A stretch of DNA of 64,000 bases from Corynebacterium faecale (lineage in GTDB: Bacteria > Actinomycetota > Actinomycetes > Mycobacteriales > Mycobacteriaceae), in assembly GCF_030408735.1 (NCBI RefSeq), contig NZ_CP047204.1, positions 2,108,001 through 2,172,000 of the forward strand, written 5' to 3'. Below the pieces are notes generated by a model. It worked only from the letters and a program-made list of their open reading frames with translations, was not told the DNA's origin and searched no databases. A program made the position numbers and the translations under genes. Positions 1 to 64,000 of this stretch are shown here, one piece after another; position 1 is the stretch's first letter; the number at the start of each line of letters is the position of its first letter.

Positions 1-502
1 AATTCGGTGCCTCGTTGAAAGTGGCCTGGTCAAAATAACCGCCATTATCCGTGGGTACCGGCGGTTGACCATTAGTGCGCAAACTCTGTACCAGGAAGAA
101 CTCGATCTCAGGCGAGACCATGCAGATGAAACCATCATCTGCTGCCAGTTGGACCTGCCTCCGGAGTACCTGGCGGGGATCAGAGAAACTCGGTTGGCCA
201 TCAGGCATGGTGACATCACAGAACATGCGGGCAGCTTGGAGCCGTGAGGTTTCCGCTTCCAGTGGGAGGATCTGGAAGGTGGAGGGATCCGGCCGGGCAA
301 TGGTGTCCGCTTCGGAGATCCGGGCATATCCTTCGATTGCTGATCCATCGAATCCGATGCCCTCTTCAAAGGCGGACTCCAACTCTGCGGGGGCGACCAC
401 CACCGATTTCAACTGGCCGACGATGTCAGTGAACCAGAGTCGGACGAATTTGATGTCCCGTTCATCGATGGTGCTGAGCACAAATTCCTGTTGGCTGTTC
501 AT
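1..502 (-). CDS. glnA2: Glutamine synthetase GlnA2, N-terminal part (runs off window)
   Basis: Makes glutamine from glutamate, ammonia and ATP, or is a paralogue of the main enzyme. Reading leftward from ATG 500-502 gives a protein starting MNSQQEFVLSTIDERDIKFV, then the glutamine synthetase beta-grasp signature around FDGSAIEGYARISEAD, DPSTFQILP, ARMFCDVTMPDG and the start of the catalytic domain (SPEIEFFLVQ). The short N-terminus and EFVL opening match the actinobacterial GlnA2 type rather than GlnA1. Only about 167 codons are present; active-site and adenylylation regions lie outside the window. A TAAATT hexamer ends seven bases upstream of the ATG, so the message is probably leaderless. 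Recognition is strong; assignment to GlnA2 rather than another type I/beta enzyme is from the N-terminal pattern and the neighbours. Confidence 0.9.
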   Translation of the reverse strand, partial: MNSQQEFVLSTIDERDIKFVRLWFTDIVGQLKSVVVAPAELESAFEEGIGFDGSAIEGYARISEADTIARPDPSTFQILPLEAETSRLQAARMFCDVTMPDGQPSFSDPRQVLRRQVQLAADDGFICMVSPEIEFFLVQSLRTNGQPPVPTDNGGYFDQATFNEAPN

Positions 503-509
503 GTCCACC

Positions 510-515
510 AATTTA
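510..515 (-). promoter_or_regulatory. -10 element of glnA2, leaderless
   Basis: TAAATT on the minus strand ends seven bases before the glnA2 ATG (500-502). This fits the actinobacterial TANNNT -10 and transcription starting at the A of the start codon. No clear -35. Confidence 0.5.
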
Positions 516-697
516 CGCAGCGTCTGGACACGAACTGCGTTTTCCCCTACAGCAACGGTTTGCGGGGGTAAAGAAACGGAGACTAACCGCTGGTTAACTC
601 CATATTGAGACTAATGGGGGTACAGGGTGTCCACTGCGACTGATTGACTCATGACTGAAGGAATTTAGAACACAATTACTAATGCAAGGAGTTTGTC

Positions 698-1852
698 ATG
701 ACTACCCACCACCACTCAGCTTCAGCCACCACGTCCGATGACACCCACCAGTGGAGTAGGCGCAAGGCGGCGGAAGACCACTACCACCGGACGCTGGTCG
801 ATTCAGCTGTCCTGTGGATCACCGAATGCGCGATGAACGGGTGGACACCCGCGGATCTCCGCCACGAGTTCACCGCCCAGATCGATCCCCTGCTGTTCCA
901 TGCACTGTCCGGTGTCACCCACAATGTGCCCGATGAACTCCTCGACCATTGGTTCAGCCAGACCAGGCCCTCACCGGTGTCCGCCCTCAGCGTGACTGCC
1001 CTGGAGAAGATCGTCAAACGCCTGCCTCTCCTGGGCTCGCTGCAGGATTGGACTGTGCTCATGGGTGAATCCACCGAGGAGCGGGAAGAGAGATACCGGG
1101 AGGGCCTGTCCCCCGAACAACGTAAAGCCCACGACCGCATCCAGGCCCTGTTGAAGAAGGCTGAATCAACCCCCTTCGAGAAGGAGGCAGAGGCGCTGGT
1201 CGAAAAGGCAGAATCACTGCGCCAGCAGTACCGGGTGGAGACACTCCTGGCAGATTCCTATGCAGAGAAGGGAACACAGAATCAGGTCGTGTCCTCCAGG
1301 GTTCATCTACATTCCCCGTGGGTGAGCTACCAGATGAAACTCCTGGGAACCGTGGCCCGAGCCAACTCCTGTGAATCACTCCTGTTGACCAGCTCTGGCA
1401 TCGCCACGGTATTCGGGACCCGCGATGACGTTGAACACGTCCTGGATCTCTTTCACAGCCTGAACCGGCAGCGAGCTCATTTCATGCGCACTTCGGCTGG
1501 AGCGAAAACCGCACAGGAGCAGGGTGAGACCTCGAGTTACCGGCGAAGTTTCATGATCGCCTATGCCACCCGGATCGGCGCCTTGCTCAAACGTGCGAGC
1601 GAGGAGGTGCTTAATGATCTCCAGGACACAGCCCCCTGCGCCTCCGACACTGTGCTGCCGATCCTGAAGGACCGGAGCAGGCAGGCACACCAGACCCTGC
1701 AGTCAATTTTTCCCCACACCCGGAACCTCAAGGTCAGTGCGAACAATCCTCTGGGTTACCAGGACGGGTACGCAGCGGCAGGTAATTCCCACCTCGGTGG
1801 GGACTCATCTGGGCTGGGAGGACAACGGTCACTTGAAACCTGGGACTGGTGA
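698..1852 (+). CDS. DUF2786 domain protein of unknown function
   Basis: Unknown function, 384 residues, no signal peptide or membrane segment. Residues about 144-182 (AHDRIQALLKKAESTPFEKE and the following charged helix) match the DUF2786 pattern, a short helical motif rich in Lys, Ala and Glu found in actinobacterial and phage proteins. The flanking N-terminal 140 and C-terminal 200 residues are not recognised. The start is well set by AAGGAG at about 684-689, seven bases before the ATG. It lies alone between divergent glnA2 and the CYTH-CHAD gene downstream, from which it is separated by a hairpin. Nothing suggests a pathway. Confidence 0.75.
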   Translation: MTTHHHSASATTSDDTHQWSRRKAAEDHYHRTLVDSAVLWITECAMNGWTPADLRHEFTAQIDPLLFHALSGVTHNVPDELLDHWFSQTRPSPVSALSVTALEKIVKRLPLLGSLQDWTVLMGESTEEREERYREGLSPEQRKAHDRIQALLKKAESTPFEKEAEALVEKAESLRQQYRVETLLADSYAEKGTQNQVVSSRVHLHSPWVSYQMKLLGTVARANSCESLLLTSSGIATVFGTRDDVEHVLDLFHSLNRQRAHFMRTSAGAKTAQEQGETSSYRRSFMIAYATRIGALLKRASEEVLNDLQDTAPCASDTVLPILKDRSRQAHQTLQSIFPHTRNLKVSANNPLGYQDGYAAAGNSHLGGDSSGLGGQRSLETWDW

Positions 1853-1918
1853 GATGAGTAAGCCACGTAATATTGGAAGAAGGTAAAAAGGAAGTCAACC
1901 CAGCAGGTGGAAGGGCGA

Positions 1919-1951
1919 GGCACCGAGGGAGGGAATCTCTCCATCGGTGCC
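1919..1951 (+). terminator. Hairpin after DUF2786 gene
   Basis: GGCACCGA (1919-1926) pairs perfectly with TCGGTGCC (1944-1951), 17-base loop, no U-tract. Likely a weak terminator or an mRNA-stabilising structure between the DUF2786 and CYTH-CHAD genes. Confidence 0.4.
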
Positions 1952-1958
1952 CGTTGAA

Positions 1959-1979
1959 ACCCATTAAATTGGGTAGATA
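1959..1979 (+). promoter_or_regulatory. Imperfect palindrome and possible -10 before the CYTH-CHAD gene
   Basis: ACCCATTAAATTGGGT (1959-1974) is an interrupted palindrome (ACCCA/TGGGT arms) that runs into TAGATA (1974-1979), a possible -10. The GAGGGG ribosome binding site follows at about 1980-1985 and ATG is at 1993. The position suits an operator, but no regulator is known to me for it. Confidence 0.3.
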
Positions 1980-1992
1980 GAGGGGACAAACA

Positions 1993-3924
1993 ATGACTCA
2001 GCATCTGGAAGTAGAAACCAAATTCTCCGTTAGCGAAACCACCGAGGTTCCCGAACTCACAGGGATTCACGGTGTCGCGGAGGTGGATCGAACTGAGACC
2101 CATCATCTCGTGGCCGTCTATTTCGACACCGAGGACCTGAGGCTCACACGAGCCAAAATCACGCTCCGGCGCCGCACCGGCGGCCACGATGCAGGTTGGC
2201 ACATCAAATTCCCCGACACCTTCGGACGCAGAGAGCTTCAAGCCGAACTGGATGCTCCCGGCGCGGATGAGACCACCCCACCCACCGCACTACTCGGGCA
2301 TGTCCGCGCGATGCTCCAGGGACGCCAGCTCACTCCGATCGCTGAGGTAGCCAACGAACGCCACGCCACTTATCTGAAGAATGAACTAGGAGACTTCATC
2401 GCGGAGTTCTGTGATGACCATGTCTCCACGATCTCGTATCTTCCCGGTGGTGCCCGCAAACAGTGGCGTGAGTGGGAGTTCGAACTGGCTGGGGACATCA
2501 GCACTGATGATTCAGGGTGGGAGCTTCTGGCCTCAGCCGCTGATGTTCTCACCCAGGCGGGAGCTTTTGTCTCCGACAGCCCGTCCAAGCTGGTGTCGGC
2601 TCTGGGTGAATCCATCCGCTATGCCCCTGTCCCTCCACAAACCGCTCAGTTGCCTGAAGATGATCCGGCCCATGCGGTGCTGGCCGCCATCGAGGCCAAT
2701 GCCCGCAAGATCGCCGAATATGATCCCCGGGTCAGGGCAGATGAATGGGACTCAGTCCACCAGATGCGTGTGGCCACCCGCGAATTGCGCAGCCACATGC
2801 AGACCTTCGAGGGCATCCTCGGTGGCGAGGATTATCTGCAGATTGAAAAGGAACTGAAACTTCTGGCCACCATTCTCGGCCGCGCCCGCGACGCCGAGGT
2901 CATTGAAGAACGCCTGGCTGCGCTCATCGACACCGAAGTCGGCGAGGTGATTGATGAGGACACCAAGAAGGATCTCCTCGATGATCTCAGCCGTGATTAC
3001 CGGCGTGAACATGCACGCGTGGTGGCAACCCTCGATGATGAGCGCTACGCCAGGCTCCTGCGTTCACTGGAGGATCTACTGGTCAATCCACCGCTGGTCA
3101 CAATCCCAGCGACTCCATCAGAAGACCCACAGGAAGAGGAACCCCAAGACGACCACGGGGTCGCAGCCGACATCGTCGCACAGCTGGATCACAGTGATGA
3201 GATCAGTGACCAGATCGGTGACACGGTTGCCAAGCTGCAAGACCGTGATGGAGACAGCAACGATGACACAGCTGTAGGCGTACCGACGGATCTGGAGGAA
3301 GCAGCCACCTCCGAGGTTGAAGGGATTGAAGAGACAGAAGAGGTTGAAGAGTCCACTTCACAGGATTCAGACGATCCTGCACCTGCCGTCGGGGAAAAGG
3401 TGGATGCCGCCCGTGTGCTGTTGGAACACCTGGACAAGACCCACGCCAAGGTGGTCAAACTGCACAAGAAGGCAGTGAAGCAGTGGGATGATCTGGACGT
3501 CCCCGTTCTGGAAAGGGAGGAGAATTTCCACAACGTCCGCAAGGCCATCAAGAAGCTGCGCTACAGCGCCGAAGCTGTCGGCGACGCCACCCCGGTCAAC
3601 ACCAAGAAGCTCTACAAGGCGTGCAGTAGATTGCAGTCAGTCCTGGGTGATTTCCAGGATGCGGTCACATCCCGTGATGAGCTGCTGCGCAGGTCCCAGA
3701 TCGCCCACAGGAAGGGACGGGACACCTTCGCCTACGGAGTGCTCTACCAGCATGAGAAGCTCCAGTCCCGCATATACCTCGAAGGTTATAACGATGCCTA
3801 TACGTCGGTGGCGGATGCCTACGACAAGCTCGAGGATGCCTCGCGCAAACTGGCCAAGGACGCAGTCAAGGAATCAGCGAAGAAGGCCGCCAAGAAGGAT
3901 AAGAAGGACAAGAAGAAGAAATAA
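1993..3924 (+). CDS. CYTH-CHAD domain protein, putative inorganic triphosphatase/polyphosphate-binding
   Basis: 643 residues. N-terminal CYTH (triphosphate tunnel) domain, about 4-205: the ExExK signature is EVETK at 6-10, followed by RRRT and the alternating basic/acidic strands of the tunnel. C-terminal CHAD domain has its two helical halves at about 225-365 and 467-620, with the conserved histidine motifs VHQMRVATRELR (H256) and FHNVRKAIKKLRY (H513). CYTH enzymes hydrolyse inorganic triphosphate or related substrates; CHAD binds polyphosphate. Between the CHAD halves sits a roughly 95-residue acidic, low-complexity insert (about 372-466), and the C-terminus is a lysine tail (KKAAKKDKKDKKKK). 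Cytosolic. It corresponds to the Rv2226-type protein. Start set by GAGGGG ahead of ATG 1993. Confidence 0.85.
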   Translation: MTQHLEVETKFSVSETTEVPELTGIHGVAEVDRTETHHLVAVYFDTEDLRLTRAKITLRRRTGGHDAGWHIKFPDTFGRRELQAELDAPGADETTPPTALLGHVRAMLQGRQLTPIAEVANERHATYLKNELGDFIAEFCDDHVSTISYLPGGARKQWREWEFELAGDISTDDSGWELLASAADVLTQAGAFVSDSPSKLVSALGESIRYAPVPPQTAQLPEDDPAHAVLAAIEANARKIAEYDPRVRADEWDSVHQMRVATRELRSHMQTFEGILGGEDYLQIEKELKLLATILGRARDAEVIEERLAALIDTEVGEVIDEDTKKDLLDDLSRDYRREHARVVATLDDERYARLLRSLEDLLVNPPLVTIPATPSEDPQEEEPQDDHGVAADIVAQLDHSDEISDQIGDTVAKLQDRDGDSNDDTAVGVPTDLEEAATSEVEGIEETEEVEESTSQDSDDPAPAVGEKVDAARVLLEHLDKTHAKVVKLHKKAVKQWDDLDVPVLEREENFHNVRKAIKKLRYSAEAVGDATPVNTKKLYKACSRLQSVLGDFQDAVTSRDELLRRSQIAHRKGRDTFAYGVLYQHEKLQSRIYLEGYNDAYTSVADAYDKLEDASRKLAKDAVKESAKKAAKKDKKDKKKK

Positions 3925-3947
3925 CACCGACCTGGCACGCTCATGAA

Positions 3948-3986
3948 TAAACCACCGAGAGGGCCCCTCCCTACCTCGGTGGTTTA
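3948..3986 (+). terminator. Bidirectional terminator hairpin
   Basis: TAAACCACCGAG (3948-3959) pairs perfectly over 12 bp with CTCGGTGGTTTA (3975-3986), with a 15-base loop, between the convergent CYTH-CHAD gene and the small SPOR-like gene. A-rich 5' arm and T-rich 3' arm serve both strands. Confidence 0.8.
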
Positions 3987-4003
3987 GAACTCATCCCAGG
4001 GGC

Positions 4004-4189
4004 TCAGTCCTCGGCGGCCTCATCCCAGTCGTCGGCAATCTCGTTGCGGGCGTTGACCCGCTCCAGGGCGTGCCGTGCCTCGGCCTCAGTGTCATAGGGG
4101 CCCATGCGGGTTTCGAACCCGGTCGCCTTACCCTGAGTCACCTGTCCGGTGGATAAATCATAGAACCACTTCATGTCGCTGTCAGCCAT
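4004..4189 (-). CDS. Small SPOR-like protein
   Basis: 61 residues from ATG at 4187-4189: MADSDMKWFYDLSTGQVTQG then GFETRMGPYDTEAEARHALERVNARN and an acidic end. The aromatic strand, GP(Y/F)xTxxEAxxAL pattern and terminal N/R motif resemble the SPOR fold, seen in short conserved actinobacterial proteins annotated as SPOR-domain proteins. No signal peptide or membrane segment, so it probably does not bind septal peptidoglycan unless partnered. A GGAGG nine bases upstream chooses this start over an upstream in-frame one at 4222. A TATAGT -10 lies at 4235-4240. Function unknown. Confidence 0.75.
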   Translation of the reverse strand: MADSDMKWFYDLSTGQVTQGKATGFETRMGPYDTEAEARHALERVNARNEIADDWDEAAED

Positions 4190-4234
4190 GTCCTCATTCC
4201 TCCAAGAATCGCCGTTGAGCATTTAGTCCCCACC

Positions 4235-4240
4235 ACTATA
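4235..4240 (-). promoter_or_regulatory. -10 element for the SPOR-like gene
   Basis: TATAGT on the minus strand, inside the palindrome CACTATAGTG, about 45 bases upstream of the ATG at 4189. It lies in the divergent region shared with the galactokinase-like gene, which has TAGAGT near 4294. Confidence 0.45.
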
Positions 4241-4360
4241 GTGACGCCCACCGCACACAGGTGGGGATCAAGTGCCAACCGGGAGAGGCTAGAGTGTATC
4301 TGTTCAGCAACTTCTGAACATCAATCTTTTTCCACCGAGCCCAGGGAGGCCCGCTACCCC

Positions 4361-5716
4361 ATGCCCATCTGGCAGCCGACATTCACCGATCCTGCAGACG
4401 CCACCGCAGCGATGATGACACCCCGAGGGCTGCTTGCCGCCTCCCGTGCCCACCACCGGGCTCTCTACGCCGGTGATCCCACGGGTGGTGCCACAGCGCC
4501 CGCGACGTGGACGATGATGGGGGAACACACCGATTACAGTGGCGGCGTGGTGGTGGGGACGATCGCACAGTGGACGACCGCGGTGACGGTCGGTTCCAAC
4601 ACCCAGGGTGTGATCAATGTGGCGGTGGTGGCCCAGGGCGCAGCAGACACAGCGGGTGCAGCGAACACAGCGGCCACCGCGGCTCATGTGGAAAAGCACT
4701 CGCTGCCTGTAGCTGAGATTGCAGCGCGGGCTGTGGCTCAGCAGACAACCGTGAATGCGAATTCCAGGCCAGTGTCCCCACCTGTTCCGGAGGGAGGTAT
4801 CGCCGCGCGGCTGGGTGGTATCGCCTGGTCGATGATCCACCGTCAGATGCTGTCGCGTGACACCCAGGGCCTTGACATCACCGTGGTGTCCACGATCCCC
4901 GTGGGCATCGGACTCGGGGAGGCCGAGGCAGCAGAGGTGGCCACGGCGCTGGCGCTGTTCACGGACGAGACCTGTGACCCACCGGTCCGTGCACGCCTGG
5001 CTGAGGTCTGTTCCCAGTCCGCGAACATGTTCGCGGAGATCACCCCGCTGCGTGCCCGTCATACTCTGGCGCTGCGCGGGGAGCACGGGAAGATGTCGGT
5101 GATCGATTATTCAGATGGTTCCGTCACCCAGATCCCACATCCCGTGGGGAAGTCCGCAGGGCTGGAGGCTTTTGCGGTGCGCACGCCCAGCCCCGGAACC
5201 TTATCTGTTGATTCCGGACAGACACGCCACAGGCAGGAATTCATCGATGCCGCCACCCGTGCTTTCAGTGTGGAATCACTGCGTTTGCTCCCGGATGCCA
5301 CAACCCGCGTCATCGATTGGCTGCAGGCGGTCATCGAGGTCGCCGGGCGCCGTGACCTGCCCACTGTTGACCAGGCCCGCAGTTGGCTGGGGTTCTGGGA
5401 AGCTGAAACCCTCCGCACACAACGCCTGTGCAGCGCACTGCGTTCACGCCGCCTCCAGGACATCGGTGAATTGCTCGCCGTCTCACAGCGGGAGCTGATG
5501 CGCCTGCACGGACTATCCGGCACTGATCAGGCAGTCGCGGAACTCTGCCTCACCCGGGGAGCACTGTCCGCCCGCAACACCAACGCGGGCATCACCCACG
5601 GGGTGATTGTGCTTGTCGACGCCCGGAAAGCACCCAACTTCTCAGCCGATCTGTCCGACGACGGTCTGCTGGTGGTTCCCCTCCAACACGGTGTGATCGC
5701 AGAAAAGGTTTTCTAG
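4361..5716 (+). CDS. Galactokinase-like GHMP-family protein with degenerate motifs
   Basis: 451 residues from ATG 4361, preceded by AGGGAGG (4343-4349); the open frame extends upstream but without another good ribosome site. The N-terminal galactokinase signature is clear: GEHTDYSGG at 54-62. The other two GHMP motifs are worn down. The ATP-loop PxGxGLSSSA is replaced by IPVGIGLGEAEA (179-190), lacking all three serines, and the C-terminal glycine motif reads GALSARNTNAGITHGVIVLV rather than a GAGFGG type. Alanine-rich insert at about 92-108. It has no galK/galT neighbours. It may be a catalytically impaired or repurposed GHMP protein; I would not assign galactose phosphorylation. Divergent from the SPOR-like gene and convergent with the RNB nuclease gene. 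Confidence 0.75.
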   Translation: MPIWQPTFTDPADATAAMMTPRGLLAASRAHHRALYAGDPTGGATAPATWTMMGEHTDYSGGVVVGTIAQWTTAVTVGSNTQGVINVAVVAQGAADTAGAANTAATAAHVEKHSLPVAEIAARAVAQQTTVNANSRPVSPPVPEGGIAARLGGIAWSMIHRQMLSRDTQGLDITVVSTIPVGIGLGEAEAAEVATALALFTDETCDPPVRARLAEVCSQSANMFAEITPLRARHTLALRGEHGKMSVIDYSDGSVTQIPHPVGKSAGLEAFAVRTPSPGTLSVDSGQTRHRQEFIDAATRAFSVESLRLLPDATTRVIDWLQAVIEVAGRRDLPTVDQARSWLGFWEAETLRTQRLCSALRSRRLQDIGELLAVSQRELMRLHGLSGTDQAVAELCLTRGALSARNTNAGITHGVIVLVDARKAPNFSADLSDDGLLVVPLQHGVIAEKVF

Positions 5717-5724
5717 CCACACCA

Positions 5725-7134
5725 CTAATCGGCGGGCCATGCGAACTGCACGGCCCGGGTCTCCGGATCTGCTGTGATGAGCGTGAATTTCTTGCGGGTT
5801 CCGGATTGCGGAGCACCCAGGCTCCGGGCGAACACCGGGGGATCCACGATGAAGAGCCTGGCGGTGGAACGCTCCTCATCACTGGAGAGCACCACACCGT
5901 CAAAACTCTGCCCCACCCACGGCTGCAGAACCGTCGCCTCGGTGAGATCCAGACAGGCGTTATCCACCTGGCTGGCCAGGCTCGAGGTTCGTCTCATTGA
6001 TTCCAGCACCTGCTCTTCGGCGGCCAGAACCCAGTCAGGCACCTCATAACCCCCGGCGATGGCCAGGCAGTGCTCCGTGGCGAACCGATCCACCAACCTG
6101 CGCAGCGGTGCGGTGACATGCGCATAGTATCCGCCCACGCCATTGTGGATCTCTGCTTCCTCCACAGCTACGCTCACATAGCCGGAACCACGCAACAGCT
6201 TCTGGGCCTCACGCTGCACGGCCATCCCGGTGGAGTTATTCGGGTCGATGGACTGCAGGAACTCCCCGATGGGTTGATCATCGGGCAGGTCATATCCCAA
6301 CGCGGTGACCTCGAAACGGAAGGTCTCCTCCGACCCCGCGGTGGCTGGGGCCAGCGTGCGCAGGAGACCATGACCGGCCTCCACCATCATGGTGCCGGCG
6401 ACCATTCCCGTGAGCAGGGAAATCTCCGAATTGTAGTCCATGATCGGGTGCCGGGGCTCGATGATGATCTCGAAGTGTTCGCCAGCCCTGTCATCGGAGA
6501 CGCGGGCTACCCGCTGGCTGGGGATGGAGAGGTTGATGGCGTTTCGTCGTAAAGCACTCTCCTGCCGCAACCGGCCCACGGCCGGGAGGTGCTCGATGCT
6601 GGGGTGGAGCACGCCCGCATCCAGGTCAGCCTGGGCCTGGTCATAATCCAGGCGCGCACGCGAACGGATCAGCGCGCGGCGCACATGCGTGTGGGCGATC
6701 TCGCCGTTGTCATCCAGATCGATTGACCAGACAACCGCCGGCCGCTCCTGCCCCTGCAGGAGGCTCGCCGAATCCTCCGACAACTCCTCCGGGTGCAACC
6801 GCGCCGGGGAATCAGGCAGGTAGATGGTCTGTCCGCGGTGGATGGATTCATGCTCCAGGGCACTGCCCGGGGTGATGAAGGCTGCGACATCCGCGATCGC
6901 ATAATGCACGCGGAAACCGGCGGGAAGGCGCTCGATATAGATGGCCTGATCCAGGTCACGCGAACCGACCGGATCAATCGTGACAAACGGGACATCGCGG
7001 AGATCCTCCCGCTTTTCCGCGAATCGATCCCGCGCATGCTCGGCCTCCCGGTGCAGCTCATCGGGGAAATCACGGCTCACACCGAATTCCTCTGCGATGA
7101 CGTCAAAGTCGAGAACCGCGGCATAAAGCTTCAT
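5725..7134 (-). CDS. RNB-family (RNase II/R-like) exoribonuclease
   Basis: 469 residues, an almost pure RNB catalytic domain without the usual full set of cold-shock and S1 RNA-binding domains. The metal-binding motif is VTIDPVGSRDLDQAI: D54, D60 and D62 match E. coli RNase II D201, D207 and D209, but the fourth aspartate (D210) is glutamine, Q63. Other RNB signatures are HYAIADVAAFI, YLPDSPARLHPEELSEDSASL and the Y(A)HVTAPLRRLVD block. Predicted 3'-5' RNA degradation in the cytosol. I chose ATG 7132-7134 because the longer frame (to 7233) runs into rnpB. The gene starts about 38 bases past the end of rnpB on the same strand, so read-through from the rnpB promoter is possible. Confidence 0.85.
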   Translation of the reverse strand: MKLYAAVLDFDVIAEEFGVSRDFPDELHREAEHARDRFAEKREDLRDVPFVTIDPVGSRDLDQAIYIERLPAGFRVHYAIADVAAFITPGSALEHESIHRGQTIYLPDSPARLHPEELSEDSASLLQGQERPAVVWSIDLDDNGEIAHTHVRRALIRSRARLDYDQAQADLDAGVLHPSIEHLPAVGRLRQESALRRNAINLSIPSQRVARVSDDRAGEHFEIIIEPRHPIMDYNSEISLLTGMVAGTMMVEAGHGLLRTLAPATAGSEETFRFEVTALGYDLPDDQPIGEFLQSIDPNNSTGMAVQREAQKLLRGSGYVSVAVEEAEIHNGVGGYYAHVTAPLRRLVDRFATEHCLAIAGGYEVPDWVLAAEEQVLESMRRTSSLASQVDNACLDLTEATVLQPWVGQSFDGVVLSSDEERSTARLFIVDPPVFARSLGAPQSGTRKKFTLITADPETRAVQFAWPAD

Positions 7135-7172
7135 GCGCTCCAATTGTTCCACAGCGCGAAAATACGTGCAGG

Positions 7173-7584
<412 letters not shown>

Positions 7585-7592
7585 AACGTTTA

Positions 7593-7598
7593 ACTCTA
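7593..7598 (-). promoter_or_regulatory. -10 element of rnpB
   Basis: TAGAGT on the minus strand ends eight bases before the 5' arm of RNase P helix P1 (7584), the spacing expected for transcription starting at the mature 5' end. Confidence 0.55.
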
Positions 7599-7615
7599 CC
7601 CCTGCGAGGTGGATT

Positions 7616-7639
7616 ACTGATAACCATCAGGTTGTCAGT
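7616..7639 (-). terminator. Possible terminator hairpin of the RNase H/phosphatase gene
   Basis: The minus strand after the stop at 7654 contains CTGACAACC-TGAT-GGTTATCAG, a 9-bp stem with one mismatch. There is no U-tract. It separates the upstream gene from the rnpB promoter. Confidence 0.35.
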
Positions 7640-7653
7640 GCGGCAGCGTGCTC

Positions 7654-8874
7654 TTAACTATCCAGGTGTGAGGTGTCGTTGAAGAGTCTCATACAGGTGG
7701 GCCCATCGGAGTAGAACTCCGCGATGGACAGGGAAGCCAGATCCAGGTGGGTCTTCTTGAAAAAGGCGGGACTGGCATCCAGTGACTGACGCAGAATCGA
7801 CTTGATCGGTGTCACATGGCTGACCACCAACACGTTGGCGGTGCCATAGTCCTTCTCAATCAGCTGACGTGCCTTCTTCACCCGACGGTGCACCTGCTGG
7901 AGTGATTCCCCACCGGGAGGAGCCACCGAGGTGTCGGTGAGCCACTGCTGGTGCAGCTCCGGATCCGCTTCATTCGCCTCCGAGAAGGTCTTGCCGTCCC
8001 ACAGCCCGAAATCAGTTTCAATCAGATCATCAATGATGCGCACCTCAAGTCCCACACGCCTGGCCACCGCCTCCGCGGTCTGGACACAGCGACGCAGCGG
8101 GGAACTCACGATCGCATCAATCCCACCGCGTTCAGCCAGTGCGATGGCTGCCGCCTCCACCTGTTGCTGCCCCAGTTCGGACAGCTCCGGGTTCGAGCGA
8201 CCCGAGTACTGACGGGCCGCCGACATCGCGGTCTGCCCGTGTCGCAACAGGAGCAGGCGGGTGGGATCGGTGGTGGCACCATTCCAATTGGACGGTTTGG
8301 TATTGGGGCAGTTGAGGTCCTCTCCCTCCCGCTTATCGGAACCGGCGGAGTCCTCCATCCCAGTGGAGGTGGGGTCACTGGAGGGGATCAGGCCTGCGGA
8401 TTCTGCGACTGCCTTGATATCGGCGACCACCGGTGTGCCATCGTCGATCGGGCCTTCCGGTTTACCCGCGGCAGCGGCATCCATGGCCACATTGGAGAGA
8501 TGATCGGCAACTTTGTTCTTCTCACGCGGAATCCAGGTGTAGGTGACCTTGTTGATCCCCGAAGCTAATTTATTGGCCTCGATGGCCAGAACCTTCATAT
8601 CCGGATGCTTGATCTTCCAGCGGCCCGACATCTGCTCCACCACCAGTTTGGAATCCATGAATACCTCAACCTCGGTGGCATCAAGTTCCCGCGCGACCCG
8701 CAGACCTTCGATCAGGCCCCGGTACTCCGCCACGTTGTTGGTGGATCTGGTGCCCACCACATAGGCGATCTCCCGGAGGATCTTCTCCTTGTTGTCGGTG
8801 TACACCACGGTGCCGGAGCCGGCGATACCGGGATTTCCGCGGGAACCGCCGTCGGCCTCGATAATCAGCTTCAT
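7654..8874 (-). CDS. Bifunctional RNase H / histidine phosphatase (Rv2228c type)
   Basis: 406 residues. N-terminal RNase H type I domain (1-135) with the four acidic residues D8 (EADGGSRGNPG), E50 (VAEYRGL), D74 (FMDSKL) and D124 (KVADHLSN), cutting RNA in RNA-DNA hybrids. A linker of about 65 residues leads to a phosphoglycerate-mutase/CobC-type histidine phosphatase (205-406) with the catalytic RHG at 211-213 and SSPLRRCVQTAEA. This fusion is characteristic of actinobacteria; the mycobacterial homologue combines RNase HI with acid or alpha-ribazole phosphatase activity. It sits in a group with a CobC-type aminotransferase, and CobD lies nearby, which supports a cobamide link for the phosphatase half. 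ATG start; a weak ribosome site. Confidence 0.9.
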   Translation of the reverse strand: MKLIIEADGGSRGNPGIAGSGTVVYTDNKEKILREIAYVVGTRSTNNVAEYRGLIEGLRVARELDATEVEVFMDSKLVVEQMSGRWKIKHPDMKVLAIEANKLASGINKVTYTWIPREKNKVADHLSNVAMDAAAAGKPEGPIDDGTPVVADIKAVAESAGLIPSSDPTSTGMEDSAGSDKREGEDLNCPNTKPSNWNGATTDPTRLLLLRHGQTAMSAARQYSGRSNPELSELGQQQVEAAAIALAERGGIDAIVSSPLRRCVQTAEAVARRVGLEVRIIDDLIETDFGLWDGKTFSEANEADPELHQQWLTDTSVAPPGGESLQQVHRRVKKARQLIEKDYGTANVLVVSHVTPIKSILRQSLDASPAFFKKTHLDLASLSIAEFYSDGPTCMRLFNDTSHLDS

Positions 8875-9103
8875 TGAGAAATCATGTCCCTTAATGGTTC
8901 GGGGGCCAGGTGCTGGTCGCGATCATGCAACCGGCGCACCCATGGGCCCTCTAAAGTTGTGCCAGGCGTGCCGGCTGACCCCTTGCGGGAAACCAGCGCC
9001 CACTCCCCCGCAGTTTCCCCGGGGATGGTTCTCTGAGGTCTGCTTGAATCTGGCTTCACACCGTTTGTGGAACCACGGTTTTTGGAGCCCTGCTCACTCG
9101 AGA

Positions 9104-9823
9104 CTAGGAGATATCGCGGATCAGGTAGGAACCGCACTCTGGACACTGTGGCAGTTCATCCGCTGGTGCATTGCGGATTTCAGACAGCAGACCAGCAGGC
9201 AGCACCATGGCGCAACCGCCACAGGACCGACCGTTGTACTGTGCAGCGCCCACACCGTTCTCATCGCGCTGCGCGTGGTACTCAGCCAGAGCCGGGGCAG
9301 GAATCTCCTGAGACAGGCGGGCGATCTTCTCGCGGGGATCCTCATCACCTGCGGCAGAGGCATTGGCTGCATCAAGTGCGGCACGTGCCTCCGCCACGAT
9401 GCGCTCGGCATCCTTGGCGCGGGACTGTGAGAGGTCACGGTTGTTACGTAGTGCGTGAATCTCATTGTGAGCCTCCTGCAGCTCACTCATGAGGTCCGCA
9501 ATGCGGGACTTCGCGGTGTAGAGATCGTGGTTGAGATCGCGGCGGCGTTCCTCATCAGTCTCTGCACCGAGGGCGTCCTGGCTGTCCTTCTTACGGCGGC
9601 GCAGCTTGCGCTCATCGGATTGGATACGCAGAATTTCATTCTCCATATCATCAACCACCATCTGTGCGGCTGAGGCGGCATCACGCAGGCGGGTCTGCTC
9701 CGCGAGTGCCTTATCCAGAGCATCCTGCTCCGGGGAGATTTTGCTGTACGCACCGGCATTGAGCGCACGCTCGGCGGTGGCCAGCTCGAGGAGGGTTTTT
9801 TGCTGTTGCTGATCTAGTTTCAT
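9104..9823 (-). CDS. Coiled-coil zinc-ribbon protein (Rv2229c/CT398 type)
   Basis: 239 residues: a long charged coiled coil (about 5-170; repeated E/K/R/A heptads such as DDMENEILRIQSDERKLRRR) followed by a C-terminal zinc ribbon with paired cysteines CGGC and CPEC. Members of this family form rod-shaped helical hairpins; their partner is not established in actinobacteria. Strong ribosome site AGGAG directly upstream of ATG 9821-9823. It occurs in conserved order between the NIF3 protein and the RNase H/phosphatase in actinobacteria; here 228 bases separate it from the latter, in which I see no gene. Confidence 0.85.
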   Translation of the reverse strand: MKLDQQQQKTLLELATAERALNAGAYSKISPEQDALDKALAEQTRLRDAASAAQMVVDDMENEILRIQSDERKLRRRKKDSQDALGAETDEERRRDLNHDLYTAKSRIADLMSELQEAHNEIHALRNNRDLSQSRAKDAERIVAEARAALDAANASAAGDEDPREKIARLSQEIPAPALAEYHAQRDENGVGAAQYNGRSCGGCAMVLPAGLLSEIRNAPADELPQCPECGSYLIRDIS

Positions 9824-10351
9824 CTTTTTCTCCTAAATAACTACTTAACTACACAAGCTGGCTGATCTTAGCCTCATGTCGGCAGCTGACTGGTGGGTGT
9901 GTCCACCTCGGAACGCAACCCCCTCGTCGGGAGCAGTCCGGTCCTTGGGTCACATCACGCGGCCGGTGGGTATCCGTGGCACTGTCCGGAAGTTTGGGAT
10001 TCTGACAACGTTGGAAGTTTTTCTACCTGTTGTCCAGCATACGACGCGCCCACAACCACCGGACTGGCTGTAGTGGCTGCCTTCCCATTCCTTCTGCCAT
10101 TAAAGTCTATGCACCTGCAGAGTGAAAACTACAGTCGACGGCGATCCTGATGCTGCCGCATCCTGATAATCCCGGCGCGCGCCCGCCAGGGCGGTGTCGG
10201 TGCCAGCGGTGGACACGCGCTCGCCGGCAAGCACGCGGGCGGATCCGAACTGGCCTGTCCAACACCCGCCTGCGCCAAGTCAGACAAGCTCCCAGCGCAA
10301 GCTTCAAGCAAGCACAGCCCCAAGCAAACGCAGGACCAGTGGTGAGCCCAC
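9824..10351. other. Gap between zinc-ribbon gene and NIF3 gene
   Basis: 528 bases with no convincing gene. Short frames on both strands have atypical composition (Arg/Pro-rich) and no ribosome sites. Same-strand genes lie on each side, so a distance this long is unusual for the conserved Nif3/zinc-ribbon pair. I see no RNA gene, terminator or mobile element signature. Confidence 0.5.
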
Positions 10352-11494
10352 CTATGCCTGAGGCTTCGCCGCCATCGTCCAGGGGTCAGTCCGGATGTTG
10401 AGGATGTCCACGGACAGTTCCGGGGCCTGATCCTCCAGGAGTTCCTGCACCTGGGATGTCCAGGGGAATTCGCTGGCCCAGTGGGCGGTATCCACCACGG
10501 CGGGGCCACCAGCGCGCAGGTACTCATCCACCGGGTGGTGACGGAGGTCAGAGGTGACAAAGACATCCACGCCGAGTCGCCGGACATCATCGAGGAAACT
10601 GTCACCGGAGCCGGAGGACACCGCCACGGTGGATACCATCTGATCAGGGTCGCCGGTGGCGCGCACTCCCCACACGGTGGCGGGCAGTTGATCGGCTACC
10701 TGCTGGACAAAATCAGACAGACGCATCGGTTCGGGTAGTTGCCCCACCCTGCCGAGGCCGTAGGCGGTCTCCAGCGGTGTGGTGGTGGGCATTTCCACAA
10801 TGTCGAAACCGGGTTCCTCATAGGGGTGGGCGGACCGGAGCACCTCCAGAAGGTGTGCGCGCAAACGTCGTGGGGCCACGAACTCCACACGAAGTTCAAG
10901 GTCCCGGAAGAGTTCGTCCACGCTGCCCTCGGTGGGGTTGGCGTCACCGACCGGGCGGAACTGGCCGGTGCCGTTGAACTCGAAGGAGCATTCGCGGTAG
11001 TCGCCGATCTCACCGGCGCCGGCCTCAAAGAGGGAGCGTTTCACATGGTGGGCATCTTTCTCCATGACCTGCACACCCCATTTATCCATCGCATCCAGGT
11101 GACGCGGGGCGATGGGTCGTCCAGGGGTGATGCCCACCAGCTCTGCAAGTTTGTCATTTACTCCAGGGCGTGCTGAGTCAGCGTTGGTGTGGGCGGAGAA
11201 CAAGGCGACCCCACCACGGATGAGGGTGTGGATGACCTTGCCCTTCGGTTCATCAGCAGCCACGGAGGTCACGCCTCTGAGCAGAAGCGGGTGGTGGATG
11301 ATGAGCATGTCCACACCCAGCTCCACCGCACGGTCAGCGACCTCCTGGGTGCAATCCAGTGCAAGGGCCACCTTCTCCACCGAGGCAGCCGGATCACCGC
11401 AGATCAACCCCACTTTGTCCCAGCTCTCCGCAAGGGCCGGCGGATAGGCCTGGTCCAATATGTGGCGGATGTGGCCAACGGTCAGTTCAGTCAC
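10352..11494 (-). CDS. NIF3 family dinuclear metal-centre protein
   Basis: 380 residues, Rv2230c type (sometimes listed as GTP cyclohydrolase 1 type 2-like). The two lobes of the NIF3 fold flank a central insert of about 110 residues typical of the longer family members. Metal-ligand patterns are visible: IIHHPLLLRG and LFSAHTNAD in the first lobe and DVFVTSDLRHHPVDEYLRAG and VDTAHWASE in the second. Hexameric toroid in solved homologues; biological substrate unknown. GTG start at 11492-11494 with AGGAG eight bases upstream; its start codon overlaps the stop of the CobC-type gene (GTGA), so the two are co-translated. Confidence 0.9.
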   Translation of the reverse strand: MTELTVGHIRHILDQAYPPALAESWDKVGLICGDPAASVEKVALALDCTQEVADRAVELGVDMLIIHHPLLLRGVTSVAADEPKGKVIHTLIRGGVALFSAHTNADSARPGVNDKLAELVGITPGRPIAPRHLDAMDKWGVQVMEKDAHHVKRSLFEAGAGEIGDYRECSFEFNGTGQFRPVGDANPTEGSVDELFRDLELRVEFVAPRRLRAHLLEVLRSAHPYEEPGFDIVEMPTTTPLETAYGLGRVGQLPEPMRLSDFVQQVADQLPATVWGVRATGDPDQMVSTVAVSSGSGDSFLDDVRRLGVDVFVTSDLRHHPVDEYLRAGGPAVVDTAHWASEFPWTSQVQELLEDQAPELSVDILNIRTDPWTMAAKPQA

Positions 11495-12609
11495 GGATTG
11501 CTCTCCTGGTCGTTGTGGGTGGGCTTAAGTTCGTCAATGGTCTGCAGCAGTGTTGCGACCTTGGCTGGCTCGCGTACTGCCAGTCGCCAGAATCCCGAGT
11601 CTAGCCCAGGGAAGGTGTCGCATCTGCGCACGGTGATGCCCCGCGCGGCCAGGCCCAGCCGGAGTCTGTCCGCGGCCTGCGCACCGCCCGGAGGCTGCAC
11701 CAGCAGGTAGGGCGCGGCCGAGGGATGAACGGTGAAACCAGCCGCTTGAAGGGCCAGCACCATGGTCTCGCGATCACTCGCAATCCTCCCGCTGATTCCT
11801 GGGAGTTCGGTCTCACCCCGGCCTCCGGGTTCCATCACCGCACGGATGGCCAACAGCTGGAGGGTGCCCAGCGGCCACCGTGGGCGCCCGCCTGCCAGAC
11901 GCGCCACTGTTTCGCGATCAGAGATGAGATAACCACAGCGCAGACCCGCCAGGGACCACGTCTTGGTCAGGCTCCGCAGCACGATCAATCCCGGCAGCTC
12001 CCCCACTCGGGAAATCATGGACTGTCCCTCGCTCACATCCAGAAATGCCTCATCCACCACGAGGTGGCGCCAGGGTTCAGCCAGCCGGGACAGCTCCTCC
12101 ACCGGGTAGAGGCGCCCCGTCGGGTTCGTCGGGTTGCCGATCACCACCAGGTCCGCCTCATCATGCACACCACCGAAACCGAGCACCTCAACCGCCCGGT
12201 CAAGATCGAACGGTGGTGTGAGAATCACCCGGTCCACATCGATGCCGGCCTCCACGAGACAGGCCTCCGGTTCAGTGAAACCCGGATGGATGATCACCGG
12301 CCATGCGGGCCGCAGCTTCGTCAGCAGCGAAAACCCCTCAGCGGCACCATTGAGCAGCAGCACCTGGTCCGGCGACACCCCGTGCCACGCGGCCACAGCG
12401 GCGGTCGCCTCACGGTGCAGCTGATGATCCGGGTAGGAACCAAGCTTGTCGACGCCCTCCGCCACCACCTCCCGCAGCCACCCCGGTGGGGTGTCGGCCT
12501 GCACATTGACGGCGAAGTCCAGTTCAGCGTCAACAGCTGCCTGGTCTCCGTGGTAGCGCAGAGGATCATCGGGAAGGTCATCATGAGAAGTGGTGGTCAC
12601 GCGCTTCAT
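11491..12609 (-). CDS. cobC: CobC-type class I/II aminotransferase (threonine-phosphate decarboxylase-like)
   Basis: 372 residues from ATG 12607-12609 (a TTG five codons earlier is possible). Histidinol-phosphate aminotransferase fold with the PLP lysine in LRSLTKTWSLAGLRCGYLIS, the aspartate of VVDEAFLDVS, and the ribityl-phosphate-binding NPTNPTGR. Closest to Rv2231c, annotated CobC, predicted to make aminopropanol phosphate for the cobamide nucleotide loop. However, a full corrin pathway is not seen here, and the enzyme could be another PLP decarboxylase. First gene of the run CobC, NIF3, zinc ribbon. Divergent from the HAD phosphatase, with a 25-base shared promoter region. Confidence 0.8.
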   Translation of the reverse strand: MKRVTTTSHDDLPDDPLRYHGDQAAVDAELDFAVNVQADTPPGWLREVVAEGVDKLGSYPDHQLHREATAAVAAWHGVSPDQVLLLNGAAEGFSLLTKLRPAWPVIIHPGFTEPEACLVEAGIDVDRVILTPPFDLDRAVEVLGFGGVHDEADLVVIGNPTNPTGRLYPVEELSRLAEPWRHLVVDEAFLDVSEGQSMISRVGELPGLIVLRSLTKTWSLAGLRCGYLISDRETVARLAGGRPRWPLGTLQLLAIRAVMEPGGRGETELPGISGRIASDRETMVLALQAAGFTVHPSAAPYLLVQPPGGAQAADRLRLGLAARGITVRRCDTFPGLDSGFWRLAVREPAKVATLLQTIDELKPTHNDQESNP

Positions 12610-12634
12610 ACTACTTTCTGGCAATGTTGGTGAC

Positions 12635-13303
12635 GTGACTGATCAATCCTTGAAGACAATCCTGTTCGACCTGGATGGAACACTCGTGGATTCCTTCCCC
12701 GGAATCCGTGCATCCTTCATCCACACTCTTGAGGTCATGGGCTGGGACATCCCATCCGAGGAAAGGATCAATCGGATTCCCGGTCCGCCGATGGAACAGA
12801 CACTCCAGAGCCTGGGCATGTCCCCGGAGCTGGCGAAGGAGGGACTGCAGATATACCTCGACCGCTATGGGGAGACCGGTTGGGAAAATTCAACCGAGTT
12901 TCCGGGGATGCGGGATCTGTTGGTGCGGTTGAAAGATGAGGGTTTCCGACTCTGCACCGCCACCTCCAAGGGTGAGTACTTCGCAGAGAAGGTCCTGCGC
13001 CGTTATGACATGTTCGATCTCTTCGAGTTCATGGGGGCCGCGGAAGAAAACGGCCCCCGGCGGGACAAGGCATCAGTGATCCGCCATGTGATTGACAGTG
13101 TCAAACTCACCGACGGGGATCCCCGGCTCCGCAATGTCCTGATGATCGGTGACCGTTCCCACGATATTGAAGGATCAGCCCACTTCGGTATCGATTGTGT
13201 CGCTGTAACCTGGGGATATGGAACTCCGGAGGAATGGGCCACAGCCCGCTACACCGTGACAGATGCTGAAGAACTGGAGAGGATCATCCATGACTGGGTC
13301 TGA
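12635..13303 (+). CDS. HAD-superfamily hydrolase, phosphoglycolate phosphatase/PtkA type
   Basis: 222 residues from GTG 12635. HAD motif I FDLDGTLVDS, motif II around TATSKG, motif III lysine K after RRD, and motif IV MIGDRSHDIEGS; C1 cap with IPGPPMEQTLQSLG. The fold is a phosphoglycolate-phosphatase-like hydrolase. Its position directly before a low-molecular-weight tyrosine phosphatase is that of M. tuberculosis Rv2232 (PtkA), a HAD protein reported as a tyrosine kinase acting on PtpA. The last 14 bases overlap the phosphatase gene, indicating coupling. Either enzyme role is possible from sequence. No clear ribosome site at the GTG, so a leaderless or weak start is likely. Confidence 0.8.
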   Translation: MTDQSLKTILFDLDGTLVDSFPGIRASFIHTLEVMGWDIPSEERINRIPGPPMEQTLQSLGMSPELAKEGLQIYLDRYGETGWENSTEFPGMRDLLVRLKDEGFRLCTATSKGEYFAEKVLRRYDMFDLFEFMGAAEENGPRRDKASVIRHVIDSVKLTDGDPRLRNVLMIGDRSHDIEGSAHFGIDCVAVTWGYGTPEEWATARYTVTDAEELERIIHDWV

Positions 13304-13790
13304 ATTCAACCGGCCGTTGGAGATAGTTTTTGTATGCACGGGTAATATCTGCCGCTCCCCCATGTCGGAGATCATTGCCAGGAAGAAAGCGGAGGAAGCC
13401 GGGTTGGGCAACGATGTCATCTTCTCCTCCTGCGGCATGGGTGATTGGCATGTCGGCCAACTAGCCGACCGCCGCGCCATCGCAGAACTCCGGGCTGGCG
13501 GTTATGACGGTTCCACCCACCGCGCAGCCCAGCTGGGTCCCGAACACAAACGTGCTGATCTCTTCGTCGCCATGGATTCAGGTCATGCCCACGAACTGGC
13601 CGCCGCAGGAGCTCCGAATGACAGAATCAGGCTCCTCCGGTCCTTCGACCCGGAATCAAACCCCACCGATGATGTCGCTGATCCCTACTACGGCACCGAC
13701 AGGGATTTTTCCCTCGTGCGGGAGAACGTGGAGAATGCCATGCCTGGTGTGCTCGAATGGATCACACTTCACTCCGCTGACCGCGGCTGA
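13290..13790 (+). CDS. ptpA: Low-molecular-weight protein tyrosine phosphatase
   Basis: 166 residues. The P-loop is FVCTGNICRSPMSE: nucleophile cysteine, phosphate-binding arginine, CX5R with the following serine. The general acid aspartate is in VADPYYG near residue 132. Removes phosphate from tyrosines in the cytosol or, in pathogens, after secretion. Start chosen at ATG 13290, preceded by GGAGAGG inside the end of the HAD gene; this gives a 14-base overlap. Length and motif order are normal for the family. Confidence 0.93.
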   Translation: MTGSEFNRPLEIVFVCTGNICRSPMSEIIARKKAEEAGLGNDVIFSSCGMGDWHVGQLADRRAIAELRAGGYDGSTHRAAQLGPEHKRADLFVAMDSGHAHELAAAGAPNDRIRLLRSFDPESNPTDDVADPYYGTDRDFSLVRENVENAMPGVLEWITLHSADRG

Positions 13791-13848
13791 TCCTGGGGTT
13801 TTCAGGTAGAAGTCGAACTTTCGCTTAGGTCTTTACAACATTTGGTTC

Positions 13849-13854
13849 TAAGGT
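13849..13854 (+). promoter_or_regulatory. -10 element of SURF1 gene, leaderless
   Basis: TAAGGT ends seven bases before GTG 13862. No ribosome site is present, so the transcript probably starts at the GTG. Confidence 0.5.
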
Positions 13855-13861
13855 GTGAGTT

Positions 13862-14926
13862 GTGGAAAGCAAGGTGACGGGCCCGGATAACGGGCACAGC
13901 GACAGTACCCGGGACCGAAGTGTGCGCACCCGCTATTCAGAAGGCGGGGCGACCACCATCGGCAACAAACCTGACGGCAGTCGGAGGAAGCCCAGAGGTG
14001 GGTTGAAGAAGTTCCTCACACCGGGATGGTTTCTCTCCCTGGCGGTGATCATCACGTTCTCCTACGCGGCTTTCACCATGCTCGCCCCATGGCAGCTGAA
14101 CAAGGATGAAGACATCACCCAGCGCAATGTTCAGATCCGCGAGGGTTATGAGCGCGAGGTTGTCCCCTACTCCGAGGTCTTTGATGCCGACGGCCACGTA
14201 CTTCCGGAAAATGAGTGGTACCGGGTCTCATTGACAGGGCAGTACCTCCCGGACAATGAAGCGCTGCTGCGTCTTCGTCCGGTGGAAACCACCCCGGTGT
14301 TCCAGTCCCTGACGCCCTTCCAGCTGGACGATGGCCCAACCGTGTTGATCAACCGTGGTTTCGTCATCTCTGAAGGCACCATCGTGCCGGAGATGTCACC
14401 TGCACCGTCCACCCCGGTCACCATCGTCGGGCTCGCCCGGCGCAATGAGGTCCTGCCGGATAAACAGCCCCTGGAAGACAGTGGTTACCAGCAGGTTTAT
14501 GGCATCAACACGCAGCAGGTGGGTGATGTCGTGGGGCTCGACCTCGGACAGGATTATGTGCAGCTGCTTGAGGATCAGCCAGGTGTGCTCAATGCCATGC
14601 CGATCCCCCAGCTCGATCGCGGCAGTCACCTGTCCTACGGCATGCAGTGGATCGCATTCGGTGTGATGGCGCCGCTCGGCCTGGGTTATTTCATCTGGGC
14701 TGAACTTCGCGAACGTCGACGCGACAAGGCTGAGCGCGCGGAGATGTCGGTGCAGACCGCACACGCTGATGAAGAACCAAGCCTCGCGGTTGCTGCCGCA
14801 CCTTCCGCGTCCCTGTCGTCCCCAGCCGCACCCGCCACATCAGAACACCGCCGTCGTTCCAGGTACGGGGACCAGCACCCGGATCATTACCGTGACATGG
14901 CTAAACGCCATGAGGAGCGGTTCTAA
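13862..14926 (+). CDS. SURF1 family cytochrome oxidase assembly protein
   Basis: 354 residues, GTG start. Two membrane helices (about 54-74 and 258-282) enclose an extracytoplasmic SURF1 domain, with the family pattern PWQLNKDEDITQRNVQIREG, YRVSLTGQYLPDNEALLRLRP, TVLINRGFV and the terminal YGMQWIAFG. SURF1 helps heme insertion into subunit I of aa3-type cytochrome c oxidase. An extended basic N-terminus (50 residues) and a low-complexity C-terminal tail (Ala/Ser/Pro then RRRSRYGDQHPDHYRDMAKR) are cytoplasmic. Homologue of Rv2235. Its stop overlaps that of convergent cobD by a few bases. Confidence 0.88.
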   Translation: MESKVTGPDNGHSDSTRDRSVRTRYSEGGATTIGNKPDGSRRKPRGGLKKFLTPGWFLSLAVIITFSYAAFTMLAPWQLNKDEDITQRNVQIREGYEREVVPYSEVFDADGHVLPENEWYRVSLTGQYLPDNEALLRLRPVETTPVFQSLTPFQLDDGPTVLINRGFVISEGTIVPEMSPAPSTPVTIVGLARRNEVLPDKQPLEDSGYQQVYGINTQQVGDVVGLDLGQDYVQLLEDQPGVLNAMPIPQLDRGSHLSYGMQWIAFGVMAPLGLGYFIWAELRERRRDKAERAEMSVQTAHADEEPSLAVAAAPSASLSSPAAPATSEHRRRSRYGDQHPDHYRDMAKRHEERF

Positions 14927-15837
14927 CTCCTTCTCAGTATGATTGCCAGCCCCGTGGATACCACGGCGCTGGCAATCTGTGTTTTACGGGCCAGCACCAC
15001 AGCCCGCCTGACTGTTGCCACATCGGGTGTGGGGCCGCGGCCCATCTCCGGACGGTGTTCCACCCCGTGGGCGTATTCGGTCCGGCCGCCCAGGGTGACT
15101 CCCAGAGCCGCCGCAGCGGTGGCTTCCACAGGGCCTGCATTGGGACTGGGATGATGCGGTGCATCCTCACGCCAGGCCCGCACCGCCTCCGCTCCCCTGC
15201 CCTCGACTGCAGCTATTCCGGTATGGATGATCGCCGTGAGCCGGGCGGGGAACCAGGCGGCCAGGTCATCGATCCGGGCCGATGCCCATCCGAAGTCCCG
15301 GTAGCGGTCGTTTCGGTAACCGACCATGGCATCGAGGGTGTTGATACACCGGTGGGCCACCACTCCGGGTGCTCCCGCCACCCCTGCCCAGAACAGCGAG
15401 GAGGTCGCGGCATCGGAGGTGTTCTCCGCCAGGGATTCGACCGTGGCGCGGGCGATGCCCGGGGCGTCGAGAAGCTCAGGGTCGCGGGAGCACAACCACG
15501 GCACCAATTCGCGGGCTTTTTGCGTGTCTCCGGCATCGAGCCGGCCTGCCATCCGTTCACCCGTGCGTTCCAACAGAGTCCCACCCAGTGAGGCCCACAG
15601 CGCCAGCGCCGTCATGGTGATCGGCCACTTGCGGTGCAGCATTGCTGTGACCGCAACGGGTGGGATCACCGCGGCGCCCCAGAACAGCGCGCCCCGGCCC
15701 CTGGAACCGCGGTACAGGCGGTTTTCCAACCAGGACACATATGATCCGTAGATGGCGACTGGATGCACTGCCCCAGGCGGATCAGGGATTATGCGGTCTG
15801 CGACTGTGCCCAGAACGATGCCCACCGCTGGGGTCAT
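14923..15837 (-). CDS. cobD: Adenosylcobinamide-phosphate synthase, CobD/CbiB type
   Basis: 305 residues, integral membrane protein. Attaches aminopropanol (or its phosphate) to adenosylcobyric acid. Family landmarks: DRIIPDPPGAVHPVAIYGSYVSWLE near the N-terminus, VESLAENTSDAATSSLFWAG and the NTLDAMVGYRNDRYRDFGWASARIDDLAAWFPARL block, then the PSPNAGPVEATAAAALGVTLGG motif. ATG 15835-15837 with GGAGG upstream is preferred over the longer frame to 15876. Rv2236c homologue; consistent with cobamide assembly or salvage together with the CobC-type enzymes at 7.7 and 11.5 kb. No cobalamin riboswitch is seen upstream; the space is taken by the tRNA-Val terminator. Confidence 0.9.
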   Translation of the reverse strand: MTPAVGIVLGTVADRIIPDPPGAVHPVAIYGSYVSWLENRLYRGSRGRGALFWGAAVIPPVAVTAMLHRKWPITMTALALWASLGGTLLERTGERMAGRLDAGDTQKARELVPWLCSRDPELLDAPGIARATVESLAENTSDAATSSLFWAGVAGAPGVVAHRCINTLDAMVGYRNDRYRDFGWASARIDDLAAWFPARLTAIIHTGIAAVEGRGAEAVRAWREDAPHHPSPNAGPVEATAAAALGVTLGGRTEYAHGVEHRPEMGRGPTPDVATVRRAVVLARKTQIASAVVSTGLAIILRRS

Positions 15838-15863
15838 GATGCCTCCGGATCCTGGTAATGAAA

Positions 15864-15907
15864 AAATGCAGGCCACCCGAAGCGATGAACTCCGATGACC
15901 TGCATTT
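15864..15907 (-). terminator. Terminator of tRNA-Val
   Basis: On the minus strand AAATGCAGG and CCTGCATTT (plus coordinates 15899-15907 and 15864-15872) form a perfect 9-bp stem followed by a run of T. It ends the tRNA-Val transcript just before cobD. Confidence 0.8.
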
Positions 15908-15914
15908 ATACTTG

Positions 15915-15987
15915 TGCGCCCTGACGGGCTCGAACCGCCGACCTGCTGGGTGTAAACCAGCTGCTCTTCCAGCTGAGCTAAAGGCGC
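15915..15987 (-). tRNA. tRNA-Val (anticodon UAC)
   Basis: 73 bases, minus strand. The 7-bp acceptor stem GCGCCTT/AGGGCGC, D-arm TAGCTCAGCTGG, anticodon loop TTTACAC (UAC, valine), and T-arm GGTTCGAGCCC all form. Discriminator A; CCA is not encoded. Confidence 0.95.
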
Positions 15988-16032
15988 GCACGTGCCACGC
16001 GGATCACGTGACCCGCTGAAGCAACGAGGAAG

Positions 16033-16038
16033 ATATTA
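16033..16038 (-). promoter_or_regulatory. -10 element of tRNA-Val
   Basis: TAATAT on the minus strand with TTTAGC 17 bases upstream as a weak -35, about 45 bases before the tRNA 5' end. Confidence 0.45.
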
Positions 16039-16094
16039 ACACACCACCGAGCAGAGCTAAAAATCAGCCCCTCCAGTGGCGCATTCCCACAAAC

Positions 16095-16526
16095 TTAGGC
16101 CTTCTTGGTGCCGCGTTGAACCAGGCAGGACCCCTGCCATGAGCCGAGGCGTTCGGCCTTGGTCTGCACCAGGCCGGCCAGCTGCGCGGATTCGGAGATC
16201 ACACCCGGAGCAAGCGCGCCGTCCTTGCCAATCCCAGGCGTGAGTAGCCACACACGGCCATTCTCCGCGAGGGAACGGATGGCGTCCACGAGTCCGTCGA
16301 CCAGGTCGCCGTCCTCCTCGCGCCACCAGAGCAGCACAACATCGCACAGCTCATCGGTGTCCTCATCGAGGAGTTCCTCGCCGATGACCTCCTCGACAGA
16401 CTCACTGATCAGCGAATCACAATCTTCATCCCATCCGATCTCCTGGACGGACTGACCCGATTCAATGCCGAGTAGTTGAGCATAATCCTGGGCACCTTGC
16501 TTAACTGTGCCCGGAGCGTCGGCCAC
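16095..16526 (-). CDS. DUF3052 family protein
   Basis: 143 residues, GTG start with AGGAGG eight bases upstream. Small acidic cytosolic protein: AQDYAQLLGIESGQSVQEIG, an acidic stretch, VVLLWWREEDGDLVDGLVDA, then VWLLTPGIGKDGALAPGVIS and SCLVQR. This is the actinobacterial DUF3052 family (Rv2239c type), conserved next to aceE, function unknown. It is divergent from aceE, separated by a 0.7 kb region. No catalytic motif recognised. Confidence 0.85.
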   Translation of the reverse strand: MADAPGTVKQGAQDYAQLLGIESGQSVQEIGWDEDCDSLISESVEEVIGEELLDEDTDELCDVVLLWWREEDGDLVDGLVDAIRSLAENGRVWLLTPGIGKDGALAPGVISESAQLAGLVQTKAERLGSWQGSCLVQRGTKKA

Positions 16527-17263
16527 TGTATGTTCCTCCTGTGAATTGAACCCTCAATAAAGATATGGGGCGATTCACACTAGGAACCACCTCCAGAGGG
16601 CTATTTACGTTTACATCAAGCACATTACCGCGCACGGTGCCGAAGTTCCCATATTTACTGGCAATTATTTCGGAATCTCCCCCGGAAAGTTGAAGAATAT
16701 CCTTTCGACGGATGACCAACATACTCATGTCGGACCACCTACCAACATCTTTTCAGTGGATCTGAAAGGAGCGTCCCAGCGACATCAGACCTCCTTTTTA
16801 TTCGCCCCCGACCCGAACGTGAGAGAAACTTCACATTCCACCAAACGCCTTTCCACATAGCGGAAAGAGGGCGAGGTGTGTCTTTGATTACACCAGTTGT
16901 TTCCTCCGAATAAGTACCTGATTTTTCCACACATCGCTACACAACGACCCTCAGAACAAGCGCTTCAACCGCATAACCCCCACGCCTCAGCTGGCAAAAC
17001 CCGCGCATCTGCAAGGGTTTGTTAAACCAAAGCCACATTTGTGCGTATCCTTGTGTCAACTTGTGTGCGTACCGTCGCCACCTTTCCTCATGGAATGTAG
17101 ATACGTCGGAATGAACCATCACGGCTTCTTCTGAAAGGCCACCGTCTCTCACCGGACAGGTGGATTTCCCTGCGACCTACTCCCCATGGGGTTCTACGGA
17201 GACGGTCACCGGCCCAGCCGGTCGCATGAACGAAATTAAGACATTCCAACAGGAGGTGTGGAA
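16527..17263. other. 737-base region between DUF3052 gene and aceE, regulatory and leader
   Basis: No supported protein gene; short minus-strand frames lack ribosome sites and family signatures. The right part (about 16870-17263) should hold the aceE promoter: extended -10-like TGTGCGTATCCT (17040-17051) and TGTGCGTACCGT (17064-17075) are candidates. If either is used, the aceE leader is about 180-210 bases. ACCGTCTC (17141-17148) can pair with GAGACGGT (17199-17206), so the leader may fold. A GlxR-like box is listed separately. Confidence 0.5.
16877..16892 (+). promoter_or_regulatory. GlxR/CRP-like box upstream of aceE
   Basis: TGTGTCTTTGATTACA matches the TGTGA-N6-TCACA consensus of the corynebacterial cAMP regulator GlxR at 8 of 10 defined positions. 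It lies about 370 bases before aceE. Function is inferred only from the match. Confidence 0.3.
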
Positions 17264-20032
17264 ATGGCCAATCAAGCAAAACTTGGTGGCAAGCCCACGG
17301 ATGACACCAACTTCGCGATGATCCGTGACGGTGTTGCATCTTATTTGAACGACACCGATCCGGAGGAGACCAACGAGTGGATGGATTCCCTCGATGGTCT
17401 GCTTCAGGAGTCCTCTCCGGAGCGTGCTCGCTACCTGATGCTGCGTCTGCTGGAGCGAGCATCCGCCAAGCGTGTTCCGCTTCCGCCGATGACTTCCACC
17501 GATTACGTGAATACGATCCCAACTTCCATGGAGCCGGACTTCCCCGGTGACGAGGAGATGGAGAAGCGCTACCGCCGGTGGATCCGCTGGAACGCCGCGA
17601 TCATGGTGCACCGCGCACAGCGCCCGGGCATCGGAGTCGGTGGACACATCTCCACCTACGCCGGCGCAGCCCCTCTGTATGAAGTCGGTTTCAACCACTT
17701 CTTCCGCGGCAAGGATCACCCAGGTGGCGGTGACCAGATCTTCTTCCAGGGCCACGCCTCCCCAGGCATGTATGCCCGCGCCTTCATGGAGGGTCGTCTC
17801 ACCGAGGAGGACCTGGACAGCTTCCGTCAGGAAGTCTCCCACGAGGGTGGCGGAATCCCGTCCTACCCGCATCCTCACGGCATGCCCGACTTCTGGGAAT
17901 TCCCAACCGTCTCCATGGGTCTTGGCCCAATGGACGCCATCTACCAGGCCCGCTTCAACCGCTACCTCCACAACCGTGGCATCAAGGACACCTCTGACCA
18001 GCACGTCTGGGCATTCCTCGGTGACGGTGAGATGGATGAGCCGGAGTCCCGTGGCCTCATCCACCAGGCTGCGCTGAACAACCTGGACAACCTGACCTTC
18101 GTGGTCAACTGCAACCTGCAGCGCCTTGACGGCCCTGTGCGCGGAAACACCAAGATCATCCAGGAACTTGAATCCTTCTTCCGTGGTGCCGGCTGGTCCG
18201 TGATTAAGGTCATCTGGGGTCGCGAGTGGGACGATCTGCTGGAGAAGGATCAGGACGGTGCTCTCGTCGAGGTCATGAACAACACCTCCGATGGTGACTA
18301 CCAGACCTTCAAGGCAAACGACGGTGCCTATGTCCGTGAGCACTTCTTCGGCCGCGATCCCCGCACCGCCAAGCTGGTCGAGGACATGACCGATGATGAG
18401 ATCTGGCGTCTGCCACGCGGTGGACACGATTACCGTAAGGTCTATGCCGCCTACAAGCGCGCCCTGGAGACCAAGGATCGCCCAACCGTGATTCTGGCCC
18501 ACACCATCAAGGGTTACGGCCTCGGTCACAACTTCGAGGGCCGCAACGCGACCCACCAGATGAAGAAGCTGACCCTCGATGATCTGAAGCAGTTCCGCGA
18601 TAAGCAGGGTCTGCCGATCTCCGATGAGGAACTGGACAAGGATCCCTACCTGCCTCCGTACTACCACCCGGGTGATGATGCACCGGAGATCAAGTACATG
18701 AAGGAACGCAGGAAGGCTCTCGGCGGTTACCTGCCGGAGCGCCGCGAGAACTACGAACCACTGAAGGTTCCACCACTGGACAAGCTGCGTTCCGTACGTA
18801 AGGGATCCGCGAAGCAGCAGATCGCCACCACCATGGCCACGGTGCGTACATTCAAGGAACTCATGCGCGACAAGGATCTGGCTGAGCGTCTGGTCCCGAT
18901 CATCCCGGATGAGGCCCGCACTTTCGGTTTGGACTCCTGGTTCCCGACCCTGAAGATCTACAACCCGCACGGTCAGAACTACGTGCCGGTCGATCACGAC
19001 CTCATGCTGTCCTACCGTGAGGCCAAGGATGGCCAGATTCTCCACGAGGGCATCAATGAGGCAGGTTCCGTCGCATCCTTCATTGCGGCCGGCACCTCCT
19101 ACGCCACCCACGGCAAGGCCATGATCCCGCTGTACATCTTCTACTCGATGTTCGGTTTCCAGCGCACCGGCGACAGCATCTGGGCTGCCGCTGACCAGAT
19201 GGCACGTGGTTTCCTGCTCGGTGCCACCGCTGGTCGCACCACGCTGACCGGTGAGGGCCTCCAGCACATGGACGGTCACTCCCCGATCCTGGCATCCACC
19301 AACCCGGGCGTGGAGTCCTACGACCCGGCGTTCTCCTACGAGATCGCGCACCTGGTCCACCGTGGCATCGACCGCATGTATGGCTCGAAGGATGGTGAGA
19401 ATGTCATTTACTACATCACCATCTACAACGAACCGACCCCTCAGCCTGCTGAGCCTGAGGATCTGGACGTCGAGGGTCTGCACAAGGGCATCTACCTCTA
19501 TTCCGAGGCTGAGGGCGAGGGCCACCGGGCCTCCATCCTCGCCTCCGGTGTGGGTATGCAGTGGGCACTGCGTGCCAAGGAGATCCTGGATGAGGATTAC
19601 GGCATCAAGGCCAATATCTTCTCCGCCACCTCCTGGACCGAACTGGCCCGCGATGGCGCACGTCGCAACCTCGAGGCACTGCGCAACCCAGGCACGGACA
19701 TCGATGAGCCGTTCGTGACCACCCAGCTGAAGAAGGGTTCCGGCCCGTACGTCGCGGTCTCCGACTTCGCCACCGATCTGCCGAACCAGATCCGTGAATG
19801 GGTTCCTGGCACCTACACCGTTCTCGGTGCAGACGGTTTCGGATTCTCCGACACCCGCCCCGCCGCGCGTCGTTATTTCAACATCGACGCCGAGTCCATC
19901 GTTGTGGCTGTCCTGCGCGGCCTGGCCAGCGAAGGCACCATCGATGAGTCCGTGGCAGCCCAGGCAGCTGAGAAGTTCAAGCTGTCTGATCCGACCTCGG
20001 TCACCGTGGATCCGGATGCTCCCATCGAGTAA
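17264..20032 (+). CDS. aceE: Pyruvate dehydrogenase E1 component AceE (homodimeric type)
   Basis: 922 residues. Decarboxylates pyruvate on thiamine diphosphate and reductively acetylates the lipoyl domain of E2, feeding acetyl-CoA to the TCA cycle. The TPP-binding motif is [20 protein letters not shown] ending in the NN of NNLDNL; the N-terminal [22 protein letters not shown] and C-terminal transketolase-type domains ([29 protein letters not shown]) are in the normal order. ATG 17264 follows AGGAGG (17251-17256) with good spacing, preferred to GTG 17258. Codon use is strongly biased, as in highly expressed genes, producing a 968-codon stop-free antisense frame. Monocistronic, ended by a strong hairpin. 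Confidence 0.98.
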
Positions 20033-20060
20033 CTTCGGTAAAAAGCACCACCACGCTTGA

Positions 20061-20107
20061 CCCAGAAAACCCAACCGGCGCATCTCGCTCCGGTTGGGTT
20101 TTCTGGG
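20061..20107 (+). terminator. Strong bidirectional terminator after aceE
   Basis: A perfect 18-bp stem, CCCAGAAAACCCAACCGG (20061-20078) with its complement at 20090-20107, loop of 11 bases. The 3' arm includes GGGTTTTCTGGG and is followed by TTTTC. Serves aceE (plus) and the ABC transporter operon (minus). Confidence 0.9.
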
Positions 20108-20126
20108 TTTTCAGGTGAGGGTTTGG

Positions 20127-20918
20127 TTATCCCAGCATCGACTTGTCCGAGAGCGTGGCTCCCTTGATGTTGGCGAACTCCTGGAGCAGATCACGCACGG
20201 TGAGTTTGCTCTTGGTCTCCTGATCAGCTTCATACACGATGCGTCCTTCGTGCATCATGATCAGCCGATTACCCAGGCGGATGGCCTGTTCCATGTTGTG
20301 GGTGACCATGAGGGTGGTCAACCCACCTTCGGCGACGATCTTCTGGGTCAGGGTGGTGACCAGCTCCGCACGCTGGGGATCCAGGGCGGCGGTGTGTTCG
20401 TCGAGAAGCATGATTTTGGGCTGGGTGTACCCAGCCATGAGCAGGGACAGCGCCTGGCGCTGCCCACCGGAGAGCAGACCCACCTTGGCGGTGAGGCGGT
20501 TCTCCAGGCCGAGCTCCAACTTGGCCAGTTCCTGTTTATACAGCTCGCGTCGCTTGGAGGTCAGCGCGGAACCGAGTCCGCGGTTCTTGCCGCGCAGCAG
20601 CGCGAGGGACAGGTTTTCCTCAATGCTGAGGTTGGGGGCGGTTCCCGCCAGTGGGTCCTGAAACACCCGGCCCACGAAGCGGGCACGCTTATGCTCGGAC
20701 ATCCTGTTCACGGTGGTCCCGGCGATGGTGATGGTGCCGGAATCCATGAAGAGACGACCTGAAACCGCGTTGAGCAACGTCGACTTTCCCGCGCCATTGG
20801 AGCCAATGACGGTGACAAAATCACCCTCCCTCATCTCCAGGCTGAGATCAGTGAGCGCTTTGCGTTCATTGACGGTGCCCGGGAAGAAGGTCTTGCTGAT
20901 GGTGGATATGGTCAACAT
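20127..20918 (-). CDS. ABC transporter ATPase (TrpZ-like)
   Basis: 263 residues. Nucleotide-binding subunit: Walker A GSNGAGKST, Q-loop, signature LSGGQRQALSL, Walker B KIMLLDEHTAAL and switch histidine in LMVTHNMEQ. Last gene of a three-gene importer operon with a BPD-type permease and a lipoprotein receptor of the COG2984 (TrpX/ABC_sub_bind) group; related systems have been tied to aromatic amino acids in Firmicutes, but the substrate here is not known. ATG 20916-20918 lies seven bases after the permease stop; an earlier TTG at 20942 would overlap it. Confidence 0.9.
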   Translation of the reverse strand: MLTISTISKTFFPGTVNERKALTDLSLEMREGDFVTVIGSNGAGKSTLLNAVSGRLFMDSGTITIAGTTVNRMSEHKRARFVGRVFQDPLAGTAPNLSIEENLSLALLRGKNRGLGSALTSKRRELYKQELAKLELGLENRLTAKVGLLSGGQRQALSLLMAGYTQPKIMLLDEHTAALDPQRAELVTTLTQKIVAEGGLTTLMVTHNMEQAIRLGNRLIMMHEGRIVYEADQETKSKLTVRDLLQEFANIKGATLSDKSMLG

Positions 20919-20925
20919 GGATGAA

Positions 20926-21861
20926 TCAACCGTCCTTTCCAACAGTCAGGGGCTCTGTGGGTTTCTCAGTGGCCACCGCTGCCGCTGGGATCGCGGGGGA
21001 CCTCCGGAATCTGGAGGTCATTCCCTTCCAGCGTGGCAGGAGCAGCGCGATGATCACCAACAGTGCCGTGATCGCCTTCATGTCATTGGGATCAAGACCA
21101 ACGCGCAGCGCCGCGAAAATGATCAGGCGGTAGAGGACCGCACCGATGATCACGGCGATGATGGCCATCCACACCCGACGCTGACCCAGCAGCGCCTGGC
21201 CGAGGATGACAGAGGCCAGACCAACGAGGATCAGGCCGATGCCCATGGAGATATCGGCGAAGCCCTGGTACTGCCCCACCAGCGCACCGCACATGCCCAC
21301 AAAACCATTGGACAGGGCGATGGTGAACGTTTTGGTGAAGTCGGTGGACACACCGAAGGACTGCACCATGGGACCATTGTCTCCGGTGGCACGCAGTGAC
21401 AGACCGAGGTCGGTGTTGAGGAACCACACCACCACGGCACCGAGCAGCACCACGGCGACCAGGAGGATTCCCGGACCAGCCCAGGTGCCCAACAATCCGG
21501 CGTCACGCAGCGGGGTGAAGATGGTGTCCTGCCGGAGCAGGGGCACATTGGCACCGTCCATGATGCGCAGGTTGATGGACCACAGGGCGATCATGGTGAG
21601 AATACCGGCGAGCAGTCCATCGATCTTGCCCTTGGTGTGCAGCAGACCGGTGATCAGGCCCGCGATGAAGCCGGTGACAAATCCGGCAAGCGTGGCCGGG
21701 ACGGGATGCCATCCGGCCATGATCGCCATCGCCGCGGTTGCCGCACCGGTGGTGAAGCTGCCGTCGACGGTGAGGTCGGCGAAGTTGAGAACACGGAAGG
21801 TGAGGTAGACCCCCAGTGCCATCACACCGTAGATGAGTCCGACTTCAAGGGCGCCGATCAT
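20926..21861 (-). CDS. ABC transporter permease (TrpY-like)
   Basis: 311 residues, about eight to nine hydrophobic helices. Starts MIGALEVGLIYGVMALGVYL and FRVLNFADLTVDGSFTTGAA, the signature of the branched-chain-amino-acid/simple-sugar permease superfamily (LivH/RbsC-like, COG4120). ILVGLASVILGQALLG near the C-terminus matches the coupling region. Start codon overlaps the receptor stop (ATGA at 21858-21861), showing translational coupling. The C-terminal 25 residues are a non-conserved tail. Confidence 0.9.
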   Translation of the reverse strand: MIGALEVGLIYGVMALGVYLTFRVLNFADLTVDGSFTTGAATAAMAIMAGWHPVPATLAGFVTGFIAGLITGLLHTKGKIDGLLAGILTMIALWSINLRIMDGANVPLLRQDTIFTPLRDAGLLGTWAGPGILLVAVVLLGAVVVWFLNTDLGLSLRATGDNGPMVQSFGVSTDFTKTFTIALSNGFVGMCGALVGQYQGFADISMGIGLILVGLASVILGQALLGQRRVWMAIIAVIIGAVLYRLIIFAALRVGLDPNDMKAITALLVIIALLLPRWKGMTSRFRRSPAIPAAAVATEKPTEPLTVGKDG

Positions 21862-22844
21862 ACGCGCTCAGCCTTGTCCAGGACCTCCTGGGGGATTTCC
21901 ACACCCTGGCGCTCAGCGGCGTCCTCGTTGATCACGTAGGTGAATTCGGTGGCGGTCTCCACAGACATGGTTGCTGGATCAGCACCATCCTGGAGGATAC
22001 GCAGTGCCATCTCACCGGTCTGGCGACCGAGCTCGGTGTAATCGATACCGAGGGTGGCAACCGCTCCGCCTTCGACGGTGCCGGATTCAGCGGCGATCAC
22101 GGGGATCTGGTTCTGCTCTGCGATCTGGACGAGGGAGGCGATTCCGGAGACCACCATGTTGTCGGTCGGGACGTAGATGGCATCCACATCGCCCAGTGCG
22201 TCCACGGCCTGCTGGATCTCATTGACGGTGGTGACGGTCTGGGTCGAGACCTCGATGCCAAGGGGGCCCGCAGCCTCTTCGACAGCATCCACCTGTACCT
22301 GGGAGTTGACCTCACCGGAGGCGTAGACGATGCCAATGTTCTGGACACCTGGCACCAGCTGCTGGAGGAGCTCCAGCTGCTCATCGATCGGCGCCACATC
22401 GGACGTGCCGGTGACGTTTCCGCCCGGGCTTTCATTGGAATCGACGAGTTCAGCGGATTCCGCATCGGTGACCGCGGTGAAGAGAACCGGGATATCGGTG
22501 ATGTTCTGGGCGGTCGCCTGTGCGGCCGGGGTGGCCACTGCGAGCACAAGATCCAGATCATCGGAGGCGAACTGCTGGGCGATGGTCAGGGCGGTTCCCT
22601 GCTCACCGTTGGCGTTCTGCTCCTCAAAGGTGACATCCACACCCGCGTCGTCAAAAGCCTGCTTGAAGCCGTCGGTGGCTGCGTCGAGCGCAGGGTGCTG
22701 CACCAGCTGGTTGATGCCGATGGTGTAGGACTCCCCACCCTCGGAGGTGGCGGTGGTGTCATCCGACTCGTCGGCGCAGGACGCCAGGGCGAGCGCGCCG
22801 ACGGTCATGATGCCGGCGAAGATCTTCGAACGGGAAGAGAACAT
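21858..22844 (-). CDS. ABC transporter substrate-binding lipoprotein (TrpX-like)
   Basis: 328 residues. Lipoprotein signal: MFSSRSKIFAGIMTVGALAL then the lipobox LASC with cysteine near residue 24, so membrane-anchored outside the cell. The mature part is the ABC_sub_bind/COG2984 fold: YTIGINQLVQHPALDAATDG, ANGEQGTALTIAQQF, PVLFTAVTDAESAEL, and EVNSQVQ. ATG 22842-22844 with AGGAGA upstream is chosen over the longer frame to 22931. First gene of the operon with permease and ATPase. Ligand unknown. Confidence 0.92.
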   Translation of the reverse strand: MFSSRSKIFAGIMTVGALALASCADESDDTTATSEGGESYTIGINQLVQHPALDAATDGFKQAFDDAGVDVTFEEQNANGEQGTALTIAQQFASDDLDLVLAVATPAAQATAQNITDIPVLFTAVTDAESAELVDSNESPGGNVTGTSDVAPIDEQLELLQQLVPGVQNIGIVYASGEVNSQVQVDAVEEAAGPLGIEVSTQTVTTVNEIQQAVDALGDVDAIYVPTDNMVVSGIASLVQIAEQNQIPVIAAESGTVEGGAVATLGIDYTELGRQTGEMALRILQDGADPATMSVETATEFTYVINEDAAERQGVEIPQEVLDKAERV

Positions 22845-22915
22845 GGCACATCTCCTAATAAATTTTTCTAAGGGCCCGAGGGGTGTTTTATGACTATGAC
22901 TCAAGAAACACCAGT

Positions 22916-22931
22916 GTGAGATGATTCTCAC
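22916..22931. promoter_or_regulatory. Inverted repeat upstream of ABC operon
   Basis: GTGAGA-TGAT-TCTCAC, perfect 6-bp arms, about 75 bases upstream of the receptor ATG. A neighbouring IR pairs GTGTTT (22883-22888) with AAACAC (22906-22911). Either could be an operator or leader hairpin; no regulator gene is adjacent. Confidence 0.35.
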
Positions 22932-23085
22932 CTTTGAACTTACTGTCCCCGTAGGTCATATGGGTAAATCCGAGGGGTGTGTGGGTGCCCCAGGTGAGCA
23001 CCGCAGTTAAACGTGAGCGTGGACAGCATGAAGAGGCCGCCGAAGAGACTGCGATAAATAGACGGCACGGAAAGTAGCGCGACGC

Positions 23086-23091
23086 TAGAGT
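23086..23091 (+). promoter_or_regulatory. -10 element of DUF1707 gene
   Basis: TAGAGT ends ten bases before ATG 23102; with no ribosome site this points to a leaderless or near-leaderless transcript. Confidence 0.45.
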
Positions 23092-23101
23092 GGTATCCAC
23101 C

Positions 23102-23860
23102 ATGAACGTGCCATCAAGAAAGCCCAGTGACTCTGACCGCGAATTCCTCCAGGCTGAACTCACCCGACTCGTCGGGCAGGGTCGCCTGGATCTGACCACC
23201 TACCAGGATCTGGTGGATATCGTATGGTCAACGGACAATAACACTGATCTGATGCAGATCCGTGCCCGCTACTTCGGTGGGCCGCCCGTTCAACAGCAGG
23301 GTTCCCCGGTTCCCCCGCAGCCCCTCCCCCAGCACTACCAGCAGCCGCCGCAGCAACCTCCGGCGCAGCATCATCAGAACTACCAGTATGGGCACCCCAA
23401 CCAGCCGCCCCATCCCCATGCTCCTGATGGGATCCCGATGGGGCAGCACCTGGGACACCCCCATCAGTACACCGCGGTACCCCACCAGGACGTGGAGCAA
23501 TCCACCATGAGCAGCATCAAGAAAACCGGTGAATGGGTCGTCCCCGGATATTCCTCCTACAAGCTCAATGGTTCGGATCTGCACCTGGATCTGCGCAGGG
23601 CCACAGCCTCGGCACCGGTGGTGACCATTGACATCTCCATGAACATGTCGGCGGCCACCATCGTGGTCCCACCGGGTGTGCACGTGGATGTCCAGATCGC
23701 CAGCAAGAACTGGTCGGAGTTCCATGTGGACACCACCAATCCGATCCCGGGCGCTCCCCGGGTGATCCTCACCGGGGTGTCTCGTGCCTCCACGCTCAAG
23801 GTGATCACCAAGAGCCCGAATGAGCCCCTGGGATTCTGGGAGCAGGTCTTCGGCAAGTAA
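23102..23860 (+). CDS. DUF1707 domain protein
   Basis: 252 residues. N-terminal DUF1707 domain (about 8-56: DSDREFLQAELTRLVGQGRL then DLTTYQDLVDIVWSTDN), a short helical module common in actinobacterial cell-envelope-associated proteins. Then a Pro/Gln/His-rich linker (about 62-135) and a C-terminal beta-rich domain (about 140-250: SSYKLNGSDLHLDLRRATAS, TIVVPPGVHVDVQI) resembling the cell-wall-active antibiotic-response/DUF2154-like beta-helix. No membrane segment is visible. Function unknown. Stands alone between the ABC operon (divergent) and the hydrolase (convergent). Confidence 0.75.
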   Translation: MNVPSRKPSDSDREFLQAELTRLVGQGRLDLTTYQDLVDIVWSTDNNTDLMQIRARYFGGPPVQQQGSPVPPQPLPQHYQQPPQQPPAQHHQNYQYGHPNQPPHPHAPDGIPMGQHLGHPHQYTAVPHQDVEQSTMSSIKKTGEWVVPGYSSYKLNGSDLHLDLRRATASAPVVTIDISMNMSAATIVVPPGVHVDVQIASKNWSEFHVDTTNPIPGAPRVILTGVSRASTLKVITKSPNEPLGFWEQVFGK

Positions 23861-23865
23861 AAGCT

Positions 23866-24879
23866 TCAGCCTTCCAGCACGTTGCGGAGAAGATTGTGGA
23901 TGGTGTTGTTGAGGATGCCAGGGGCCTCCAGCGGCAGCATATGCCCCGCCCCTTCCGCGATCTGGCACCTGGCCTCCGGCCATAACTCGCAGATCCGCTC
24001 GGACTGACTGAGCGGTGTGACATCATCATTCTCCCCGGCGAGGACATAGCCGTGGATACCTGACATGGCTTCGGCGGCATCCAGCTCATCATGGTCCTGC
24101 AGGTCATCGAAGAACCCGACGAAGGTATCCAGAGGCGTCTCATGGATCATGGCGGCATGGAACTCCACCACCTGATCATTGATGGGGCGTTTGAACACCG
24201 CGGTGGACAGGGCCGGGGCGATGAACTGGGAGGCATAGTGCCGGAATGCCTCGGCATCATCGGGTGAGGCCTCGGTGACATCCCGGACCTTCTCAGCGAT
24301 CGGAGAGGCCAGGATCTGTGGCAGTCCCTGTGCGGAGAGTGATTCGATGGAGGTGGCGGCGAGAATAACACCGGCGATCCGCTCACGCAGCTCGGGATCA
24401 GCACGTTTGACCAGGTTGAGAGCAGTCAAGCCCCCGAGGGAATGTCCCACCAGGATGAGTGGCCCCTCCGGCGCGTGGGTGGTGATGGCTGCGAGGACAT
24501 CATCAGCGGTGCCGTCAATGGTGCAGGACTCCGGCGCAACACGTCCGGTGCGGCCGTGGCCGCGGGCGTCGATAAGCAGGCTTTTAACGTGCGGGAAGTG
24601 CGCGCGCAGGTAGTCAACCTGCATGTAGAACACCTCGGCGGCGAGGGTGAAGCCGTGGATGAACACCACGGTGGCCTCTGCGGCCGGGGGGCCGACCACG
24701 TAGGTCTGGATCGGGATGCCGCCGGATTCGACGACGGTTTCCACGTCAACGTGCACCAACCCGGGCCGCCGGGTGTGGCTGTGCAGCGCGGCGTGTTGCA
24801 GCGCTAATCGACGCCTGCCTGACTGTGTCAGACGTAAAGCTGTGCTTCGTGCATACGACCGTAACCGGATGGTACCCAT
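23866..24879 (-). CDS. Alpha/beta hydrolase
   Basis: 337 residues. Hydrolase fold with oxyanion strand VVFIHGFTLAAE, nucleophile elbow LVGHSLGGLTAL (catalytic serine), acid aspartate in VLAGENDDVTPL and catalytic histidine in AEGAGHMLPLEAP. The long cap between them is helical. Substrate unknown; such proteins are often esterases, lipases or haloalkane-type hydrolases. ATG 24877-24879 has AAGG eight bases upstream; ATG 24883-24885 is an alternative. The large upstream extension of the reading frame overlaps the divergent acyl carrier gene and is not real. First 40 residues are basic, without a clear signal peptide. Confidence 0.88.
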   Translation of the reverse strand: MGTIRLRSYARSTALRLTQSGRRRLALQHAALHSHTRRPGLVHVDVETVVESGGIPIQTYVVGPPAAEATVVFIHGFTLAAEVFYMQVDYLRAHFPHVKSLLIDARGHGRTGRVAPESCTIDGTADDVLAAITTHAPEGPLILVGHSLGGLTALNLVKRADPELRERIAGVILAATSIESLSAQGLPQILASPIAEKVRDVTEASPDDAEAFRHYASQFIAPALSTAVFKRPINDQVVEFHAAMIHETPLDTFVGFFDDLQDHDELDAAEAMSGIHGYVLAGENDDVTPLSQSERICELWPEARCQIAEGAGHMLPLEAPGILNNTIHNLLRNVLEG

Positions 24880-24935
24880 TGCCATGCCCTTCAGCGTACA
24901 AGGGGAGCTGACTGGCTCACATGCGGGCATGTCGG

Positions 24936-24941
24936 TAACTT
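24936..24941 (+). promoter_or_regulatory. -10 element of acpM, leaderless
   Basis: TAACTT ends eight bases before ATG 24950; no ribosome site between. Confidence 0.45.
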
Positions 24942-24949
24942 TAAGTGAT

Positions 24950-25246
24950 ATGAGCCTGAACCCCACCCCGAATGATGCCGATGTATCTGACTCCCAGTCC
25001 GGTACACAACAGACGCTGACCACCCTGATCACCATTTTGTCCGATGTAGGTGGCGTGGACAGCGATGACATCACCACCGACTCGCGCCTGCGTGATGATC
25101 TGGCCATCAGCTCCCTCAACCTCATCGAGGCTGTCGTACTGGTGGAGGACGCCTTCGGCGTGCGCATCGAAGATGCCGATGTCCAGGGGTTTTCCACTGT
25201 CGGTGATGTGATCACCTTCGTGGAGACCCACCGTCCCGCCGCCTGA
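24950..25246 (+). CDS. acpM: Acyl carrier protein
   Basis: 98 residues, acidic. Carries acyl chains on a phosphopantetheine arm attached to the serine in AISSLNLIEAVVLVED, here SSL rather than the classical DSL. Helix pattern matches ACP (TLITILSDVGGVDSDDITTD, RLRDDLAISS, FGVRIEDADVQGFSTVGDVI). Slightly longer N-terminus than E. coli AcpP. Corresponds to the aceE-linked AcpM of actinobacteria. In corynebacteria fatty acids are made by a type I synthase, so this freestanding ACP may serve another pathway; that is inference. Followed by nagD. Confidence 0.88.
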   Translation: MSLNPTPNDADVSDSQSGTQQTLTTLITILSDVGGVDSDDITTDSRLRDDLAISSLNLIEAVVLVEDAFGVRIEDADVQGFSTVGDVITFVETHRPAA

Positions 25247-25305
25247 CACTGTTAGATATTTCATAGCCTCCGGACAATGCGCCGCTTTGGGAGCACAATG
25301 GTCTT

Positions 25306-26151
25306 ATGACTGTGAATATCTCTTATCTCACCGATATGGATGGCGTCCTCATCAGGGAAGGCGACATGATCCCCGGTGCGGACCGGTTCCTGCAGGCGCT
25401 GACCCACAACAACATCGAGTTCATGGTGTTGACCAATAATTCGATCTTCACACCCCGTGATCTCTCCGCACGCCTGCGCTCCTCCGGTCTGGAGATCCCA
25501 CCGGAGCGCATCTGGACCTCCGCGACCGCCACCGCCCACTTCCTGAAATCACAGATGAAAGAGGGCACCGCCTACGTGGTGGGTGAATCCGGTCTCACCA
25601 CCGCACTCCACACAGCAGGCTGGATCCTCACTGATTCCAACCCTGATTTTGTGGTCCTGGGTGAGACCCGCACCTATTCCTTCGAGGCGATCACCACCGC
25701 CATCAACCTGATTCTGCGCGGTGCCCGCTTCATCTGCACCAACCCGGATGTCACCGGCCCTTCCCCCACCGGAATCCTGCCGGCCACCGGTTCGGTTGCC
25801 GCCCTCATCACCGCCGCCACCGGCGCAGAACCCTACTTCATCGGCAAGCCCAACCCCGTGATGATGCGCAGTGCGCTCAACACCATCGGCGCGCATTCGG
25901 AACACACCGTCATGATCGGCGACCGCATGGACACCGATGTGATCTCAGGCCTGGAAGCCGGCATGCGCACGGTTCTGGTCAAGAGCGGGATCTCCGATGA
26001 GGCGGAAATCAAACGCTACCCCTTCCGCCCCACCATGGTGGTTGATTCCATCGCCGACATCGCCGAAAACTGGGATGACCCCTTCGGCGACGGATCCTTC
26101 TTCGAGGATGATCCGGCAGAAAAGGCCACCGGTTTCTCCGAGGAGAGCTGA
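25306..26151 (+). CDS. nagD: NagD-type HAD-IIA phosphatase
   Basis: 281 residues. HAD subclass IIA sugar phosphatase: motif I YLTDMDGVLI, motif II VLTNNS, cap, motif III lysine in IGKPNPVMM and motif IV MIGDRMDTDVISGLEAG. Family members dephosphorylate nucleotides or small phosphosugars; true substrate not set by sequence. ATG 25306 follows GGGAG about 12 bases upstream. The 59-base gap after the acyl carrier gene suggests possible co-transcription. Confidence 0.9.
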   Translation: MTVNISYLTDMDGVLIREGDMIPGADRFLQALTHNNIEFMVLTNNSIFTPRDLSARLRSSGLEIPPERIWTSATATAHFLKSQMKEGTAYVVGESGLTTALHTAGWILTDSNPDFVVLGETRTYSFEAITTAINLILRGARFICTNPDVTGPSPTGILPATGSVAALITAATGAEPYFIGKPNPVMMRSALNTIGAHSEHTVMIGDRMDTDVISGLEAGMRTVLVKSGISDEAEIKRYPFRPTMVVDSIADIAENWDDPFGDGSFFEDDPAEKATGFSEES

Positions 26152-26211
26152 TATCTGAATGAATTATTGTCCCCGCCGGTGTTGTTTCCTGCGCATCGGC
26201 GGTGCGGTGTC

Positions 26212-26217
26212 TACTGT
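26212..26217 (+). promoter_or_regulatory. -10 element of App1-like gene, leaderless
   Basis: TACTGT ends seven bases before ATG 26225. Confidence 0.5.
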
Positions 26218-26224
26218 CTAGAAC

Positions 26225-27316
26225 ATGGCGATATCAGACATTGTGCGCAAGGGCGAGAATGCCTCTAACCGGGCCGCCATGAAATGGTCCACCGGCAAAG
26301 GGTGGATCCCTGAGGTGACAGGTTTCTCCGGTTATGGAACCGACCGACGGATCCGGGTACTCGCGAGGGTGCTCATGACCAACCCGGACAAACCGGAGAG
26401 CATCCCCTCCGGGGCTGAATACCAGTCACCGGTGTCCCTGGGTAAACAGGCACAGCGCGGGTGGCGCCAGTTCTTCACCATCCAGATCCCCGAACACCCC
26501 GTGCGTGTGAGTATCGGCGATACCATCGTGGAGACCCACACCGATTCCAACGGTTACCTTGACCTGCTCATCGAGGACCACGGTTTGGCTACCGGTTGGC
26601 ACGATGTGACGGTGCAGGCCGAGGGTGCACAACCAGCCACGGCGCGGGTGCTCATCGTGTCCCCTTCGGCGCGACTGGGGCTGGTCTCTGATATCGATGA
26701 CACCGTCATGGTCACCTGGCTTCCCCGCGCCCTGTTGGCTGCCTGGAATTCCTGGATCCGCCACACCAACACCCGCCAACCGGTTCCCGGCATGGCTGAG
26801 TTCTATGCCGAGCTGCTCAAAAATGACCCGGACGCGCCGGTGTTCTACCTCTCCACCGGGGCATGGAACACCTTCGAAACACTGCGTGGCTTCCTGACCA
26901 GGCATAACCTCCCCGACGGGCCGATGCTGCTCACCGATTGGGGCCCCACCCCCACCGGGCTATTCCGTTCAGGACAGGAGCACAAGAAGGTCCAACTGCG
27001 TAACCTCTTCATTGATTATCCGGACATCAAGTGGATTCTCGTCGGTGATGATGGGCAGCATGACCCGCTGATCTTTGATGAGGCCGTCGCTGAGCATCCG
27101 GACCGGATCGCCGGTGTGGCCATCCGCGAACTCTCCCCCGGGGAGCACGTGTTGTCCCATGGCACCACCGGTGCGTTGTCCACCATCACCACCAATGGCG
27201 GGCAGGGTGTGCCAGTGGTACACGGCCGCGATGGTCACGAGCTTCTTGAGCATCACCGGTCCAAGCCGTTTCCCCTGACCGTGGATCCAACCGGCTCAGC
27301 AGAATCCGAGAGGTGA
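26225..27316 (+). CDS. App1-like phosphatidate phosphatase domain protein (DUF2183)
   Basis: 363 residues. The C-terminal half is the App1/DUF2183 HAD-like domain: DIDDT at 156-160, then VFYLSTGAWNTFETLRGFLTR, GPMLLTDWGPTPTGLFRSG, and WILVGDDGQHDPLIFDE. In yeast App1p hydrolyses phosphatidate; bacterial members are untested. The N-terminal 145 residues hold a beta-sandwich-like segment (VTVQAEGAQPATARVLIVSP). No signal peptide. Ended by a long hairpin shared with the convergent neighbour. Confidence 0.85.
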   Translation: MAISDIVRKGENASNRAAMKWSTGKGWIPEVTGFSGYGTDRRIRVLARVLMTNPDKPESIPSGAEYQSPVSLGKQAQRGWRQFFTIQIPEHPVRVSIGDTIVETHTDSNGYLDLLIEDHGLATGWHDVTVQAEGAQPATARVLIVSPSARLGLVSDIDDTVMVTWLPRALLAAWNSWIRHTNTRQPVPGMAEFYAELLKNDPDAPVFYLSTGAWNTFETLRGFLTRHNLPDGPMLLTDWGPTPTGLFRSGQEHKKVQLRNLFIDYPDIKWILVGDDGQHDPLIFDEAVAEHPDRIAGVAIRELSPGEHVLSHGTTGALSTITTNGGQGVPVVHGRDGHELLEHHRSKPFPLTVDPTGSAESER

Positions 27317-27329
27317 CTCATTAAGACAA

Positions 27330-27377
27330 CAGTCCTGCGACGCCTCCCCCTTCCTCTAGGGAGGCGCCGCAGGACTG
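27330..27377. terminator. Bidirectional terminator hairpin
   Basis: CAGTCCTGCG-a-CGCCTCCC (27330-27348) pairs with GGGAGGCG-c-CGCAGGACTG (27359-27377): 18 pairs with one internal mismatch, 10-base loop. No U-tract, but placed between convergent genes. Confidence 0.7.
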
Positions 27378-27409
27378 AGTCCATTCCCCCTGGTGTAACC
27401 CGAATGCGT

Positions 27410-27838
27410 CTAATCGACGATGCGGAGCTCAACCTCGAACCTGTGTTCATCCGCCAGATTAACCAGCATCTCCCTCAGATAAGAGAGTTCGCGTGGTGTT
27501 CCGGTGATCACCTCACGACACTCGACGAGGCCGAGCTGAAAAGGATCACGACGCCAGGCCGTGAACCAGTGTGCGGTGAGCGGGTCCGACCCCGAGGCGA
27601 AAAGCTCGGAGGGACTCGGAATACACACAACCATTGCTGCTTCCACGGTGGAGCGCAGCGCACAGGGCATCCCACTGATGGTGAGAACAGCGGTCTGCGC
27701 AGGCTTTGCCACGTCTTCATAAGAACCAGCGACGGAGGTCTTCAGTTGGGGTAGCCCCATGTCCTCCCAGAAGTCTGCCGAAAGCAGTTCCGCCTGATGA
27801 CGGGTCCGGGTGGGCACGGTTAATGCGTTGTTCGTCAT
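27410..27838 (-). CDS. Conserved hypothetical protein
   Basis: 142 residues from ATG 27836-27838, preceded by AAGGAA. The frame extends upstream to 27952 but without start support. A soluble protein with alternating strands: TAVLTISGMPCALRSTVEAA, MVVCIPSPSELFAS, and a C-terminal HRFEVELRIVD. No signal peptide, membrane helix or recognised motif. It follows the serine hydrolase gene on the same strand with a 332-base gap, so it probably has its own promoter. Not recognised. Confidence 0.65.
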   Translation of the reverse strand: MTNNALTVPTRTRHQAELLSADFWEDMGLPQLKTSVAGSYEDVAKPAQTAVLTISGMPCALRSTVEAAMVVCIPSPSELFASGSDPLTAHWFTAWRRDPFQLGLVECREVITGTPRELSYLREMLVNLADEHRFEVELRIVD

Positions 27839-28170
27839 GTCGGATTCCTTCGGCAACACTTGACAACCCCCGACTCTCCAGGATGGATTCCCCCAGAGCC
27901 GGGTGTTGTAAGACGAGGATCGTCTTCCCCAACGGCCTCGTGTGCGCGTCATTCATCTTCAACGACTTGCTACAGGCGATTCTGGTTAACTCCCGCCCCA
28001 CCGGCAACCCTGAACCAACACTTTAGCCCCCGATTATTAAACCTAAAGCTTAACTTTAGACTCCCCGTTATCCGACCAAACCGAGACCAGCTCAGAACGC
28101 TTTTTGGGCTCCGAGCGGCCCTCCCGGCCAGCCAGATCCCATCCCCATGGCAGCTGGATACAAGTAATCC
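27839..28170. other. Gap upstream of hypothetical gene; AT-rich promoter region
   Basis: 332 bases with no gene. Its right half is AT-rich against the local background, with the inverted repeat CTAAAG-CTTAA-CTTTAG (28043-28059) and a TAAAGT hexamer on the minus strand (28020-28025). These suit a regulated promoter for the 142-residue protein. Confidence 0.45.
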
Positions 28171-28980
28171 CTACGCTTGAATTTCCGCCCAGAGCGCATC
28201 GTTGAAGTCTGACCACAACGGCTTGGCCCAGTCCTCGAAGAAACGATCCGTCAACACCACACAGGCACGCCCGGAACCCGGAACCACCCAGAGGAAAGTA
28301 CCGGAATAACCGAAATGGCCGATGGTGGTCTCGGGCATCCCGGGGCCGGTCCAGTGTGGATCCTTCGTGCCTTTGATTTCAAAACCCAGGCCCCACGGGC
28401 ATGGTTTCTGCATTCCGTATCCCGGGACGGTTCCGATTAGATCCGGATACTGCACCGTGAATGCTTCATCCAGTGTCTGTTGTGACAGCAGGGTCGGCTC
28501 AACCAATTCCTGCGCAAACCGGGTCAGGTCCGCAACGGTGGAACGCATCGCGTGCCCCGCCGAACCATGCAGCTCAGTGGAATCCATGCCGAGCGGATCC
28601 AACACCGCTTCCTTCAGATACTCCGCGAAGGGCATCCCGGCTTCTTCCGCCACCGCATCAGCAAGCACATCGAAACCTGCCGAGGAGTAGATGCGTCGGT
28701 CCTCCACCGGACGCTGCACCACGGGGCTACCAAATGCCAGACCCGAGGAATGCCCCAACAGGTGTCGAACCGTCGCCCCCTCCGGGCCCAGGGGTGTGTC
28801 CAGTTCGAATACCCCCTCCTCCACTGCGAGAAGGAATGCGTAGGCGGTCACCAGTTTGGTCACGCTCATGATCTCGAAGACCTCATCAACATCGCCGTGG
28901 GTGGTCACAGCGCCGTCCACGATGACGCTGCCAGCGACGTTATCCACCGGCCATGAATCCAATGCCTGCAAGCTCTTCAT
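28171..28980 (-). CDS. Beta-lactamase/PBP4-family serine hydrolase
   Basis: 269 residues. Serine beta-lactamase-like (class C/esterase) fold: nucleophile and base in SVTK (about 39-42), second motif YSSAG in the YxN position, and third motif HFGYSG near residue 220. No signal peptide, so it acts in the cytosol, unlike penicillin-binding proteins; esterase or peptidase activity is more likely than beta-lactam hydrolysis. Family segments HLLGHSSGLAFG, AEYLKEAVLDPLGMDST and GLGFEIKG are present. ATG at 28978-28980 with TAGGGT seven bases upstream, probably leaderless. Confidence 0.85.
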   Translation of the reverse strand: MKSLQALDSWPVDNVAGSVIVDGAVTTHGDVDEVFEIMSVTKLVTAYAFLLAVEEGVFELDTPLGPEGATVRHLLGHSSGLAFGSPVVQRPVEDRRIYSSAGFDVLADAVAEEAGMPFAEYLKEAVLDPLGMDSTELHGSAGHAMRSTVADLTRFAQELVEPTLLSQQTLDEAFTVQYPDLIGTVPGYGMQKPCPWGLGFEIKGTKDPHWTGPGMPETTIGHFGYSGTFLWVVPGSGRACVVLTDRFFEDWAKPLWSDFNDALWAEIQA

Positions 28981-28987
28981 GGCCTAG

Positions 28988-28993
28988 ACCCTA
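28988..28993 (-). promoter_or_regulatory. -10 element of serine hydrolase gene, leaderless
   Basis: TAGGGT on the minus strand ends seven bases before the ATG at 28978-28980. Confidence 0.5.
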
Positions 28994-29062
28994 GCAACAC
29001 CTTCAACCTGGACGTCGGTGCGACATGTCGCCTGCGGTGCGGAAAATGTAATCTGTGTAGAT

Positions 29063-30553
29063 GTGACCCCCTTCGAGTTCCCCCACCTGTTGAAAACCGC
29101 GACCACACTTATCACCGGGTCTGGCGGATTTCTCCTCCGGAACCCCGGGAGTTTTGTGGAGAAGGTGGCCCAGCGTTTCCGGGAGTCACCCTTGGGGGCA
29201 CCGCTTGCAGCAATGATAAAGCGGATGCCGGCAGTGTCGGATCATGAGAGGCTCGGCCAGTTGGAGCTGGCCCCACAAACAGCACGGATCCGTAATCTCC
29301 GTTCCCTTCTATCCCATAGGCCCGATCACACTCCGACGTTCCCGGGTGAGCACACCGGACCTGTGATCCACCTCCTCACCAATTCCCTGCCCCACACCAA
29401 TTCGGGGTACTCCCTTCGCTCACACGGGGTGTTGACCGCCTTGCGCAGCGTAGGAGTTTCGGCCCTGGCGGTGACACGGCTGGGTTATCCGGTTACCGTG
29501 GGCCGACTATCGCGCACTCAGCAGGAACTGGTGGAGGGAATTGCCTACCACCGACTTCTGCCCTGGGTGATGCCGAATTCCTCCCTCTCCGTGGTTCGAC
29601 ACACCGCCGCAGACTTGATTCGAATCGCGCGCAGCACCGATGCGTGGGCCATCCACACCACCACCCCCTTCGAGAATGCTCTGGCCGCGGAGCATGCTGC
29701 ACGGGAACTGGGCATCCCCTGGATCTACGAGGTCCGGGGTGAACCCGAACTGACATGGTTGAGCCGTTTCGACCCTGCCACTCCCCTCGATGTGGAACAG
29801 GCCGCCCATAGTTCCCTGTTCCAGGGTCGACGCTTGCAGGAAACGGCACTGGCCATGCGCGCAGATGCAGTCGTGGCTCTCAGCAGTGTCTCTGCAGAAC
29901 AACTGGCCGAGCGTGGGGTGGACCCGGAGAAGATCACCGTGATCCCCAACGCCGTGGACTCTGACCTCATCGGGAAATCCACAGACAGGGACGCGCTCCG
30001 CGAGGAACTCGGATTGCCCACTGGCCCGCTGGTGGGATCTGTTTCCGCGATGGTTGGTTATGAGGGATTCGATACCCTGATCGAGTCCCTCGCGCAGTTG
30101 TCTGATCTGACGGCGATCCTGGTGGGTGATGGAACGGAACTCCCCGCATTGAAACAGCTTGCCGCGGACTGCGGGGTGATCAATCGCGTCATATTCCCGG
30201 GACGTGTCCCGGCGGTCGATGCCTGGAAATGGTACGCCGCACTGGATGTCTTTGTGGTTCCGCGCAAGGACACCCCGGTGTGTAGGACAGTCACCCCGAT
30301 CAAACCATTGGCTGCACTGGCGCTAGGTATCCCAGTGGTGACCTCAGATCTTCCTGCCCTGCGGGAAGTGACCGGAAACCTGGGGGTCTATGCAGAGGCT
30401 GATGATCCCGAGGCGTTGGCCCTTGCGGTGAACAAGGCTCTCCGGGCCGCCCCGGTCGATGCAACAGACTTCCTGGAGCAGCGCACCTGGGACGCCATCG
30501 GCCAGCGCTACGCCGAGATGTATGCAGAGCTCAAGACCCGCATCAGTCATTAA
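29063..30553 (+). CDS. Glycosyltransferase family 4 protein
   Basis: 496 residues from GTG 29063, placed by a TAATCT -10 (29049-29054) eight bases upstream; an earlier in-frame start at 29018 would read through that element. GT-B fold with two Rossmann halves: N-terminal VIHLLTNSLPHTNSGYSLRS and RLGYPVTVGRL, C-terminal GPLVGSVSAMVGYEGFDTLI, AILVGDGTELPALK, VPAVDAWKWYAALDVFVVPR, and the nucleotide-sugar site PIKPLAALALGIPVVTSDLP, in which the usual glutamate is alanine or lysine. Transfers a sugar from an NDP-sugar, probably to a surface glycan. No membrane segments. Convergent with another GT4 gene. Confidence 0.85.
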   Translation: MTPFEFPHLLKTATTLITGSGGFLLRNPGSFVEKVAQRFRESPLGAPLAAMIKRMPAVSDHERLGQLELAPQTARIRNLRSLLSHRPDHTPTFPGEHTGPVIHLLTNSLPHTNSGYSLRSHGVLTALRSVGVSALAVTRLGYPVTVGRLSRTQQELVEGIAYHRLLPWVMPNSSLSVVRHTAADLIRIARSTDAWAIHTTTPFENALAAEHAARELGIPWIYEVRGEPELTWLSRFDPATPLDVEQAAHSSLFQGRRLQETALAMRADAVVALSSVSAEQLAERGVDPEKITVIPNAVDSDLIGKSTDRDALREELGLPTGPLVGSVSAMVGYEGFDTLIESLAQLSDLTAILVGDGTELPALKQLAADCGVINRVIFPGRVPAVDAWKWYAALDVFVVPRKDTPVCRTVTPIKPLAALALGIPVVTSDLPALREVTGNLGVYAEADDPEALALAVNKALRAAPVDATDFLEQRTWDAIGQRYAEMYAELKTRISH

Positions 30554-30606
30554 TCAGCAACTAAGCGGCGAGGGTCTCTGCTGAGGTTCACCGGCCGCCG
30601 GGAATA

Positions 30607-31944
30607 CTAGTTCCCACCGGTCCGTTTCTTGCGGAAAGGGTGCCTGCCCACCTGCACGGCTGTATCAACAAGCTTCAGGAGGCGCTGCGGAGCAATCGTC
30701 TCCCGCTCGCGGCTGACCCAGTCAGATCCCCGTCCACTGATGGCCAGGCAGTCACGGTTCTTAGCCAGTTGTATCCACAGATCAGCCAACCCTTCCGGGT
30801 CGGCGGGGTCCACCACATCGCCTGCGCCCTGCTGCCTCACCAGTTCCGCCGCCTCACCTGAGACGACTGCACTGATATGTATCCGGGAGACCATCAGTTC
30901 ATAGGTCTTTGAGGGCACAGCGCGGGTCAGTGGCTCCCAATGGGTGAGGTGAACCAAAGCGGTGTCTGCCCAGTCGTAGTCGGCATTGAGTTCATCGGCG
31001 GGTTTCCTGCTGAGGATCTCAATGGCACCATCGACCTCACGTGCATGCTTCACCAGTGCCTGCCTGGTGGCGCCCGCCCCCACCATGCGCAGATGAACCG
31101 TCAGACCCTTTTCCTCCGCGATGCGGACGGCCTCAATCGCATTCTGGAGATGCTGCGCCCGCCCGAGGGTACCGGCGTAGAGCACCCGCAGTTCATTATC
31201 CGGTCGGGAACTTTTGTCAGTGGCCAGATAATCCGTCTCCGCGGGAAACACATTGCGCACGGTGGTGATGTCCACCGGGGGTTTATTGCGCCACAGCTCG
31301 GTGGACTCCCGGAGGTGATGCTCAAGATTCTCTGCGGTGACGACAATCCCGGAGGACATCCGCAGGATGTTGTTCACAATCCTTCTGATCATTCCGACAC
31401 CGAGGTTAAGCGGTCCCTTGAGCACGAGGTTCTCCAACCGACTGGTCTCACTGACCCCCTCATTCCAGGAGGTGATCTGGTCCAAGAGGTCCGGCCACGC
31501 GTCTCGGAGGTCGATGATGTAGGGCCTGCGCTGGAAGAGGGCCACCAGGTAGGTGATAACCGATGTGGGGAGAGCCGGAACCGTTCCTATGATCAGGTCA
31601 GGTTTCTGGCCATTTCTGCCACGCGAGCGCTTCAGCGCGGTGATCAACGAGGTCGCTGCCACAAAAACCTGGCTGAATCCCCTGCTGATCAGTGAGTTGT
31701 TACTGGGCAGATACGGAGTCCTGATGATCGACTCCCCAGATTGCCCGGTTTCCGCCTCGGCGTTGAGAAGTTTGAAGGAGCGCAACCCTTCCCGGGTTGA
31801 TCCCGCCCGTTGACCATGGGGCGGTGGCGTGATCACGGTGACCTGATGTCCTGCATCAATAAGCACCTTGGATAGCCATGTCCAACGGCGTTGGTGAACG
31901 CCGTTTTCGGGATACCAGTGATGCGAAATGATCAAGATGTTCAA
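30607..31944 (-). CDS. Glycosyltransferase family 4 protein (WbuB-like)
   Basis: 445 residues. Begins LNILIISHHWYPENGVHQRR (initiator TTG at 31942-31944), the N-terminal motif of WbuB/colanic-acid-type GT4 enzymes. Internal hydrophobic helix TSVITYLVALF, then YIIDLRDAWPDLL, C-terminal LRVLYAGTLGRAQHLQNAIE, MVGAGATRQALVKHA, and VPSKTYELMVSRIHISAVVSGEAAEL with the sugar-nucleotide glutamate. Likely adds a sugar in synthesis of a cell-surface polysaccharide. An AGAGGCGG sits nine bases ahead of the TTG, the only start with support. The pair of convergent GT4 genes is isolated from other polysaccharide genes. Confidence 0.85.
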   Translation of the reverse strand: MNILIISHHWYPENGVHQRRWTWLSKVLIDAGHQVTVITPPPHGQRAGSTREGLRSFKLLNAEAETGQSGESIIRTPYLPSNNSLISRGFSQVFVAATSLITALKRSRGRNGQKPDLIIGTVPALPTSVITYLVALFQRRPYIIDLRDAWPDLLDQITSWNEGVSETSRLENLVLKGPLNLGVGMIRRIVNNILRMSSGIVVTAENLEHHLRESTELWRNKPPVDITTVRNVFPAETDYLATDKSSRPDNELRVLYAGTLGRAQHLQNAIEAVRIAEEKGLTVHLRMVGAGATRQALVKHAREVDGAIEILSRKPADELNADYDWADTALVHLTHWEPLTRAVPSKTYELMVSRIHISAVVSGEAAELVRQQGAGDVVDPADPEGLADLWIQLAKNRDCLAISGRGSDWVSRERETIAPQRLLKLVDTAVQVGRHPFRKKRTGGN

Positions 31945-32158
31945 TGGTCGACGGCCGCCTCTGATATTCGCCCCTCATCGAGGGAGGTTTTCTCTAACTC
32001 CCTGCACGAAGAAGGATTCTTTAAAAACCGTATCATGCAGCGCACATGCATTCCCCACAGAGTCTAAGAATTCAACCATAGGGTTACTATCGTCTCTTCG
32101 GACACCATCCCCAGACATGAATGAATCGCCGCGCACCAGACGCGACGATCATTAAACG

Positions 32159-32232
32159 TGGGGCCAGCGGGGCTCGAACCCGCGACCAACGGATTATGAG
32201 TCCGTGGCTCTAACCGACTGAGCTATAGCCCC
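32159..32232 (-). tRNA. tRNA with CAU anticodon (Met elongator, or Ile2)
   Basis: 74 bases, minus strand: acceptor GGGGCTA/TGGCCCC, D-arm TAGCTCAGTCGGTTAGAGC, anticodon loop CTCATAA, T-arm GGGTTCGAGCCCC. Discriminator A, CCA not encoded. CAU can be elongator tRNA-Met or tRNA-Ile2 whose C34 becomes lysidine; not an initiator, since the acceptor ends in a G1-C72 pair. Sequence alone does not settle Met against Ile2. Confidence 0.92.
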
Positions 32233-32260
32233 TCACCGTTGCCTTTTGGACAACGCGCTT

Positions 32261-32266
32261 ATTATA
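32261..32266 (-). promoter_or_regulatory. -10 element of the CAU tRNA
   Basis: Perfect TATAAT on the minus strand, 28 bases upstream of the tRNA 5' end; only a weak -35 (ATGTTG) 17 bases further up. Confidence 0.6.
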
Positions 32267-32358
32267 CCCATCCCCCGTCGCCCCAACATGCCGACCCCCG
32301 CTTCATGGCGCATTATCATGTGAAACACATCTCCCCATTGCATTGAAAAGGTTGCTCC

Positions 32359-33951
32359 ATGCACGGAAGAACCCTCACTCGCCGTCGCTTCCTGCAGGCC
32401 ACCGCGATCACAGCCACCACAGCCACCACAGTGGTTCACACCAGCGATGCCAGCGCCGGACAACAGGGACAACAGGGACAACAGGGACCGTGGTTTCATC
32501 ATGGTGTGGCATCCGGGGATCCCACCCCCACCTCGGTCATCCTCTGGACACGGGTGACCCCGATCCCCGGGGCCACCCCCGGAAGTGGGATCGGGGGCGA
32601 TGTGGAGATCGGGTGGGAGGTTGCGAGGGATGCGTCGATAAGCACCGTTGTCGCCTCCGGCAGTGTGATCACCGGGCCGGGCCGTGATCACACCGTGCAC
32701 GTGGACCCGGGCGGGCTTGAGCCCGCCACCCGCTATTTCTACCGCTTCACCGCACCAGACGGCACGCGTTCGCCGGTGGGCACCACCGCAACGTTGACGC
32801 TTGATGACGCCCCCCTCGCCTCCCTGAATTTCGCCGTCGCCTCATGCTCGAACTGGGAATCAGGGTTCTTCGCCGCCTTCGGTGACATCGCCCGGCGCGC
32901 AGACGCGGGACAGCTGGACCTGGTGGTGTTCCTCGGGGATTACATCTATGAATACGGACAGGGGCAGTTCGTGGGCAAAAACGGTGTCATCCGCTCCACG
33001 CAGCCAGCGGAGGAGATCATCACGCTGTCCCAGTACCGCCAGCGCTACGGGCACCACCGGTCCGACCCGGATCTACAGGCCGCGCACGCCGCGCTGCCGT
33101 GGGTGGTCATGTGGGATGATCACGAGACCGCCAATGACTCCTGGCGGGACGGTGCACAGAACCATCAGCCACACGAAGGCCCCTGGAGTGAGCGCAGGCA
33201 GGCAGGACTGCAGGCCTACCTGGACTGGATGCCCATCCGTGTCATCACAGATTCCGTTCTCTACCGCTCATTCACCTTCGGCGACCTCGGCCAGTTGTCC
33301 ATGCTGGATCTGCGCAGTTTCCGGGATGCCCCACCAACACATCACGAGTGGCTGAACGGAATGCGCGGCACCACCATGATGGGCACTGATCAATTCACCT
33401 GGTTGAAAACCCAGGTGGAAACCTCCTCGGCGCGGTGGAACATTATCGGCAGTTCCGTCATGTTCGCCCCCATGCAGGTCACCGGCGGGCCACTGATCCA
33501 ACTGCCTGACCCGCTGCCCGCCAACCTGGATCAGTGGGATGGATATTCCCGTGAACGTGACCGGTTGCTCTCCGTCCTGGCTGGCACTGGTCGGCCGACA
33601 CTGTTTCTCTCCGGTGATATCCATTCCGAATGGGGCAGCACCCTGCGTCACGATGGTCGCCACATCGCCGCTGAACTGGTGTGCAGTTCCATCTCCTCCC
33701 CCAACGTGGATGACTTCCTCAACCTCCCAGAGAACAGCCCCGTCAGCCTCAACCTGGAAAACTTCATCCGACACAACGCCTCCCACGTCCGACACGTGGA
33801 TCTGGATGCCCATGGTTATGCGATCGCCTCCCTCACTCCCGATGCCGTGCGAATGGAATGGATACGCGTCGCCGACATCACCCGCCCTGATTCACCGGTT
33901 TCCACAGCAATCGCTTTGGACTGGGTTTATGGCACCGGATTTACCTCCTGA
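32359..33951 (+). CDS. phoD: Alkaline phosphatase D (PhoD), Tat-exported
   Basis: 530 residues. Twin-arginine signal TRRRFLQATAITATTATTVV at the N-terminus, so exported folded. PhoD phosphodiesterase/phosphatase with the N-terminal beta domain (FHHGVASGDPTPTSVILWTR, LEPATRYFYRF) and metallophosphatase core: VASCSNWE, LVVFLGDYIYEYG, VVMWDDHETANDSW, FLSGDIHSEWGS. PhoD enzymes use iron and calcium and release phosphate from diesters and monoesters under phosphate limitation. Just after the signal, QQG is repeated three times, encoded by a 9-bp direct repeat. No Pho box was identified. It follows the divergent CAU tRNA. Confidence 0.93.
   Translation: MHGRTLTRRRFLQATAITATTATTVVHTSDASAGQQGQQGQQGPWFHHGVASGDPTPTSVILWTRVTPIPGATPGSGIGGDVEIGWEVARDASISTVVASGSVITGPGRDHTVHVDPGGLEPATRYFYRFTAPDGTRSPVGTTATLTLDDAPLASLNFAVASCSNWESGFFAAFGDIARRADAGQLDLVVFLGDYIYEYGQGQFVGKNGVIRSTQPAEEIITLSQYRQRYGHHRSDPDLQAAHAALPWVVMWDDHETANDSWRDGAQNHQPHEGPWSERRQAGLQAYLDWMPIRVITDSVLYRSFTFGDLGQLSMLDLRSFRDAPPTHHEWLNGMRGTTMMGTDQFTWLKTQVETSSARWNIIGSSVMFAPMQVTGGPLIQLPDPLPANLDQWDGYSRERDRLLSVLAGTGRPTLFLSGDIHSEWGSTLRHDGRHIAAELVCSSISSPNVDDFLNLPENSPVSLNLENFIRHNASHVRHVDLDAHGYAIASLTPDAVRMEWIRVADITRPDSPVSTAIALDWVYGTGFTS
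32461..32487 (+). repeat. Three exact 9-bp direct repeats in phoD
   Basis: CAACAGGGA repeated at 32461-32469, 32470-32478 and 32479-32487, encoding QQGQQGQQG immediately after the Tat signal. In-frame, so copy changes would alter only linker length. Confidence 0.9.
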
Positions 33952-33960
33952 CCATACGAT

Positions 33961-33990
33961 TTGCGTGTTTTGAAGCCATCGGGCTATAGT
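33961..33990 (+). promoter_or_regulatory. Promoter of tRNA-Asn
   Basis: TTGCGT (33961-33966), 18-base spacer, TATAGT (33985-33990); the tRNA starts at 34045. Confidence 0.6.
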
Positions 33991-34044
33991 TAATTCTCGT
34001 TGCAAGGGAGTGGCACAGAGCCGCTACCGAAACAACAGACTTAT

Positions 34045-34117
34045 TCCTCCATAGCTCAGTTGGCAGAGCATTCGACTGTTAATCGAAGGGTCACTGGTTC
34101 GAGCCCAGTTGGAGGAG
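34045..34117 (+). tRNA. tRNA-Asn (anticodon GUU)
   Basis: 73 bases. Acceptor TCCTCCA/TGGAGGA, D-arm TAGCTCAGTTGGCAGAGC, anticodon loop CTGTTAA (GUU, asparagine), T-arm TGGTTCGAGCCCA, discriminator G, CCA not encoded. Confidence 0.96.
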
Positions 34118-34125
34118 CAAGATTG

Positions 34126-34156
34126 AAACCCACCGAGTTTTCTCGGTGGGTTTTTT
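34126..34156 (+). terminator. Terminator of tRNA-Asn
   Basis: AAACCCACCGAG (34126-34137) pairs perfectly with CTCGGTGGGTTT (34142-34153), TTTT loop, followed by further T to 34156. Confidence 0.9.
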
Positions 34157-34168
34157 CGTCGTCCGGCT

Positions 34169-34217
34169 GGGGTTGGGCGCTGGGCGCTGGGGTTGGGGCT
34201 TAAAGGGGGTTGGGGTT
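34169..34217 (+). other. G-tract cluster, potential G-quadruplex
   Basis: GGGG-TT-GGG-CGCT-GGG-CGCT-GGGG-TT-GGGG at 34169-34198, then GGGGG-TT-GGGG at 34205-34215. Intergenic, between tRNA-Asn and the OsmC gene. Confidence 0.45.
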
Positions 34218-34249
34218 GACCCGGTTTCTCCGGACGCACAGACTGGCCG

Positions 34250-34322
34250 AGAGTAAAAGTGGGAGATCTGTTGCTTCTGCCGTTGGAAAACCCCAGGACA
34301 GCTTTATAGAACTCCAAGTTTT
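34250..34322. repeat. Dispersed element copy A (terminal inverted repeats)
   Basis: 73 bases from AGAGTAAAAGTGGGAG to AGAACTCCAAGTTTT. Its outer 15 bases are an imperfect inverted repeat (12 of 15). It aligns end to end with a second copy at 61783-61856: shared AGAGTAAA, GGAG.TCTG, CCAGGA and AGAACTCCA.GTTTT. Ends just before the OsmC promoter. Confidence 0.55.
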
Positions 34323-34331
34323 ACCCTCACG

Positions 34332-34337
34332 TACCGT
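34332..34337 (+). promoter_or_regulatory. -10 element of OsmC gene, leaderless
   Basis: TACCGT ends six bases before ATG 34344. Confidence 0.45.
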
Positions 34338-34343
34338 GGGCCC

Positions 34344-34775
34344 ATGAGCACAGACTCCTCCACCACTTTTTCGCTGACCGCCACCCGCACCGGATCATGG
34401 ACTTACACCGTGGACAATGGCCGTGGCGCCACTGTTGATATCGGTCTGGAGGGCGCCGACGGGGCCTTCTCCCCGGTCGAATTACTCCAGGCGGCACTCG
34501 CCGGATGCGCGGCGCTGTCCGCCGAGGCACAACTGGTGAACAAACTGGGTGAGAATGCAGAAGTAAGTTCTGTCGTGGACTTCACCCATGATGCGGACAC
34601 GAACCGCATCACCAGTCTCACCAATCTGATTTCCGCGGACATGTCCTCACTGGATATTGAACGCAGGGAGAAACTCATCGCAGCTGCAGAGAGGTCCATC
34701 GGCATTCTGTGCACGGTGAAAACATCCCTCAACCATGGCGTCGAGGCCAGCACCACTGTCACAGCAGCACCATAG
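34344..34775 (+). CDS. OsmC/Ohr family protein
   Basis: 143 residues. OsmC fold, thiol peroxidase-type protein that may reduce organic hydroperoxides. The first redox cysteine is in ALAGCAALSAEA (about 55), the second in ILCTVKTSLNHG (about 119), with the FSPVELLQAAL helix before the first. The moderately conserved context is closer to the general OsmC/YhfA branch than to Ohr. No ribosome site; TACCGT six bases upstream indicates a leaderless start. Monocistronic, between tRNA-Asn and the GH15 gene. Confidence 0.85.
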   Translation: MSTDSSTTFSLTATRTGSWTYTVDNGRGATVDIGLEGADGAFSPVELLQAALAGCAALSAEAQLVNKLGENAEVSSVVDFTHDADTNRITSLTNLISADMSSLDIERREKLIAAAERSIGILCTVKTSLNHGVEASTTVTAAP

Positions 34776-34860
34776 GCAGCCCCCTCAACTTGGCCCTAAC
34801 CCTCGGCCCTGACCCATGCGGTGCCGCGCCCCCATGATTGTCACTTCCCACGTCACGCTC

Positions 34861-34866
34861 TACCCT
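34861..34866 (+). promoter_or_regulatory. -10 element of GH15 gene, leaderless
   Basis: TACCCT ends seven bases before ATG 34874. Confidence 0.45.
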
Positions 34867-34873
34867 GGCAGGC

Positions 34874-36706
34874 ATGGAAAAAACCACGAGCACAGCACAG
34901 TCCGTACCGCTGGATACCCCACTGGAGGACTACACGCTGTTGTCAGACACCCACACCGGTGCCCTGCTGTCACGCAATGGCAGCATCGACTGGCTGTGTC
35001 TACCCAGGTTTGATTCGCAGGCGGTGTTCACCCGGCTCCTCGGAGACCATGATCATGGCCACTGGAGCCTGCGGGTCGCGGACGGTGAAGTGATCAGCCA
35101 TGCCTACCTGGGTGATTCGTTTGTGGTGCAGACCGTATGGCGTTCCGAAACCGGCACGGCGCGCGTGGTGGATTTCATGCCTATCCACGGTCACGGTGAT
35201 ACTCTCACTGACCTGGTGCGCACCATCCACTGCATTGAAGGTGAGGTGGATGTGGAGGCCACACTGCGTCTGCGTTTTGATTATGGTGAGGCCACACCGT
35301 ATTTCCGGACCGAGGAATTGGATGACATGAGTGTGGTCCAGGCGGTCGCCGGCCCCAACGCGGTTTATGTCCGTGGCCCGAAAATGCCACACCGCCCTGC
35401 CAGGGACTGCCACGCTGGAACCTTCCATATGAAAGAGGGCGACACCCTGGAATGGGTGCTCACGTGGTCACCGTCCTTCGATGAACATCCGCCGCTGCCG
35501 GATTATTCACGTTCCCTTGAGGCCACGTTGGCGTTCTGGTCCTCCTGGGTGGAAGACCTGCCCCAACAGAAGCTTTACGACGCCGAGGTTCGCCGCTCCA
35601 TGCTCGTCCTACGGGCCCTCACGGATCTGAAAACAGGTGGCATCGTGGCCGCACCGACGACATCCCTCCCCGAGGATTTCGGTGGTGTCCGCAACTGGGA
35701 TTACCGGTTTGTGTGGTTGCGTGATTCCGCCCTGACCATTGAGTCCCTGGTGGAGTACGGCTTTTCACGTGCCGCGCTGCAGTGGCGAACCTGGCTGTTG
35801 CGCGCCATCGCCGGTGATCCGGAAAACCTCCGCATCATGTACGGACTCGGCGGTGAGAGGCACCTCCCAGAGCGGGAACTACCCCACCTGCGTGGGTATG
35901 AAAACTCGGTGCCTGTGCGGGTGGGCAACGGGGCCGCCGAGCAGTACCAGGCCGATGTTGTCGGTGAAGTGATGGTGGCATTGGAGACACTGCGCCGCGC
36001 CGGCTGCAAGGAGGATGAGTTCTCCTGGGGCATGCAGAAGGCCATGCTGCAGTTCCAGGAGGAGAATTACGACCGCAAGGACCAGGGAATCTGGGAGATG
36101 CGCTCGGAACCCCAGTACTTCACCCACGGGCGTGCCTCCATGTGGGCGGCCTTCGACCGCGGCGTGAAGGCAGTAGAAGAATACGGTCTGGATGGCCCGG
36201 TCGAACACTGGCGGGAGCTCCGCGACCGCCTCTGCGCTGAGATCATGGAACACGGTTACAACGAGGAAATCCAGTCCTTCACCCAGTGTTATGACAACAC
36301 CCAGGTGGATGCCTCACTCCTGCACCTGGTCCAGATCGGTTTCATCTCCGCCACCGACCCGAAGATGCTCAGCACTGTCGCCCGCATTGAGCAAGAGCTG
36401 CTGGATGACTATGGTTTCCTGCACCGCTACATCACGGACGGCTCCGATGGGCTGGCTGGCGATGAGTACCCCTTCATCATCTGTTCCTTCTGGCTGGTGG
36501 AGCAGTACGCTATTTCCGGGCGGTTGGATGATGCCAAGGAAATGATGGCCCGTATCCTCTCGGTGCAGAGTCCACTCGGTCTGCTGGCGGAGGAATACTC
36601 CACCTCACATCAGCGGATGGCCGGGAACTATCCACAGGCCTTCTCCCACATCGGCCTGATCAGTGCGGCACGCGCCATCAATTTTGAGGAAGCCCGGAAC
36701 AGGTAG
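34874..36706 (+). CDS. Glycoside hydrolase family 15 protein (glucoamylase/trehalase type)
   Basis: 610 residues. N-terminal beta domain (LEDYTLLSDTHTGALLSRNG, SIDWLCLPRFDSQAVFTRLL) and C-terminal (alpha/alpha)6 barrel: the general-acid region RNWDYRFVWLRDSALTIESL and the general-base glutamate in GLAGDEYPFIICSFWLVEQY. This is the bacterial GH15 clan that includes mycobacterial trehalase Rv2402; trehalose or alpha-glucan hydrolysis is likely. No signal peptide, so cytosolic. ATG 34874 is set by the leaderless -10 rather than the longer frame to 34838. Followed by the YtxH-like gene after 58 bases. Confidence 0.88.
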   Translation: MEKTTSTAQSVPLDTPLEDYTLLSDTHTGALLSRNGSIDWLCLPRFDSQAVFTRLLGDHDHGHWSLRVADGEVISHAYLGDSFVVQTVWRSETGTARVVDFMPIHGHGDTLTDLVRTIHCIEGEVDVEATLRLRFDYGEATPYFRTEELDDMSVVQAVAGPNAVYVRGPKMPHRPARDCHAGTFHMKEGDTLEWVLTWSPSFDEHPPLPDYSRSLEATLAFWSSWVEDLPQQKLYDAEVRRSMLVLRALTDLKTGGIVAAPTTSLPEDFGGVRNWDYRFVWLRDSALTIESLVEYGFSRAALQWRTWLLRAIAGDPENLRIMYGLGGERHLPERELPHLRGYENSVPVRVGNGAAEQYQADVVGEVMVALETLRRAGCKEDEFSWGMQKAMLQFQEENYDRKDQGIWEMRSEPQYFTHGRASMWAAFDRGVKAVEEYGLDGPVEHWRELRDRLCAEIMEHGYNEEIQSFTQCYDNTQVDASLLHLVQIGFISATDPKMLSTVARIEQELLDDYGFLHRYITDGSDGLAGDEYPFIICSFWLVEQYAISGRLDDAKEMMARILSVQSPLGLLAEEYSTSHQRMAGNYPQAFSHIGLISAARAINFEEARNR

Positions 36707-36764
36707 GCTGTACCGTGTTCCTTCCGATGCACCTCAAATATCTTCTAGGGAGAGTTATCCACCC

Positions 36765-37007
36765 ATGATCCAGCTTGTGATCGGCGCTGCCGCTGGCTAC
36801 GTCTTAGGCACCAAGGCCGGGCGTAAGCGATACCACCAGATCAAAAAGGGATACGAGACCGCCATCAATTCACCGGTGACCAAGTCAGCGGTGAATGCCA
36901 CGCGTCGGGCGATTGCCAACAGGCTCGACCCGGAGCCACGGATGAAGGAAGTGCGCAACCTCCGCACACAGGATGGTCACACCGTCTTGGAGCCAGACCA
37001 GGACTAG
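36765..37007 (+). CDS. Small YtxH-like membrane-anchored protein
   Basis: 80 residues from ATG 36765, preceded by AGGGAGAG (36747-36754). Begins MIQLVIGAAAGYVLGTKAGR, a short hydrophobic glycine-rich segment then KAGRKRYHQIKKGYE, the pattern of YtxH-like/actinobacterial envelope small proteins. The rest is basic and helical. One membrane helix, N-terminus out or buried. Function unknown. A TATCTT (36739-36744) may be its own promoter. Convergent with dnaG, with twelve bases between stops. Confidence 0.75.
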   Translation: MIQLVIGAAAGYVLGTKAGRKRYHQIKKGYETAINSPVTKSAVNATRRAIANRLDPEPRMKEVRNLRTQDGHTVLEPDQD

Positions 37008-37019
37008 CCTCGGTTCCGG

Positions 37020-38918
37020 CTATCCTCTGAACGCCCGGGCCAGCAGTTCCCGTCGGGCCTGTTCCAGGGCCACCAGATCAGAGAACAGGGAGTTGTAGGC
37101 CTGTTCATCATCGGAGGGTCGCATGCGTTGCAATTGGCTTTTCAGCACCGCGATCTGGTTGCCCACGCGGGTTTCCTGTAGACGGGACAGCACACCATCG
37201 GTGTAGGATTCCACGTCTTGCGCTTCAACCTCGATGGGTTCCATCGCCAATTCTGATACCAGTGATGTACCCAGGATGTCGGCCATGTTCTCTGACACGC
37301 TGGGCAGCCAGTCCACTCCCGGCGTGGCCTGCTCACAACCGCCCGCGGCGGCGATGGCATCACGGACCAGCCGGTAGGCGGGGTTGGTGAAACAGTCCAC
37401 CGCCAGACCATCAAAGTAGGAACCCGCCAGTTCAGGATATTGGAGCGCGATCTTCAGGGATTCCCGCTCCTGCCACAGCGCGGGGTTGCGGGGATTGGGC
37501 ATGGTCATGTTCGGTCGACGGCTCTGATCCTCCAGCTGCTGGGTATCAAAGCGGGTTGCCCGCATCTGTTTCTTCTGCTGCCGGGGGCGCCGGGATTCCT
37601 CATGGACCTGGCGCAGCACTTCAGCCGGGTCGGGCCAACCCACCCAGCCGGCGAGGAGACGGGCGTATTCGGACTGCAGGGTCTTGTCACGGATCTCCGC
37701 AACGATGGGCACCGCGCGACGCAAAGCTGACAGGCGGCCTTCCACCGTGTCATGGGAGTAGTCGGCGATGATGGACTGGATGACGAACTCGAACATGGGC
37801 ACTCTGCTTGCGACCAGGTCACGCACCGCGGCGTCACCGCGTTCCAAACGCATATCGCAGGGGTCCATGCCCTCCGGGGCGACCGCCACATAGGACTGGC
37901 CGGTGAATTTCTGGTCTCCCTCAAAGGCACGCATGGCGGCCTTCTGTCCCGCCTCGTCGCCGTCAAAGGTATAGATGAGCTCACCGCGGAAATAGTTGTC
38001 ATCGAGCATGAGTCGACGCAGCATCTGCAGGTGTTCCTCACCGAAGGCGGTGCCACAGGATGCCACGGCTGTTTCAATGCCCGCGGCATGCATGGCCATG
38101 ACATCGGTGTATCCCTCCACCACCACGGCCTGGTGGCTCTGGGCGATGGCCCGTTTGGCTGTGTCCAGACCGAACAGCACCTTGGACTTCTTGTACAACA
38201 ACGTTTCGGGCGTGTTCATGTACTTGCCCATCTTGTCGTCGTCGAAAAGCTTCCGGGCGCCGAACCCGATGACATCGCCGGAGAGGTTCTTAATCGGCCA
38301 CAACAGACGACGCTGGAACTGGTCGATGGGACCACGCCGGCCCATCTTGGTCAGGCCGGCGGCCTCCAGTTCCTTGAACTCAAAACCCTTCTTCAGCAGA
38401 TATTTGGTCAGGGTGTCCCAACCAGCCGGGGCGTATCCGCATTCGAACTGGTAGATGTGTTCCTTGCTGAACCCCCGTTGCAGCAGGAAGTCCCTGCCGG
38501 GCTGGGCTTCGGGGGTTTCCAGCTGTTCACGGTAGAACTGGTGGGCAGCCTTGTTGGCCGCGATGAGACGCTGCCTGGTGCCCGGTTCCTCACGCCGCCC
38601 CGGGCCACCACCCTGATAGTTGATCTGGAAGCCGATCTTCTCAGCGCAGACCTCCACCGCCTCGGGGAAGGTGATGTGCTCCATCTCCATGAGGAAGGAG
38701 TACACATCACCGCCTTTGCCGGTGGAAAAGCAGTGGTAATACCCACGGTTGGGTCGAACGTGGAACGACGGTGTCTTCTCATCCTTGAAGGGGCTGAGTC
38801 CCTTGAGTGAGTCTGCGCCAGCGGTTTTAAGCTGCACATAATCACCCACGATCTCCTCGATCGGGGTTCGTTCACGGATTGCCTGGATATCGCTTTCCGG
38901 TATGCGTCCCTTAGCCAT
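37020..38918 (-). CDS. dnaG: DNA primase DnaG with degenerate zinc site
   Basis: 632 residues. Synthesises RNA primers at the fork. The TOPRIM core is intact: VVVEGYTDVMAMHAAG (catalytic glutamate) and YTFDGDEAGQKAA (DxD-type metal site), with QRRLLWPIKNLSGDVIGFGARK before it and a helicase-interacting C-terminal domain. The N-terminal CHC2 zinc ribbon is altered: where C-x2-H-x17-C-x2-C is expected the protein has S42, K45, C63 and T66 (GLSPFKDEKTPSFHV and YYHCFSTGKGGDVYSF). Start ATG 38916-38918 with a TAGAGT -10 seven bases upstream; a GTG three codons earlier overlaps the -10. Convergent with the YtxH-like gene and divergent from the ribonuclease gene. Confidence 0.96.
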   Translation of the reverse strand: MAKGRIPESDIQAIRERTPIEEIVGDYVQLKTAGADSLKGLSPFKDEKTPSFHVRPNRGYYHCFSTGKGGDVYSFLMEMEHITFPEAVEVCAEKIGFQINYQGGGPGRREEPGTRQRLIAANKAAHQFYREQLETPEAQPGRDFLLQRGFSKEHIYQFECGYAPAGWDTLTKYLLKKGFEFKELEAAGLTKMGRRGPIDQFQRRLLWPIKNLSGDVIGFGARKLFDDDKMGKYMNTPETLLYKKSKVLFGLDTAKRAIAQSHQAVVVEGYTDVMAMHAAGIETAVASCGTAFGEEHLQMLRRLMLDDNYFRGELIYTFDGDEAGQKAAMRAFEGDQKFTGQSYVAVAPEGMDPCDMRLERGDAAVRDLVASRVPMFEFVIQSIIADYSHDTVEGRLSALRRAVPIVAEIRDKTLQSEYARLLAGWVGWPDPAEVLRQVHEESRRPRQQKKQMRATRFDTQQLEDQSRRPNMTMPNPRNPALWQERESLKIALQYPELAGSYFDGLAVDCFTNPAYRLVRDAIAAAGGCEQATPGVDWLPSVSENMADILGTSLVSELAMEPIEVEAQDVESYTDGVLSRLQETRVGNQIAVLKSQLQRMRPSDDEQAYNSLFSDLVALEQARRELLARAFRG

Positions 38919-38925
38919 GGTGAAC

Positions 38926-38931
38926 ACTCTA
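38926..38931 (-). promoter_or_regulatory. -10 element of dnaG, leaderless
   Basis: TAGAGT on the minus strand ends seven bases before ATG 38916-38918. Confidence 0.55.
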
Positions 38932-38974
38932 GCCCCTCATCCGGACATCGTTCCCATGCGAGGACTATGCCAAG

Positions 38975-39517
38975 ATGGAACGCATGCTGAGAAGTGGAAA
39001 CAAGACTGTAGCCGGATTCATCGGAGCCGGGCTGATCCTCGCCGCCGCCTGGATGGGCTTTGATATCAGCGGAGATGACTCCGCTGACACACCAACTCCC
39101 ACCAGCATGCCCACCACGGCAAACACCTTCCTGCCCGGGCAGAACACCAGCACGCCCGCACCCGAACCCACCACCGCCAGCCCCGGGCAGAACACCATCA
39201 GCGGTCTGCCCACCTGCACCACGCTGGAACTGCCCAACCAGGCCGATCTGGTCATCGGGGACATCCTGGCCGGAGGCCCCTTCGATTACCCCGATAATGA
39301 TGGGGTGCGCTTCGGAAACTATGAAGGCATCCTCCCCGATGAGTCCAACAACTACTACCGTGAGTACACGGTGGAAACCCCAGGGCTGAATCACCGTGGG
39401 CCGCTGCGTATCGTCACCGGCGGAACCCAGGCCACCGACCCGGAGGTCTGGTATTTCACCGAGGATCACTATGAGAGCTTCTGTGAGATCACCGATGCTG
39501 AGAGCGTGGAGAATTAG
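38975..39517 (+). CDS. Secreted or anchored guanyl-specific ribonuclease (barnase/RNase Sa family)
   Basis: 180 residues. Basic N-terminus and hydrophobic helix 11-28 (signal anchor or signal peptide), a Thr/Pro-rich spacer (36-76), then a microbial ribonuclease domain (77-175). Catalytic residues by alignment to RNase Sa: E130 in NNYYREYTVETPG, R145 in LRIVTGG, H165 in TEDHYESF; the IxxGGPFxY and FxNxExxLP motifs are also present. C81 and C170 fall where the RNase Sa disulfide is. Cleaves RNA after guanine. ATG 38975 or 38984 are both possible. The barstar-like gene starts three bases after its stop, so the two are co-translated. Confidence 0.88.
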   Translation: MERMLRSGNKTVAGFIGAGLILAAAWMGFDISGDDSADTPTPTSMPTTANTFLPGQNTSTPAPEPTTASPGQNTISGLPTCTTLELPNQADLVIGDILAGGPFDYPDNDGVRFGNYEGILPDESNNYYREYTVETPGLNHRGPLRIVTGGTQATDPEVWYFTEDHYESFCEITDAESVEN

Positions 39518-39520
39518 ACC

Positions 39521-39781
39521 ATGGACATCGTGATCAGAGGCACGTTCCATGACCGGCAGGATTTCTTCGGTCTGATTGGCAGGGCGGCCTGGGGTCTCGA
39601 ACGCCCCTCCCCCACCAATTTCGACGGGCTGGCCGATCTGATCCGGGAAACCCACCTACAAAAAATCACCGTTCACGGGTCCTGGGCAGTGGAGAAGAAA
39701 ACAACCTCAACGCTCCACCGGATCTGTGAGGATCTCGGTGTGTCGCTGAGGTTGCCCGGGGACTTAAATCACGCAGGGTGA
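39521..39781 (+). CDS. Barstar-like ribonuclease inhibitor
   Basis: 86 residues, cytosolic (no signal), DIVIRGTFHDRQDFFGLIGR then PSPTNFDGLADLIRE and KITVHGSW. Size, strand-helix pattern and the NFDGLADL segment match barstar, and D35 and D39, the two aspartates that plug the active site of barnase, are at the same numbers here. It directly follows the secreted RNase gene by three bases, the arrangement of barnase-type toxin/inhibitor pairs. Proposed to neutralise the nuclease inside the cell before export. ATG 39521. Similarity is low outside these features. Confidence 0.75.
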   Translation: MDIVIRGTFHDRQDFFGLIGRAAWGLERPSPTNFDGLADLIRETHLQKITVHGSWAVEKKTTSTLHRICEDLGVSLRLPGDLNHAG

Positions 39782-39803
39782 GGTACCTCTGGGGATTTAA
39801 GCC

Positions 39804-41675
39804 TTATTCCACGGTGACCGACTTGGCCAGGTTGCGGGGCTGATCAACGTCATAGCCCTTCTCCGTGGCCACGGCGCAGGCGAAGATCTGCAGTGGCACG
39901 GTGGCCAGCAACGGCTGCATCAGGGTCGGGGCCTGCGGAATGCGGATGATGTAGTTGGCGTGCTCGTTGACAGCCTCATCGCCTTCCTCCGCGATGACAA
40001 TGGTGACGGCACCACGTGCACGGACCTCCTGAATATTGGAGACCACCTTGGCGTGGAGTGAATCACGGCCACGTGGGGATGGGACGATCACGAAGACCGG
40101 CTGACCGTCTTCCACCAGGGCGATGGGGCCATGCTTGAGTTCACCGGCTGCGAATCCCTCTGCGTGCAGGTAGGCGATCTCCTTGAGCTTCAGTGCACCT
40201 TCCAGTGCCACCGGGTAACCGACGTGGCGTCCGAGGAAGAGAACGGATTTGGCATCGACCATGGCCTGTCCGAGCTGCTTGACCTGATCTTCGTTGTCGA
40301 TCACCTCTTGGATCTTTGCGGGCATCTCACGCAGGGAATCCAGGATCACACTCACCTCATCGGCGAACTTGTTGCCACGAAGCTGCGCCAGGTAGAGACC
40401 GAGCAGGTAGGAGGCGGTGATCTGGGCCAGGAACGCCTTGGTGGAGGCCACGGAGATCTCCGGTCCGGCATAGGTGTAGAGGGAGGCATCCGCCTCGCGG
40501 GGCAGGGTGGAACCGACGGTATTGCAGATGGCGATGACCTTGGCGCCCTGTTCACGTGCATGACGTACAGCCATGAGGGTGTCCATGGTTTCACCCGACT
40601 GGGATAGTGCCACCACCAGGGTCTTCTCGTTCACAATGGGGTCCCGGTAGCGGAACTCATGGGCCAGTTCCACCTCGGTGGGGATACGGCACCAGTGTTC
40701 GATGGCATAACGTGCCACCTGACCTGCGTAGGCCGCGGTGCCGCAGGCAACCACGATGATCTTGTCCGCGGACCGCAGTACGGATTCATCGATACGCAGT
40801 TCATCCAGGACCAGCTTGCCTTCCTCGTCGAGGCGGCCCAAGAGGGTATCGCGCACGGCGGCGGGCTGGTCGTGGATCTCCTTGTCCATGAAGGAGTGGA
40901 ATCCACCCTTCTCTGCAGCGGCGGCGTCCCACTCCACGGCGAAAGGCTTGCCTACCGCCGGGGTGCCGTCGAAGTTGGTGATCTCATAGGAATCGGCGGT
41001 GATGGTGACGATCTGGTCATTGCCCATCTCCACAGCGTTGCGGGTGTAGTCAATGAAACCGGAGACATCGGAGCCCAGGAAGTTCTCCCCCTCGCCCAGG
41101 CCGATCACCAGTGGTGAATTGCGGCGCGCGGCCACGATCCGGTCACCGTGCTCAGCGTGGATGGCCAGGAGGGTGAACGCACCTTCAAGGCGCTGACCGG
41201 TCAGCTGCATGGCCAGGGTGAGGTCACCGTTACCCTCAGTCTTGTAGATCTCTCCCAGCAGGGTGGCCGCCACCTCAGTATCAGTGGAGGAGACGAAGTT
41301 ATAGCCCTTGGACACCAGCTCGGCACGGAGTTCGGAGAAGTTCTCGATGATGCCGTTGTGCACCACGGCCAGCTGTCCACCGGCCACCACGTGCGGGTGG
41401 GCGTTGACATCGGTGGGTCCACCGTGGGTGGCCCAGCGGGTGTGGCCGATTCCGAGGATCGACTGCGGCAGCGGAGCGCGGGCTATCTCGCCGTCCAGTG
41501 CAGCGACCTTGCCTGCCTTCTTCCGGAAGTTGATCTCCCCGTCCGAGTAGACAGCCACGCCTGCCGAGTCATATCCGCGGTATTCCAGCCGACGGAGTCC
41601 CTCGAGAACTACGTCCAGCGCATAGTAGTTGCGGGTGTCACCCGCTTGGCCAATGTATCCGACAATTCCACACAT
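39804..41675 (-). CDS. glmS: Glutamine-fructose-6-phosphate aminotransferase
   Basis: 623 residues. Makes glucosamine-6-phosphate from fructose-6-phosphate and glutamine, the first step to UDP-GlcNAc for peptidoglycan. N-terminal Ntn glutaminase: C2 nucleophile in MCGIVGYIG, GHTRWATHGGPTD and HNGIIENFSELR. Two SIS isomerase domains follow (VACGTAAYAGQVARY, ALSQSGETMDTL, and GRHVGYPVALEGALKLKEIA) and the C-terminal QIFACAVATEKGYDVDQPRNL with the active-site lysine in LAKSVTVE. Start ATG 41673-41675; TACAGT seven bases upstream indicates a leaderless message, leaving no room for a glmS ribozyme. Confidence 0.97.
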   Translation of the reverse strand: MCGIVGYIGQAGDTRNYYALDVVLEGLRRLEYRGYDSAGVAVYSDGEINFRKKAGKVAALDGEIARAPLPQSILGIGHTRWATHGGPTDVNAHPHVVAGGQLAVVHNGIIENFSELRAELVSKGYNFVSSTDTEVAATLLGEIYKTEGNGDLTLAMQLTGQRLEGAFTLLAIHAEHGDRIVAARRNSPLVIGLGEGENFLGSDVSGFIDYTRNAVEMGNDQIVTITADSYEITNFDGTPAVGKPFAVEWDAAAAEKGGFHSFMDKEIHDQPAAVRDTLLGRLDEEGKLVLDELRIDESVLRSADKIIVVACGTAAYAGQVARYAIEHWCRIPTEVELAHEFRYRDPIVNEKTLVVALSQSGETMDTLMAVRHAREQGAKVIAICNTVGSTLPREADASLYTYAGPEISVASTKAFLAQITASYLLGLYLAQLRGNKFADEVSVILDSLREMPAKIQEVIDNEDQVKQLGQAMVDAKSVLFLGRHVGYPVALEGALKLKEIAYLHAEGFAAGELKHGPIALVEDGQPVFVIVPSPRGRDSLHAKVVSNIQEVRARGAVTIVIAEEGDEAVNEHANYIIRIPQAPTLMQPLLATVPLQIFACAVATEKGYDVDQPRNLAKSVTVE

Positions 41676-41682
41676 TCCCGAA

Positions 41683-41688
41683 ACTGTA
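41683..41688 (-). promoter_or_regulatory. -10 element of glmS, leaderless
   Basis: TACAGT on the minus strand ends seven bases before ATG 41673-41675. Confidence 0.5.
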
Positions 41689-41868
41689 CATCAGGTTTTA
41701 TCTCTCGCACCACCTGAAAAGGGCAGAAATTTTCTTCATGTTTCTGACCACCGGAAACATGTGTCTATCTGCCCAAACGACACCTGTCGATTGAAAGGAA
41801 TCTCGTGTTTCCCCACGCGAAACGTAGAGTTTCCTGCCAAGATTCTCAGCGGTGTGGCAAGCAGTACA

Positions 41869-43149
41869 TCACCCCAGGAAACCCGAGATATCCGCTGCGT
41901 TCCGGGCCATGCGCTCCAGACGTGATTCCGTCATCGATGCAATCTGATCCACCACCACCCGGGCCCGTCCGGCATCTCCATCGGCTTCCAAAAACCACTG
42001 CCGGTACATCGGATCCAGGGACCCCGGCGCGCCGAGCATGAGGTAGTCATATACGCGGAAGACACGGTCGCGTTGTCGGTCTTGTCTGGCCAGGTGGCCT
42101 GGATCATCCATCACGTAGAGGACCGCCAGGGTTTTGAGTAGTTTCACTTCTCGGTCGGCCTCGGGTTGGATGACCAGATCACCGTGCATCCTTCCGACAT
42201 CGATGCCGCCCTCCAGGGCTGCAGTCCGGGTGGCACCGATCGTGGAACCGACATATCGACCCACCAGTTCGGAGGTCATTGCCTTCAGCGCCGTGTAGGA
42301 CGACAGTGTGGCCGTGAAATCCGTGGCGGCCGCCACCACGGGCAGTTCCCGCAGCTGTGCGGCACCCTCGATCAGTTCTCCGGGGTCTCCCCCGAAGGCG
42401 CGGGCGCCTTTCTCCGCCAGGGCTGCCAGTTCCACCAGATCCCACAACACGCTCAGGTCGATGCGTCCGGAGACAATGCCATCCTCCACATCATGGACGG
42501 AGTAGGCGATGTCATCAGAGAAATCCATCACCTGTGCTTCCAGGCTGGGTCGGACGTCCTCATGGCCTTCACGCATCCAGGCCAGGATCTCCGCGTCCTC
42601 GTCATAGGCTCCGTATTTACGGTTGATGGATCCGTCCTGATTGGTTTTGGTCCAGGGGTATTTGCAGGCGGCGTCCAGTGCGGCACGGGTGAGGTTGAGT
42701 CCGAAGCTTGTGCCCTCCTCCGACACCACCTTGGGTTCCAGGCGGGTGAGGATGCGCAGGGTCTGGGCATTACCCTCGAAGCCTCCGCAGTCAGCGGCGA
42801 CCTCATTGAGCGCCACCTCACCATTGTGCCCGTAGGGAGGATGACCGATGTCATGGCACAGACCAGCCAGCTCAGAGAGATCAGGGTCCAGGCCCAGACC
42901 GCTGCCCATGCCGCGGGCGATCTGCGCCACCTCCAGGGAATGGGTCAGTCGGGTCCGTGGGGTATCTCCATCGCGGGGACCCACCACTTGAGTTTTGTCG
43001 GCTAGTCGTCGTAAAGCAGCGGAGTGGAGCACGCGCGCCCGGTCGCGCGAGAAGTCGCTGCGGAAGTCGGCCTCGCTCAGGCGCAGTTCACTGGCCTTGG
43101 GCGGCTCGCGGTGCAGCCGCAGCGCATCCGTCTCATCGTAGGGGTACAT
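41869..43149 (-). CDS. dgt: dGTP triphosphohydrolase-like HD protein
   Basis: 426 residues. Hydrolyses deoxynucleoside triphosphates, releasing triphosphate. HD-domain metal site: RLTHSLEVAQIARG (first histidine), LAGLCHDIGHPPYGHNGEVA (HD pair and third histidine), and DDIAYSVHDVEDGI (last aspartate). The N-terminal FRSDFSRDRARVLHSAALRRL is typical of Dgt. GAGGAAATAG before ATG 43147-43149 is the ribosome site and also ends the neighbour: the YdcF-like stop codon (TAG) directly abuts the dgt ATG, so the two are coupled. Rv2344c-type position next to dnaG. Confidence 0.93.
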   Translation of the reverse strand: MYPYDETDALRLHREPPKASELRLSEADFRSDFSRDRARVLHSAALRRLADKTQVVGPRDGDTPRTRLTHSLEVAQIARGMGSGLGLDPDLSELAGLCHDIGHPPYGHNGEVALNEVAADCGGFEGNAQTLRILTRLEPKVVSEEGTSFGLNLTRAALDAACKYPWTKTNQDGSINRKYGAYDEDAEILAWMREGHEDVRPSLEAQVMDFSDDIAYSVHDVEDGIVSGRIDLSVLWDLVELAALAEKGARAFGGDPGELIEGAAQLRELPVVAAATDFTATLSSYTALKAMTSELVGRYVGSTIGATRTAALEGGIDVGRMHGDLVIQPEADREVKLLKTLAVLYVMDDPGHLARQDRQRDRVFRVYDYLMLGAPGSLDPMYRQWFLEADGDAGRARVVVDQIASMTESRLERMARNAADISGFLG

Positions 43150-43848
43150 CTATTTCCTCAACCTCCGTAGCTCCTCATGCCGTGCACGCCGCGAGGGCCG
43201 CAACCACGCCTGGACCGTCCGCAACGCATCCTCCAGCGGATCGGCCGCACGCTGGCCGAACACCGCCGACACATCAAGCACCATTATCCCACCCCATTCG
43301 TGTGCCACCGTGGTGAAGAAGCTTTTCGACGGAAAGGTCGCCGGTGTGTGCGGTGTCGGGGAAGGGTACGCGTCAAAGCCCATGCGGCGCGCAATGCGCA
43401 CCGCCCGGTAGGAGTGGTTGGGGTCGGTGACCACCAGCACCCGTCCCACCTCTGCCGGATCAAGGGGGTCGAAGGAGGTGCGGGTGTCATTGCCCGTGGG
43501 TTGGAGGAAGATCAGATCCGGATCCACCCCCTCCTTGAGCAGGTATTCACGGGCAACCTCGGCCTCCGTGAAACGGTCGCCGGGCAGTTTACCGCCCACG
43601 GCATAGACCCGCTGGGACTCATTCTGGCGCCACAACGTTGCGGTATGACGCAGACGCGCAGCGAACTGCCGTGACGGGCGGCCATCATATTGAGCGGTAC
43701 CCAGAACAAGGATGGACGTGATCTCATGCCGGTCATTGGGACGACGCCACAGTGCATAAGCCTGACTGCGGATGATCGGTTGCAGCACCAACACACACTT
43801 CACGGCAATCGATGCCAACAACACACGGGGAATTTTTCTCACCTTCAC
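43150..43848 (-). CDS. YdcF/SanA-like DUF218 protein
   Basis: 232 residues, GTG start at 43846-43848. N-terminal hydrophobic helix IPRVLLASIAVKCVLVLQPI (about 5-24) is probably a membrane anchor. The DUF218 domain follows: SILVLGTAQYDGRPSRQFAA, AVGGKLPGDRFTEAEVAREY, RVLVVTDPNHSYRAVRIARR, and AHEWGGI. SanA/ElyC/YdcF proteins are linked to envelope integrity and lipid carrier metabolism in E. coli. Abuts dgt and is divergent from the TPM-domain gene by 45 bases. Confidence 0.8.
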   Translation of the reverse strand: MKVRKIPRVLLASIAVKCVLVLQPIIRSQAYALWRRPNDRHEITSILVLGTAQYDGRPSRQFAARLRHTATLWRQNESQRVYAVGGKLPGDRFTEAEVAREYLLKEGVDPDLIFLQPTGNDTRTSFDPLDPAEVGRVLVVTDPNHSYRAVRIARRMGFDAYPSPTPHTPATFPSKSFFTTVAHEWGGIMVLDVSAVFGQRAADPLEDALRTVQAWLRPSRRARHEELRRLRK

Positions 43849-43880
43849 CAGTGTGCCAGGGGTGTTGGTGATTGTGTCGG

Positions 43881-43886
43881 TATTGT
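43881..43886 (+). promoter_or_regulatory. -10 element of TPM-domain gene, leaderless
   Basis: TATTGT ends seven bases before ATG 43894. Confidence 0.5.
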
Positions 43887-43893
43887 GGTGCGC

Positions 43894-45963
43894 ATGAACA
43901 AGCGTGTGGAGAATGTCCGTCAGTACATGGCTCGGGTGATGACCACGTCCGCGGCCGCATTAGCCCTGGGCGCAGGTGGGGTGCTCCTCGTTGGTACCTT
44001 CCCGGTGTCCGCCAACGAGGTGGTGCTCGCCGAGGCACCACAGCTCTATTCGGAGCGGGTCACCGATTACACCGGCACGCTGTCCGGGTCGGATATCTCC
44101 GCCATCGAAGAGGCCATCAACACCGCGCGCACTGAGGAACAGCGGGAGATCTTCGTGGTGTTCCTCAACTCCTTTGACGGGGCGGACCCGGATGCCTGGA
44201 CACAGCAGGCACTGACCACCAACGGTGGTGGCAACGTGCTCATCTACGCGGTAGCTCCTGATGAAGGCCTGTTTGGCATCCAGGCTGGCCAGCAGTGGAC
44301 CGATGCTGAACTTGATAGTGCCTACAACGCCACCTATGCACAGCTTGTTGAAGGCGACTTCGTCCAGTCCGCCATTGATCTTGCGGAGTCTGTCACCGGC
44401 GGCGCAGGAGGCTCCGAGGTCTCCGGTGAGTCGCTCGCCTGGCTGGGCGCAGCCGGCGCTGGCGTGGTGGCCGCCGGTGGTGGCCTGTGGGCCTACAACC
44501 GCAACCGTCGGAAGAAGGAAAACACAGCAACGCTTGCCGACGCCCGCAACATCGACCCCCGTGACACCAACCGCCTGATGCAGCTGCCGATGGAGACCCT
44601 GGAATCCCTGGCTGAGGAGGAACTGGCATCCACTGATGAATCCATCCGCCGCGGCAAGGAGGAACTGGAGATCGCCCAGGCGGAGTTCGGTCCTGAGCGC
44701 ACCCGCAGTTTCACCCGCGCGATGAACCATTCCCAGTCCACCCTGCAGAAGGCGTTCGGGCTTCAGCAGCGGCTCAACGATTCCATTCCGGAATCAGAGG
44801 CCGAAAAGCGCGCCATGCTGGTGGAGATCATCTCCTCCTGCGGCCAGGCGGATGACGCCCTGGACGCGGAGGCGGAGAACTTCGCAGAGATGCGCAATCT
44901 CCTGGTCAATGCCGAATCCAAACTGGATGAGATCACCCAGAAGACCATCGATGTGCGCACCCGCCTACCCAAGGTGTCCGCCACCCTGGAAGACCTGCGT
45001 ACCCGTTACAGCTCAGGCGTTCTGGAGAGCATCGATGACAACGTGGAACTGGCCACCGCAGCGCTTGATGAATCAGAGAAGGTCCTCTCCACCGCACGCG
45101 AACTGCAGGCAAAACCCGCCGGCCAGCAGGGTGGCCTGGTCGAAGCCATCCGGGAGGCTGAGCACGCCGTGGCCACCGCCGACCGCATGCTCGAAGGTGT
45201 GGAACACGCCGATGAGAACATCGCGGTGGCGCGAGGCAATGTCTCCGACCTGATCACCGAGATCGAGGAGGAGATCGCCGAAGCCGCGCAGCTGAAGAGG
45301 CAGGCCAGCCAGGACGGAACCCGGGCAGACTGGGATGCCCTCGACGATGCGGTCCGCCGCGCGGCCGAGGCGCTCACCACCGCGCGTGCCGACGCAGAGA
45401 CAGACCCCCTGGGCACCTACACCGAGCTCACCGACATCGACTCCGACCTGGATGTCCAACTCGATGCAGTTCGAGCCACCGCCGCAGACCAGCAGCGTCA
45501 ACTCCGTGTCTTCGATCAGCAGCTGGAGGCTGCCACCAAGCAGATCCAAAGTGCTGAGGATCTGGTGTCCACCCGTGGGCGCATCGTGAAGTCCGATGCC
45601 CGGACCCACCTGGCCAACGCCAGGAAACTGCACGCCATGGCGCAGCAGAGCCGGGTCTCCGACACCCGCGCAGCTACCGAATATGCGCGCCAGGCATCTG
45701 TGGCGGCCCAGCGTGCCACCAAGTCCGCTCGTTCTGATATCAACGATTACAACAACCGCATGAACCGTCAGAACCGCTCCGGTGGCACCGGTGGTGCGAT
45801 CGTTGCCGGCATGGTGATCAACTCCATCCTCAACAGCGGTGGTCGCGGTGGAGGATTTGGAGGCGGTGGATTCGGAGGAGGTGGCTTTGGCGGAGGCGGC
45901 GGGTTCGGTGGCGGAGGCGGCTTTGGCGGTGGAGGCGGCGGGTTCCGCGGAGGCCGCTTCTAA
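43894..45963 (+). CDS. TPM-domain coiled-coil membrane protein with glycine-rich tail
   Basis: 689 residues. Signal peptide (residues 1-40, AAALALGAGGVLLVGTF ending VSA-NE), an extracytoplasmic TPM domain (about 50-165: YSERVTDYTGTLSGSDISAI, EIFVVFLNSFDG, NVLIYAVAPDEGLFGIQAGQ), a membrane helix (about 182-202), then some 430 residues of cytoplasmic charged coiled coil rich in Glu, Ala and Arg, and a tail of FGGGG repeats (about 645-689). Rv2345-type protein. TPM domains occur in membrane proteins such as Psb32 and bacterial homologues; function here unknown. Upstream longer frame is excluded by the leaderless -10. Confidence 0.85.
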   Translation: MNKRVENVRQYMARVMTTSAAALALGAGGVLLVGTFPVSANEVVLAEAPQLYSERVTDYTGTLSGSDISAIEEAINTARTEEQREIFVVFLNSFDGADPDAWTQQALTTNGGGNVLIYAVAPDEGLFGIQAGQQWTDAELDSAYNATYAQLVEGDFVQSAIDLAESVTGGAGGSEVSGESLAWLGAAGAGVVAAGGGLWAYNRNRRKKENTATLADARNIDPRDTNRLMQLPMETLESLAEEELASTDESIRRGKEELEIAQAEFGPERTRSFTRAMNHSQSTLQKAFGLQQRLNDSIPESEAEKRAMLVEIISSCGQADDALDAEAENFAEMRNLLVNAESKLDEITQKTIDVRTRLPKVSATLEDLRTRYSSGVLESIDDNVELATAALDESEKVLSTARELQAKPAGQQGGLVEAIREAEHAVATADRMLEGVEHADENIAVARGNVSDLITEIEEEIAEAAQLKRQASQDGTRADWDALDDAVRRAAEALTTARADAETDPLGTYTELTDIDSDLDVQLDAVRATAADQQRQLRVFDQQLEAATKQIQSAEDLVSTRGRIVKSDARTHLANARKLHAMAQQSRVSDTRAATEYARQASVAAQRATKSARSDINDYNNRMNRQNRSGGTGGAIVAGMVINSILNSGGRGGGFGGGGFGGGGFGGGGGFGGGGGFGGGGGGFRGGRF

Positions 45964-45975
45964 GAAACCCCGGGG

Positions 45976-46464
45976 TCAGATCCTCGGTCGTCTCACAGCC
46001 GAATCCACCAACACACAACCCCAGCTGAGGAACACCGCATCAACGAAGGGGAGTTTCTCCTCCCCTGCGGTGCCCACCTGGAATTCCACGCGCCCGCTCG
46101 TCATGGGACGCATGCGGGCCACCTCCACGCCTCCATTGGTGATCATGCGTTCCTTGCGCCACGGAGAGACCCTCCGCAGTTCATAGACGCGGTCGCCGCA
46201 TCGGGCGACCAGTTCGCTCACGGAGAAGGATTCCTGGGTAATCGTGTACACCGAGCCATCGGAGGTGGTTGCCCGGCACCGGAATCTCATCGCGCCGGGG
46301 GTGGATTCGATGAGGAGGCGTTCATGTGCAACGTAGAGAACATCGGATCTGACATCGGCGATGATCTCACCGGATTCGTCGAAAAGCTCATTGCCGAGCC
46401 ATGCCCAGGTTTCCCGGGTGTGCGCTCCGAAGATGCCCGCTTTGGGGCGTTTCGTTTTGTCCAT
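45976..46464 (-). CDS. Conserved hypothetical protein, paralogue-like of next gene
   Basis: 162 residues from ATG 46462-46464. Beta-rich soluble protein: WAWLGNELFDESGEIIADVR, VLYVAHERLLIES, GSVYTITQESFSVSELVARC, and PFVDAVFLSWGCVLVDSAV at the C-terminus. Pattern and the final VFLSW match the neighbouring 190-residue protein (EVFLSWITRKTLES), suggesting tandem duplication. No signal, no membrane helix. Follows that gene by 39 bases on the same strand, so probably co-transcribed. Not recognised. Confidence 0.7.
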   Translation of the reverse strand: MDKTKRPKAGIFGAHTRETWAWLGNELFDESGEIIADVRSDVLYVAHERLLIESTPGAMRFRCRATTSDGSVYTITQESFSVSELVARCGDRVYELRRVSPWRKERMITNGGVEVARMRPMTSGRVEFQVGTAGEEKLPFVDAVFLSWGCVLVDSAVRRPRI

Positions 46465-46503
46465 GTGAAATACCTGGGGCTTCAATTACCTCGGCGAAGG
46501 GGA

Positions 46504-47076
46504 TCAGGTGAACATCAAGAAGATGATGATCGGGGTGAGCACAATCAAAAAGATGGTCAGGCCCCAGCTGGAACCGAGCATCCGGGATTCCAGGGTCTTG
46601 CGGGTGATCCAGGAGAGGAACACTTCCTGCTCGCGGGGCAGCTGCACTCCCTCCTCGAACTCCAGGATTGCGCGGCGCAGTCCGTTGTTCACACCGGTGA
46701 ACTGACCTACTTTGTCAGAATTGGCATCATCGATGATCCAGTTGGCCTTGTTCTCATTGATGGCCACCATGTGCACGCCATCCATGTCGATATCAACGTT
46801 CTTGGCTTTGGAAAAGCCCTTCTCGCCAGGGTTCGCAGTGAACACCCTGCCATCGGGCAGAGTTGCAGAGGCTGTGCCATCGATATCGAAGGATAACTGC
46901 CACTCCTGATCCCCCACCACAGCTGTGGAGGTGAAAGCCTTGGAGGTGGAATCACCGAAGGTTCCCAGCTGTGCCTGTTCATCCCCGCGGAGGAGGTCGG
47001 TGGAAATCTGGCCCTCAATCTTGGTGCGTTTGCCCCAGGAGGTGTACTCGGTCACGGCGAGATCCTTCGTGGTCAT
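46504..47076 (-). CDS. Conserved hypothetical protein with C-terminal membrane anchor
   Basis: 190 residues. Beta-rich cytosolic domain (WQLSFDIDGTASATLPDGRV, GVHMVAINENKANWIIDDAN, QFTGVNNGLRRAILEFEEG) ends with VFLSWITRKTLES and a single C-terminal helix GLTIFLIVLTPIIIFLMF at 171-188, so a tail-anchored protein. Probable paralogue of the 162-residue protein downstream. ATG 47074-47076 with TATTCT six bases upstream (leaderless). Function unknown. The pair sits between the TPM-domain gene (convergent) and glyS (same strand). Confidence 0.75.
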   Translation of the reverse strand: MTTKDLAVTEYTSWGKRTKIEGQISTDLLRGDEQAQLGTFGDSTSKAFTSTAVVGDQEWQLSFDIDGTASATLPDGRVFTANPGEKGFSKAKNVDIDMDGVHMVAINENKANWIIDDANSDKVGQFTGVNNGLRRAILEFEEGVQLPREQEVFLSWITRKTLESRMLGSSWGLTIFLIVLTPIIIFLMFT

Positions 47077-47082
47077 GAAAAC

Positions 47083-47088
47083 AGAATA
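47083..47088 (-). promoter_or_regulatory. -10 element of the tail-anchored protein gene, leaderless
   Basis: TATTCT on the minus strand ends six bases before ATG 47074-47076 and its first base overlaps the end of the glyS terminator stem. Confidence 0.45.
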
Positions 47089-47113
47089 GCACCGGCTGTA
47101 CCCAGCCGGTGCT
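47088..47113 (-). terminator. Terminator of glyS
   Basis: AGCACCGGCTG (47088-47098) and CAGCCGGTGCT (47103-47113) form a perfect 11-bp stem with a 4-base loop; on the minus strand ATTCTGTTTTC follows. Confidence 0.8.
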
Positions 47114-47152
47114 TCCCCTCTTCCACTGCTTACACAGCGCTACTTCTGATGC

Positions 47153-48538
47153 CTAGCAGCCGAGCAGCTGCTGTGCGAGGTAACCCTGGAGCTCATCCAG
47201 TGGAACACGGACCTGCTCCATGGTGTCACGCTCACGGACGGTGACAGCGTTGTCTTCCAGGGTGTCAAAGTCCACGGTGATACAGAACGGCGTTCCGATC
47301 TCATCCTGGCGACGGTAACGACGTCCGATGGCACCGGAGGTGTCGTAGTCAACGTTCCAGAACTGGCGCAGCTCAGCTGCCAGCTTCTCGGCCGGGCCGG
47401 ACAGCTCAGGTTTCTTGGACAGTGGCAGGACGGCGACCTTGACCGGAGCCAGACGACGGTCCAGCTTCAGCACGACGCGCTTGTCCACTCCACCCTTGGA
47501 GTTTGGAGCCTCATCCTCGTGGTAGGCATCCATGAGGAAGACCATCATCGCGCGACCGAGACCCGCGGCAGGCTCGATGACGAACGGGATCCAGCGCTCT
47601 CCGGTCTCCTGATCGAAGTAGGACAGATCCTCACCGGAGCCTTCGGAGTGGACACGCAGATCGTAGTCGGTGCGGTTGGCGATACCCTCGAGCTCGCCCC
47701 ACTTGGTGTTGGCGAAATTGAAGGCGTATTCGATGTCAACGGTGCGCTTGGAGTAGTGGGACAGCTTCTCCTGCGGGTGTTCGTAAAGGCGCAGGTTCTC
47801 CGGGTTCACACCCAGATCGATGTACCACTGGTGGCGAGCATCGATCCAGTACTGGTGCCACTCTTCATCCTCGCCCGGCTTGACAAAGAATTCCATCTCC
47901 ATCTGCTCGAACTCTCGGGTACGGAAAATGAAGTTACCCGGGGTGATCTCATTACGGAAGGACTTGCCGATGTTGGCGATGCCGAACGGTGGCTTGATGC
48001 GGGAGGAGTTCATCACGTTCTTGAAGTTGACGAAGATGCCCTGTGCCGTCTCCGGACGCAGGTAGTGCAGACCCTCCTCATCATCAACAGGGCCCAGGTA
48101 GGTCTTGAGCAGACCGGAGAAGGCCTTCGGCTCAGTCCAGTTGCCCGGCTGGCCGGTGACCGGATCATTGATGTCAGCGAGACCATTGACCGGTGGGTGG
48201 CCGTGCTTCTCCTCGTACTCCTCGAGCAGGTGATCAGCGCGGTAACGCTTGTGGGTGTGGAGGGACTCCACCAGGGGGTCGGTGAAGACCTCAACGTGGC
48301 CGGAGGTGACCCAGACCTGACGAGGCAGGATGACAGAGGTGTCCACGCCAACCACGTCCGGGCGGGATGTGACCATGGTGCGCCACCACTGGCGCTTGAT
48401 GTTCTCCTTCAGTTCCACACCGAGGGGGCCGTAATCCCATGCGGAGCGGGTGCCGCCGTAGATCTCACCACAGGGGTACACCAGTCCACGTCGTTTACAC
48501 AGATTAACAACGGTGTCGATGATCGATTGCTGAGCCAC
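47153..48538 (-). CDS. glyS: Glycyl-tRNA synthetase (alpha2 type)
   Basis: 461 residues from GTG 48536-48538, with GGAGAG nine bases upstream. Charges tRNA-Gly. Class II homodimeric (eukaryote/archaea-like) Gly[42 protein letters not shown], the motif 2 region [15 protein letters not shown], and motif 3 with the C-terminal anticodon domain [20 protein letters not shown]. The longer upstream frame has no start support. Precedes the znr-zur pair divergently. Ends with a strong hairpin. Confidence 0.96.
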
Positions 48539-48861
48539 GTCGGATGCTCTCCTCCAGGTCGATTGCTGATTCAAGTGTCCCCATCTAAAAGGACAGACCT
48601 TGACAATCCTAGCCCAACAGGTGGAATAACCACCGCTCGGCCCCGACAACGCAGATTCTTCTACCCGTATCCGTAAATACATCACAAGGGGTTAAGCAGA
48701 CATATGGACAGCGGCGAAATTAATGCCCCACGGTTACCCCCAGATGCTGCCTAGGGTATTTACAAAATGCCAATTACGCCAGGGTAACCGGCTATAGTAA
48801 CAGATAAGTTGCCAATTCCGGGGGCTCTACCCCAGGGTTTCCGGCCCGGAAGGAGACCTCC
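48539..48861. other. Divergent glyS/znr promoter region
   Basis: 323 bases without a gene. For glyS a TAGGAT hexamer (minus strand, 48606-48611) would give a leader of about 60 bases. For znr a TATAGT (48793-48798) gives a leader near 57 bases. The znr leader contains CCGG and GGGG/CCCC arms (48819-48850) able to fold. I do not see a clear Zur box. Confidence 0.45.
48793..48798 (+). promoter_or_regulatory. -10 element of znr
   Basis: TATAGT, about 63 bases upstream of ATG 48862, in GGCTATAGTAACAG. Confidence 0.5.
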
Positions 48862-49260
48862 ATGGTAAAAGACTCAACCCGCAGTTTCATTGCGCCGTTG
48901 GAAGATGAAGTGGATCAATCCATTTCTTCCTATCCCGCTACCAGAACCACAACGGATTCCACCGATCTGGGCTCCCCGGAAAATGTTGCAGCCATCAGCT
49001 CGCTGATCCGTGCCGTGGATTCACCCCTGCGTATCCGCATGTTGATTGCCCTGAATGAGCGTCCACACTATGTGTCTGAACTTGTCGCTCTCGTGGGTAG
49101 TTCCCAGCCACTGGTGAGTCAGCATCTGAAGGTGCTCAAAGGTGTGAATCTGGTTAACGCTGATCGCATGGGTCGCCAGATGTCCTACTCGCTTGCCCAG
49201 CCCATGGCCATTGACCTGCTCAAGCTGGCGTTGGAAGCTGCAAACAAGACTTCCGAGTAG
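48862..49260 (+). CDS. znr: ArsR/SmtB-family zinc-responsive regulator (Znr)
   Basis: 132 residues. Winged-helix ArsR repressor: AISSLIRAVDSPLRIRMLIALNE, then HYVSELVALVGSSQPLVSQHLKVLKGVNLVNADRMGRQMSYSL, the recognition helix and wing. The N-terminal 40 residues are unstructured with a poly-Thr/Ser stretch. In C. glutamicum the cg2500 homologue (Znr) responds to zinc and partners with zur; M. tuberculosis SmtB (Rv2358) lies before furB in the same order. Metal-binding residues are not certain: no ELCV-type cysteine motif is present, so alpha5-type sites are likely. AAGGAG seven bases before ATG. Confidence 0.88.
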   Translation: MVKDSTRSFIAPLEDEVDQSISSYPATRTTTDSTDLGSPENVAAISSLIRAVDSPLRIRMLIALNERPHYVSELVALVGSSQPLVSQHLKVLKGVNLVNADRMGRQMSYSLAQPMAIDLLKLALEAANKTSE

Positions 49261-49310
49261 TATCAGCGGTAATCACAGCGGTTTTTCCTAGAGTGGTGAG
49301 GAGGACGGCG

Positions 49311-49739
49311 ATGAGCCTGAATCGACACGGTGAGAAGTCCACACCAAAACTCGGTGTGCGCAGCACCAGGCAACGCAAGGCTGTGGTGGAGATCCTGGAA
49401 GAGATAGATAATTTCGCCTCTGCCAAGGCCATTCATGCTGAGCTTAATTCCCGCGAACATTCGGTTGGGTTGACCACGGTCTACCGCACACTTCAGTCAT
49501 TGGCGGAGATCGGCGCGGTGGATGTTCTCAACGTCACCGGTGGTGAGACCCTGTACCGCCAATGCCACGATGAGGGACACCACCATCACCTGGTGTGCAC
49601 CCAGTGCGGCAGGACCGAGGAAATCGATGGTGGCCCGGTGGAATCCTGGGCTAAGAACGTGGCAGACTCCCATGGTTTCAGCGTGACCAGCCACGAAGCG
49701 GAGATCTTCGGACTGTGCCCCGCGTGCCGGAATAACTGA
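49311..49739 (+). CDS. zur: Zinc uptake regulator Zur (FurB)
   Basis: 142 residues. Fur-family repressor of zinc import genes: N-terminal winged helix (STRQRKAVVEILEEIDNFAS, VGLTTVYRTLQSLAEIGAVD) and C-terminal metal domain with HHHHLVCTQCGRTEEI, SWAKNVADSHGFSVTSHEAE, GLCPACRNN: structural CxxC pairs and the histidine/glutamate ligands. ATG 49311 is set by GAGGAGG about seven bases upstream; the frame begins earlier with a GTG. 50 bases after znr, so one operon. Convergent with mbfA. Confidence 0.94.
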   Translation: MSLNRHGEKSTPKLGVRSTRQRKAVVEILEEIDNFASAKAIHAELNSREHSVGLTTVYRTLQSLAEIGAVDVLNVTGGETLYRQCHDEGHHHHLVCTQCGRTEEIDGGPVESWAKNVADSHGFSVTSHEAEIFGLCPACRNN

Positions 49740-49744
49740 CCCGG

Positions 49745-50833
49745 TTATAGGATCATCCCGAAGGCGAGGCCGAGCATATAAGTCACGGATGCTGCCCCGA
49801 ATCCGATGCCGAGCTGTCGAAGGGCACGGTACAGAGGTGGTCTTCCTGACAGCACACCGGTGATTCCGCCTGTCAGCAGCAGGGAGACACCCACGAGAAT
49901 GAGTGACACCACGCCGGCCACCAGTCCGGTCAGTCCGATCACGTGGGGGATGATCGGGATGAAGGCACCTACGGCGAAGCTGAGGAAGCTGAACAGAGCG
50001 GCTGAGCGGGCGCTTCCTGTCTCGGGACGGTCTTCGGTGGGGATGAGGGGGGCGTCGTCAAGCTCACCCAGGCGGGCAAAGACCGCCGCTGCCTTCGCCG
50101 CCGCCTCCCCCTCCCCCAGGCCACGCGCGCGGTAGACAAGCTCCAACTCATTGGCATCCACGTCAAGTTCCGGGATGGCCTTCTGGGCATCCGGATCGGG
50201 CGTGGAGGCATCAAGCAACTCGAGCTGTGAACGCACCGATATGTACTCACCGGCGGCCATGGACAGCGCACCGGAGAGCAGACCGGACACACCGGTCAGC
50301 AACACGATCTGGGGTGCCACCCCGGATGCCATCACGCCGATCACCAACGCGAGGTTGGACACCAGCCCATCATTCACCCCGAACACCGAGGCGCGGAAAT
50401 TGCCACTCATCCGTTCCCTGCCGCGGGTGGCCAATCCGCGGATGACCTCTGCGTGGATGCGTTCATCAGCACTCATCTGATCCGTGGCATCGGCATCATT
50501 GGTGTACGGGCTCCGCGATTCCGCGGACTGCATCAACGCAAGCGAGAACACCGAGCCGAAATTCCTGGCCAACCCTCCAAGGATGCGGGTGCGCAGATCC
50601 GGTTTACCCGGTTGCCCCACCTCAGACCCGAGCAGGTCACGCCAGTGCGCCTCGTGCCGGGATTCCGCGTCAGCCAGGCGCAGGAGGATCTCGCGTTCCT
50701 CACCCGTGCGTTTACCCGCCAGCTCCCGGTAGACCTCGGCTTCCGCGCGTTCATTGGCAAGGTACCGACGCCATCGACGAAGCTGATCAGGGGTGGGTTT
50801 TTCAGGAATGGTCCTCGTCGGATCGTCGCTCAT
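49745..50833 (-). CDS. MbfA-type ferritin-like/VIT1 membrane metal exporter
   Basis: 362 residues. N-terminal ferritin-like di-iron domain (about 20-130) with E residues in YLANERAEAEVYRELAGKR, LRLADAESRHEAHW and SADERIHAEV, then a VIT1/CCC1 membrane domain (about 145-362) with FRASVFGVNDGLVSNLALVI, ALSMAAGEYISVRSQLELL and five helices. MbfA/VIT proteins export Fe2+ or Mn2+ from the cytosol. The ribosome site AGAGGGA precedes the ATG but is part of a hairpin. It lies downstream of uppS on the same strand and is convergent with zur, suggesting a local metal-homeostasis cluster. Confidence 0.88.
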   Translation of the reverse strand: MSDDPTRTIPEKPTPDQLRRWRRYLANERAEAEVYRELAGKRTGEEREILLRLADAESRHEAHWRDLLGSEVGQPGKPDLRTRILGGLARNFGSVFSLALMQSAESRSPYTNDADATDQMSADERIHAEVIRGLATRGRERMSGNFRASVFGVNDGLVSNLALVIGVMASGVAPQIVLLTGVSGLLSGALSMAAGEYISVRSQLELLDASTPDPDAQKAIPELDVDANELELVYRARGLGEGEAAAKAAAVFARLGELDDAPLIPTEDRPETGSARSAALFSFLSFAVGAFIPIIPHVIGLTGLVAGVVSLILVGVSLLLTGGITGVLSGRPPLYRALRQLGIGFGAASVTYMLGLAFGMIL

Positions 50834-50838
50834 GTGCA

Positions 50839-50857
50839 GTCCCTCTTCTGAAGGGAC
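50839..50857 (-). promoter_or_regulatory. Hairpin containing the mbfA ribosome site
   Basis: On the minus strand GTCCCT and AGGGAC form a 6-bp stem with the loop TCAGAAG. The 3' arm is the AGAGGGAC ribosome site, five bases before the ATG. A second hairpin, TCCACAG-GATCTCA-CTGTGGA (50860-50880), sits just upstream. Confidence 0.5.
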
Positions 50858-50859
50858 GT

Positions 50860-50880
50860 TCCACAGGATCTCACTGTGGA
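50860..50880 (-). terminator. Hairpin between uppS and mbfA
   Basis: TCCACAG (50860-50866) pairs perfectly over 7 bp with CTGTGGA (50874-50880). Either the uppS terminator or part of an mbfA leader structure; no U-tract. Confidence 0.4.
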
Positions 50881-50911
50881 CGCGGTCATCCCCTCTGTCT
50901 AGGAAGCGAGT

Positions 50912-51661
50912 CTAGGCGGTACCGAAACGACGGTCGCGACGGGCATACTCCTCCACAGCATTGAAGAGATCCTGCGGGGTGAAATCCGGGAAGAGTTTAT
51001 CCTGGTACACCATCTCCGCATAGGCCGATTGCCAGAGGAGAAAATTGGAGGTCCGTTTCTCACCGGAGGGACGCAGGAAGAGATCCACATCCGGCATGTC
51101 CGGTTCATCGAGGAAGTTCGGGAAGGTCTTCTCCGTGATCTGCTCCGGGCGGAGTTCACCCTGAGCCGCCAGACGGGCGATCTCGCGGGCCGCATCGATG
51201 ATCTCAGCGCGTCCACCGTAATTCACACACATGGCCAGGGTCATGGTGGTGTTGTCCTTGGTCAGCTCTTCAGCTGCCTCCAGTTCACGGATGACCGAAC
51301 GCCACAGACGCGGACGCCGACCAACCCACCGTACGCGCACGCCCTTCCGGTTGAGTTCATCACGCTGGCGGCGCAGCACATCGCGGTTGAAGCCCATGAG
51401 GAACCGGACTTCATCGGTGGAGCGGCGCCAGTTCTCCGTGGAGAAGGCATACGCAGAGAGGTAGGGCACCCCGAGTGCCAGGCAGGCATCGACCACATCC
51501 ATGAGCACGGCTTCGCCGCGTCGGTGGCCCTCGGTGCGCTTCATGCCCTTTTCAGTCGCCCAGCGACCGTTTCCATCCATCACCAGGGCGATATGCTCCG
51601 GGAGGAATTGGGCGGGAATGTTGGGGGGTACAAGTTCGCTCACAATGATCCATTGTGCCAT
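50912..51661 (-). CDS. uppS: Undecaprenyl (polyprenyl) diphosphate synthase
   Basis: 249 residues. cis-Prenyltransferase that condenses isopentenyl diphosphate into the C50-C55 carrier for peptidoglycan and arabinogalactan. Signature [13 protein letters not shown] with the catalytic aspartate, [27 protein letters not shown], and the C-terminal [23 protein letters not shown]. Rv2361c type. ATG 51659-51661, ten bases after recO; an in-frame GTG at 51641-51643 has no better ribosome site. Confidence 0.96.
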
Positions 51662-51671
51662 GCCGGGATTG

Positions 51672-52400
51672 TCACACCTGGTCGAGTACCTCAAGTGTGG
51701 GAAGTTTGCGTTCCAGGTGCCACTGCAGGTGAGCTGTGGTGAGCCGGTGGATGGTGCCGGTGAGCTCCGGGTGTTCTGCCAGCACACGGTCACCCGCTCC
51801 CCTGGCCAGCAGCCACATCATGTGGAGGGCCTCAGCAGGAATCTCTGCACTGCCCTGTGGCCTGCAGTAGAGACAGACCGCACCACCGGCCCCCGGATGG
51901 AAGGCGGTGTGTGGGCCGGCGCGCCCGCACTGGGCACAGTCGAAGAGACTCGGGGCCCAGCCGGCGTGCTCCATGGAGCGGAGCATGAACTCATCAAGCA
52001 GGAGCACCGGATGAGGTGCACCCTGCATCCGTTGCAGAATCCCGGCGGTGGCATCAAAAAGATGTGGCCCCTCATCCATGGGGGCGATGTGTGAGGCTAT
52101 CTCCAGGACAGCGGAGGCTGCTGAGTAGCGTTTGAAATCGTCGATGATGCCGGAGGCGTAGTAACCGACGGTGTCCGCCCCGGAGATGGTGGACAGGTTG
52201 CGCCCCGGGTAGAGCTGGACATCAAGTTCCACAAAGAGTTGGAGGCGGGAGCCGAACCGGGATTTGGAGCGTCGCACGCCCTTGGCCACGCCCCGGACGA
52301 TGCCGTGGTCGCGGGTGAGCAGGACGATGACACGGTCGGCCTCCCCGAAGTCATGGGTACGCACCACCAGGGCACGATCCCGGTAACTTTCCCTGCGCAC
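51672..52400 (-). CDS. recO: DNA repair protein RecO
   Basis: 242 residues. Helps RecF/RecR load RecA at gaps. N-terminal OB-fold ([40 protein letters not shown]) and C-terminal helical domain with the zinc-finger cysteines [10 protein letters not shown] and [13 protein letters not shown] start at 52398-52400 with AAGGGTAGG upstream. Between era and uppS in the conserved actinobacterial order. Confidence 0.94.
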
Positions 52401-52457
52401 GCGCCTACCCTTTCACTCCCCTGCCAACTCCGGCTGTGATCCGAACCGCAGGGTCTG

Positions 52458-53375
52458 TTAGAACCCGAGGCGGTTCAGTGACTTCGGGTCGGACTGCCAG
52501 TTCTTCAGCACCTTGATGCGTAGATCCAGGTAGACGTTCTGGCCGAGCAGTTTGATGATCTGCAGGCGGGAGTTGTGGATGATGCGTCCCATCCGCTGGC
52601 CCTTGAATCCCATGATGATGTCCTTCTGGCCGACCCGCTCCACATAGATGATGGCGTGGACGGACAGGGTGCCGGGGCGGGTCGGATCCGGGAGGACCTC
52701 ATCGATCTCCACGGCGATGGAGTGGGGCAGCTCATCCTTCAGACCGGACAGTGCCGCCTCACGGATCAGTTCAGACATCCGGGTCTCGGTGTCCTCATCG
52801 GTGATGTGATCATCCGGGTAGAACTTCGGGCCTTCGGGGAGCAGACCGGCAATGACGGTGGCCAGGGTATCCACATTCTCACCCGTGGTGGAGGACACCG
52901 GAACCACTTCGCTGGTGCCACCGAGAAGCTCGTGGACAGCCATCAGCTGAGCGGCAACCTGGTCACGCGATGCCTTGTCGATCTTGGTGATGATGCCCAC
53001 GATCGGAGTCTTCGGGACAGCTGTGCGGACAGCATCGAGGATCCACCGGTCACCGGGCCCGATCTTCTCATGGGCCGGGATGGTCAGACCGATGAGGTCC
53101 ACATCGGAATAGGTCTCCTTGACGGACTCATTGAGTCGCTCACCCAGCAGGGTGCGGGGGCGGTGCAGACCGGGGGTATCCACCACGATGATCTGGGCAT
53201 CATCGCGGTGCACGAGACCACGGATCGGGTGGCGGGTTGTTTCGGGCTGATCAGCGGTGATGGCGATTTTCTCACCCACCAGCGCGTTGGTCAGGGTGGA
53301 CTTGCCGGTGTTGGGTCGGCCGACGAAGCTGACGAAGCCGGAACGGAAACCCTCCGGGATATCGGTGAAACTCAT
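52458..53375 (-). CDS. era: GTPase Era
   Basis: 305 residues. 30S assembly GTPase. G1 VGRPNTGKSTLTNALVG, G2 region RHPIRG, G3 VDTPGLH, G4 in ITKIDKAS (TKID instead of NKxD) and G5 PVSSTTGEN; C-terminal KH domain (VEIDEVLPDP, VERVGQKDIIMGFKGQRMGR). ATG 53373-53375 with AGAGGA six bases upstream, chosen over the longer frame. 306 bases upstream separate it from the CBS membrane protein. Confidence 0.95.
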   Translation of the reverse strand: MSFTDIPEGFRSGFVSFVGRPNTGKSTLTNALVGEKIAITADQPETTRHPIRGLVHRDDAQIIVVDTPGLHRPRTLLGERLNESVKETYSDVDLIGLTIPAHEKIGPGDRWILDAVRTAVPKTPIVGIITKIDKASRDQVAAQLMAVHELLGGTSEVVPVSSTTGENVDTLATVIAGLLPEGPKFYPDDHITDEDTETRMSELIREAALSGLKDELPHSIAVEIDEVLPDPTRPGTLSVHAIIYVERVGQKDIIMGFKGQRMGRIIHNSRLQIIKLLGQNVYLDLRIKVLKNWQSDPKSLNRLGF

Positions 53376-53681
53376 AAATCCTCTAACTTCACATATTGGG
53401 ATGATCGATCCAGCTCCACGCCACATCCCCCATGCTGCAAAAAGAGGGGGCACGCGACCTCAGGTCTGGATTCCTTGGATCTTTCCAGCATAGACCCTCC
53501 TCCGGGCTATCCCGCCATCCAGAACCCGGATCGTTAGCAACCGATCGCCTCACCTATTCCTGCGACCGGTATCACGAAACAGCAACACATCAACTACTCA
53601 CTGGCCAATCTGATATCCCGCCCCAACCCCTATGAGCAGGCCCCAATCAATCAGCACCCCGACAAGCCAGCACTCCTGCCC
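53376..53681. other. Gap between CBS protein and era
   Basis: 306 bases, no gene seen. Neighbours lie on the same strand, so it may hold an era promoter: TATGCT on the minus strand (53488-53493) is a candidate -10 with a poor -35. No hairpin is convincing. Confidence 0.4.
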
Positions 53682-55001
53682 CTAATCCTCCGACGTTTCA
53701 GTTTCCGAGACCACCACCACGACAGAGTGCATGCGCAGGCGCCCACGGCGATTACGTTCCCCTTCGGCGGTGAGCTTCAGACCGGAGCTTTCCACGGTGG
53801 CACCAGGCAGTGGGACGCGGCCGAGTTCATAGGCGAGGAGTCCGCCGATGGTGTCCACCTGGTCTTCGATCTCATCGGAGAATTCAATCTCATGATCCAG
53901 TTCATCCCGGATATGGTCCTGGAAATCCTCCAGGGACAGCCGCGACATGACGCGGAAGGTGCGGTCACCGATGTTCTCGATCGGGGCCACCTCATTGCTG
54001 TCGTATTCATCGGCGATCTCACCGACGATCTCTTCGAGGATGTCCTCAATGGAGATCAGTCCCGCGATGCCGCCGTATTCATCCACGAGGAGGGCGATGT
54101 GATTCTGTTCCTCCTGCATCTCCTGGAGAAGGGTGTCCAGTGAGCGGGAATCGGGAACGAACTTGGTGGGGCGCATGACCTGATCCACGGTGACGGAGTG
54201 TCCGCCATCCGTGGCGTAGTAGGTTTCCTTCACCAGGTCTTTGAGGTAGACCACACCGAGGATGTCATCCACGTTTTCACCGATGACGGGGATGCGGGAA
54301 TGGCCTGAGCGTACGCAGAGTGCGGTGGCCTGGCCGGCTGTCTTGCCGGATTCGATCCAGATCATCTCCGGGCGTGGCACCATTACCTGGCGCACGGTGG
54401 TGGAGGCCAGGTCGAACACGGATTGGATCATCCGTCGCTCTTCGATCTCCACGATGCCGTGTTCCTGTGCGATGTCGACCATCTCACGCAGTTCCACTTC
54501 TGTGGCATAGGGTCCGTTGCGCAGACCGGGACCCGGGGCGATGACATTGCCCACCCAGATCAGCAGGCGGGCGACCGGCCCCAGAATCTTCTCCACTCCA
54601 CTGAGCACCATGGCGCTACGCAGTGAGACGGTATAGGGGTTCTTGCGTCCAACGGTCCGACCGAACACCCCCACCACGGCGAATGTGAGCAGGGAAACCA
54701 CTGCCACTGCGGCGATGATCGCCCAGGCATCATTGACCACCACGTGGACTGCGATCACACCGGCAAGCACAGCTGCGGTGGCATCCAGCAGGGTGCGCAG
54801 CATCACCAGCATGTTGATGTGGGTGGCTCGGTTGTCTATGACGTGCAGCAGAGCTTTTGATCCGCTGATCTCGTCCTTGTGCATCTGTTCGACGCGGGCA
54901 CGGGAGACGGTGGATACGGCCGTCTCAATGGCCCCCAGTAGTCCGGAGAGCAGCAGGGAGCCCACTGTTGCCAGCGTCAGCCATAAGACGGTGTCGCCCA
55001 T
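53682..55001 (-). CDS. CNNM/HlyC-CorC CBS-domain membrane protein
   Basis: 439 residues. N-terminal DUF21 (about 1-185) with four membrane helices (GDTVLWLTLATVGSLLLSGL; ATAAVLAGVIAVHVV; IIAAVAVVSLLTFAVV), a tandem CBS pair (about 200-330: VMVPRPEMIWIESGKTAGQA; VDQVMRPTKFVPDSRSLDTL, LVDEYGGIAGLISIEDILEE) and a C-terminal CorC_HlyC domain (350-425). CNNM/CorC proteins handle Mg2+ or cobalt export; function here not tested. The stop of ybeY abuts its start (ybeY TAG at 55002-55004), so co-translated. Rv2366c type. Confidence 0.9.
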   Translation of the reverse strand: MGDTVLWLTLATVGSLLLSGLLGAIETAVSTVSRARVEQMHKDEISGSKALLHVIDNRATHINMLVMLRTLLDATAAVLAGVIAVHVVVNDAWAIIAAVAVVSLLTFAVVGVFGRTVGRKNPYTVSLRSAMVLSGVEKILGPVARLLIWVGNVIAPGPGLRNGPYATEVELREMVDIAQEHGIVEIEERRMIQSVFDLASTTVRQVMVPRPEMIWIESGKTAGQATALCVRSGHSRIPVIGENVDDILGVVYLKDLVKETYYATDGGHSVTVDQVMRPTKFVPDSRSLDTLLQEMQEEQNHIALLVDEYGGIAGLISIEDILEEIVGEIADEYDSNEVAPIENIGDRTFRVMSRLSLEDFQDHIRDELDHEIEFSDEIEDQVDTIGGLLAYELGRVPLPGATVESSGLKLTAEGERNRRGRLRMHSVVVVVSETETSED

Positions 55002-55604
55002 CTAGGGCTGTTCCTCAATGCCAGGGGTATCAGCTTCGGAAGCCTCGCCCGTCATTTTCCTGTCCAGTTCCATGCGTTCCGCGGCCGTGGGGAATGCACC
55101 CGGTCCGGTGGGCTTGGGCTGGTAGACCACGCCGCGTTTGTCCACGTCGTCATACCAGTCAGCCAGCAGTTCATTCTGGAGGGCGAACATTTCCCGCTCG
55201 GCTGCGGGTTCCATGTGGTCATAGCCCAGCAGGTGGAGGCAGCCGTGAACGGTGAGCAGGGCGAGTTCATGGGGCAGATCATGGCCGGCCTTGCTCGCCT
55301 GCTTCTCTGCAAATTCAGGGCACAGCACGATATCGCCGAGCATCGCCGGGCCGGGGCTGGCACCGTCAGGCCTGGAGTAGCCGGGGGTCAGCTCATCCAT
55401 GGGGAAGCTCATCACATCGGTTGGACCTTCCAGGTCCAGCCACTTCACATGCAGATCCGCGATGGTGTCCATGTCCACGATGTGGATGGAGGCCTCCGCA
55501 TCGGGGTGGATGTCCATCTCGCCGAGGGCGAAGGAGAGCACATCCATGAGCATCTCCTCGTTCACGCCCTCCCATCCGGATTCGTTGAATACCTCAATGC
55601 TCAT
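55002..55604 (-). CDS. ybeY: Endoribonuclease YbeY
   Basis: 200 residues. Zinc endonuclease needed for 16S rRNA 3' maturation. Metal motif [11 protein letters not shown] (H-x3-H-x5-H) with TVHGCLH and [14 protein letters not shown] before it. C-terminal extension of about 45 residues ([20 protein letters not shown]..) is longer than in E. coli. Start overlaps the phoH stop (ATGA, 55601-55604). Confidence 0.94.
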
Positions 55605-56737
55605 GACAGTTTCTCCTGATCCCTGGCTTCACGTTCGGTCTGAGCTCGCAGATCCGCCTCGCGTTCCTCACGGGCACGACGGCGTTCTGATTCACGCTTT
55701 TCCTGCAGTTCCTCGTAGTCGTCATAGGCGTTGACGATGTGGCCGACCAGCTGGTGTCGCACCACGTCCTCCGAGGTCAGTTCGGAAAAGTGCACATCCT
55801 CCACACCGCGCAGGATGTGACGGACCAGGCGCAGGCCTGATTTCTGGCCTCCTGGAAGGTCCACCTGGGTGATGTCACCGGTGACCACCATCTTGGAACC
55901 GAAGCCCAGGCGGGTGAGGAACATCTTCATCTGCGCAGGGGTGGTGTTCTGGGCTTCATCCAGGATCACGAAGGCATCGTTGAGGGTGCGGCCACGCATA
56001 TAGGCGAGTGGTGCGACCTCGACGATCCCGGCTTCCATCAGCTTCGGGATCACCTCGGGTTCGACCATGTCACGCAGCGCGTCATGCAGCGGGCGCAGGT
56101 AGGGATCGATCTTCTCATTCAGCGTGCCGGGCAGGAAGCCGAGCTTCTCGCCGGCCTCCACCGCGGGACGGGTGAGGATGATCCGGCTGACCTGTTTGGT
56201 CTGCAGCGCCTGGACGGCCTTGGCCATGGCGAGGTAGGTCTTGCCGGAACCTGCGGGACCGACACCGAACACGATCGTGTTCTCATCGATCGCATCCACA
56301 TATTCCTTCTGCCCCAGGGTCTTGGCCCGGATGATCTTGCCGCGGCGGGCGATGATGTCACCGGTGAGGATCTCGGACACGGACTGCGGGGTCTCCACGT
56401 TGATCATGCTGATCACGTTCTTCACGGTATCCGTGCTGATCACATGGCCACGGCGGGCGATGGCCTGCAGCTCGTCCAGGATCCTGCCGGCGCGGGACAC
56501 CTCGTGTGCGGGGCCGGTCAGCTCGATGCGGTTGCCCCTCGCGTGGAAATCGGCATCCACCTGGTTGTCCAGGACCTTCAGGTTGTCATCGGTGACACCC
56601 AAAACGGTCGGTGCGAGTTCGCGTTGGAGGTTGTAGACGGTGGACACCACGTCAGGGCGTGTGTTTCGCGGGCTGGTCACAGTGCTGTATCTGCCTGCTT
56701 TCTGAACTTGCTTGGCTTTAAGGGGCCGTGGGGACAT
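55601..56737 (-). CDS. phoH: PhoH-family ATPase
   Basis: 378 residues. P-loop RNA helicase-like ATPase: Walker [21 protein letters not shown], Walker [21 protein letters not shown] and [15 protein letters not shown]-terminal KH-like region ([20 protein letters not shown]). The C-terminus is a charged Arg/Glu helix ([20 protein letters not shown]). Probably associated with rRNA maturation because it is always next to ybeY. ATG 56735-56737 with TATACT five bases upstream, so possibly leaderless; a GTG at 56680 is an alternative. Confidence 0.92.
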
Positions 56738-56742
56738 ACGAA

Positions 56743-56748
56743 AGTATA
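56743..56748 (-). promoter_or_regulatory. -10 element of phoH
   Basis: TATACT on the minus strand ends five bases before ATG 56735-56737, in the 23-base gap after rsmE. Confidence 0.5.
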
Positions 56749-56760
56749 TTGAGGGAAACT

Positions 56761-57486
56761 TTACCAGCGGTCTGACAGCACGCCGATGGCAGCGAGGGCA
56801 ACCATCCCGGCGGATGCGGTCCGGAGCACCTCCGGCCCCAGTTTGACGGTGTGGGCTCCTGCTGCGGTGAAGCGTTCCACCTCCTCCGGGGCCACCCCAC
56901 CCTCGGGGCCGATGATCACCACAACACTGCCGGAGAACGTTAATTCCCTAAACGGTGAACTGGCTTCCTCATGCAGGATGATCGCCAGATCTGATTCCGC
57001 GATGAGTTGCTCCACGCCCGCTGCGTCTACCACACCGAGTATCTCCGGGATGGTGGCACGCCGGGCTTGTTTGGCTGCGGTCTCCGCGGCTGTCTGCCAT
57101 TTGGCCAGAGATTTGGCTTCCTTGCCCGTCCACCGCGCGATGGTGCGTTGTGATTGCCAGGCCACGATCCGGTCGGCACCGCCCTGGGTGAGCAGGTCAA
57201 TTGTGAGTTCAGAACGTTCTGACTTGGGGATGGCCTGCACGATGGTCACCCGTGGGTTCGGGGCGGGGATCTCCTCGATGGATTCCACCACCACCTCCAT
57301 TCGGTCTTTACCGCCGGTGGCGGTGACCAGGCAGGTGCGGGTGGTGCCGGAGCCGTCGATAAGCATGACGCGCTCACCCGGGGTGATGCGCTTGACGGTG
57401 ACCGCATGCCGGCCTTCCGGGCCGGTCACCGTGATGTGCTTGCCGACGACCGCGTCACTGTCGGAGATGAAGACGGGCAGCGACAT
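56761..57486 (-). CDS. rsmE: 16S rRNA m3U1498 methyltransferase RsmE
   Basis: 241 residues. SPOUT methyltransferase: N-terminal PUA-like domain (ADR-like HAVTVKRITPGERVMLIDGS), knot with IGPEGGVAPEEVERF and LGPEVLRTASAGMVALAAIG binding S-adenosylmethionine, and VQAIPKSERSELTIDLLTQG. Modifies 16S rRNA. Start overlaps the dnaJ2 stop by one base (TAATG). Normal length. Confidence 0.94.
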   Translation of the reverse strand: MSLPVFISDSDAVVGKHITVTGPEGRHAVTVKRITPGERVMLIDGSGTTRTCLVTATGGKDRMEVVVESIEEIPAPNPRVTIVQAIPKSERSELTIDLLTQGGADRIVAWQSQRTIARWTGKEAKSLAKWQTAAETAAKQARRATIPEILGVVDAAGVEQLIAESDLAIILHEEASSPFRELTFSGSVVVIIGPEGGVAPEEVERFTAAGAHTVKLGPEVLRTASAGMVALAAIGVLSDRW

Positions 57487-58625
57487 TATTTGGTGCGGAA
57501 CCTGTTCTTGATCTTGTCAAAGAATCCGCTGTTGTCATCGCCTTCGCGGTGGACGGAGGAATTGTCACTGCGGTGGTCGCGGATCTTCTCCAGGAGTTCG
57601 CGGGTGTGCTCATCCAGCTCGGTGGGGACGAAGAGATCCACGTGGGCCATGAGATCGCCGCGGCCCTCGGAACGCAGGCGCGTCATGCCCTCGCCTTCCA
57701 TCGTGATCACATCATTGGGCTGGGTGCCTGCCGGAATGGTGACGGTGACTTCCTCGCCGGTGAGCGACTCGACCTCGAGCTCGGTGCCCAGGGCCGCATC
57801 GATCATGGGAACACGGATGCTGGCGTGGAGGTTGTCGCCGTCGCGGGTGAACACCGCGTGTGGGCGGACCATGACCTCGATGTAGAGGTCACCGGCGGGA
57901 CCACCACCGGAGCCCACCTCGCCCTGACCGGCCATGCGGATGCGCATTCCGGACTGGATACCTGCCGGGATGTTGGCCACGATGTCACGGCGCGCGCGCA
58001 CGCGACCGTCACCGGAGCACTCCTGACAGGGATCGGGAATGACCTCGCCGGTGCCGTCACAGGTGTGGCAGGGGCGACTGGTCATGACATTGCCCAGGAA
58101 GCTGCGCTGAACTTCCTGGATCTCACCGGAGCCATGGCAGGTGCCACAGGTGTGTGGCTTCTTGCCGGATTCAGATCCTGATCCGTGGCAGTGGGTACAC
58201 AGCACGGCCGTGTCCAGGGTGAGGTCCTTCTTGGTGCCGGTGTAGGCATCCTCAAGTGTGATGGAAGTGCGCCACAGGGTGTCGCTGCCCGGCTGCACAC
58301 GGGACCTGGGCCCACGGGAGGCTCCACCTCCGCCGAAGAAGGCATCGAAGATATCGCCGAGGCCGCCACTGCCGCCGAAACCACCCGGATGGCCTGCGCC
58401 ACCACCCTGCTCCATGGGGTCGCCGCCCATATCCACGATGCGGCGCTTATCCGGATCCGTCAACACCTCGTGTGCCACCGAGGCCTCGCGGAACTTCTCC
58501 GCGGCCTCTTCACCCGGGTTGACATCGGGATGATACTTGCGGGCCAGCTTTCGGTAGGCCTTCTTGATTTCCGAGTCGGTTGCATTGCGGTCGACTCCGA
58601 GGATGCCGTAATAATCACGTGCCAT
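57486..58625 (-). CDS. dnaJ2: DnaJ2 chaperone
   Basis: 379 residues. J domain with HPD (KYHPDVNPG), Gly/Phe region ([20 protein letters not shown]), zinc domain with four CxxCxGxG-type repeats ([32 protein letters not shown]) and C-terminal substrate domain. Co-chaperone of DnaK. The Gly/Phe segment and C-terminus are typical of DnaJ2 near hrcA in actinobacteria. ATG 58623-58625, AGGGAG upstream. Separate promoter TATACT (58685-58690) lies within the hrcA end. Confidence 0.95.
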
Positions 58626-58684
58626 CGGTCGGTGATTCTCCCTTGTTGGTGAAGATTTATCGAGAATAGGTGAACAAATGGCCT

Positions 58685-58713
58685 AGTATAGCGGGCTTAT
58701 TCGCCCGCCAGAA
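58685..58713 (-). promoter_or_regulatory. Promoter and hairpin at the hrcA/dnaJ2 junction
   Basis: Minus strand: TTCTGG, 17-base spacer, TATACT (58685-58690). The spacer is itself a hairpin, GCGGGC-GAATAA-GCCCGC (58691-58708), which covers the hrcA stop codon. Could be an internal dnaJ2 promoter. No CIRCE element is seen. Confidence 0.45.
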
Positions 58714-59725
58714 CCCGGCCGACATATTTAGCAACAGCGGACACCTTGGAAATTGTTCCCGGGTAGTCCATGTATGTGGGGCCCACCACTCCCAGGCCAC
58801 CGAGGGTGGTGCCGGAGGATCCGTAGCCGGTGGTCACCACCGACGCGCTGCGCAGCTCCACGTCCTCATTTTCCTCACCGATGTGCACGGTCACGTGGTT
58901 GAGATCAGTGACATTGGACAACAGCTTGAGCATGACCACCTGTTCCTCCAGTGCCTCCAGCACCATCGGCACACTCGCCGGGGCCTCACGGGGCAGGCGG
59001 GTCAGGTGGCTGGCACCCGCCAGGATCAAACGGTCCGAGGGTTGTTCCACCAGGGTTGCCACCAGCACACCGCTGCAGCGTTCCATGGTGCTGCGAATAT
59101 CGGAGGGGGCCTTGCGTGCGAGTTCCTGCAGTGCCTCAGAGGCCTCGGTGAGGGTCTTCTCCGCGAGCGCACCATTGAGTAGATCCTTGAGCACGGTGAC
59201 CTTGGCGGGTTCCAAGGGCTCATCCAATTCCACATTGCGCTGATCCACCCGGCCGGTGTCGGTGATGAGCACCAGCAACAGACGCATCGGGGACAACGGC
59301 ACCACCTCGCAGTGCTTCACCCGGGATGTCTTCAAGGTGGGTAACTGCACCACGGCGGCCTGATGGGTCAGTTGGGATAGGAGCTGGACTGAGCGGCGCA
59401 GCACATCCTCCAGGTCCACTCCCCCTTCGAGGAACCCCAGGATGGCGCGACGCTCCGCCAGGGATAACGGCTTGATGTCATGGATGGAATCCACGAAGAC
59501 GCGGTAGCCCTTCTCCGTGGGTACCCGCCCTGAGCTGGCATGTTCCTGGACGATATAACCGTCTGATTCAAGCACTGACATGTCATTGCGGATCGTCGCA
59601 GAACTGACATTGAGTTTGTGTCGTTCCAGCAGCGCCTTGGATCCCACCGGTTCCTGGGACGCGATGTAATCGGCGACGATGGCGCGCAAAACCTCATATC
59701 TGCGTTTCTCCGTTGCACTGACCAT
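58697..59725 (-). CDS. hrcA: Heat-inducible transcription repressor HrcA
   Basis: 342 residues. Represses heat-shock genes through CIRCE. N-terminal winged helix ([58 protein letters not shown]) then the GAF-like and inserted dimerisation regions. Start at ATG 59723-59725 set by the TAAGGT -10 seven bases upstream; the longer frame to 59857 overlaps hemW. Followed by dnaJ2 on the same strand. Confidence 0.95.
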
Positions 59726-59732
59726 GACAGTC

Positions 59733-59738
59733 ACCTTA
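59733..59738 (-). promoter_or_regulatory. -10 element of hrcA, leaderless
   Basis: TAAGGT on the minus strand ends seven bases before ATG 59723-59725, lying at the end of hemW (stop 59736). Confidence 0.5.
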
Positions 59739-60965
59739 CTGGGTTTCTCCGGCACCCTCAGCAGTGTCTTCGGCTGAGTCTTCAGCAGTGTCTTCGGCGA
59801 GAAGGATGTCGGTGATGATGCCGTCGGCAAGCAGGCGGCCGGAATCGGTGACCGCAACGTTGGGGCCTACGCGGTGCAGGAGACCCAGGTCAATGTGGCG
59901 GTCGATCTCGCGGTGCGCCGCCGCGCTGAAGATATCCGCCGGCAGCCCCTGCTTGAGACGCAGACCCAGCATGACACGTTCGGTGTGGTGATCGGCCTGC
60001 GCGAGAGTCTCGGTCTCCATGATGGGCAGCTCACCGGTGGCGATCTGCGCTGAGTACCTGGCCGGGTGCTTGACGTTGAAGAAGCGGTGATCCCCGATGT
60101 GGGAGTGCGCGCCGGGGCCGGCACCCCACCAGTCACCGTCCACCCAGTACCCCATGTTGTGGCGGCACTCCCCGCCGGGTTTCGCCCAGTTGGACACCTC
60201 ATACCAGTCAAAACCATTCGCACGCAGGCGGGCATCAATCAGCTCATAGCGGTCGGCGTAGACATCATCATCAGGGGCCGGCAGCTCCCCGCGACGCACC
60301 TTGCGCGCCATGGCGGTGCCGTCCTCCACGATGAGCGAATACGCCGAGACATGATCCACATCGGCGTCCAGCACGGCATCGAGGGTCTTGCGCACATCAT
60401 CATCGGTCTCGGTCGGGGTGCCGTAGATCATGTCCAGGTTGACATGCTCGAACCCCGCCGCGCGGGCTTCCCTGGCCGCCGCCACCGGGCGGCCCGGGGT
60501 GTGCGTGCGGTCCAGCACACGCAAAACGCTTGACGACGCCGACTGCATCCCCAGCGAGATCCGGTTGTATCCGGACTCCCGCAGTGCATCGAAAAACTCC
60601 GGCGAGGTGGATTCCGGGTTGGATTCGGTGGTGATCTCCGCATCCGGTGCCAGTCCGAAGGTATTACGGATTCCGGTGAGCACGCGGCCCAATCCATCCG
60701 CACCGATCAGGGAGGGGGTGCCCCCGCCGATGAATACGGTATCCGCCGGGCGGGGCCCCGGATGGCTGGAATCCTGGCTTTTAGCCTCGGTGAGCTTGGC
60801 CACAGCCATCTCCAACTCAACCTCCAGGGCATCCAGGTAGGTATCCGGCCCCGCGGTGCTTCCCAGCTCACCCGCGGTATAGGTGTTGAAATCGCAGTAT
60901 CCGCACCGTGTGGAGCAGAACGGAACATGGACATAGACACCGAAGACTGAGCGGAATACTGACAT
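59736..60965 (-). CDS. hemW: Radical SAM heme chaperone HemW (HemN-like)
   Basis: 409 residues. Radical S-adenosylmethionine protein: iron-sulfur ligands CSTRCGYC in [40 protein letters not shown] and the HemN_C domain. HemW homologues bind heme and act in heme delivery; they usually lack coproporphyrinogen oxidase activity. ATG 60963-60965 set by TACTGT eight bases upstream. The C-terminus holds an unusual acidic tail with a duplicated AEDTAED-type 8-residue unit (24-bp DNA period, 59758-59798). Upstream of hrcA. Confidence 0.92.
59758..59798 (-). repeat. Direct repeat in the hemW 3' end
   Basis: TCAGCAGTGTCTTCGGC on the plus strand occurs at 59758-59774 and 59782-59798, 24-bp period, in frame, giving a repeated acidic tail in HemW. 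Confidence 0.7.
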
Positions 60966-60973
60966 AGCACCCA

Positions 60974-60979
60974 ACAGTA
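60974..60979 (-). promoter_or_regulatory. -10 element of hemW, leaderless
   Basis: TACTGT on the minus strand ends eight bases before ATG 60963-60965. Confidence 0.45.
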
Positions 60980-61051
60980 GTGCGTGGGGTATCTTCAGCA
61001 GAATTTTCAGCTTTAACCAAGGTTGGCTATACCCTTTTGCCACGAAAGTAG

Positions 61052-61057
61052 TAGAGT
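61052..61057 (+). promoter_or_regulatory. -10 element of the secreted protein gene, leaderless
   Basis: TAGAGT ends seven bases before ATG 61065. Confidence 0.5.
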
Positions 61058-61064
61058 GCAGACT

Positions 61065-61679
61065 ATGAAACGGATGACGGTAATCGCAGCGCTGACAACA
61101 GCTCTGCTGGTGGGCATGACCCCCTGCGCTGCGCAGGAAACCCCTGTCGCCACCGCCACCGTCGCCCCTGGCACCAGCGCCTCCACCGTGGCTGTCTCCG
61201 CAACCGTATCCGCAACCGCGGTTGCTGATGCTGTGCCCACATCACCCACCACCACCGCTGACTCCTCCACCACCGCGGCTCACAGTGATTCCGCAGATAA
61301 CGGCGATGACCAGGACTACTGGCCTGATCTGGAAGCCCAGCGTGGAGAAACCATCCGCGTGAACTTCGAGGGCGACCGTACCTTCGATGATCTCCAGGTC
61401 GAGGTATCTGCACCATTCCAGTCATTCCGCACCACCGTGCTGTCTGATCAGTCCATCGTGGTCTCGGTTCCCCAGAATTTTTCCGCCGCCGCCAAGGTGG
61501 CCCCGGTATTCACCGTCCTCGATGGTGATGAGCCTGTTGATACCTTCACCGTGTCGGTGGAATACTCCCGCCCCAAGATGGATCCGGTTGAGAATTCCTC
61601 CCCACTATTCAGCCTGATCTCCAACATTGCCTTCAGGCTCCCGCAGTTGCCGTTCATGGCGTTCCTCTTCGAGGAATAA
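61065..61679 (+). CDS. Secreted protein of unknown function
   Basis: 204 residues. Signal peptide (MKRMTVIAALTTALLVGMTP then CAAQET), a low-complexity Ala/Thr/Ser/Val segment (about 25-78), then a beta-rich domain (about 88-180: DYWPDLEAQRGETIRVNFEG, FDDLQVEVSAPFQSFRTTVL, PVFTVLDGDEPVDTFTVSVE) reminiscent of an Ig-like or Rib fold. No LPXTG anchor; the end is hydrophobic (LPQLPFMAFLF) and might associate with the membrane. Not recognised. Leaderless start at ATG 61065 is favoured over the frame to 61023. Divergent from hemW. Confidence 0.75.
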   Translation: MKRMTVIAALTTALLVGMTPCAAQETPVATATVAPGTSASTVAVSATVSATAVADAVPTSPTTTADSSTTAAHSDSADNGDDQDYWPDLEAQRGETIRVNFEGDRTFDDLQVEVSAPFQSFRTTVLSDQSIVVSVPQNFSAAAKVAPVFTVLDGDEPVDTFTVSVEYSRPKMDPVENSSPLFSLISNIAFRLPQLPFMAFLFEE

Positions 61680-61782
61680 TCCCCCACTGACTGGGTGTTA
61701 GTGGCAGTGGCAGCAGCTGTGCTGGTCGGTCCACTGTTGTGCCGCTGAGTGCTGGTTGGCTTGCATCATGAGGGGCCTGCGA

Positions 61783-61856
61783 AGAGTAAATCTTGGAGTT
61801 CTGCACGCTTCAAATCTGCATACAGCCAGGATGACGCTCACAGAACTCCAGGTTTT
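61783..61856. repeat. Dispersed element copy B (terminal inverted repeats)
   Basis: 74 bases from AGAGTAAATCTTGGAG to AGAACTCCAGGTTTT. Outer 15 bases AAATCTTGGAGTTCT and AGAACTCCAGGTTTT are inverted repeats with about two mismatches. Aligns with copy A at 34250-34322. It lies in a 260-base region between convergent genes, after the secreted protein gene. Confidence 0.55.
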
Positions 61857-61939
61857 GCTGTTTATAGCCGGCATGAGCCTCCCGACCGTGCGGTGGGGTG
61901 TCTGCCAGTTGCGCCAGTGAAGTGAGGGGCGTCGGACGG

Positions 61940-62617
61940 TTAGGAAACCTGCCCGCGCTTCAGCTCCAGCTTTTCCGCAACACGGTTCACGATGGCATCG
62001 ATGCGGGCACGCTCCAGGAGGAAACCGGGTGGGTTGGTGCCGCGCATGGTCCGTACATAATCAGGGTGGGCATCAGCAACCGTATTTAGCCAGGCGCGGG
62101 TGGAGGTGCACACATCATCGGCGACACGTCCGTACACCATGGGCAGTGATACCGAATCCAGATCCTCAGCCACACCGGCGGTCTGCATGAGCACCCAGTC
62201 CACCACCTGCTCCAAGTGCTTGACCACACCTTCGGTCCGCGCACCAAGGGCGGCAGCCATCTCCGGGACCATCACCAGATCCTCGATGGGAAACAGCCGC
62301 TCCAAATCTGTGGCGGTGATACGTTCCGGCTGGGTGACGCTGACCAGAACAGCAGACCTCACACTGACCGTTCCCTGACGCAGTCCGGAGGTCAGAGCGT
62401 GACGGAGGCCGGAGAGCTCAGCGACCACCGCCCGGGAATCGTTGCGGGCCTCTGCGACGATCTCCTCGAACTCCGCGAGGCAGTCATCGACCAGTTCGGC
62501 ATCCCAGTCAGAGATCGCCTCCATGAGGTGTTCGATATACTCGGCAACCTCATCACCGATATTGTAGATCTCCTGGGTGAGTTCGCGGTGACGCAGTTGC
62601 GCGGTGGAAGTGCTCAT
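61940..62617 (-). CDS. Conserved hypothetical helical protein
   Basis: 225 residues from ATG 62615-62617, preceded by GGAG. Alpha-helical and acidic: LTQEIYNIGDEVAEYIEHLM, DAELVDDCLAEFEEIVAEAR, ERITATDLERLFPIEDLVMV, and a C-terminal FLLERARIDAIVNRVAEKLE. No signal or membrane segment. Looks like an uncharacterised actinobacterial family; I do not recognise it. Follows a 358-base gap on the same strand. Confidence 0.65.
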   Translation of the reverse strand: MSTSTAQLRHRELTQEIYNIGDEVAEYIEHLMEAISDWDAELVDDCLAEFEEIVAEARNDSRAVVAELSGLRHALTSGLRQGTVSVRSAVLVSVTQPERITATDLERLFPIEDLVMVPEMAAALGARTEGVVKHLEQVVDWVLMQTAGVAEDLDSVSLPMVYGRVADDVCTSTRAWLNTVADAHPDYVRTMRGTNPPGFLLERARIDAIVNRVAEKLELKRGQVS

Positions 62618-62975
62618 GCTCTCCAGCACACATCCTTTCTTACATTCAGCCTCAGGAATCACACGTGACCCTCAAGTAACACTTGAGAGTTTGTCCAACG
62701 GGTTTCGACTCTATGTGAATTGGCTTGGAATTCCCGTTAGGCACGCCGACACACCCCCGCACCGCGTGTCGTCCATCCCCCGAGCGGTTCTCAGGCCGCC
62801 ACTTACACCTGCGACTGACCCCCAGGTTGATCCATGTGCGCAACCCCGAGCGGACCCCAGATGAGAACCCAGGGCTGCTCCCCGATCAACACCGCGCCGT
62901 GACACAACGAGGCCCGCCGGCACTGCACCAACTCCAGTGTGACCGACGGGCCTGAGGATGGGTCTCCTGTGCTTT
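62618..62975. other. Gap between two unknown genes
   Basis: 358 bases without a supported gene. Its left part should contain the promoter of the 225-residue protein. The right part holds the terminator-like hairpin of the 125-residue gene (62910-62953). Confidence 0.45.
62910..62953 (-). terminator. Terminator-like hairpin
   Basis: AGGCCCG (62910-62916) pairs with CGGGCCT (62947-62953), with inner arms CACTG/CAGTG (62921-62925/62935-62939). Follows the stop of the 125-residue gene (62976) on the minus strand. Confidence 0.55.
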
Positions 62976-63353
62976 CTACCTGGGTAGTGGTGGCAGGCCC
63001 ATGGCGGACACCAAGGCGCTCAGGATCTCTGCGGGCTCGCCTCGGGCGTCAGTATCATCCAGCCTGGACAGATACTTATCCACCACCTTGGTCACCGCAG
63101 GCTCCCGGTCTGCGGGCAGTCCCAGGCATTCCACGACATAAGCGGGGTTGTCCTGGGCAAAGAGCCATTCGGGATCACCGAACGCCAGGCCGGGATTGGA
63201 ACCGAGGGTGAAAAACTCCTCATCCCCCTCCGAACCTGTGGCGGCGATATAGGCGAACTCATCCATCACTCCGAGTGCGAAACCCTCAGGCTCCGAACCC
63301 ACCTCGGAACGCTGCCAGGCGGCACCATCCCAGTCGAACTGAATATCTTCCAC
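62976..63353 (-). CDS. Small acidic hypothetical protein
   Basis: 125 residues, acidic: MEDIQFDWDGAAWQRSEVGS, EFFTLGSNPGLAFGDPEWLF, YVVECLGLPADREPAVTKVV. No signal, no membrane helix, no recognised domain. ATG 63351-63353, twelve bases after the stop of the acyl-CoA ligase gene, so the two form an operon; role unknown. Ends with a hairpin. Confidence 0.65.
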   Translation of the reverse strand: MEDIQFDWDGAAWQRSEVGSEPEGFALGVMDEFAYIAATGSEGDEEFFTLGSNPGLAFGDPEWLFAQDNPAYVVECLGLPADREPAVTKVVDKYLSRLDDTDARGEPAEILSALVSAMGLPPLPR

Positions 63354-63365
63354 GTGTTTCTCCGT

Positions 63366-64000
63366 TTATTTCCGTCGGTAGATGTGTTCAATGGCGTCGG
63401 CGTAACGGCGGTGCACCACATTGCGCTTGACCTTCAGGGTAGGCGTGAGCTCATCATCTTCCTCGGTGAGGTCACGGTCAAGGATGAAGAATCGCTTGAT
63501 CGCCTCGGAATGGGAGACGGTGGCGTTGGCGTTGTTGATGGCGTCCTGGACCTCGGCGCGGAGGGCGGGATCGGTGGCCAGTTCCTCGATGGTGCGTGAT
63601 TCCGGGATGTTCCGGTTGAGTTTCCACCGCTTGAGGGAATCTGGATCCAGGGTGACCAGAAGGCCCACGAATGGCTTGCCGTCGCCGACCACCATGGCCT
63701 GGCTGACCAGTGGGTGGGCGCGGACGATGTCCTCCATCGGTCCTGGTGAAACATTCTTGCCACCGGCGGTGACGATGAGATCCTTCTTCCGGCCTGTGAT
63801 CACTAGATGGCCGGAATCCAGAAGCTCACCCAGGTCGCCGGTGTTGAACCAGCCGTCCACCACTGATTCAGCGGTGGCCTCCGGATTGTTCCAATAACCG
63901 CGGAACATCATCTCGCCCTTGAGCAGGATCTCTCCGTCATCATTGATTCGGATGGTCATGCCGGGCAGTGGCTTGCCCACAGTGCCGATCTTCTGGTCAT
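63366..64000 (-). CDS. fadD15: Long-chain fatty acyl-CoA ligase, C-terminal part (runs off window)
   Basis: About 211 C-terminal codons of an AMP-forming acyl-CoA synthetase; the window ends inside the gene. Reads IGTVGKPLPGMTIRINDDGE, ILLKGEMMFRGYWNNPEAT, WFNTGDLGELLDSGHLVITG (motif with the conserved TGD), then the A8-type GRKKDLIVTAGGKNVSPGPM and DELTPTLKVKRNVVHRRYAD with the catalytic lysine in the terminal region. Activates long-chain fatty acids to CoA thioesters. Similar to FadD15 (Rv2187), placed here by gene order; precise chain length is not readable. Neighbour gene of 125 residues follows. Confidence 0.9.
   Translation of the reverse strand, partial: DQKIGTVGKPLPGMTIRINDDGEILLKGEMMFRGYWNNPEATAESVVDGWFNTGDLGELLDSGHLVITGRKKDLIVTAGGKNVSPGPMEDIVRAHPLVSQAMVVGDGKPFVGLLVTLDPDSLKRWKLNRNIPESRTIEELATDPALRAEVQDAINNANATVSHSEAIKRFFILDRDLTEEDDELTPTLKVKRNVVHRRYADAIEHIYRRK

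Follow-up and report, generated by a model that had tools for sequence, protein, structure and literature searches.

Here we describe a gene pair of Corynebacterium faecale that very probably constitutes a two-gene unit, comprising an exported ribonuclease (RNase) and a cytosolic barstar-type inhibitor that blocks the enzyme before export. The pair lies in the 64,000-nt stretch of DNA that was analysed (the window) and is of a known kind, here in a form that has diverged beyond the reach of the standard barstar search. An exported nuclease with its inhibitor had been suggested for this locus by a first-pass annotation, and that reading is supported by the RNase family, the genus-wide adjacency of the two genes, the barstar-type profile of the partner and a compatible predicted fold.

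Organisation of the locus

The RNase gene (180 aa) occupies positions 38975..39517 of the plus strand and ends with a TAG stop at 39517. The partner gene (86 aa; 39521..39781, plus strand) follows in tandem, with three bases between the RNase stop and its ATG at 39521; both open reading frames (ORFs) and their spacing are as first annotated. The two plus-strand ORFs are flanked on both sides by core genes on the opposite strand, dnaG (37020-38927, minus) and glmS (39804-41675, minus), recognised by eye from their translations, in agreement with the earlier placement of the pair in core DNA. The sequence GAGGA (38960..38964, plus strand), 10 bases before the ATG, is the likely ribosome-binding site (RBS) of the RNase gene, while GGAG (39508..39511, plus strand), which falls within the 3' end of the RNase gene, 9 bases before the ATG at 39521, is the likely RBS of the partner. 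A promoter scan at the locus found none, and the one terminator-like site lies on the other strand and is within chance.

An RNase Sa/barnase-family protein with a hydrophobic leader

The first protein matches PF00545 over residues 73-172 with an E-value of 2.4e-21 (76.5 bits against a cut-off of 24). Among PDB sequences, it matches RNase Sa3 (1mgr) at E 9.8e-17 and RNase Sa likewise at about 1e-16, so that the RNase Sa/barnase domain proposed at first is borne out by both comparisons. The domain spans residues 78-174 (39206..39496, plus strand). It is preceded by a basic start, a hydrophobic segment (residues 11-29; 39005..39061, plus strand) with a best 17-residue hydropathy mean of 1.88, and a Thr/Pro/Ser-rich spacer (residues 31-77; 39065..39205, plus strand), with 25 of the 48 residues 31-78 being P, T or S. 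Hydropathy and composition thus fit the signal anchor and Thr/Pro-rich spacer of the first-pass annotation, a signal peptide being also allowed. A hydrophobic segment (17-residue mean of at least 1.6) is present in 147 of 150 RNase rows, which were read from the earliest possible start and cut to 190 aa, and in which the window RNase is counted twice (as the window and as L002).

Counted along the alignment, E117, E130, R141, R145 and H165 correspond to E41, E54, R65, R69 and H85 of RNase Sa, which we take to be the guanine-site Glu (E41) and the catalytic Glu (E54), Arg (R65/R69) and His (H85). On this alignment, the window RNase has all of the catalytic Glu, Arg and His and the guanine-site Glu of PF00545 RNases. 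The three residues initially named as catalytic, E130, R145 and H165, are present, and E130 and H165 fall on Sa E54 and H85, but R145 corresponds to Sa R69, the equivalent of R65 being R141. The proposed RNase Sa disulfide holds for one half: C81 aligns with Sa C7, but C170 aligns with Sa S90, whereas the second cysteine of RNase Sa, C96, lies six places further on, so that the disulfide has its second half displaced. The two cysteines are conserved in at least 148 of 149 Corynebacterium loci.

The partner protein taken alone

Searches of Pfam and NCBIfam with the 86-aa partner gave no family match of use. Specifically, the Pfam Barstar model (PF01337) found no match in the partner at E<=1 and none elsewhere in its genome; the sole Pfam match, HTH_26, is below threshold (E 0.072). 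Comparison with PDB sequences returned nothing significant, and a plasmid collection contained no match. A protein search recovered four close relatives besides the partner itself, and a related-locus search recovered one locus, in Cohnella (40% over residues 49-84). D35 and D39, previously noted as barstar-like, are both found in the partner and form a DxxxD motif (39623..39637, plus strand) in its second helix, the predicted active-site plug. With this single protein to go by, calling it a barstar would be guesswork based on a short motif.

The motif is nevertheless rare outside this setting. Among the 383 window ORFs of 50-200 aa, the DxxxD-type pattern occurs in one, the partner itself. 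In addition, the pattern was found within 400 nt downstream of the RNase in 91 of 149 coding-strand stretches, a count that includes a few false matches, versus 1 of 149 opposite-strand control stretches. The motif is commoner behind the RNase than chance.

Conservation of the pair in Corynebacterium

The RNase is present in 194 of 201 Corynebacterium genomes. We read 149 loci from these 194, leaving out 45 genomes (G091 among them); 30 loci came from the genus search, including L002, the window's own, and 119 were fetched separately. In 92 of the 149, the RNase is followed by a comparable small ORF. Relative to the RNase stop, 91 of these partners have trimmed starts in the range -44 to +51 nt, with 78 of them in the range -14 to +5, and the remaining one (L064) starts at +226 nt. 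This set of 91, defined by a start less than 80 nt from the RNase stop, differs from the 91 of the motif count: it takes in five members whose motif is degenerate (L061, L104, L110, L112 and L114), leaves out L096 and L115, judged false, and does not count more distant motif ORFs in L063 and L081.

Within the set of 91, D35 is kept in 87 partners and D39 in 88, and across 64 partners P31, N33, L34, D35 and D39 are each at least 90% conserved. Over the 4095 pairs that these 91 loci form, the median pairwise identity is 34% for partners and 67% for RNase domains; the partner sequence changes far more quickly than that of the enzyme. A profile of the partner family matches 106 of 201 genus genomes at E<=0.01. 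Of its 107 matches, 92 follow the RNase immediately (same strand, within 200 nt), and 12 have no listed RNase place to judge by, RNase places having been entered for the genomes with a profile match and three others. The other three are not within 200 nt: L064 (+232) and two matches at E 0.007-0.008 on other contigs. Source names, carried by 5 of 16 family members, are all "hypothetical".

Two kinds of variant were observed. The partners of L104, L112 and L114 have E at position 35, K or N at position 39 and a GTG start, next to RNases that keep their catalytic residues, and are possibly decaying or re-specified inhibitors. The partners at L054:1753-2052 and L070:797-1177(-) carry a cysteine-bearing N-terminal extension (CADCGGF and CCGGQCGGF) before the barstar part, perhaps metal-binding.

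Relationship of the partner to barstars

When the Pfam Barstar model was run against the partner family, it gave weak matches in 16 of 64 members, the best at 5.8e-5. Across the genus, 7 of 201 genomes respond to the model, six of them exactly behind the RNase; its cut-off is exceeded in 2 of 201, one of which (G198, borderline) adjoins the RNase. In G023, a Pfam barstar (L032:1456-1767(-), E 2.8e-15) lies away from the RNase, which there has no adjacent partner.

A sample of the class provides a link to recognised barstars. PF00545 RNases occur in 34 of 197 genomes, the window's own included. In the other 33, 29 loci were read, and 19 of these have a barstar-motif ORF behind the RNase, not counting an ORF of L213 in the wrong frame. 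Sixteen of the 19 were aligned, and all 16 are Pfam Barstar positive. In the genus coded g5, 7 of 11 RNase loci have no barstar-motif ORF directly behind (L190, L193, L195, L197, L198, L199 and L211), and L189, L192, L194 and L200 have one. In hhalign, the Corynebacterium profile aligned with those 16 barstars over 68 columns with a probability of 95.9 (E 5.3e-9) and with 8 Pfam-found barstars with a probability of 85 (E 6.3e-6), each E-value referring to one pairwise comparison and not to a database-wide search. Furthermore, in G458, a genome from another genus of the same family, the Corynebacterium profile picks out the ORF that follows the RNase (E 1.3e-6), and this ORF is a Pfam Barstar at 1.7e-15. 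Besides this genome and the window's own (G000), no class-level profile match was better than E 7.7e-4.

The structural model of the partner has three helices, and the predicted helix at 34-44 carries D35 and D39. The VIA-align list for the model is headed by barstars, with middling fold scores; no barstar was among the 50 Foldseek matches listed, again with middling scores. The predicted fold is compatible with a barstar-type protein. By sequence profile, then, the partner is placed in the wider barstar group, below the Pfam Barstar model: it has profile homology to confirmed barstars and DxxxD in the predicted helix 2, but no qualifying PF01337 score. The first-pass barstar assignment is therefore supported by the family-profile comparison, though not by a direct Pfam match.

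RNase loci without an adjacent partner

No adjacent partner was recognised in 57 of the 149 loci. On an RNase-domain tree (95 columns; only 20 of 145 inner branches starred), partner presence requires at least 7 changes, while 200 label shuffles gave a minimum of 39. In 12 of the 149 loci (L050, L063, L068, L080, L081, L082, L084, L088, L089, L090, L107 and L113), none of which has a recognised adjacent partner, the catalytic Glu (window E130) is Ser, and in 11 of these 12 RNases the position of window T162 is also Ser. As a single change on the tree, the replacement counts as one event and proves nothing statistically. The Glu is retained in the remaining 45 loci without a partner, hence an adjacent lock is not a requirement.

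Two further comparisons were set aside. Relating partner presence to the Ser replacement over independent pairs has no power, since Ser arose once on the tree, and the RNase positions that distinguish loci with a partner from those without (led by 108, 83 and 148) are confounded by descent.

Proposed mechanism and alternatives

In barnase-barstar, Asp residues of the inhibitor plug the basic cleft of the RNase. In the unit proposed here, the first gene encodes a metal-independent member of the RNase Sa/barnase family of guanyl-specific RNases, whose basic start, hydrophobic segment and Thr/Pro-rich spacer, as far as sequence can tell, would take it across the membrane and wall. The partner, probably translated from the GGAG site within the RNase gene, would be a small cytosolic barstar-type protein whose helix 2, by analogy, offers D35 and D39 to the basic cleft (R141, R145 and H165), plugging enzyme that has folded before export. 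Outside the cell, the inhibitor would be absent and the enzyme free to cut RNA. The enzyme has a leader and the partner has no hydrophobic leader in its sequence, which fits inhibition on the inside only.

The same anatomy, a leader-bearing RNase followed by an inhibitor gene, would also suit a toxin-immunity pair for competition, with the RNase delivered into other cells and the partner giving immunity to the producer and its kin. The much faster drift of the partner (34% versus 67% median identity over 91 loci) points the same way, and a 2012 survey raises the possibility that simple pairs of barnase and barstar are an early stage of the toxin-immunity gene order (PMC3482391). However, almost all genomes of the genus carry the RNase (194/201), whose domain is conserved, this domain is the sole Pfam domain of the window protein, with no delivery domain, and a recognised adjacent immunity gene is missing in 57 of 149 loci. 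We regard the competitive role as possible yet improbable. A near-universal, conserved enzyme with a drifting partner leads us to favour the view of a safety lock for a housekeeping RNase, secreted or at the surface, over that of a polymorphic weapon.

An intracellular module of the type II toxin-antitoxin kind, with the RNase acting on the cell's own RNA, would agree with genes that overlap or nearly do so and with a probable protein inhibitor. It is very unlikely, since 147 of 150 RNase rows show a hydrophobic leader, at least 148 of 149 loci retain a pair of cysteines suited to an oxidised compartment, and many genomes have the RNase but not the partner. Least likely of all, the small protein would be unrelated and no inhibitor, with D35/D39 a coincidence: the lack of a direct Pfam Barstar match (just HTH_26, sub-threshold at E 0.072) and the middling fold scores would allow this, but both aspartates are nearly fixed in a family of 34% median identity, the profile and its bridge lead to confirmed RNase-paired barstars, barstars head the VIA-align list, and just 1 of 149 control stretches has the motif.

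Comparison with known systems and implications

The window pair resembles barnase-barstar of Bacillus amyloliquefaciens and the RNase Sa-barstar complex (PDB 1ay7), whose RNases belong to the same family, PF00545. As in barstar, the inhibitor is leaderless and has two Asp four apart in helix 2, with the same numbers, 35 and 39, as we take those of barstar to be. Unlike barnase and barstar, the two window genes sit next to each other in tandem, the inhibitor is modelled with three helices, and, by equal numbering, P29 and A38 stand where barstar presumably has Tyr29 and Trp38. The RNases Sa and Sa3 of Streptomyces (PDB 1ay7 and 1mgr) share the RNase domain at E about 1e-16, to which the window gene adds the hydrophobic leader and Thr/Pro-rich spacer and in which its second cysteine is displaced. 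Other actinobacterial pairs (e.g. L196, L191 and L206) likewise have a barstar-motif ORF behind the RNase, often at -4 nt; their inhibitors are Pfam-recognised and mostly read F/Y-G-x-N-x-D-A-L, whereas the Corynebacterium branch mostly reads P-x-N-L-D and falls below the model.

In the consulted part of the 2012 survey, DxxxD is the motif named for Imm-Barstar of polymorphic toxin systems, and Corynebacterium is mentioned once, for another toxin (PMC3482391). The window pair shares a barnase-type RNase and DxxxD with the Imm-Barstar/Tox-Barnase described there, but its RNase protein has no other domain found. Among the titles and abstract openings listed in literature searches on barnase, barstar and ribonucleases of Corynebacterium, Streptomyces, Saccharopolyspora and actinobacteria at large, none describes the pair.

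Our analysis points to a function for a small-protein family whose named members are all "hypothetical", places an RNase-inhibitor pair next to core genes in Corynebacterium, a genus with industrial species and pathogens, and shows that most of the Corynebacterium branch escapes the Pfam Barstar model. The patchy inhibitor and the Glu-to-Ser group further allow one to ask when an exported RNase needs a lock. A tentative and, on balance, doubtful extension is that the RNase is a core surface protein with a dispensable inhibitor that was repeatedly gained and lost, and that, in the inhibitor-less group in which Ser replaces Glu, the enzyme may have turned into a surface protein that binds RNA without cutting it. 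If true, Corynebacterium would offer a natural experiment on the purpose of the RNase lock.
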